IMG/VR virus record: IMGVR_UViG_3300035180_000393 | Coordinates: 1 to 24,868 of that record | Length of the DNA stretch: 24,868 bases | Direction: 5' to 3' (one strand) | Source: a virus | In this document: positions 1 to 24,868 of the stretch, in pieces | How positions within the stretch are numbered: the stretch's first letter is position 1 | Layout: every line of letters begins with the position of its first letter | Notes under the pieces: model-generated | Database searches by the model: none | What the model was told of the DNA's origin: nothing | The model's input: the letters and a program-made list of their open reading frames with translations, nothing else | Made by a program: the position numbers and the translations under genes

Positions 1-640
1 CGCCAGTACCAGCAGCAATGCTATCACCAACAACGCAAACTGATGCGGAGCTTACATCCTTTGTAGAGCCAAAAATAGCAACTGGACTATACATTTTTGC
101 CTCATAAGATTGCCCTGCGGCAGCGTTAGCTAATGCTCCAGTACCCGTTGTTAGGTCTGAATTTGCCGCACTGTATGACCCTAAAGTCGTTCCAAGGCTC
201 CCTTTATTCCATTTTTGACCTGATGTTACAGTTGGGCATGAGCGAATGTACGCAGTCGCGCCTGCTGGCAAATCAATTGGTATGGTGTCGCTGATAACAT
301 ATCCATTATTTTGAATAACGGCTGATGGATTCCCATTATTGAATGTTACAGGCCAAGTAACTCCGTTGTACTCAAATCCTGACGTAATCGTTATGGCGTT
401 ACCTGGTCCAGCCTGAGAAGCTGTATTTGTTGCATAATTGCCATATACTAGCTGAATATCAAAGGTAGCCGATGGAAATACGTGCGGCTCTCTATAAGTA
501 GTTGATAAGTCCGTGCCATTGGATAAATAGGATGAAGTATATACAACCGATTGGCTTACATTCTGTGATTTTCCAAGTGCGCCTAGTCGTCTTTTATATA
601 TCGCAGTGTTTATAACTTGCAGTACATTCTCATTAGCCAT
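1..640 (-). CDS. Fibre-like tail protein with SGNH hydrolase domain (partial, 3' end outside window)
   Basis: An open frame starts at ATG 640 (MANENVLQVINTA) and stays open for 213 codons to the window edge. The first ~190 residues are a Thr/Ser/Gly-rich, beta-like region such as is seen in fibre proteins. Close to the edge the translation reads VCVVGDSIAAGTG, which matches block I of SGNH/GDSL esterases: hydrophobic strand, Gly-Asp-Ser, then small residues, with the Ser of GDS as the expected nucleophile. Blocks III and V (the catalytic Asp/His) would lie outside the window. It starts 2 bases after the stop of the preceding gene and is the last gene of the tail module visible here. Such domains in tail proteins commonly remove acetyl or acyl groups from surface polysaccharide, which is the inferred role. 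The SGNH call rests on one motif; the fibre call rests on position and composition. Confidence 0.72.
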   Translation of the reverse strand, partial: MANENVLQVINTAIYKRRLGALGKSQNVSQSVVYTSSYLSNGTDLSTTYREPHVFPSATFDIQLVYGNYATNTASQAGPGNAITITSGFEYNGVTWPVTFNNGNPSAVIQNNGYVISDTIPIDLPAGATAYIRSCPTVTSGQKWNKGSLGTTLGSYSAANSDLTTGTGALANAAAGQSYEAKMYSPVAIFGSTKDVSSASVCVVGDSIAAGTG

Positions 641-642
641 AA

Positions 643-936
643 TTAACCACACACAGTAAAGTAAGAAGTAGTCGAAGCGCCAGCAGTGCGCGTGACACGG
701 ATATGTGAACAGCCAGCGTCCAGCCTAACGCCTTGGCTTGTCGTTGTCGTAAGCAGCGGCGTGTCGTAAGTTAGCCCACCGTCAAATGACTGGTCAAGCA
801 CGAGCGTGTCGCCTGCGGTGACGAATAGCTTTACGATTGAGGGGAGTGGTGACCCATCCATAAGTTGAACTATAGGAGTCCCATTTGTTAAAATCACGGG
901 GCCGATGACTAACCCTTGCATGACTGTAGATGACAT
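643..936 (-). CDS. Small tail-module protein, function unknown
   Basis: A 97-residue protein that I do not recognise. It has no transmembrane segment and is rich in Thr, Gly and Val, with a pattern suggesting an all-beta fold (for example LPSIVKLFVTAGDTLVLDQS in the middle). A good ribosome site (AAGGGAT) lies just before ATG 936. It sits between the membrane/coiled-coil gene and the SGNH hydrolase gene, and its stop is 2 bases from the next start, so it is probably co-translated with the hydrolase. A small structural or fibre-attachment protein is the natural inference, without direct evidence. A single Cys occurs near each of positions 76 and 96. Confidence 0.7.
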   Translation of the reverse strand: MSSTVMQGLVIGPVILTNGTPIVQLMDGSPLPSIVKLFVTAGDTLVLDQSFDGGLTYDTPLLTTTTSQGVRLDAGCSHIRVTRTAGASTTSYFTVCG

Positions 937-1030
937 AATTATCCCTTTCTATGGACGTAAAAAATAGGCAATGTGATGGATGCGTGCTAGTTTGTATTAT
1001 TTGTTTCGCTGACGTGCATCTTGTTCGTAA

Positions 1031-1342
1031 TCATGATTTGTGCGACTGGCCTGCCGCCATAATCAGCTTTTCGATATACCCAAACTTCTCATTCAAATAA
1101 CTTCGGTTTTCTGCCATGATCCGTTCAATCTCTGGCTTTTTGTGATAGTCGCCAGCGATTTCAAGTTTTAACGATTCCAATTTTTCCGCGTCTTCTTTAT
1201 GTATTAAAAAAAGCATATCTATGTCCTTGCCTTGTTTAGCATCTTTCTGCGCTAATAGATACCCGATCACACCAACAACGCCACTGATTATAAAAATAAT
1301 TACTGTAACTACTGCCAAAAGCATATCGCTTGCCATATCCAC
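1031..1342 (-). CDS. Small N-terminally membrane-anchored coiled-coil protein
   Basis: A 103-residue protein. Residues ~7-31 form one strongly hydrophobic segment (MLLAVVTVIIFIISGVVGVI), followed by a charged, Lys/Glu-rich stretch (~32-95) that looks helical and may form a coiled coil. The layout (short N-terminus, one membrane helix, amphipathic helix) resembles small phage membrane proteins of the DUF2730 or holin-like type. Phages often carry lysis or membrane proteins among the tail fibre genes, so a role in lysis is possible but not shown. There is no second membrane span as in most holins and no lipobox. A 94-base stretch without a convincing gene follows its stop. Confidence 0.7.
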   Translation of the reverse strand: MDMASDMLLAVVTVIIFIISGVVGVIGYLLAQKDAKQGKDIDMLFLIHKEDAEKLESLKLEIAGDYHKKPEIERIMAENRSYLNEKFGYIEKLIMAAGQSHKS

Positions 1343-1383
1343 CCCAATTTATAGTTCAAAATCAGTTGCTTCGATTGTTTATT

Positions 1384-2046
1384 TTAGCCAGCTACCCATG
1401 CTGCGCCGTTGTAAAAAACGGGGCATTTGACAGCGCCACCGCCTGTCAGGGTGCCCAGGAACGTTGGCGCGGTGGCATCAGTGACGTATGTGGTCAGGCC
1501 TAGTACGCCCGCTGGCAGCGTTGCGACGGTGTAGCCTGTAGTGTTGATAAGTAGCGCTGCCTTTAGGTTAGCCAATGTCAGTTTTTTAAGCGTGAATGAT
1601 GTGGCGCTGTCTGCAATCGGTAACTCGTCCGCATTGACTGGCGTGGTTTTGCTGGTTGCGCCGTGAGTGGCCACTGCTAGCGGGATGTGTGAGTGGCGAT
1701 AATCCAGATAGCTGGTGACCGTAGATGCGCCTGTGACAACTGAGTACAGCGCGATGTTGCCAGCGGTAAAGCCTGTGGTATTAAAGCTGACTGTGCCTGC
1801 TGGGTTGACTTCGATATAGCAGGTGGTGCTGGCGGTTAGGGCGAGCGTGCCGTTGGCGATTTGTGTTATCGTGCCGTTAGCGTTAAACGCGCCGCCGTAA
1901 TATCCCCACGTAAGCGCCGATGATGTTGTACCACGCCTAGCGCCGAACATAGTCGGGCTTGCTGCGTTGAATGCGTCGTTTGCCGTAACTTCCTTTGCGG
2001 CCTGTGAGCTGCTGATAAGGTCGATATTCGATGTGCTTCCTGCCAT
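1384..2046 (-). CDS. Tail fibre-type protein
   Basis: A 220-residue protein rich in Thr, Ala, Ser and Gly with no membrane segment. The N-terminal SSQAAKEVTANDAFNAASP resembles the start of phage fibre and DUF2793-like proteins, where a helical attachment segment is followed by beta structure. The C-terminus (PTFLGTLTGGGAVKCPVFYN, then GAAWVAG) is the type of sheet-forming end found in many tail fibre and tail spike proteins (chemical-shift-like 'PVFYNGA.W' closing strand). ATG 2046 is preceded by a TTGGGGT ribosome site. It lies directly downstream of the central tail protein gene, the usual place for a fibre. The receptor is unknown. Confidence 0.72.
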   Translation of the reverse strand: MAGSTSNIDLISSSQAAKEVTANDAFNAASPTMFGARRGTTSSALTWGYYGGAFNANGTITQIANGTLALTASTTCYIEVNPAGTVSFNTTGFTAGNIALYSVVTGASTVTSYLDYRHSHIPLAVATHGATSKTTPVNADELPIADSATSFTLKKLTLANLKAALLINTTGYTVATLPAGVLGLTTYVTDATAPTFLGTLTGGGAVKCPVFYNGAAWVAG

Positions 2047-2079
2047 TATTTACCCCAATAAAAATAATTTATATTACAA

Positions 2080-5000
2080 TTATACTGTAGCAACCCCAGC
2101 GAAACCGCGTCCAACTGAGGCAGATATTTGGTATATATTTACCGTTACGGCCGCCTGATTTGCTCCGAAGTCTGCAACCTGCATTGACGACGTGTAAGCA
2201 ACCGTCGGCGTAGTGCTGGTTAGTGTGCGTTTGACTGTCGTACCGCTCATAATGTCGATTGAATAGCTCTCAGTTGTTTCGCCAAGCGGAACGTCTGTAT
2301 TATTACTCCACGATCCACCGATACGAGTGCGCCGCGTCCAGTTTATTGTAAGGTTTCCAGAAGCGTCACGACCTCCGCCTATTCCAACTGGTGATAATGG
2401 TTTCAATCCAACTGCCGTATTAGTAAATGTGATAAGTGGCGCCGCTGAAAATAGCTGATTATTTGATACGCCTTTGTAATAACGCGCTAAACCAACTTCA
2501 GTTAACGATGAAGCAAGTCGCTGTATAGTTGAGGTTGACAAGAATACAAATCTTTGCCCTGAAGTATGCCCGCTGATATATTGCTCGGTACCAACTCTAC
2601 CTCGTAATAAGCCGCTGAGAACATAGGTATTTGCCGCCGTCAGTGTTGCGTTTCTGAATTGCAGCACTTCATTGCCGATAACGCATCCGTTTTGCCCGTT
2701 CAGAACGTCAATATACTGCACACTGGCTAATGTTCCGCTGTCAACCACTACCGTGACCGTGTTTATTTCATCAAATACGTTTCCGCCTGTAAAGTTACCT
2801 AAAACACTGGTTGCAGTACCCAATACCGCACCGATAGGGAACGTTTCAACGGCGTTATAGCTGATGTTGTCAGTCGATTTTACCAGCGCACCGCCCGTCC
2901 ACCCTGACGAATATCCATCGGCAGCAGTGTAAAACCCCGCATCGTCGTCTGCATCATTTAACAAAGGAATATCCAGCAACTCTACGTGCGTATTGCCGTC
3001 GGATGATACCGTAGTTACCACAGATACAGACGCAACACTTGCCGCTGCTGTTTGCGTGTAAATGCTTGGATCGTCAGCCACCCCCTCAAAATCTATTACC
3101 CCGCCGAGCTTTTCTGTGCGCTTAGTAATTATCAAGTTATATGATACGCCGTTTGACTTGGTAATCTGCACTACGTCTGTCGGGTCTATATAATCATACT
3201 TGCGTGACGTGGAGAACTTAGTTGTGTTACGCGACGTCCACGCTACATAAAGGTTTACGTCAGCGACTTGTTTTGCTTTCGTGTCGCTCATGGCGATAGG
3301 AAGCTGCAAATCAAGCGTTTGCTGGCTGTTGGTAACTTGCCTGGCCGAGTATTGCGCACCTAATAGGTAATTGTTGCCCGTGTTGTAATAGCCTACGTTA
3401 ACGACTTTCGGCAATTCAAGCTCTTGCACTCGTGTTAAATCTACCACGGCAGGAACACTGCTGTTATTGGAGTCGTGCGCTGATAAATCGTCCTCGCTGA
3501 TAACAATAGGTGTACGTGTTCCGCGCTTGACGAACTTGATAATGTTATCTGACTCAACCGCATCAAAATAGAATACCTTTTGCAACGGCTCAATTGCGCC
3601 TCGTGCGCTTACTTGCGTCCCGACAATATACCCGTCAACAGTATCAGTTAATCCGCTTGCATCAATGCTTGTAACTCCCATTTGAGAGCATAGAGATGTT
3701 ACGATACTGCTTAGTTGTGGAGGTGTGCTACTAATGATATTTGCCGCCAAGAATAGCGCTGTGAAGCTATCGCCAGTACGTAATGACGAGCCGTAAGCAT
3801 ATATATAACTGTTGGCACAATTGAAATACATTGTAACCGACGAAATTGTCGTCGTATTTATTAAAATAGGCGAAGATGAGTTTGTAACATCAACAACGTA
3901 AACATCGTATGATGCATTGCCAAGAATCAGGAAATTGCCTTGCAATACAGATTGAGAACTCGCAAAATACCCAGACAGGTAGCTTTTCTGTACAGGTGAT
4001 AACGGGTTTGAGTTGTCGTATATATAAAGTCCGCCAGACGAGCTTGCATATAGTAACGATCCGCTAAAAACTAGCGATATAGTAGAGATAGGAATTATTA
4101 CTTGCTGTGTCAGTGTCGTTTCGTCATAAACGTAAATACCTATTGTTGACACTACGTATAAATAACCACCGTTACAGTATAGGGCATTGATTTTAGTCGG
4201 GGTAATTGTTACTGTTTTAACAAGCGTTAATGGTGTAGTTGATCCACCGCTTGGTGCTAATGTCCATACTCTAACCTGCCCACCTGCCGCAGCTCCAGCA
4301 GAGTAACAAGCCAGTGAACTAACAGCAACAGTAGTATCAGCGTATGTTGCTGATGGATACGCATATTGCACTGGGCTGGATGGAGTGGAAATATCAATAA
4401 CGCGAATGCCAGCATAATTATCTTCTGTCTGATAAATAAGTGTTCCAGATGGATTTATTGCCGAATAGTTTGGGGTGTAATATCCGTCGCCGAAGTTGGT
4501 ATCAGCTACTAATATCGGCGCAGATGGATTATTTACGTTATAAACCTGCATTGATCCGTATGGTACGCTGCCACTACTTAATTCATGAGGCAATATCAGA
4601 TAATTCCCAACTGCAAATCCGCGTGATTTAGATCCGCCGCCTGATGTCGTTGATTGGGTTGTGAGTGTGGTTGTCAGCGTTCCGTTTTTAATTACCTCAA
4701 CCTCAATATTTGGTATTCTGTTCCCGTAATTTTCAAGCTGCATATTGTTGAATACAGCATACGCCTGGCCACGATACGCTGGAACATTGGCAGAGCCGAG
4801 ATATGACTGCATAGTCGGGTCAGGCATTTGCGTTTCGTTGCCAAGATATACGGTAGGTACAATGCCAGCACCCGCGATAATAGTGCCAGGGTCAGTGGAT
4901 GCGCCGTTGTAAATAAGTTTTCCATCAGCCCATATTCTGCCGATGCCCGTGATGGTGCCGACGCATAATGAAACAGCAAAGCTGGCTGAGTAGGTATAAC

Positions 5001-5289
5001 TAGTGTACGACTGGCTGTGAGGTGAACCTTTACCGCCTTGGCTTTGGGTGTGCGGAGTTTCTTGCAGTGGCGTTGACCATATCACGTTGCCAGCCGTTCG
5101 CAACGATCCGAATATCTGCGGAATAGGCTTGCCGTAGTTTGATACTTGCACCCTTGCGTCGCCTAATCGTGGGCCATAGCTGTGAGTATCATGGCCGAAT
5201 GCCCACTGCACCGCATAGCTTAGCGCATATGAAGCAACAGCAGAGTAGGCATATCCCGCTATTAACGTAAGTGTGGCTGGATCTGCCAT
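2080..5289 (-). CDS. Central tail-tip/host-specificity protein with inserted beta-propeller
   Basis: This 1069-residue protein is the central tail-tip (J-like) protein of the type shared with gene transfer agents. Residues 1-200 contain a hydrophobic, membrane-active-looking start, then RLGDARVQVSNYGKPIPQIF and GNVIWSTPLQE, hallmarks of the family. Residues ~545-700 (VDGYIVGTQVSARGAIEPLQ) match the Phage-tail_3-like domain. The C-terminal third is beta-rich with fibronectin-like strands. Between them, roughly 203-518, lies a run of about seven repeats of the form hydrophobic strand-GxLY-xxxGIxVYDxxNPxxP, typical of LVIVD-type beta-propellers. It starts 1 base inside the stop of the NlpC/P60 gene. 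Host recognition at the tail tip is the expected role; the propeller may carry the receptor-binding surface. Confidence 0.9.
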   Translation of the reverse strand: MADPATLTLIAGYAYSAVASYALSYAVQWAFGHDTHSYGPRLGDARVQVSNYGKPIPQIFGSLRTAGNVIWSTPLQETPHTQSQGGKGSPHSQSYTSYTYSASFAVSLCVGTITGIGRIWADGKLIYNGASTDPGTIIAGAGIVPTVYLGNETQMPDPTMQSYLGSANVPAYRGQAYAVFNNMQLENYGNRIPNIEVEVIKNGTLTTTLTTQSTTSGGGSKSRGFAVGNYLILPHELSSGSVPYGSMQVYNVNNPSAPILVADTNFGDGYYTPNYSAINPSGTLIYQTEDNYAGIRVIDISTPSSPVQYAYPSATYADTTVAVSSLACYSAGAAAGGQVRVWTLAPSGGSTTPLTLVKTVTITPTKINALYCNGGYLYVVSTIGIYVYDETTLTQQVIIPISTISLVFSGSLLYASSSGGLYIYDNSNPLSPVQKSYLSGYFASSQSVLQGNFLILGNASYDVYVVDVTNSSSPILINTTTISSVTMYFNCANSYIYAYGSSLRTGDSFTALFLAANIISSTPPQLSSIVTSLCSQMGVTSIDASGLTDTVDGYIVGTQVSARGAIEPLQKVFYFDAVESDNIIKFVKRGTRTPIVISEDDLSAHDSNNSSVPAVVDLTRVQELELPKVVNVGYYNTGNNYLLGAQYSARQVTNSQQTLDLQLPIAMSDTKAKQVADVNLYVAWTSRNTTKFSTSRKYDYIDPTDVVQITKSNGVSYNLIITKRTEKLGGVIDFEGVADDPSIYTQTAAASVASVSVVTTVSSDGNTHVELLDIPLLNDADDDAGFYTAADGYSSGWTGGALVKSTDNISYNAVETFPIGAVLGTATSVLGNFTGGNVFDEINTVTVVVDSGTLASVQYIDVLNGQNGCVIGNEVLQFRNATLTAANTYVLSGLLRGRVGTEQYISGHTSGQRFVFLSTSTIQRLASSLTEVGLARYYKGVSNNQLFSAAPLITFTNTAVGLKPLSPVGIGGGRDASGNLTINWTRRTRIGGSWSNNTDVPLGETTESYSIDIMSGTTVKRTLTSTTPTVAYTSSMQVADFGANQAAVTVNIYQISASVGRGFAGVATV
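3736..4683 (-). other. Beta-propeller domain inserted in central tail protein (LVIVD-type repeats)
   Basis: Encodes residues ~203-518 of the central tail protein. Repeats visible include MQVYNVNNPSAPILVAD, IRVIDISTPSSPVQYAY, IYVYDETTLTQQV, LYIYDNSNPLSPVQKSYL and VYVVDVTNSSSPILIN, each preceded by a strand with a small-residue/Leu/Tyr pattern. Spacing of about 40-45 residues fits one propeller blade each and about seven blades in total. Flanking sequence on both sides (IPNIEVEVI before, PPQLSSIVTSLCSQMG after) is normally contiguous in the family, so this is an insertion. Blade number is estimated by eye. Confidence 0.7.
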
Positions 5290-5696
5290 TAGTCTAAACC
5301 TCTAAAACGATAAATCTTGCGTATGCTCGACCGCCACTTGTCGTTTAAGTCATGCTCGACGACTTTTCTGCACTCGAATGTAGCGTGAATGATTGAATTG
5401 GTTGATGTGGCGATAGCTACGTGCTGCGGGTCAACGTCAAAGGTCATAAGCAATACGCACCCATCCTCAATCTCACCGATAACGTCAAGGTTTGCGTCAA
5501 GATGTCGCTCAAAGTCCGATCCGCTTGGAACTCGTGAATACCCTTGTACATCGTAATGCTGCAAGCCTAAGTCACGCGCCACGCATATCAGCAGACCAGC
5601 ACAGTCTATGCCAACACCTTTTACACGCGCCTGATGATGGAACGGCGTACCCATGTACTCACGCGCCGTATTGATTATGTCTTGCCTTGTGGTCAT
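5289..5696 (-). CDS. NlpC/P60-family tail-tip peptidase
   Basis: A 135-residue protein matching the phage/GTA NlpC/P60 peptidase family in full length. The catalytic Cys is in GIDCAGL (C32), the first His in PQHVAIA (H92) and a second His in IIHATFE (H104). The N-terminal TAREYMGTPFHHQAR is the usual lead-in. These enzymes cleave the gamma-D-Glu to diamino-acid bond or amide bonds of peptidoglycan, and in tails they help the tube pass the cell wall during infection. The gene overlaps the central tail protein by one base (stop/start) and abuts the BR0599-type gene upstream, the same order as in GTA-like tail modules. All active-site residues look intact. Confidence 0.92.
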   Translation of the reverse strand: MTTRQDIINTAREYMGTPFHHQARVKGVGIDCAGLLICVARDLGLQHYDVQGYSRVPSGSDFERHLDANLDVIGEIEDGCVLLMTFDVDPQHVAIATSTNSIIHATFECRKVVEHDLNDKWRSSIRKIYRFRGLD

Positions 5697-6784
5697 TATC
5701 CGTGCGCCATTAAAGAATCAGAGCCAGGTATAAATGGCTCGCCTCGAAAGTTAATCACGTTGTTAAATCTGCTTATGCAGGTTTGCAATTGTTTGTCACA
5801 CCCTGCTTGTATGGTGTAAGTGTCGCCCACTGAAACCTGATAAGGTGCTGGCTGGAATAGCTCTACATATCCTATATTGTACAGCTTTACTTCCATTTGC
5901 AGCCCAAGATTTAAGCCTGAAGTCCACTGTACAATTCCGCCTTGAAAATACTCGCTTTGTGGCATAAGCGTAGCAATACCGCCGCTGGCATAGGCTGAAT
6001 ATAACCCGCCTGCAACGCTAGTGTCGCAATTAATGGTGAAATTGTTTACGTCGACATAAGTAACTTGGAATGTTTTGCCGTTAATCTGTGTCATACCAAC
6101 AACACCGCTGATAGCTACTTGCTGGCCGCTGCTAAATCCGTGCGCAGGACAAGTGACTTGGGCGGACGTGGCTTGTGTAATCCCTGTGATGGTTTTTTGT
6201 GTAGTTGAGTTGGTTTGCGTTAATGTTGTATCATCCCATGCCTTAACACTTATTGCCGTAGTGACTGATCCGTTAAAAATAAACGGTGTTAATACCACCT
6301 TGCATCGAGCGTCACCTAGCTTTGCGCGACATGATGCGGTGTAATATTCTAGGATATTTTGCTGCAATGGCTGGGTCATGCCCCGTAATTCTGCGACAAA
6401 TAGTGACCGTTTGGTGTTGACGTTGCCGAGTACGCCGTTGCGCACACTCATAGCGCCTTGGGTAAGGTCTTGGTAATTAACCGCCATAACCTGAATTTGC
6501 GCGTCATCCCAAAGCCCCGCAATTAAGTCTGCCTCGGTGATGGCTGGGCTGGATAACATGCCCTGTGCTTCCAGGTTATCCACGTTAAGCGCGGCTGTTG
6601 TTTCTATATCTGATGATGTAAATCCAGAACTCGCAAGATAAGTAACGCCGTTATAAGTAATATCGCTGTCATGGTCTGTGAATCCAAATACGGTGCCAGA
6701 CTTTAATACAACATGCCACAGATAGGCGATTGTGGTTGTTTCTTGACCAAAGTGGCTAAGAAGTGCCGTGCTTGCTGTTTTCAT
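5696..6784 (-). CDS. Tail-tip protein, DUF2163/BR0599 family, with inserted module
   Basis: A 362-residue protein of the DUF2163 (N-terminal) plus phage BR0599 (C-terminal) type, a baseplate hub/adaptor protein of GTA-like tails. Visible signatures are LWHVVLKSGTVFGFTDHDSD near the start, SCRAKLGDARC (C152, C161) and AGCDKQLQTC (C329, C336) followed by NFRGEPFIPGSD. In GTA relatives these four Cys positions bind a metal cluster, which is inferred here. Residues ~198-275 (TGITQATSAQVTCPAHGF onward) are extra relative to the family and closely resemble a module in the neighbouring DUF2460 gene. Start and stop codons overlap both neighbours, so translation is coupled. Confidence 0.9.
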   Translation of the reverse strand: MKTASTALLSHFGQETTTIAYLWHVVLKSGTVFGFTDHDSDITYNGVTYLASSGFTSSDIETTAALNVDNLEAQGMLSSPAITEADLIAGLWDDAQIQVMAVNYQDLTQGAMSVRNGVLGNVNTKRSLFVAELRGMTQPLQQNILEYYTASCRAKLGDARCKVVLTPFIFNGSVTTAISVKAWDDTTLTQTNSTTQKTITGITQATSAQVTCPAHGFSSGQQVAISGVVGMTQINGKTFQVTYVDVNNFTINCDTSVAGGLYSAYASGGIATLMPQSEYFQGGIVQWTSGLNLGLQMEVKLYNIGYVELFQPAPYQVSVGDTYTIQAGCDKQLQTCISRFNNVINFRGEPFIPGSDSLMAHG

Positions 6785-7695
6785 TATACGCGCACCTCGA
6801 TTATCGGCAGTCTTGCAACGTAAAAATAGCCACCTGCGACCACTCCTGGAGTGCTGATATTTGCGCCATCAAAACGCGCGCTGAATTTGTCCGTATCGAA
6901 GCGCACAGGAACGTCAAACTCACCCGTCCATGTCAACGAGTCACCTGATTGCGGAAACTTCTGTACAGCCCCGCCTGATGTGTATGCGGTGTATGTTGTG
7001 GTGTTTTCTATGCTGAATTGAGTTGCATTTATTACAGAAACCGTATGAAGAATGCCGTTTACTTGCGTCATACCAACAACGCCAGTTATCATTACCTGCC
7101 AACCCGTTGTCAGCCCGTGCGCTGTCGATGTCGTCACCACACCAGCGGTTGCTTGCGTGATTGCGCTAATGCTTACGACCAAATCATTTACAAAGGTAAT
7201 TAGCCCTGTTGTGGTGTCTATTGAATAATTGCCGTTGGCACCTCCAGCGGTTGCCAGTACGCCATTGCGGTAAATCTTTGTTGTTCCAGTAACAGGCTTA
7301 CGTATCTGCCTATATTCATACGCACCACCTGACGAATATGACTTATACATCTGGTACACGCTGTTGCCGTTACCCGTTCCCACGTTGGTCGGTGTTGATG
7401 TCTGGTTCGTTGTCGCCAGAACACCAAATCCGCCATCTTGGTAATCCATCCAATCCTTGTATCGGAAACCAATAGCCCTGCCTTTACGCGCACGAAAAAA
7501 CTTGTTAAGCGTATCGGCTTCTGACTGAACCACAACCCTATCGCCTAGGTTCCAGTTTCCGCGTCCGTTCACCCAATTTGAATTGCGCGACTCATAGCCA
7601 GAGTTTAGCGTGACAATATCAGTTGAGTAGCCAGCGCCGCCATCTGTACCATAAAGGATTAAGCCGTCATTGATGCGAACCTCTACAAATGCCAT
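6784..7695 (-). CDS. Distal tail protein, DUF2460 family, with inserted module
   Basis: A 303-residue protein of the DUF2460 family, the distal tail protein of GTA-like siphophages that forms the ring at the end of the tube. Family marks are the N-terminal GGAGYSTDIVTLNSGYESRN, WNLGDRVV, the KGRAIGFRYKDWMDY segment (residues ~71-85) and the C-terminal FDVPVRFDTDKFS (260-272). Residues ~172-246 form an inserted module (SAITQATAGVVTTSTAHGLT onward) between two strands that are normally adjacent. The same module is found in the next gene. The gene begins 1 base from the tape measure stop and overlaps the next start. Confidence 0.9.
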   Translation of the reverse strand: MAFVEVRINDGLILYGTDGGAGYSTDIVTLNSGYESRNSNWVNGRGNWNLGDRVVVQSEADTLNKFFRARKGRAIGFRYKDWMDYQDGGFGVLATTNQTSTPTNVGTGNGNSVYQMYKSYSSGGAYEYRQIRKPVTGTTKIYRNGVLATAGGANGNYSIDTTTGLITFVNDLVVSISAITQATAGVVTTSTAHGLTTGWQVMITGVVGMTQVNGILHTVSVINATQFSIENTTTYTAYTSGGAVQKFPQSGDSLTWTGEFDVPVRFDTDKFSARFDGANISTPGVVAGGYFYVARLPIIEVRV

Positions 7696-10600
7696 TTATA
7701 AATTCCTTTGCATTGCGCGCTGCATGGACATTCCCGTTGCCGACGCAAGTTGCATCATTGTTTGGCTGGATTGTGGCTGGTCAAAGTTAAAATTCAAATG
7801 CTGTACCACATTGCCTGCGCCCTGTGACTTTGGATTATTGTACGCTGCTGGGACGATCTTTTCACCCTTGTGTATCATGGCGACCATATCGTTTGGCACG
7901 TAGTCAGTTCCTACGTCAAAACTTAACAAGCTACTAAACCATGAGCCTATGCCAGACAACGCTGATGATGTTCCTGCGTCCTGTGCAGCGAGCATTGCAG
8001 TTTGTTCAGAACCCGCTATCGTTCCGTATGTTGACGCAGTTCCTCCGCCGCCAAATATAGAACCTAATACCTGCGACATCCACCCACCACCTTGGCCTCC
8101 GCCATTGCTTCCAGCATTAAATATTGCATCTGTTAATTTTTGCGCCATCATCTTAGAAATCATCTGCGCAAAGTTGTCTGCTATGCTCTTGAAAAGATCA
8201 GCGAATGATTGTTTAAGCGTCTTTGTGTTTGTCAGTAGTCCATTAAAAAACCCACCAAACGCGCTTTGCATGTTGTTTTTTACTTCAAGTGCGGTTGCGT
8301 TTAATGCCAACATGTCTGACTGTGCAGCAGATATTTTCCCCTCTGAAAACGACTTATCGGTTTCATTTGTCGCATATTTGCTTGCGCTATCCAATAACGG
8401 GATCATCTGCGCCGCCGCTTCTCGCCTAATTTCTATTTGTTTATTTGCGGCTTCTGTTGCGGTGATGGTTCCCGCCTTAATAGCATATCCTAATTTCTTT
8501 TCAGATTCAGTCAGCGCGTCCTCGATAACCTTTACCTTAGCCATTGCCTCGGCATATTGCAGGTGCGCAATTTTTAGCTTGGTCAGGTCGTCGTTTTTCT
8601 GAGCTGCGGATGCGTAACCGTTAGCACGCAAGTCCGCTGATTTTGCGTCGCCTTGTTTTTGCGTGTCTGATATTACGGCTGCGGTATCATCACCGCCAGT
8701 CAATTTCATGTAATCTCGGTCTATCCCCTCGATGTCTTTTGCGAGAGATGCAAAATGCTTTAATTCTTCGTCAGCCTGAGCATTGAAACGCGCAATATCA
8801 TTCAGACTGTCGGAAATTGGTTTTTTTGGCTTTGGTATTTTTGTGTGGGGCGAACCGCCGCCAGTAGACCCCGACGGCTTAAAGAACTTTGCCTTAGGCG
8901 TATCGCTACCCCATCCATCAGTTACACCAAAATCAGATTCAATCGGCTGATTTTTGTAATGATTTGACTTCATCTGCTGGAATTTTGCATCTTCACCAGC
9001 GTTTAGGTCTGAGCTGTAAGTCAGCATAAACAAGCCAGATAATGCGCGGGTTGCTAATAACACCTTCCCAGCCAACGCTACCGCTGCCGCCCCAATTCCG
9101 CCTAACGATTCCACGTACATTGCCCCAGCAATAATTGACGTTCTACCTCCAGCCAATAATGCGCCAGAAGCCGCCGCTATATTTTCAGCCAAAGTTATGC
9201 CAAATAACTTAGCCAGGCTTGTGATTGCCAAAACAACACCCGCAATGGCTGCTGTCCATGTGGCTATCGCGGTTAAAAATTGGTGGTCTTTTGCAAAGTC
9301 AGAAATATTGCCGATCAGATTTGCAATGCCGTTAACTAGATTTGTTATGGCTGGCAATATTGAAGTGCCGATACTGTTAGCAAGATTAGCCAGTGACGCG
9401 TGGAATTCGTCCCATGCCGCCTTTGCCGTCTTGATGTTATTTGCTCTCTGTGCCGTATTGTCCAGGGTGTTGTTAATAATGGCGGCGTCTTTATTTACAA
9501 GATTCTGCTGCGTCGCCATAATTGACGCTATGTTTGCCGCATTGCGATTGCCAAACATGTGCGCCAGTACGCCGTTTACCTGTTCGGTATTGCTGGTATC
9601 TACCCCGCTGTTTTTAAGCGCTGGAACTAGATATTGCTGCACCCATTCGTTAGGGTTACGCATGAATAAATCGGCGCCAGCCACGCCGCCAGCTTGAACG
9701 CCCTTCAGCGAGCCTACCTTGTTAAAAATTACCTTGGATGGGTCAAGCAACCCCATCTTATCCCACTGGATCAGCGCACTTTGCTTGATTACGCCGCCAA
9801 CAATTGCCTGCTGTAACGATGTGAGCGCGGTACCAACCTGCCCTCCCGTTCCGCCGCCTGCCATTGTGCGCTCTATCAGCGACGCAAAGACGGGCATGAA
9901 GCTATCTTCCATCGTCAGGCCAAGCCCGCCTTTTGCGTAGTTTATGTTACCAAGTAATTGTGATGGACCGACTCGGCCTTGTGTCGCTGCGGTAATCTTA
10001 CTGAACATGTCCAGCTCTGCCTGCATCTTTGCTGGGTCAGTAGTTACGCCCCGCTGTTCCAGCGCCTTCGCCAGTAACAGCATGTCGCGGTCAGTAAACG
10101 TCTGACCTGTTGGCAACGCGGCTTTCATGTTATATACAGCCTGCGCAAACGGCGTCATCATCTGCACGGCATGGTCAACCGAACCCGTCGCGTTCACCAA
10201 GTCGATACCCATCGACAATGTCTGTTCACGACTAAATTGCGGTGTTGATTTTGCAGTCGCATCTGCCGCGTTCATTAACTGATTCGCACCATCTCCGCCT
10301 AAGTTCAGGTTTTTTAGCCGTGTTTGTGTTGACTGATAGTTGGCTGATTCTTCTATTGACGCGGCAAGGCCTTTTTTAACTTCAAACGCTGCCCATAACC
10401 CAGCCATGCCTTTTAATGATGTGGAAAGCCCATCTACCTTTGCCGTGGTATTATCAACCGCAGCGCCAGCCTCCGCCATTTTCCCCGCAGCGCCTAGCAT
10501 CTGATTACCAGCCATTGAAGCGGCTCCGCCAAGTTCGACGAATGACGCTGCTGATGAGGATAACTTACTGCTGATAGCGGCCAAACCGTCAGCCAGTGCA

Positions 10601-10809
10601 AGCACAGACTTTTCCAGCGCAGACATTCCGCCGCTTGACGCTTCGGCTTTGGTTCCGATATTGCTGAGTTGCGTACCAAGCCCAGTTAGTTTGCTGTTAA
10701 GCGTACCAACTGCCGATTCCATCCCTGCCAACTTATCAATAAATGCCTGCAATGGTGCTGTGGCGCCATCAGACAGCGTAAGCACCATTTTTACAGACAT
10801 TTCAGACAT
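7696..10809 (-). CDS. Tail tape measure protein
   Basis: A 1037-residue tape measure protein that sets tail length and is ejected ahead of the DNA. The N-terminal 130 residues are Ala/Ser/Leu-rich helix with coiled-coil character. Residues ~130-450 form the usual conserved domain (QFSREQTLSMGIDLVNATG, GQTFTDRDMLLLAKALEQRG). Hydrophobic segments occur at ~480-540 and ~545-597, which could insert in the membrane. Residues ~670-900 are charged helix. Near the end, FDVGTDYVPNDMVAMIHKGE is the typical C-terminal motif of this tape-measure class. At about 0.15 nm per residue the tail would be roughly 150 nm. It starts 2 bases after the stop of the frameshifted chaperone product. No lytic transglycosylase or peptidase domain is visible. 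Confidence 0.93.
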   Translation of the reverse strand: MSEMSVKMVLTLSDGATAPLQAFIDKLAGMESAVGTLNSKLTGLGTQLSNIGTKAEASSGGMSALEKSVLALADGLAAISSKLSSSAASFVELGGAASMAGNQMLGAAGKMAEAGAAVDNTTAKVDGLSTSLKGMAGLWAAFEVKKGLAASIEESANYQSTQTRLKNLNLGGDGANQLMNAADATAKSTPQFSREQTLSMGIDLVNATGSVDHAVQMMTPFAQAVYNMKAALPTGQTFTDRDMLLLAKALEQRGVTTDPAKMQAELDMFSKITAATQGRVGPSQLLGNINYAKGGLGLTMEDSFMPVFASLIERTMAGGGTGGQVGTALTSLQQAIVGGVIKQSALIQWDKMGLLDPSKVIFNKVGSLKGVQAGGVAGADLFMRNPNEWVQQYLVPALKNSGVDTSNTEQVNGVLAHMFGNRNAANIASIMATQQNLVNKDAAIINNTLDNTAQRANNIKTAKAAWDEFHASLANLANSIGTSILPAITNLVNGIANLIGNISDFAKDHQFLTAIATWTAAIAGVVLAITSLAKLFGITLAENIAAASGALLAGGRTSIIAGAMYVESLGGIGAAAVALAGKVLLATRALSGLFMLTYSSDLNAGEDAKFQQMKSNHYKNQPIESDFGVTDGWGSDTPKAKFFKPSGSTGGGSPHTKIPKPKKPISDSLNDIARFNAQADEELKHFASLAKDIEGIDRDYMKLTGGDDTAAVISDTQKQGDAKSADLRANGYASAAQKNDDLTKLKIAHLQYAEAMAKVKVIEDALTESEKKLGYAIKAGTITATEAANKQIEIRREAAAQMIPLLDSASKYATNETDKSFSEGKISAAQSDMLALNATALEVKNNMQSAFGGFFNGLLTNTKTLKQSFADLFKSIADNFAQMISKMMAQKLTDAIFNAGSNGGGQGGGWMSQVLGSIFGGGGTASTYGTIAGSEQTAMLAAQDAGTSSALSGIGSWFSSLLSFDVGTDYVPNDMVAMIHKGEKIVPAAYNNPKSQGAGNVVQHLNFNFDQPQSSQTMMQLASATGMSMQRAMQRNL

Positions 10810-10811
10810 AA

Positions 10812-11431
10812 CTACCTCATTAATTCATTAATTGCGTTACTAAAATCATCAGCCTCACCCCAGACAGCAAGACGGGTTAAATTTGCCCGTTGTGCTGCTG
10901 TGGTGCGCTCTTTACGTTGTATTGCTGCTAGATAAACCTTGATTTGGCCTAGGGTATAGGAGTCAATATCACTTCTTCTATGGCCGCCTGCGACAAGCTC
11001 GCTGATGATGTATCCCCATCCGACGGATTCGTTGGATTCCCCGACAACATCGGCAGAATCCGTTTTACGAAAAAATCAGAATTTACCTCGATTATTGCCT
11101 TGGTCAGCTCAATTCCTTCATCTAACGCTATCGTGTCTAACCAGTCACGCGGTTTGCCAGTTGAAAATGCGACCAAGCTGAGTAATTCCTCTCCGCCAAT
11201 ACCCATGATTTCAACGATACGCGCCATCCAGTCGCTTGCGATTGACAGGGTGGCTTTACCGTCCACGGTTGCCATTTGCAGTAAACCACCGTCAGACAGT
11301 GCTTTTAGTATCGGGTAGGCTAGTTTGGATACTTTGGCTATTTGCCCGAAGGCATACGGCTTGATAACAAGACTTTCGCCCTGCACCGTTACCGTTTTGC
11401 CTTCTGGGTATAGGATGTCAATATCACTCAT
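10812..11431 (-). CDS. Tail assembly chaperone, -1 frameshift product (G-T type fusion)
   Basis: Reading starts at ATG 11431, follows frame 0 to codon 121, then shifts -1 on TTTTTTC (11075-11069) and continues from base 11069 for 85 codons to TAG at 10814-10812, giving 206 residues. The -1 frame opens right after a TGA, two codons before the heptamer. Its product reads as a real protein, with VGWGYIISELVAGGHRR, DSYTLGQIKVYLAAIQRK and WGEADDFSNAINELMR. That segment fills the otherwise empty 139 bases before the tape measure gene and stops 2 bases from its start. Long-tailed phages commonly make such a fusion at a low ratio to help assemble the tape measure with tube subunits. The frameshift is inferred from sequence alone but every expected element is present. 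Confidence 0.88.
10949..11431 (-). CDS. Tail assembly chaperone, unshifted product (G type)
   Basis: A 160-residue protein starting at ATG 11431, 3 bases after the tail tube stop. It opens with MSDIDILYPEGKTVTVQGES and VIKPYAFGQIAKVSKLAYP, a pattern of short beta strands then helices seen in tail chaperones that follow the tail tube gene. Residues 122-160 (from the slippery site on) are low in structure, as expected where the alternative frame carries the functional sequence. Position between tail tube and tape measure is diagnostic. It shares its first 121 residues with the longer frameshift product. Confidence 0.85.
   Translation of the reverse strand: MSDIDILYPEGKTVTVQGESLVIKPYAFGQIAKVSKLAYPILKALSDGGLLQMATVDGKATLSIASDWMARIVEIMGIGGEELLSLVAFSTGKPRDWLDTIALDEGIELTKAIIEVNSDFFVKRILPMLSGNPTNPSDGDTSSASLSQAAIEEVILTPIP
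11034..11075 (-). promoter_or_regulatory. -1 ribosomal frameshift signal (slippery heptamer and downstream hairpin)
   Basis: Bases 11075-11069 read T TTT TTC in the chaperone frame (codons 119-121, GAT TTT TTC), an exact X XXY YYZ site of the kind used in P2-like phages. After a 7-base spacer (GTAAAAC) comes a stem-loop: GGATTC (11061-11056) pairs with GAATCC (11039-11034), enclosing a second stem CCGA/TCGG around TGTTG. Spacer length and stem position fit a stimulatory structure. The -1 frame has a stop just upstream and is open for 85 codons downstream. Confidence 0.85.
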
Positions 11432-11434
11432 TTA

Positions 11435-12484
11435 TTAAGCCTTGGCGATGTTGAAGAATTGAGAATAAGGAGCCGATGCGCTAGGCAATGACTTTGTAGT
11501 GTCTTGCAAGAACATACCGTCTAGTTCAAAGTTGTTCGACTTGTTGCCTATAAAAGCCAGCATTTTAGCCATGTCTAAACCGACCTGATATGCAGTAACT
11601 ATGACAGGCTGACTGTTTACTACGTTAATACCTTGGAATCGAACGGTAAAATACTGAATGCCAGTCGTAAACGCCTCTACCTTACCAGTATAAGCTGCAT
11701 AACTGTACGCACTTGTAATACTTACGCCACCAGACCCAGCAGGTGCAACGCCGAATGTGTTGTTAAATGCGGGAACTAACAATGAACCAGACGTTATGGT
11801 TATAGAGCCGTTGGTCAAGTCTGCGGTGTAGTCAGTGCCTAAAACTAAGTTTGCCGCGCCCATATTTACTTGGAATGTCGCGCCAGTGCCGCCTGTAGCG
11901 GATGCAGTTGGTGAAACATAACCCGAACCCGCTGCGGTAATATAAGCGCCAACAATCACACCTGCTGAGTTAGTGACCGCATAGCCTGCCGCGCCAGTAC
12001 CAGGTGAACCTGCTAATGTCAGCGGTATCTGTGAACTTGCTGCATACCCAGTGCCGCCCGTCAGAACTGCAACTGATGCTAGAGTACCCGTTACACCAGC
12101 TAGTTTAACTACGACAGATGAAACGCCCATGTTAGCTAATGGCACTAGGCTGTTGTTGTAAGCTGTGGTGATTTCAGCGGCTACCGTGCCAGCAGCTACC
12201 GCGCCAGTATCAGTACCCCATAACGCTGCTTGCAGCACGTTCTTGCTGAAATACTTAGCGTTCATTTTAAGTTTTACGTCAGTACCAGTCGGAATGTGCG
12301 CGGCGGTCATCATTAAGCCAGATTGCGACTCTTTCACATCGTCGAATTTTTGCGTAGGTGACAACTCATACTTATCGGTGTCACCTAGCGCAATAAAGCC
12401 ACCTATAGCCGAACCGTTTAATGCACGTTTTTGTAAAAATACTGAGCCTTGACCCATGAAATAAGCGTTATCGTTAAAAGCCAT
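11435..12484 (-). CDS. Major tail tube protein with Gly-rich inserted repeats
   Basis: A 349-residue protein placed where the tail tube gene belongs: after the tail terminator and before the chaperones. Its start (MAFNDNAYFMGQGSVFLQKR, then IALGDTDKYELSPTQKFDDV) and C-terminus (FTTGIQYFTVRFQGINVVNS, then LAFIGNKSNNFELDGMFLQD) look like the two halves of a tube beta-sandwich. Residues ~133-207 hold two Gly-rich repeats of the type TGGTGYA.....GT.GTGAA. and AAGSGYVSPTASATGGTGAT, widely found in phage surface domains. Residues 215-240 are a normal tail-protein loop (LGTDYTADLTNGSITI). A strong ribosome site (AGGAG) precedes ATG 12484, and a terminator-like hairpin stands just upstream. High expression is expected. 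Similarity is by pattern and synteny. Confidence 0.85.
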   Translation of the reverse strand: MAFNDNAYFMGQGSVFLQKRALNGSAIGGFIALGDTDKYELSPTQKFDDVKESQSGLMMTAAHIPTGTDVKLKMNAKYFSKNVLQAALWGTDTGAVAAGTVAAEITTAYNNSLVPLANMGVSSVVVKLAGVTGTLASVAVLTGGTGYAASSQIPLTLAGSPGTGAAGYAVTNSAGVIVGAYITAAGSGYVSPTASATGGTGATFQVNMGAANLVLGTDYTADLTNGSITITSGSLLVPAFNNTFGVAPAGSGGVSITSAYSYAAYTGKVEAFTTGIQYFTVRFQGINVVNSQPVIVTAYQVGLDMAKMLAFIGNKSNNFELDGMFLQDTTKSLPSASAPYSQFFNIAKA

Positions 12485-12511
12485 TTGTTTCTCCTAGTTA
12501 AGTGCAGGCGT

Positions 12512-12533
12512 AAAAAACCCGCACTTGGCGGGT
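12512..12533 (-). terminator. Intrinsic terminator-like hairpin upstream of the tail tube gene
   Basis: On the minus strand ACCCGC (12533-12528) pairs with GCGGGT (12522-12517) around a 5-base loop and is followed at once by six T (12517-12512). This is a textbook intrinsic terminator. It lies after the tail terminator gene stop (12545) and only 28 bases before the tail tube start (12484), inside the late operon, so it is probably read through in part or overcome by antitermination. Confidence 0.85.
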
Positions 12534-12544
12534 CGTGGAAAGTG

Positions 12545-12961
12545 TTAAATAAATCCTACTAAACTATATCGCTGTTCGTAAGCCAGCCTGTCGGGGTTAA
12601 TAAGTGCCAATTTTTGCCCCTCATATCGCCATCTAGTGCCTGATGTTGATTGCTGGCCTCTGATAGCTTTAACCGTAGATTCAATTAGCGGTAACTGATT
12701 TGCTATCAGATCAGATTGGTTGATATACGGAACGTAAATCATTACCACGTAAGTGGTATGCACGGCTTGACCTGCTGGGTTGCTTCCAGTTTCCGCGTCC
12801 TGAGGCTTATCGTCAGCTAAAATAACCCACGCACTAGGCAATGGGATTCGTGACATTGCTGGGTCAGGCGCGCGTCCACCCACTGCAAGGCCGCTGGTGT
12901 TTACCAGTGATGGTACTGTTTCAAGTAACGCCAGCAGGTTTTGTGCGTTCTCTGCGTACAT
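12545..12961 (-). CDS. Tail terminator / tail completion protein
   Basis: A 138-residue protein located between the neck proteins and the tail tube gene, the position of the tail terminator in siphophages. The N-terminus MYAENAQNLLALLETVPSLV is an amphipathic helix, followed by SAWVILADDKPQDA and YVVMIYVPYINQ strands and a C-terminal SLVGFI end. This alpha/beta pattern (helix, strands, long helix at ~85-102, strands) fits the lambda U/Gp37-like terminator fold. It caps the tube once it reaches length and joins it to the head. Its ATG overlaps the stop of the 54-residue gene (TAATG). Assignment is mainly by synteny and fold pattern. Confidence 0.7.
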   Translation of the reverse strand: MYAENAQNLLALLETVPSLVNTSGLAVGGRAPDPAMSRIPLPSAWVILADDKPQDAETGSNPAGQAVHTTYVVMIYVPYINQSDLIANQLPLIESTVKAIRGQQSTSGTRWRYEGQKLALINPDRLAYEQRYSLVGFI

Positions 12962-13125
12962 TATTCAGTCTTTGATTCGTCGATTACTTCACGGGATTTA
13001 ACCTTGTCGGCTATCTTTACGCCTGTAAGAAATTCAGCGGTTTCATCATCTAATTCGACGGTCTGCCCTGCGTAATACTGTATATCACCCTGCTTATGGT
13101 CTTTCTCTAATGTCACTAATCTCAT
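12961..13125 (-). CDS. 54-residue phage protein of head-tail region
   Basis: A short reading frame from ATG 13125 to TAA 12963-12961, 54 codons. The product starts MRLVTLEKDHKQGDIQYYAG and has YAGQTVELDDETAEFL, the recurrent x-G-x-x-V-E-L-D motif of small phage proteins encoded between head and tail genes; the end is Lys/Glu-rich. It overlaps the upstream gene by 4 bases (ATGA) and the downstream one by 1 (TAATG), so it fills the gap exactly and must be translated in a coupled way. Function unknown; an SH3-like small barrel that assists assembly is possible. Confidence 0.85.
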   Translation of the reverse strand: MRLVTLEKDHKQGDIQYYAGQTVELDDETAEFLTGVKIADKVKSREVIDESKTE

Positions 13126-13559
13126 AATAAAGTACCTTTCTCGATAAAAAACACGGCTAATCTCTCAGTCGTCGCCATTTCGCCAGGTGTCCATCCTAAG
13201 AATGGGCGCGCTGGCATATCCCACGTTCCGTTTTGCAAATCAGTGGCGTAGACTAAATCTGTGCCAACTTCAAAGCCGTGTATTGTGCTTACAGCGTTAA
13301 TAGAATTTAACAATGTTCCAGTATCTAGTAACAGACCTAAGCTCTCGTTACCTTTGGCTATCCGCTCCTTGCGCCTCTGGTTGCTCCATGGCGCCCACGG
13401 ATTTGCTTCTGGTGACGACTTTGTATCAGTGATGCGCGCCTTAGCCATATCTCGCTCAAACTCGCCCATCATTGCCATAAACGGCGACATGTCGGCTGTT
13501 CGCGACGCGATCGCCTGCAAACCCTCTATCGCTTGGGCGAAATCAGCCGTTATGCTCAT
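13122..13559 (-). CDS. Phage virion morphogenesis / tail completion protein (gpS-like)
   Basis: A 145-residue protein of the P2 gpS/Mu gpG type (phage virion morphogenesis family). Diagnostic segments are PWAPWSNQRRKERIAKG (residues ~53-69), where substrate-like RWAPL.....R......G is conserved, the LLLDTGTLLNSINAV segment (75-89), the EVGTDLVYATDLQNGT strand region and the MPARPFLGWTPGE motif (~115-127). Members join the tail to the head or complete the tail. Gene order (coat, connector, this, terminator) agrees. Start overlaps the previous stop by 4 bases and the next gene begins within its stop. Confidence 0.88.
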   Translation of the reverse strand: MSITADFAQAIEGLQAIASRTADMSPFMAMMGEFERDMAKARITDTKSSPEANPWAPWSNQRRKERIAKGNESLGLLLDTGTLLNSINAVSTIHGFEVGTDLVYATDLQNGTWDMPARPFLGWTPGEMATTERLAVFFIEKGTLL

Positions 13560-14197
13560 GGCTTTTCATTGTGGGCTATGCAGATATAACCAAACGATGT
13601 TAGGTTAGGCACGTCTATCACGTAGTTAACGCCATTCTCGTCAGTAATTAAATCGTTCTTGCGTATGTCGGCTACGCCGCGAGTGTTGATGTAAAACAAC
13701 CAGTTGGGCTGGCCTGTTTTAGTATCTGACGGCGCTGGGAAGCTGGTAGGGCTTGATTCCTTGTCGCGCTTGTTACCCATAAAGCATGGCAGGTTGGTCG
13801 CGATAACGGTCTGCGTAGGCTCTAATGGCGCTACTGTTGTATATCCTGCGCGGCTGATGCTAATAGTTCGGTTGCACTGTATAGCGGGGATAGGCAATAG
13901 TGGCTGTAAATCCGCGATGTAATACGTTCCAGAAACGCCGACTAGCCAGTCTCCTGCCTGCATCTGTGTTGCATCAACTATCGCCGTCCAGTCAGGCACC
14001 TCTGGCTTATTATAGCTGCTTAATCTGTAAGTTGAACTTGGCGCAAATACTGAATTGATTGACGCAATAACCATATTACCTACGGCTATAGGGTTAATCA
14101 TTGATGATGAGCGATATACTGCAAAAGCATACCCAGCGTGCAATGCAGACTTGCCGAATCCTTTATATATACGGCTTTGTAGCGTTGCTGCGTCCAT
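13556..14197 (-). CDS. Putative head-tail joining (stopper) protein
   Basis: A 213-residue protein without obvious family marks. Residues 1-40 (RIYKGFGKSALHAGYAFAVY) look like an N-terminal helix and strand; ~55-110 are beta-rich (STYRLSSYNKPEVPDWTAIV, GDWLVGVSGTYYIADLQPLL) and the C-terminus ends in YVIDVPNLTSFGYICIAHNE. The strand-loop layout with a conserved-looking 'gD.lvg..GtYYIA' segment fits small-barrel head-closure proteins. It overlaps the next gene by 4 bases and the preceding one by 1. Its place between the connector gene and the gpS-like gene is where siphophages encode the stopper. Exact role is inference from position. Confidence 0.6.
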   Translation of the reverse strand: MDAATLQSRIYKGFGKSALHAGYAFAVYRSSSMINPIAVGNMVIASINSVFAPSSTYRLSSYNKPEVPDWTAIVDATQMQAGDWLVGVSGTYYIADLQPLLPIPAIQCNRTISISRAGYTTVAPLEPTQTVIATNLPCFMGNKRDKESSPTSFPAPSDTKTGQPNWLFYINTRGVADIRKNDLITDENGVNYVIDVPNLTSFGYICIAHNEKP

Positions 14198-14598
14198 TAG
14201 CCGCGCACCAGTGATGCTTGCGAACCGCTACCAAAACCTGCGCCAGCAGGAAATCCGATAAATCCACATAGACGCATACGCCACGAATCAAACAGGCGAT
14301 CACGGTCTGCTTGCTCGTTCTTGTTGTGCGTCCATACCGCGGCTTGGTCTGTATCTAAGTTATCTGATACGCCAATAATCGCCGCTTCAAGCGTGGATAA
14401 GTTATTTAGGTACACGTTTATAAGCGTGTTTTCTTCCTCCGCCGTAAGGTTATGTAGTCGCGTGTACAGTGACATCGTAACCATACCGAACCGACCATAC
14501 ACAATATCATTGTTGTCGCTTAACGTGATGGTCGTGCCTACGACCGCATACCCCATCCATCTGCGCGTGTCTGATAATTGCTGTGCTGTGAGCGCCAT
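14197..14598 (-). CDS. Putative head-tail connector (adaptor) protein
   Basis: A 133-residue, mainly helical protein encoded directly after the coat gene. Residues 4-14 (TAQQLSDTRRWMG) start a helix, ~48-90 contain a long helix (TAEEENTLINVYLNNLSTLE), and ~95-118 another (NKNEQADRDRLFDSWRMRLC), followed by a Gly-rich tail (FPAGAGFGSGSQ). The size, helical content and place match adaptor proteins that dock beneath the portal. A head-completion role is inferred from synteny; no family motif is certain. A ribosome site AAGGAT lies before ATG 14598. A strong hairpin separates it from the coat gene. Confidence 0.6.
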   Translation of the reverse strand: MALTAQQLSDTRRWMGYAVVGTTITLSDNNDIVYGRFGMVTMSLYTRLHNLTAEEENTLINVYLNNLSTLEAAIIGVSDNLDTDQAAVWTHNKNEQADRDRLFDSWRMRLCGFIGFPAGAGFGSGSQASLVRG

Positions 14599-14621
14599 TG
14601 TTTATCCTTAACTATTACACG

Positions 14622-14646
14622 GCAGCGCACCGAAGTGATGCGCTGC
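14622..14646 (-). other. Stable hairpin between coat and connector genes
   Basis: On the minus strand GCAGCGCA (14646-14639) can pair with TGCGCTGC (14629-14622), or GCAGCG pairs with CGCTGC and an inner CAC-TTCG-GTG stem carries a UUCG tetraloop. It begins 6 bases after the coat stop. No T-run follows, so it is not an intrinsic terminator. It may stabilise the 3' end of a processed coat transcript or block decay. Confidence 0.6.
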
Positions 14647-14652
14647 GATTTA

Positions 14653-15798
14653 CTAGCTAATCAACAAAGCGCAATGCTCAGGCTTGACCATTGCAGTACC
14701 CCATGCGCACGAAATCTCGTATTGCATTTGACGATACTGCGCATACGCCGCAATTTCAAACATCAGGCCAGAACGCTCATCAATTACAGTGGTGCGATCA
14801 ACGGCCATATCACCGCCATCAGGCAATGCAGGCAAGCGTTGCGCCAGCACGATAGCAGAACGCGCAAACGCCATGCTGCGGTTAGACGATGCCAGAATAG
14901 TGACTGCCTTGGTTGCGGCTGACATCGCTTTTTGCAAGCCAGGTGCCGCGATAACAAGAGTGCCAGGCGCAGCGATACCAGTTGCAACAACATACTGATT
15001 TGTGTCGCCTGCAAACGTCACGATGTCACCAGCCAAAATAGTACCTGAGCCTGTAATCAACGGGATGGATGTAGTTCCGACAGCGAAACCAGCTGCGGTT
15101 GTGGTGTAAGCTGTACCAGTACCAACGGCAGGGGTTTGAACCACTTGCGCAGACTCGCGAATTGCAAATCCGTGTATATCTAGCAACATACCCTGACGCA
15201 GCATGGATACATCAGCGGCTTCGTTTGCTTTGGTCAGTTGTGTCAGTGTACGCATCGCAGCGCCAGAAGATGTGTCAATAATCATCTGCAAGTCAGACAT
15301 CGGCGCACCGTTATCGGACAGGATTTTGCGCACGTTTGCTGGGTCTTTCAAGTTGGTCGCAAACAATGGCGTTGCTGGTGATCCAGACGCACGGGATGCC
15401 AAAGACTGTAACGCGCCCAAGTCAACCTCGATAAGATTGCACAATGTACGGATTGCTTGTGCCACCTGATTGCGCTGGATATTTTTTTGACCTGCGCCGT
15501 TGTTATTCAGTCCGCGTGTTTCCTCACCGTTCCAGCGGATAGGCACGCGCATTGCCTTGGAGATGGTCAGCGGCACTTGACCAATGGTTTGGTCGCCATC
15601 GTTCGGAGGTGTTACTGCTGGGGTGATATTTGATGCAGTTGAAGCTGGTGCTACGAAGCTGCGTACTACCTGACCGACTGCTGCACGCTCATATTTTGCG
15701 TCGCGGGTAACGGCTGGGATGAAGCCAACCAGCTCACGAGAAACAGTATCAAGCGATGAGTAAACGTCTGCTACAAGACTGGTGAATGTATTTGACAT
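14653..15798 (-). CDS. Major capsid protein (P22 coat-like, HK97 fold)
   Basis: A 381-residue coat protein. The N-terminus (SLVADVYSSLDTVSRELVGF, then VTRDAKYERAAVGQVVRSFV) and the segments VAQAIRTLCNLIEVDLGAL and GQMLLDIHGFAIRES-like stretch (residues ~205-220) are typical of the P22 gp5-type HK97-fold proteins. Residues ~235-310 hold a beta-rich insertion (GTILAGDIVTFAGDTNQYVV) like the P22 insertion domain. The C-terminus VIDERSGLMFEIAAYAQYRQ, then CAWGTAMVKPEHCALL, is also family-like. It lies just after the scaffold gene, as in P22-type modules. Its two flanking hairpins suggest mRNA control. Confidence 0.92.
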   Translation of the reverse strand: MSNTFTSLVADVYSSLDTVSRELVGFIPAVTRDAKYERAAVGQVVRSFVAPASTASNITPAVTPPNDGDQTIGQVPLTISKAMRVPIRWNGEETRGLNNNGAGQKNIQRNQVAQAIRTLCNLIEVDLGALQSLASRASGSPATPLFATNLKDPANVRKILSDNGAPMSDLQMIIDTSSGAAMRTLTQLTKANEAADVSMLRQGMLLDIHGFAIRESAQVVQTPAVGTGTAYTTTAAGFAVGTTSIPLITGSGTILAGDIVTFAGDTNQYVVATGIAAPGTLVIAAPGLQKAMSAATKAVTILASSNRSMAFARSAIVLAQRLPALPDGGDMAVDRTTVIDERSGLMFEIAAYAQYRQMQYEISCAWGTAMVKPEHCALLIS

Positions 15799-15815
15799 GG
15801 TTTAAAGCCTTTCTA

Positions 15816-16448
15816 TTAGATTATTTGTCCACCTTCTCGGAAGAAGGCCTGAAGTGATGGATCACCGACTGCGGTTAGTGCATCGAATGCGTCGCGGGTC
15901 ATGGTCTTAGTTGTACCTTTGCCGCTTCCGCCTTGTGCGCCGCCGCCGTTATTGTTTGGTGCTGATACAAAATGCTTGCCTTGATCGCTCTGCGTCCAGG
16001 TGGTTACGAACTCCGCCAGCGGCTTGCCGTCAATCAACGCCTCATACGCGCCATCTTTGGCATTGATGCTGGCTTTGCTCTGATGCAATGCCTTTACTGC
16101 GTCTAGCATGGCTGGTTGTACGCCTGCCTTAACCAATGCGTCGGTCAAACCTGCGTCAATCAGGTGCTTATTTAACGCGCCGTCTTTTTCCGTTAATGAC
16201 TTGCTCAGCTTGTCAATTTCCGTCTTAGAAAACTTTTCGGATTTGCTTAATTTATCGGTCAATTCATCTACTTGAGTTTGTAGCGCGGCATGTTCTACAG
16301 GGTCTATGTCTGCGCCTTTGGCTTTCGCTTTCAGGGTTTTAACTTCGCTTAACAGTTCCTTGTTTTTTGCGCTCAATGCTTCTGTAGCTGAATTAGTGAT
16401 TTCTTCAATCAACGCGATAACTTCTGGGTCTTTACGGTCTAATGGCAT
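15816..16448 (-). CDS. Scaffold-like protein
   Basis: A 210-residue protein from ATG 16448. A TTG 39 bases upstream is in frame but the ATG is preceded by a GAGGA site and is favoured. Residues ~8-95 are Lys/Glu/Leu-rich coiled coil (EALSAKNKELLSEVKTLKAK, TDKLSKSEKFSKTEIDKLSK), ~95-165 more globular (LIDAGLTDALVKAGVQPAML), followed by a Gly/Asn-rich linker (NNNGGGAQGGSGKG) and a C-terminal helix (DPSLQAFFREGG). This is the layout of phage scaffolds: helical body and a short C-terminal coat-binding helix. It is immediately upstream of the coat gene, 17 bases away. It would fill the procapsid and leave during maturation. Confidence 0.82.
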   Translation of the reverse strand: MPLDRKDPEVIALIEEITNSATEALSAKNKELLSEVKTLKAKAKGADIDPVEHAALQTQVDELTDKLSKSEKFSKTEIDKLSKSLTEKDGALNKHLIDAGLTDALVKAGVQPAMLDAVKALHQSKASINAKDGAYEALIDGKPLAEFVTTWTQSDQGKHFVSAPNNNGGGAQGGSGKGTTKTMTRDAFDALTAVGDPSLQAFFREGGQII

Positions 16449-16488
16449 TACTGTGTCCTCTGGACTGGTTGCGAGCCGCTGGCTCAAT

Positions 16489-16523
16489 AAAAAAGCCCAA
16501 ACAGTCTCAAACTGGCAGGGCTT
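16489..16523 (-). terminator. Intrinsic terminator-like hairpin upstream of scaffold/coat
   Basis: On the minus strand AAGCCC (16523-16518) pairs with GGGCTT (16498-16493), with an inner CAGT/ACTG stem and a TTGAG loop, followed by six T (16494-16489). A second small hairpin GAGCC-AGC-GGCTC follows. It lies after the portal stop (16540) and about 40 bases before the scaffold ATG, within the late operon. Confidence 0.85.
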
Positions 16524-16539
16524 CGGTGTTTGGTATTAA

Positions 16540-17949
16540 TTACTGTATGTTAGTTGCTGCTGTCGGCAATACGGGCGTTATTGGCTTAATTCTTGCCTGT
16601 TCATCTTCTGACGTGATTTCGTTCTCTACTATTTCGCTTTGCTTGAGATTCCAGAACAGCGTTTCAAAACTGATTGCGCCAGCCTGCCATGCAGTAACCA
16701 ACGCTAAAATATCGGGGGCATCTAATGAGTGCTCGGTAAACTCATCGTTAAACTCGGCATCTACTTTGCCAGTTATACCAGCCCAGTCAGCCATGATTTG
16801 CAATATTCGGTCAAACCCATGCTCAATCATGTCACCAATTGAAGCTAGTACAGCACCCTCGCCTGAGTGTCGCATCTGCACTGTGCGTGCGGCTTCGGCT
16901 GTGGCCTTGTCTGGTGTAAGCATACGCGCACCGATTGCCGCCATGCCCGCCTCTTTGTCTTTTAAGCGGTTCTCTAGCGCTCCCAACCCCTGCCCAGTAA
17001 ATTCCAAGTATGACGCTTTAGCTTGCGGATCAGGAAACGCCCATGCTGCCGTTCCGCCGATGCTTAACTTTTCGCCCACTGATGGTTGATAACCGCTAAT
17101 TACAGCCGTAGGTAAACCAGTGAAGTGCGCGCCGTGCTCTAAATCAGCCGTGGTGCGATAATGCGACAGGTTAAGCGTCACCAGGTCATACATTGGCGGC
17201 TTCTGAACCGCCACATCGTTGTGTGTTGACCCGAAAATGACAAACGGTATATATGGTAATGGTTTGCCGTTTAGCAGTGGGATAACGTCGCCTTCGTACT
17301 GTTCCCACTCGCCGCGCTCATTCTTGCGATAGATGCGCTGTATATACTTACCATCTTCTAACAGTAGTGCGCGAATCTGGTCGATAGTCTTAGACTCAAA
17401 CTCGCTTGTCCACTCGATAGCTGTTTCAGTCAACGCTATCATGACTGGCTGCATGGCGTTGTTGATACGCTCTGCACGCCAGTTGATAATTGATTCAGCT
17501 TTGTAAGTTGAGCAATATGGGCGAAGATTCAGCGACGCGGCTTGTGCCAGGGTAATCGGGTTTTCATTAACCTGCGGATACTCTACCAGCAAGCCAACAC
17601 GACCTACCCCGACAACTTCACGCGATACTATCTCTGCCAACTCGTTGAAGTCGCAATTAGTCAGCGTTATATCGTCAAGGATATCCTGCATTGCTGCTGG
17701 CGCTGTAATGACTGGATCTTTGCGGAATAACATACCAACTAGGCCGTCAACAGTACGCGCTGTTGCGTTATAAAACGGGGTGCGCATTACCATGGCTTTG
17801 TAATCTTCGGCGCTCTGCTCTTTGAGCTTAGGCAGGTATCGCTCGCCAGCATTGTGCACAGCGTCCTCACCTTCCAGCACGTCACGGCACTTTGTCCAGC
17901 GTACCAAGCCCGCGCTGTATTCTGTGTGTTGCGTGTCTGGTTTTATCAT
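16540..17949 (-). CDS. Portal protein (DUF4055 family)
   Basis: A 469-residue portal-type protein that forms the dodecameric vertex ring through which DNA enters. The N-terminus contains RWTKCRDVLEGEDAVHNAGE and YLPKLKEQSAEDYKAMVMRT, then ATARTVDGLVGMLFRKDPVI (residues ~63-82), all typical of DUF4055 portals. Further marks are SREVVGVGRVGLLVEYP (~110-125), LPYIPFVIFGSTHND (~230-245) and DLEHGAHFTGLPTAVISGY (~268-288). Length is normal. It begins at the base where the terminase large-subunit gene stops (1-base overlap) and is followed by a terminator-like hairpin and then the scaffold gene. Confidence 0.92.
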   Translation of the reverse strand: MIKPDTQHTEYSAGLVRWTKCRDVLEGEDAVHNAGERYLPKLKEQSAEDYKAMVMRTPFYNATARTVDGLVGMLFRKDPVITAPAAMQDILDDITLTNCDFNELAEIVSREVVGVGRVGLLVEYPQVNENPITLAQAASLNLRPYCSTYKAESIINWRAERINNAMQPVMIALTETAIEWTSEFESKTIDQIRALLLEDGKYIQRIYRKNERGEWEQYEGDVIPLLNGKPLPYIPFVIFGSTHNDVAVQKPPMYDLVTLNLSHYRTTADLEHGAHFTGLPTAVISGYQPSVGEKLSIGGTAAWAFPDPQAKASYLEFTGQGLGALENRLKDKEAGMAAIGARMLTPDKATAEAARTVQMRHSGEGAVLASIGDMIEHGFDRILQIMADWAGITGKVDAEFNDEFTEHSLDAPDILALVTAWQAGAISFETLFWNLKQSEIVENEITSEDEQARIKPITPVLPTAATNIQ

Positions 17950-19340
17950 TAAATACCTACAATTTGCATTCGTTGCATGGCTTGATTGCCTATTAGCTCG
18001 CCAAATGCTCGGGATAACCCGTCCACCTGGTCGTCATTTGCCCCATTTGGGAACATTCGCATCTCATCTTTTAATTGCTCGTTCCATTCTCCGCGCAGCA
18101 TCATCACGTTCCCGATGTTTACTTGCGCGGCTACTGGTTCGGCGCGTGTTACTTTGTCGCCTGATTCTGGTGAGCTTGTTACCCTGTAGCCAGCCAGCGC
18201 ACGGGTCAGGTATAGAACCTGCGTCTTGCCCGCCTGTCCTGGGTCTTGCGGTATGCTTATTTTAACGTTGAACCCGTCAACGGCTGCCGTGTTAGTAATT
18301 GCAGCGTCACGCTCATCAGGTCCTACACGAATACGCACGACGTTAGCAATAATAAACCGCCCGTCTGGTAACTTGCCGAGCTTAACGCCTGCTGTGTAAT
18401 CGCCAGTTGTTGTGCTTGCCAAATCCCAGCCACGTACCCATGTTATTTGTTGCGCTGGCAATGCGTCGATTATTTGTAATTGGTCTGGTTTGAATAAGCC
18501 GCCCTCTGCTGGTGCTGGGCTCTGCATATATTGCCCAGCAAATACATACGGCGCGGCTTGTTCCATCCGTCGCAAATCTTCAATCTTGTGCTTATCTTCC
18601 CATAGTGCGGTGCCGTCCTCTTGGATAGCAGGCAAGCAGACATGATCCCATTCCTCGCCGTTCCCGCCATTAAGTAGCCAACCAGCCAAATCACGCTCAT
18701 GCAATCGCTGCATAATTAATACGATAGGTGTATCAGGCGAGTTTCTTCGGCTTTCTAGCGTGTTCTGAAACCAGTCTATGACGTTCTCGCGGATAACGTC
18801 GCTACGCGCTTCGTCTGCCTTATGCGGGTCATCTATCAGGATGCATCCACCGAATCCGTCGCGGTGCTTGCCTGCGCCAAAACCAGTTATTGTGCCACCA
18901 GCACCAGCGGCATACATTACGCCGCCGTTGGTTGTCGTCCAGTGACTACGCGCATCAGAATCAAGCGTGCAATCTGGGAATATGCGCTGATAATCCTCGT
19001 GCTGTACCATGCTACGAATCTGGGCGCTGTTATTTGCTGCTAACTGTGCCGAGTAGCTTGCGTGGATAAACTCAGAGTCAGGAACTTTACCCATCGCCCA
19101 CGCTACGAAGTTAACGACAGCTAATTCTGTTTTGCTGTACCGTGGCGGCACATTGATAATTAACCGCTTGCACTCGCCGTTAAACACCCGCATCAGCGCG
19201 TCACAGATTATCTTGTGGTGATTGCTTCTGATCCACTGATACCCACGCCGCCGCGCAAACATCCAACGGCTGAACGTGTATAAATCCTCTCGCGCCAATA
19301 ATCCAGCCGCTTCTATTTCCGACTGATTAAATATGCGCAT
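17949..19340 (-). CDS. terL: Terminase large subunit
   Basis: A 463-residue DNA-packaging motor. The ATPase has a Walker A-type VPPRYSKTEL (residues ~64-73) and a Walker B stretch CILIDDPHK (~166-174), with an adenine-binding-type region near the N-terminus (SRWMFARRRGYQW). The C-terminal RNase H-like nuclease shows the acidic residues in GWDLA (D306), QDPGQAGK (D366) and NDDQVDG (D436-D440), so both halves are complete. This domain order matches the class with the psiM2-ORF9-type C-terminus. It cuts concatemers and pumps DNA through the portal. It follows the small subunit by 1 base and overlaps the portal start. Confidence 0.95.
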   Translation of the reverse strand: MRIFNQSEIEAAGLLAREDLYTFSRWMFARRRGYQWIRSNHHKIICDALMRVFNGECKRLIINVPPRYSKTELAVVNFVAWAMGKVPDSEFIHASYSAQLAANNSAQIRSMVQHEDYQRIFPDCTLDSDARSHWTTTNGGVMYAAGAGGTITGFGAGKHRDGFGGCILIDDPHKADEARSDVIRENVIDWFQNTLESRRNSPDTPIVLIMQRLHERDLAGWLLNGGNGEEWDHVCLPAIQEDGTALWEDKHKIEDLRRMEQAAPYVFAGQYMQSPAPAEGGLFKPDQLQIIDALPAQQITWVRGWDLASTTTGDYTAGVKLGKLPDGRFIIANVVRIRVGPDERDAAITNTAAVDGFNVKISIPQDPGQAGKTQVLYLTRALAGYRVTSSPESGDKVTRAEPVAAQVNIGNVMMLRGEWNEQLKDEMRMFPNGANDDQVDGLSRAFGELIGNQAMQRMQIVGI

Positions 19341-19341
19341 G

Positions 19342-19863
19342 TTAAAACTCGTTGATTATGTCTTTCGCTATCTGCTTGAAAGTGTCAGTCGTTAGTGTAG
19401 GTGTTGTATTAGTGTTGTTTATCTGGATCGCGGTATCTGGTTGTTTGCCGTAAATGTTCTCTTTGCCCTTGCCGACTAACTCTTGCGCTGCTCGTAACTC
19501 CATCATCGTGCAATCTTCTGTCTGCACTTTCTTTACTGCTTTCTGCGCGATTATCAAGCTGGCTTTGCGGAAAAATATATCATCCTGTGTGCGCTCTGAC
19601 ACTAGTGCGTTATGAACAGATAGCTCTGTGGCATTTAGTGTCGCTTTTTCTGTGGCAATTTCTGCAACAGCTTGTTTTGTATTTACTTCCCTCTCTACGA
19701 GTGTGGCTTTTTCGCCCTTAATCCAGCCCTCTTGTGCGGCTTTTCGGCTGATTGATTTGCGGTCTTTAATTACTACTTCATCTCTTGCCGCAATCTCTGC
19801 TAGTGACAATCCTCGCTCATAGAAAGCTCTGACTGTTTCCCATTCGTCATGACTGTATGCCAT
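19342..19863 (-). CDS. terS: Terminase small subunit
   Basis: A 173-residue protein encoded immediately upstream of the large subunit. Residues ~5-45 contain a helix-turn-helix (ERGLSLAEIAARDEV then DRKSISRKAAQEGWIKGEKA), the expected DNA-recognition domain. The middle is helical (~50-140), the likely oligomerisation region, and the C-terminus (TLTTDTFKQIAKDIINEF) is a short amphipathic tail that may bind the large subunit. ATG 19863 has a GAGGT ribosome site, 5 bases away. It overlaps the methyltransferase gene by 17 bases. It would recognise the packaging start site on phage DNA. Confidence 0.85.
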   Translation of the reverse strand: MAYSHDEWETVRAFYERGLSLAEIAARDEVVIKDRKSISRKAAQEGWIKGEKATLVEREVNTKQAVAEIATEKATLNATELSVHNALVSERTQDDIFFRKASLIIAQKAVKKVQTEDCTMMELRAAQELVGKGKENIYGKQPDTAIQINNTNTTPTLTTDTFKQIAKDIINEF

Positions 19864-21073
19864 CGCTTACCTCAGTAAATGATCTGCCGTCTGATTCCAG
19901 CGTGGCTTGCTTACCAGTGAATTCTTGCCAGCGTTTAACGATTACGTCTACATACCTTGGGTCGAGTTCCATAAGGTAACCAACACGCCCATTCTTCTCG
20001 GCTGCGATCATGGTTGTGCCTGAACCGCCGAAGCTGTCTAGCACAATGTCGCCGCCCTTTGTGTTATTTAGCATCTGGTATTCGAACAACTCAACTGGCT
20101 TCATGGTTGGGTGTTCACCATTTCGTGATGGCTTGTCAAATTCAAGGATAGTGGTTTGCTTTCTGTCAGCCGCCCAGAGGTGACCTGCTCCCTCTTTCCA
20201 TCCGTACAGACACGGCTCATGTTTCCAATGGTAATCTTGCCTGCCCATCACCAATTGGGATTTTTTCCATATCAAGCATTGGCGCACAACCCACCCAGCA
20301 TCATTAGCCGCACCTCTAAAGTTGTACCCTTCTGAATCTGCATGCCAAATATAAAAAACAGCACCTGCTTTCATGACAGAATCGGCTGTTACATATGCGT
20401 CCCGTAAAAACACACGGAAGTCATCGTTCCCCATTGAATCATTCTGAATGGTTAACTTTTCTTTTGTTCCTCCCTCATAAGCAACGTTATACGGCGGGTC
20501 AGTTAACCACATATCAACTTCACGTCCGTTAACGAGAGCATCCATGTCTGTAACAATAGTTGATGAGCCACACATAACCCTGTGCTTCCCACATTGCCAA
20601 ACGTCGCCTATCTTGCTGATTGGCTCAGGCTGAACCTCTGGCACATAGTCCTCGTCGGTCTGCCCTGGAAGTATCTCCTCAATCTCTAACTCTGCTATTT
20701 CATCCAGCGTGAAGCCAGTCAACTCTAAATCGAATCCTAATTCCTCAAGATCATCAAATTCCAGCTTGAGCATTTCATCATCCCAGCCAGCATTTAGTGC
20801 CAGCTTGTTGTCGGCAATGATATAAGCGCGTTTCTGTGTGTCTGTTAGGTGCGCCAGGCGAATGCACGGCACTTCCTGCATGTCCAGCTTACGAGCTGCC
20901 ATAACGCGACCATGACCAGCTATGATGCCGCCATCGCTGTCTATCAGCACAGGGTTAGTAAATCCGAATTCTCGGATGCTTGCGGCTATCTGCGCTACCT
21001 GTTCATCGCTATGCGTGCGGCTGTTCCTTGCGTAAGGTATCAACGTGTCGACGGTAATCTGCTCTATTTTCAT
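19847..21073 (-). CDS. ParB-domain N6-adenine or N4-cytosine DNA methyltransferase
   Basis: A two-domain protein. Residues ~5-75 are ParB/Srx-like: IPYARNSRTHSDEQVAQIAA, then GGIIAGHGRVMAARKL with the GHGR box. The C-terminal ~155-400 is an amino-methyltransferase with catalytic DPPY (192-195) and the AdoMet-binding FGGSGTT (348-354); DPPY first means the beta class. I chose ATG 21073 (MKIEQITVDTLIPYARNSRT), as in the family. An ATG 3 bases upstream and a TTG at 21091, which has an AAGGA site, are also in frame. The gene leads the late operon directly before the terminase. It probably protects phage DNA from host restriction; the recognition sequence is unknown, and a role in packaging is speculative. 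Confidence 0.9.
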   Translation of the reverse strand: MKIEQITVDTLIPYARNSRTHSDEQVAQIAASIREFGFTNPVLIDSDGGIIAGHGRVMAARKLDMQEVPCIRLAHLTDTQKRAYIIADNKLALNAGWDDEMLKLEFDDLEELGFDLELTGFTLDEIAELEIEEILPGQTDEDYVPEVQPEPISKIGDVWQCGKHRVMCGSSTIVTDMDALVNGREVDMWLTDPPYNVAYEGGTKEKLTIQNDSMGNDDFRVFLRDAYVTADSVMKAGAVFYIWHADSEGYNFRGAANDAGWVVRQCLIWKKSQLVMGRQDYHWKHEPCLYGWKEGAGHLWAADRKQTTILEFDKPSRNGEHPTMKPVELFEYQMLNNTKGGDIVLDSFGGSGTTMIAAEKNGRVGYLMELDPRYVDVIVKRWQEFTGKQATLESDGRSFTEVSDGIQS

Positions 21074-21120
21074 CATGCCTATTTTATACAATACGTCCTT
21101 GTTTGTAGATAGCCGTAAAA

Positions 21121-21148
21121 ATATTATTTTATTAAAAAAGATTGTCTA
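21121..21148 (-). promoter_or_regulatory. Putative late-operon promoter (sigma70-like)
   Basis: On the minus strand TAGACA (21148-21143) matches five of six bases of the -35 consensus, and TAATAT (21126-21121) is a weak -10 box, 16 bases apart, about 45 bases upstream of the methyltransferase start. It lies in a very A+T-rich divergent region. The weak -10 suggests it may need an activator or be regulated by the repeat overlapping its -35. Confidence 0.45.
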
Positions 21149-21166
21149 AAACTGAAAAAAAGATTG
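21134..21166. repeat. 11-base direct repeat, candidate operator
   Basis: AAAAAAGATTG occurs at 21134-21144 and again at 21156-21166, 22 bases apart (about two helical turns). The first copy overlaps the -35 of the minus-strand promoter and the second overlaps the -35 of the plus-strand promoter. Tandem direct repeats are a common target layout for ribbon-helix-helix dimers, and such a protein is encoded just downstream. Binding is inferred. Confidence 0.6.
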
Positions 21167-21191
21167 CTTTTTCTATTTATGATGCTATACT
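21164..21191 (+). promoter_or_regulatory. Promoter of the plus-strand RHH operon (extended -10)
   Basis: TTGCTT (21164-21169) is followed after 16 bases by TATACT (21186-21191), with TG at 21183-21184 giving an extended -10 (TGC-TATACT). The start of transcription would be about 21198, and the first start codon (21234) has an AGGAG site 7 bases upstream. Good match to a sigma70 promoter. Confidence 0.8.
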
Positions 21192-21233
21192 GAAATCACT
21201 GAAGCACAATATTAACCACTTAGGAGTAACTAA

Positions 21234-21326
21234 ATGAACTCAAAATATGAAACTCTGATGCTAGGCTTGTTTATAATATGTATCGGCGGTGAAATCGTCA
21301 TTGCAGCAATCAAAATGCCATGGTGA
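21234..21326 (+). CDS. 30-residue single-span membrane peptide
   Basis: Starts at ATG 21234 with a near-perfect ribosome site (AGGAG, 7-base spacer) and ends at TGA 21324-21326. The product is MNSKYETLMLGLFIICIGGE then IVIAAIKMPW: a polar N-terminus followed by one hydrophobic segment (residues ~8-26). Its stop overlaps the GTG start of the RHH gene (GTGA), so translation is coupled. The strong leader features argue for a real product. Function is unknown; options are a membrane-active peptide controlled by its RHH partner, an exclusion peptide, or a leader that tunes RHH synthesis. No family is recognised. Confidence 0.7.
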   Translation: MNSKYETLMLGLFIICIGGEIVIAAIKMPW

Positions 21327-21499
21327 AAACAATTATCAAGCCAGGCCGCAAGGCTTTACCCGACGACATGAAGCCTGTTACTGTTAGGCTATCCCCTGTG
21401 CAAGCTTCCGTATTTAGGGCACTTGGCGACGGTCAAGTCAATCGCGGTATTCGCAAAGCTGCTGAACTGCTGGCTATCAGTATCAATCCTAATGTGTAG
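21323..21499 (+). CDS. Small ribbon-helix-helix DNA-binding protein
   Basis: Reads from GTG 21323 to TAG 21497-21499, 58 residues. After a basic start (MKTIIKPGRKALPDD) comes KPVTVRLSPVQASVFRALGD, a beta strand (KPVTVRLS) then helix A, and then a turn and helix B (NRGIRKAAELLAIS). This is the ribbon-helix-helix layout, with VTVRL as the DNA-contacting strand, and it resembles small phage proteins with an 'LG.G....GIRKA' core. It overlaps the membrane-peptide gene by 4 bases. It probably binds the direct repeat between the divergent promoters and controls both its own operon and the late operon. Target and sign of regulation are inferred. Confidence 0.82.
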   Translation: MKTIIKPGRKALPDDMKPVTVRLSPVQASVFRALGDGQVNRGIRKAAELLAISINPNV

Positions 21500-21501
21500 A
21501 T

Positions 21502-21567
21502 ACCCGCAATGGTGCGCATCGACCATTACAGTCCAGCATACCTGACGATATTCTAAGCGGTGCGGGT
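21502..21567 (+). other. Nested inverted repeats downstream of the RHH gene
   Basis: Exact arms ACCCGCA (21502-21508) and TGCGGGT (21561-21567) enclose a second hairpin AATGGT (21508-21513)/ACCATT (21522-21527). The outer arms begin 3 bases after the RHH stop. The RNA could form a closed multi-branch structure in the 3' untranslated region; the DNA could form a cruciform. It does not fold as a tRNA. Function unknown. Confidence 0.45.
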
Positions 21568-21575
21568 TAAAATGC

Positions 21576-21610
21576 AAAAAGCCACGACGGTTAGGCCATG
21601 GCTTCGTTTG
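21576..21610. terminator. Bidirectional intrinsic terminator between convergent operons
   Basis: AAGCCA (21579-21584) pairs with TGGCTT (21599-21604). On the plus strand a T-rich tail (CGTTTGTTT) follows; on the minus strand a run of five T (21580-21576) follows the stem. It can end the plus-strand RHH operon and the minus-strand operon that stops at 21697. About 85 bases between it and that stop (21611-21696) show no gene. Confidence 0.75.
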
Positions 21611-21696
21611 TTTCGGAGTCGGCTAATCTGGCAAATAAGCCAAAACGCCTGATTCTATGCGGACTCGATTTTCAATACGACATTTATAACATTGTT

Positions 21697-22089
21697 TTAT
21701 ATTTTGCGCAAATTATTTTCAAACGCTTTTTTCTTCATAGCGTCCGACACCATTAGCCAGCTAGTCCGCATCAGCAACCCAATGTCACGCTCATAAAGTT
21801 TTTTACGCATCACATGGGGCGGTAAGCGTAGTATATGCCAGCACTTAATCGCTTTCTTGTTCTTTTCTGGAAGTCCGCAGATTATCTTCTCCACCTCCAC
21901 CGCCTCCAGTATATTTATCTCACAATTCGGATCGGAACGCTCAAATACGTCAGCGGATTTATACTTGCTCTCTAACCCTACGCATTTCACTGGCACGGAT
22001 TTACGTACTATTACCCACTGTTCCCAATTTGCGAAAATATCAGCTACTTCTGGCAAAATTACAATGTAATCCGATACGTCAACTTTCAT
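21697..22089 (-). CDS. Putative antitermination protein (Q-like)
   Basis: A 130-residue protein from ATG 22089, chosen over an upstream in-frame start because a perfect AAGGAG site lies 5 bases before it. The C-terminal half resembles sigma region 4/Q-type helix-turn-helix segments: CGLPEKNKKAIKCWHILRLP then PHVMRKKLYERDIGLLMRTS (residues ~72-109). The N-terminal half (ILPEVADIFANWEQW) is not recognised. It is the last gene before the late control region, where lambdoid phages place Q. If correct, it would let RNA polymerase pass terminators in the late operon, including the internal hairpins before the scaffold and tail tube genes. The family match is tentative. It overlaps the Cys-rich gene by 4 bases. 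Confidence 0.55.
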   Translation of the reverse strand: MKVDVSDYIVILPEVADIFANWEQWVIVRKSVPVKCVGLESKYKSADVFERSDPNCEINILEAVEVEKIICGLPEKNKKAIKCWHILRLPPHVMRKKLYERDIGLLMRTSWLMVSDAMKKKAFENNLRKI

Positions 22090-22256
22090 TCTATCTCCTT
22101 GAATTGTGCGCATTTCTTGATTGTCTTGTTGCCCTTGTCGCAATACTGCTTATCGAATAGCGTTTTTAGGTAAGCACAGCCATAGCACGGGATTAGCTCA
22201 CGTTCAAACTTGACGTGGTTTGCTGGGTCACTATACATGAAAGCTGGCAGGGTCAT
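22086..22256 (-). CDS. Small Cys-rich (zinc-binding-like) protein
   Basis: Reads from ATG 22256 to TGA 22088-22086, 56 residues (MTLPAFMYSDPANHVKFERE start). It carries CYGC at 24-27, then C39 and C49: pattern C-x2-C-x11-C-x9-C, which would suit a small zinc ribbon. Both ends overlap neighbours by 4 bases (ATGA), so it is tightly coupled to the rusA remnant upstream and the Q-like gene downstream. I do not recognise the family. A small nucleic-acid-binding protein of the nin-like region is the plausible reading. Confidence 0.78.
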   Translation of the reverse strand: MTLPAFMYSDPANHVKFERELIPCYGCAYLKTLFDKQYCDKGNKTIKKCAQFKEIE

Positions 22257-22336
22257 GGCATAGCTCCGATGGTCACCGTCATTCCGCCGTCTTTGATAGG
22301 CTCGCCGTACTCCGCCTCAATCCGCTTTATATTCAA
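22253..22336 (-). pseudogene. rusA: C-terminal remnant of rusA
   Basis: Right after the homing endonuclease stop, a frame opens with TTG 22336 (NIKRIEAEYGEPIKDGG, then MTVTIGAMP) and ends at TGA 22255-22253, overlapping the next gene's ATG. The segment matches the usual C-terminus of phage RusA proteins (..IKRI.AEYGEP.KGG.. followed by a short beta strand). GGGAG lies upstream so it may still be translated as a 27-residue peptide that couples to the Cys-rich gene. The catalytic Asp residues of RusA lie in the missing middle, so no resolvase activity is expected. Confidence 0.7.
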
Positions 22337-22337
22337 G

Positions 22338-23225
22338 TCACTCCCATCCATCAATCATCATTGATATTTTTTTCTGCAACTCTTTATAAGCCTTGCTATC
22401 TATAACGATAAGTAAAACTTGTGGGTGATATATTCGCATTCTGTTTATTTTCGTTTTGCTTCTATCATCCATCCATCCCTTAACCTCATGATATGCAATG
22501 CTGTTGTTGCATTCAGTAACTCTAAAATCTGGCAAATATGATCTGCACCCCCTTTTTATCGATTCAAACCAAAATGTTTCTGGCTCATGCTCCCATTTCA
22601 ATATTTGTTTTTTTTCCAATAAAAATTGCAAATATCTTGCGTAATTTGCTTCCCATGCAGATCTAAAATAACAACGCTGCCCCCCAACTTCTCTCCACCC
22701 ACACTTCCATGACGCCATAGGTCTTGGATTAACTATATTCCCCCTGTCTGATTTTGTTTTTAGCATTTTCATTGTCCTATCTGAAATTTCATCTTCCGTT
22801 TCTAGCGCGTGACGCCTAAATCCAGAATCGCTCATTTTTTCTTTTGATTCTAAACTGTGCTTTTTACCGAGCATTCCTTTCGGATGTCCATGCTCTTTGA
22901 AATATGCTGATAATTTTTTTGCTTTCAAATCAATTGTTTCTTGACTTGGCCTTATTCCTTTGTCGTGGATAACTCGTTTAATTACTGCCGACTGCTCAGG
23001 GCGCTTTCTTCCAGTAAGCTTTGCAGCGTGTTCAACTTGCTTTTTCTTCCATGCCTCGCTAACACCTCTTGATTTTAGCTTGAGTCTGCTAGATTTATAT
23101 CTAACTTGGTGTTCTAGCATTCCTAATTTTTCTACGCACCACATTTTCCCTTGCTTTGCATAGTTTTCAATAAGAAATGTTGTTTTTTCCTCGTCCCATA
23201 TAGAGCTATATTGATTACACCCCAT
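22338..23225 (-). CDS. PD-(D/E)XK homing endonuclease with NUMOD3 motifs, inserted in rusA
   Basis: A 295-residue protein from ATG 23225 (GGAGG lies 8 bases upstream; a TTG at 23240 is also in frame). Residues ~8-55 form a helix-turn-helix-like start (SSIWDEEKTTFLIENYAKQG). NUMOD3-type repeats follow: KLTGRKRPEQSAVIKRV (~69-85) and MLGKKHSLESKEKMSDS (~118-134). The nuclease core spans ~185-265: RSAWEANYARYL (E192), EPETFWF, YLPDFRV (D233) and HEVKGW (E247, K249), which is the PD-(D/E)XK pattern. The gene is visibly more A+T-rich than its neighbours and separates two rusA pieces. It would cut an uninterrupted rusA allele to spread by homing. Its start overlaps the truncated rusA stop (TGATG). 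Confidence 0.88.
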   Translation of the reverse strand: MGCNQYSSIWDEEKTTFLIENYAKQGKMWCVEKLGMLEHQVRYKSSRLKLKSRGVSEAWKKKQVEHAAKLTGRKRPEQSAVIKRVIHDKGIRPSQETIDLKAKKLSAYFKEHGHPKGMLGKKHSLESKEKMSDSGFRRHALETEDEISDRTMKMLKTKSDRGNIVNPRPMASWKCGWREVGGQRCYFRSAWEANYARYLQFLLEKKQILKWEHEPETFWFESIKRGCRSYLPDFRVTECNNSIAYHEVKGWMDDRSKTKINRMRIYHPQVLLIVIDSKAYKELQKKISMMIDGWE

Positions 23226-23338
23226 CACTCCACCCTCCAAAGCGCATAACCAACGGTTAAAACAGCATGACCTTTTGCAACCATTGTGCGCCAGTATTTG
23301 TTAGCTGATACTGGATAAGGTAATCTAATCGTTATCAC
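23225..23338 (-). pseudogene. rusA: N-terminal remnant of rusA (Holliday junction resolvase)
   Basis: From GTG 23338 (GAGAGG site 5 bases upstream) the frame encodes MITIRLPYPVSANKYWRTMV, then AKGHAVLTV, the characteristic start of RusA: LPYP.SAN.YWR....G. After codon 29 it departs from the family (GYALWRVE) and stops at TGA 23227-23225, which overlaps the homing endonuclease ATG. The start overlaps the Ref-like gene by 4 bases (GTGA), as in an intact operon. About 65 residues with the catalytic aspartates are missing, so the gene is broken by the insertion. Confidence 0.85.
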
Positions 23339-23589
23339 ATTAACCTCTCTATTGTTTCCGCTAGCACTAGCAATTCAGTCTTGTGCATTATATTCCACAT
23401 TGCCTTGCGCCCGTGTATGCCGTTGTGGCTATCTTGATGGCATGATTTGCATAGCGGGATAACAGCAAAGTGGCTTACCCTGCGTCCACCATCTAGTATA
23501 TGATGAGCGTCCGATGTTTCGCCCTCGCCACATACGCCACATGATAGATTTTTAACCCGTTCTATGTGTTTATGTTCCGATTTGGTCAT
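23335..23589 (-). CDS. Ref-like HNH recombination nuclease
   Basis: An 84-residue protein of the Ref family (RecA-dependent nuclease, as P1 Ref). It has a CGVCG pair (C17, C20), an HHI motif (SDAHHILDGGRRVSH, H29-H30), and a PLCKSCHQDSHNGIHG zinc/HNH end (CxxCH) followed by a helix. The order Cys pair-HHI-CxxCH is the beta-beta-alpha-metal nuclease with structural zinc. P1 Ref makes nicks or breaks at RecA-coated D-loops; a role in phage recombination is inferred. It overlaps NinB upstream by 20 bases and the rusA start downstream by 4. It is shorter than P1 Ref, lacking its long N-terminal tail. Confidence 0.88.
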   Translation of the reverse strand: MTKSEHKHIERVKNLSCGVCGEGETSDAHHILDGGRRVSHFAVIPLCKSCHQDSHNGIHGRKAMWNIMHKTELLVLAETIERLM

Positions 23590-23956
23590 TAAACTTTACC
23601 CCATTATTTGCACCAAACGCCGCGATTAACTCAAGCAATTCGCTGAACTCTGATTTTGTCATCTTTGACGTGGACTGACCGCAAACTACAAATCCACCAT
23701 CTAGCCCAGGTACAACTTTTTGCTTTTTAAGTGCCGAGCTGAAAACTGACTTCCATTCTTCTTGACTTAGTTTATTACCGTACCAATCTACCTGACGACT
23801 AATATCTGTTAGCATCGCCCACAATGCCGCGTTTTGGTCTAAATTTCTAGTCGGCTCTGATACTGTGACGATATATCCATCTGGGGCGTCTTTAACTGCT
23901 TGAATAGCCCTGCGCCGCGCTTCGTCATGGACGAGTCGAAATGTCTGTTTACTCAT
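23570..23956 (-). CDS. ninB: NinB recombination protein
   Basis: A ~128-residue protein of the lambda NinB (Orf) family. Conserved marks are RNLDQNAALWAMLTDISRQV (residues ~38-57), WYGNKLSQEEWKSVFSSALK, VVPGLDGGFVVCGQSTSKMT (~80-100) and EFSELLELIAAFGANNGVKF. ATG 23956 (MSKQTFRLVHDEARRRA) aligns with the family start; an upstream ATG at 23968 would add 4 residues. In lambda, Orf binds SSB and single-stranded DNA and supports recombination with the phage's own proteins. The C-terminal tail after GVKF is shorter than lambda's. Its neighbours, a Ref-like nuclease and rusA, form a recombination group like the lambda nin region. Confidence 0.92.
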   Translation of the reverse strand: MSKQTFRLVHDEARRRAIQAVKDAPDGYIVTVSEPTRNLDQNAALWAMLTDISRQVDWYGNKLSQEEWKSVFSSALKKQKVVPGLDGGFVVCGQSTSKMTKSEFSELLELIAAFGANNGVKFNDQIGT

Positions 23957-24311
23957 CGTCTTGCTCATCCTTGCGCTTGTTGTTGTACGCCATGGGATTA
24001 GCAGTCCGTGAATCAGCCGCTTTTATCCACGCCAGCACGTCCTTTTTCTTGACTATTTTTAACGTACTCATGTCCAGCTTGCGCAATCCGTCAATAGATA
24101 ATCCATTGCAGTCGAATATACTGCCCGTTATCACATCAACATATAATCGCTTTCCGTCCAGCACCGAATCGGCATAAACACGGCCTATTTGTGCGTATTG
24201 CACAATCTCCATCCTTCCTATGCTATTTGGTGCGCTGGCCATTAGTCGGATAGCGTTAGCAGTTAGCGCATAGCATTCGGATGAAAGTATCTTTATGTTT
24301 AGTGTAGTCAT
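23949..24311 (-). CDS. Unrecognised protein of the nin-like region
   Basis: A 120-residue protein from ATG 24311, which overlaps the methyltransferase stop (ATGA); a GTG 15 bases upstream is less likely. Nothing in it is recognised. Residues ~1-30 look helical, ~35-80 beta-rich (GRVYADSVLDGKRLYVDVIT), and the C-terminus is charged (NNKRKDEQDDE). It lies between the C5-methyltransferase and NinB and shares stop/start overlaps with both, so it belongs to this operon. Confidence 0.75.
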   Translation of the reverse strand: MTTLNIKILSSECYALTANAIRLMASAPNSIGRMEIVQYAQIGRVYADSVLDGKRLYVDVITGSIFDCNGLSIDGLRKLDMSTLKIVKKKDVLAWIKAADSRTANPMAYNNKRKDEQDDE

Positions 24312-24868
24312 TGTTTTAATCCACACGTTAGTATGTGAGCGATAACATCAACCGTCCAGCCATTGCCAAGCATCTTATATCGCTGCGTGTTGCTGACACA
24401 GTCAGAATATCCGTCTGGTACTGTTTGCAATCTCTCGCACTCTACTGGTGTTAGTTTCCGATAACGGCAATCGTCATACCCTACTAAACCCATTTTCGCG
24501 CCTCCTCCTCCTGCCTCGCCCTTTAGTGTCCTTCCCTTGCCATCTGGGTGATAAATGCGTCCAGCGTCACCATTACCTGAATAAAGCGATCCGACCTGTA
24601 TTAACCCGCTATGCGAAACCACCACATTATCTTTTTGCACAGTTGTTAGTGTATTTGTTTTACCGTCTTGTCTAACCTCTAGACGTTGCTCTGTTAGCCC
24701 TGCGGTTTTAACCTTATGGTCTTGTCGCTTGCCATCAACAATATAACGCCCGCGTATTGCTCCGCATAGTATCTTTGGTGTATGCCCTGCCGCCCGTAAT
24801 GTTGGCGCTTTGCCTGTTTCTGCATATACTCTACTGCTATAGTAATTAACTATCTTCGTATCTGTAGC
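24308..24868 (-). CDS. Cytosine-C5 DNA methyltransferase (C-terminal part; N-terminus outside window)
   Basis: The frame is open from the right edge to TGA 24310-24308, 186 codons. It carries the C-terminal part of a C5-methyltransferase: LTPVECERLQTVPDGYSDCV is motif IX-like, and QRYKMLGNGWTVDVIAHIL is motif X, with 'GN..TV'. The middle (ILCGAIRGRYIVDGKRQDHK, DGKTNTLTTVQKDNVVVS) is the target-recognition region. Internal GTG codons near 24640 are in frame but the reading continues upstream of them. The catalytic PC motif and the AdoMet site lie outside the window. It is expected to protect phage DNA against host restriction. Confidence 0.9.
   Translation of the reverse strand, partial: ATDTKIVNYYSSRVYAETGKAPTLRAAGHTPKILCGAIRGRYIVDGKRQDHKVKTAGLTEQRLEVRQDGKTNTLTTVQKDNVVVSHSGLIQVGSLYSGNGDAGRIYHPDGKGRTLKGEAGGGGAKMGLVGYDDCRYRKLTPVECERLQTVPDGYSDCVSNTQRYKMLGNGWTVDVIAHILTCGLKQ

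Follow-up and report, generated by a model that had tools for sequence, protein, structure and literature searches.

A NUMOD3-DUF1064 nuclease gene lies between remnants of the resolvase gene rusA in a phage genome fragment and adjoins rusA remnants in other phages

Introduction

Homing genes are expected to spare the function of the genes they enter, being located in introns, inteins or intergenic sites. In the phage DNA described here a nuclease gene lies between two pieces of the resolvase gene rusA, and the question is whether the nuclease invaded and destroyed rusA, took the place of the resolvase, or came to be there by chance or artefact. The window, i.e. the whole stretch of DNA that was analysed, is a linear IMG/VR fragment of 24,868 bases (IMGVR_UViG_3300035180_000393). 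An original prediction, made from the letters of the DNA, had read the locus as a rusA gene split by a homing endonuclease, with the catalytic middle lost.

Results

The split rusA gene

The genes of the locus are all on the minus strand and are read in the following order:

23570..23968, minus strand: ninB/orf recombination mediator (Pfam NinB, 2.2e-48), which marks the recombination module
23335..23589, minus strand: 84-aa HNH gene (phrog_1588, DUF968/RecA-dependent nuclease type), the conserved neighbour upstream of the rusA slot
23261..23338, minus strand: N-terminal rusA remnant, codons 1-26 (82-92% DNA identity to sister rusA; RusA N-profile 38 bits)
23225..23260, minus strand: 11 new codons and a TGA at the end of the truncated frame, foreign to rusA (from the sequence and the sister alignment)
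22338..23225, minus strand: 295-aa nuclease with a helical region, NUMOD3 and a DUF1064-type PD-(D/E)XK domain (stop at 22340-22338)
22253..22337, minus strand: C-terminal rusA remnant, codons 98-125 and stop (82-92% sister identity; RusA C-profile 29 bits)

The sisters are 11 relatives, about 90% identical in DNA, that were found by scanning with the window NinB. Eight of them (L083, L084, L085, L086, L088, L089, L090 and L092) have an intact rusA of about 125 aa at the slot, and their full-length proteins match Pfam RusA with E values of about 1e-23 and contain the D-L-D-N...N-D-D residues that are absent from the window. Aligned with these genes, the pieces on the two sides of the nuclease rejoin into one RusA gene, as had been predicted, the similarity reaching to RusA codon 26 and returning at codon 98. 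The split and the absence of the core can thus be read directly from the alignment. As the remnants resemble the sister sequences about as closely as ninB and the HNH gene do (82-92% versus about 90%), they look native to the window lineage, and the decay does not look long-standing.

The truncated frame starts at a GTG (23338) that overlaps the stop of the HNH gene and ends after 37 codons at a TGA (23227-23225). A RusA N-terminus of 29 codons had been proposed; it is present, but codons 1-26 (MITIRLPYPVSANKYWRTMVAKGHAV) are the sole part that aligns to sister RusA, the last 11 codons being new. The insert is a NUMOD3 and PD-(D/E)XK nuclease, and its ATG (23225) has its A in common with the truncated rusA stop (TGATG), both in accordance with the original prediction; a GGAGG ribosome-binding sequence precedes this start, inside 23225..23260. 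A RusA-like C-terminus had been placed just downstream of the nuclease and is indeed found there: at the nuclease stop the homology resumes at codon 98 (DLNIKRIEAEYGEP versus DSQV/IKRIEAEYGEP in the sisters) and extends to the rusA stop near 22253. The TTG of this remnant is, however, separated from the nuclease stop by one base (TGA-C-TTG) and not by two. The loss of the catalytic middle is likewise borne out, but it amounts to 71 codons (27-97) instead of about 65 residues. The missing codons include D78, D80, N81, K84, D88 and D97 (RusA alignment numbering); the catalytic D-x-D-N...D-D residues that characterise RusA (PF05866) do not occur in one open frame of the window, and a PF05866 search of the window record gave no RusA match. 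At the same place there are about 920 bases of new sequence in the window versus 213 bases in the sisters. The Cys-rich 56-aa frame that comes right after the rusA tail (22086-22256, minus strand) has a weak zinc-ribbon match, and the sisters have a different gene there.

Profile searches on the fragments had been suggested as a check, and their outcome was divided. Pfam gave no match to the bare pieces, which are too short, and PHROGs matched the N-terminal piece with E = 0.014 only, but a locally built RusA profile matched both the N-terminal piece (control maximum 8.5 bits) and the C-terminal piece (control maximum 4.1 bits). Because the fragments are too short for Pfam, the split is shown by the sister alignment together with the local profile.

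The remaining three sisters (L081, L082 and L087) have an intact stand-alone DUF1064 gene (phrog_190) in the rusA slot and no rusA remnants (L081:4302-4646; L087:1004-1375; L082 likewise). The slot contents in the clade of the window are therefore RusA, DUF1064 or a NUMOD3-DUF1064 nuclease. The clean occupancy by DUF1064 is a hint that DUF1064 is equivalent to RusA, and the three-way polymorphism is a direct lead on DUF1064 function.

rusA remnants at other loci of the nuclease family

The flanks of the nuclease in the window and in 49 non-redundant homologue loci (50 in total) were searched with RusA profiles derived from 104 proteins of that family, using end-specific N- and C-terminal profiles with matched controls from the same loci; the RusA proteins behind the C-terminal test were independent of the flanks. 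A RusA C-terminus (at least 6 bits) is found at the nuclease stop in 14 of the 50 loci versus 0 of 628 other-frame stops (Fisher p 2e-17), and a RusA N-terminal match (at least 10 bits) upstream of the nuclease in 4 of 50 loci versus 0 of 595 controls. Two further patterns were drawn up once the flanks had been read, and their counts serve as description only: PGxPV upstream of the nuclease (5/50 versus 0/595 controls) and the active-site codons D-x-D-N, in DNA GATNNNGATAAY, shortly upstream of the nuclease ATG (7/50 versus 0/595). In the union of the tests, with the antisense locus L040 included, RusA remnants adjoin the nuclease in 24 of the 50 loci, and the remaining 26 have no recognisable RusA remnant. 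The same pattern is seen in bacterial genomes, namely a betaproteobacterial MAG (L225) and Pseudomonas massiliensis (L226).

In L040 the C-terminal half of RusA is antisense and directly upstream of the nuclease (3827-3943, minus strand); the top-scoring "control" of the whole-profile flank scan turned out to be this very tail. It may reflect either an insertion opposite to the orientation of rusA or a later inversion. In six other loci (L009, L052, L055, L059, L060 and L066) the nuclease carries an in-frame RusA N-terminal leader, so that it seems to be expressed from the rusA start codon.

The ends of the remnants follow a pattern. Those upstream finish at or near D-x-D-N and those downstream start at A-L/N-G or later, so the original insertion site was most likely between these two motifs, as judged from eroded remnants; none of the nuclease loci showed a recent insertion into a rusA gene that is complete apart from it. 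The remnants come from different RusA subfamilies and are scattered over the clades of the nuclease tree, several forks of which are poorly supported. This variety on both sides suggests multiple separate invasions, and the recurrence, which is directly visible in unrelated phages, marks rusA as a probable recurrent landing site rather than the place of one accident. Together with the intact rusA of eight sisters, the 24 loci with remnants point to the fixed, conserved site typical of free-standing homing endonucleases. Upstream of the nuclease, most of the genes that could be named belong to replication, recombination and methylation (DnaB, primase, RecA-dependent nuclease, UvsX-like, DNA methyltransferases).

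The nuclease

In the nuclease homologues (n=44) a helical N-terminal region, variable in length, is followed by a NUMOD3-like stretch (GHPRGMLGKKHS) and a C-terminal catalytic domain, i.e. a modular DNA-binding region of helical modules and a family motif lies upstream of the catalytic part. The motifs RSxWExNY, YLPDF and EVKGWMD of the C-terminal domain are invariant in all 44, and E192, D233, E247 and K249 are invariant across the family; in the window protein the conserved motifs are intact. On the window protein Pfam NUMOD3 scores 19.2 bits (E 0.0012), slightly below its cut-off of 20.4, and Pfam DUF1064 (PF06356) 18.3 bits, under its cut-off of 24.7, which is passed by 22 of 25 homologue records. 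The protein matches phrog_190, named Holliday junction resolvase, at 1.3e-20, as compared with 2.4e-44 for the stand-alone sister gene. These profile matches and the conserved PD...ExK residues place the domain in DUF1064, a family with a general PD-(D/E)XK assignment (PMC1189080), and hhalign of the nuclease profile to DUF1064 gave a moderate value of 66%.

A structure model (pLDDT 88, pTM 0.48) is confident domain by domain. The predicted catalytic domain groups with restriction-like nucleases; its best solved match is TnsA (Z 8.8, 118 residues, 3.4 A), the match to T7 endonuclease I is weak, and a PDB sequence search with the nuclease gave no match. The GC content of the nuclease (37.6% versus 47% for the window) suggests a foreign origin. 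The family is under purifying selection (dN/dS about 0.05 in several pairs), and 50,697 records of cultured phages contain a single partial relative.

Discussion

We consider it probable, on the sequence data described above, that the nuclease belongs to a family of free-standing homing-type endonucleases that repeatedly invade rusA, which then erodes. Its homing nature is supported indirectly, by the recurrence at rusA, the foreign base composition, one antisense insertion and the modular architecture. The enzyme would cut rusA at its most conserved codons, at or just after D-x-D-N, repair would copy the nuclease gene into the cut rusA, and the intact rusA genes of co-infecting phages would provide the route of spread. 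The interrupted gene would be trimmed afterwards, deletion following insertion, and where trimming brings the rusA start near that of the nuclease, expression of the latter would be favoured. In the window, invasion and trimming would have taken out RusA codons 27-97 and left the rusA start and tail as operon leader and trailer; the TGATG overlap would put the nuclease under rusA expression, and RusA activity was presumably lost in this phage.

The strong purifying selection and the resolvase context of the slot also fit a cellular job. The NUMOD3-DUF1064 enzyme could be a junction-cutting recombination nuclease that replaced RusA, swapped in by recombination within rusA, and this we regard as possible though rather unlikely. 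The slot after ninB and the HNH gene must then hold a resolvase, and the nuclease may have invaded rusA and replaced it as well. A resolvase slot is favoured by the rule that a rap or rusA resolvase invariably comes after orf/ninB in lambdoid phages (PMC4118853), and also by the stand-alone DUF1064 gene of the three sisters, which shares with the window nuclease a PHROG family labelled as resolvase; most of the nuclease homologues pass Pfam DUF1064, and the low dN/dS is in line with replacement. However, PHROG names are based on remote homology, the DUF1064 profile match is moderate, and the fold is closest to TnsA, with T7 endonuclease I a weak match. The presence of NUMOD3 and HTH-like modules suggests that the enzyme binds specific sequences, something not required of a resolvase, and simple gene swapping rarely gives boundaries within a gene with remnants on both sides. 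RusA and DUF1064 are rarely found together: DUF1064 occurs in 1 of 25 RusA phages, and intact RusA in 0 of 38 DUF1064 phages and 0 of 50 nuclease phages, counts that have no neutral baseline and are only suggestive. The absence of RusA is weak as proof of replacement, given that 0 of 26 other, more distant NinB phages have RusA and that the records are fragments. The lone RusA phage that has a DUF1064 gene too is L201 (G104:C1:23305-23595), an exception to the apparent exclusion. The search for other resolvases in nuclease phages covered RuvC and NinG: RuvC was not found, and NinG gave two matches below threshold in 50 records, one of these lying in a RusA phage.

Two further explanations of the locus are far less probable. 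An unrelated nuclease may have landed once in rusA, or the contig may be chimeric; phage genomes are mosaic, and the two exact junctions of the window were absent from the other IMG/VR contigs. We think this very improbable: the same association is found in 24 of 50 diverged loci with control rates near zero, and the remnants match the sisters as closely as the neighbouring genes do. Least credible of all is an intron- or intein-like arrangement, or genes in pieces, in which RusA function survives. It has a precedent in mobE, which splits nrdA of phage Aeh1 without abolishing its function (PMC2988022), but the window record lacks 71 codons, those of the catalytic acids among them, and Rfam detected no intron family, i.e. 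no group I/II intron or other structured RNA above noise, in 21500-24868. An intron-borne homing endonuclease is rejected on the same grounds, and a surviving RusA can be discarded for the window, the one exception being that an unsequenced part of the genome contains the missing codons.

It is useful to compare the nuclease with known systems. MobE, which lies in nrdA of phage Aeh1, and the other T-even free-standing homing endonucleases are the nearest precedent (PMC2988022). Like MobE, the window nuclease is encoded by a free-standing, promoter-less cassette inside a conserved phage gene of DNA metabolism, with a start codon overlapping the upstream stop. The catalytic domains differ, being HNH or GIY-YIG in MobE and the T-even enzymes and DUF1064-type PD-(D/E)XK here, and the split nrdA makes a working enzyme whereas the window rusA is without its catalytic core. 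I-Ssp6803I (PD-(D/E)XK) and I-Bth0305I (EDxHD) have restriction-like or Vsr-like cores, as the window nuclease does, and modular DNA-binding parts are common to it and the phage enzymes (PMC3943268); unlike it they are intron-borne, and there is no sequence match. The fold matches include the catalytic domain of I-Bth0305I (Z 5.9, 79 residues, 3.4 A), a Z that is not specific. The DUF1064 phage proteins (PF06356, phrog_190) share the catalytic domain family, but the stand-alone forms that fill the same slot in sisters have no N-terminal modules and left no rusA remnants. TnsA of Tn7 resembles the catalytic domain in fold alone (16% identity), and no transposition genes were seen near the window nuclease. 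We would file the nuclease as a variant of the free-standing homing endonucleases that seems new in its repeated destruction of rusA; in an open-access literature search of limited extent, no paper describing homing into rusA came up.

Across many phages, one nuclease family is recurrently linked with the ruin of one and the same recombination gene, which means that either phages in nature can often do without this resolvase or the invader assumes the job of its victim. The original prediction had concluded that junctions must be resolved in this phage in some other way. This does not follow from the data, because stand-alone phrog_190 members fill the same slot in three sisters, and the DUF1064/phrog_190 domain of the nuclease itself may supply the lost function. 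We tentatively speculate, while regarding it as doubtful, that the nuclease is a self-compensating homing gene that targets the active-site codons of rusA, destroys the gene and resolves junctions with its own DUF1064 domain. If so, invasion and functional replacement would take place in one step, and the persistence of the nuclease under strong purifying selection after the erosion of rusA would be accounted for.

At the contig edge (24308-24868, minus strand) the window also carries the C-terminal part of a C5 cytosine methyltransferase, which has in pieces about 76% DNA identity to methyltransferase genes of Vibrio phage ICP1.
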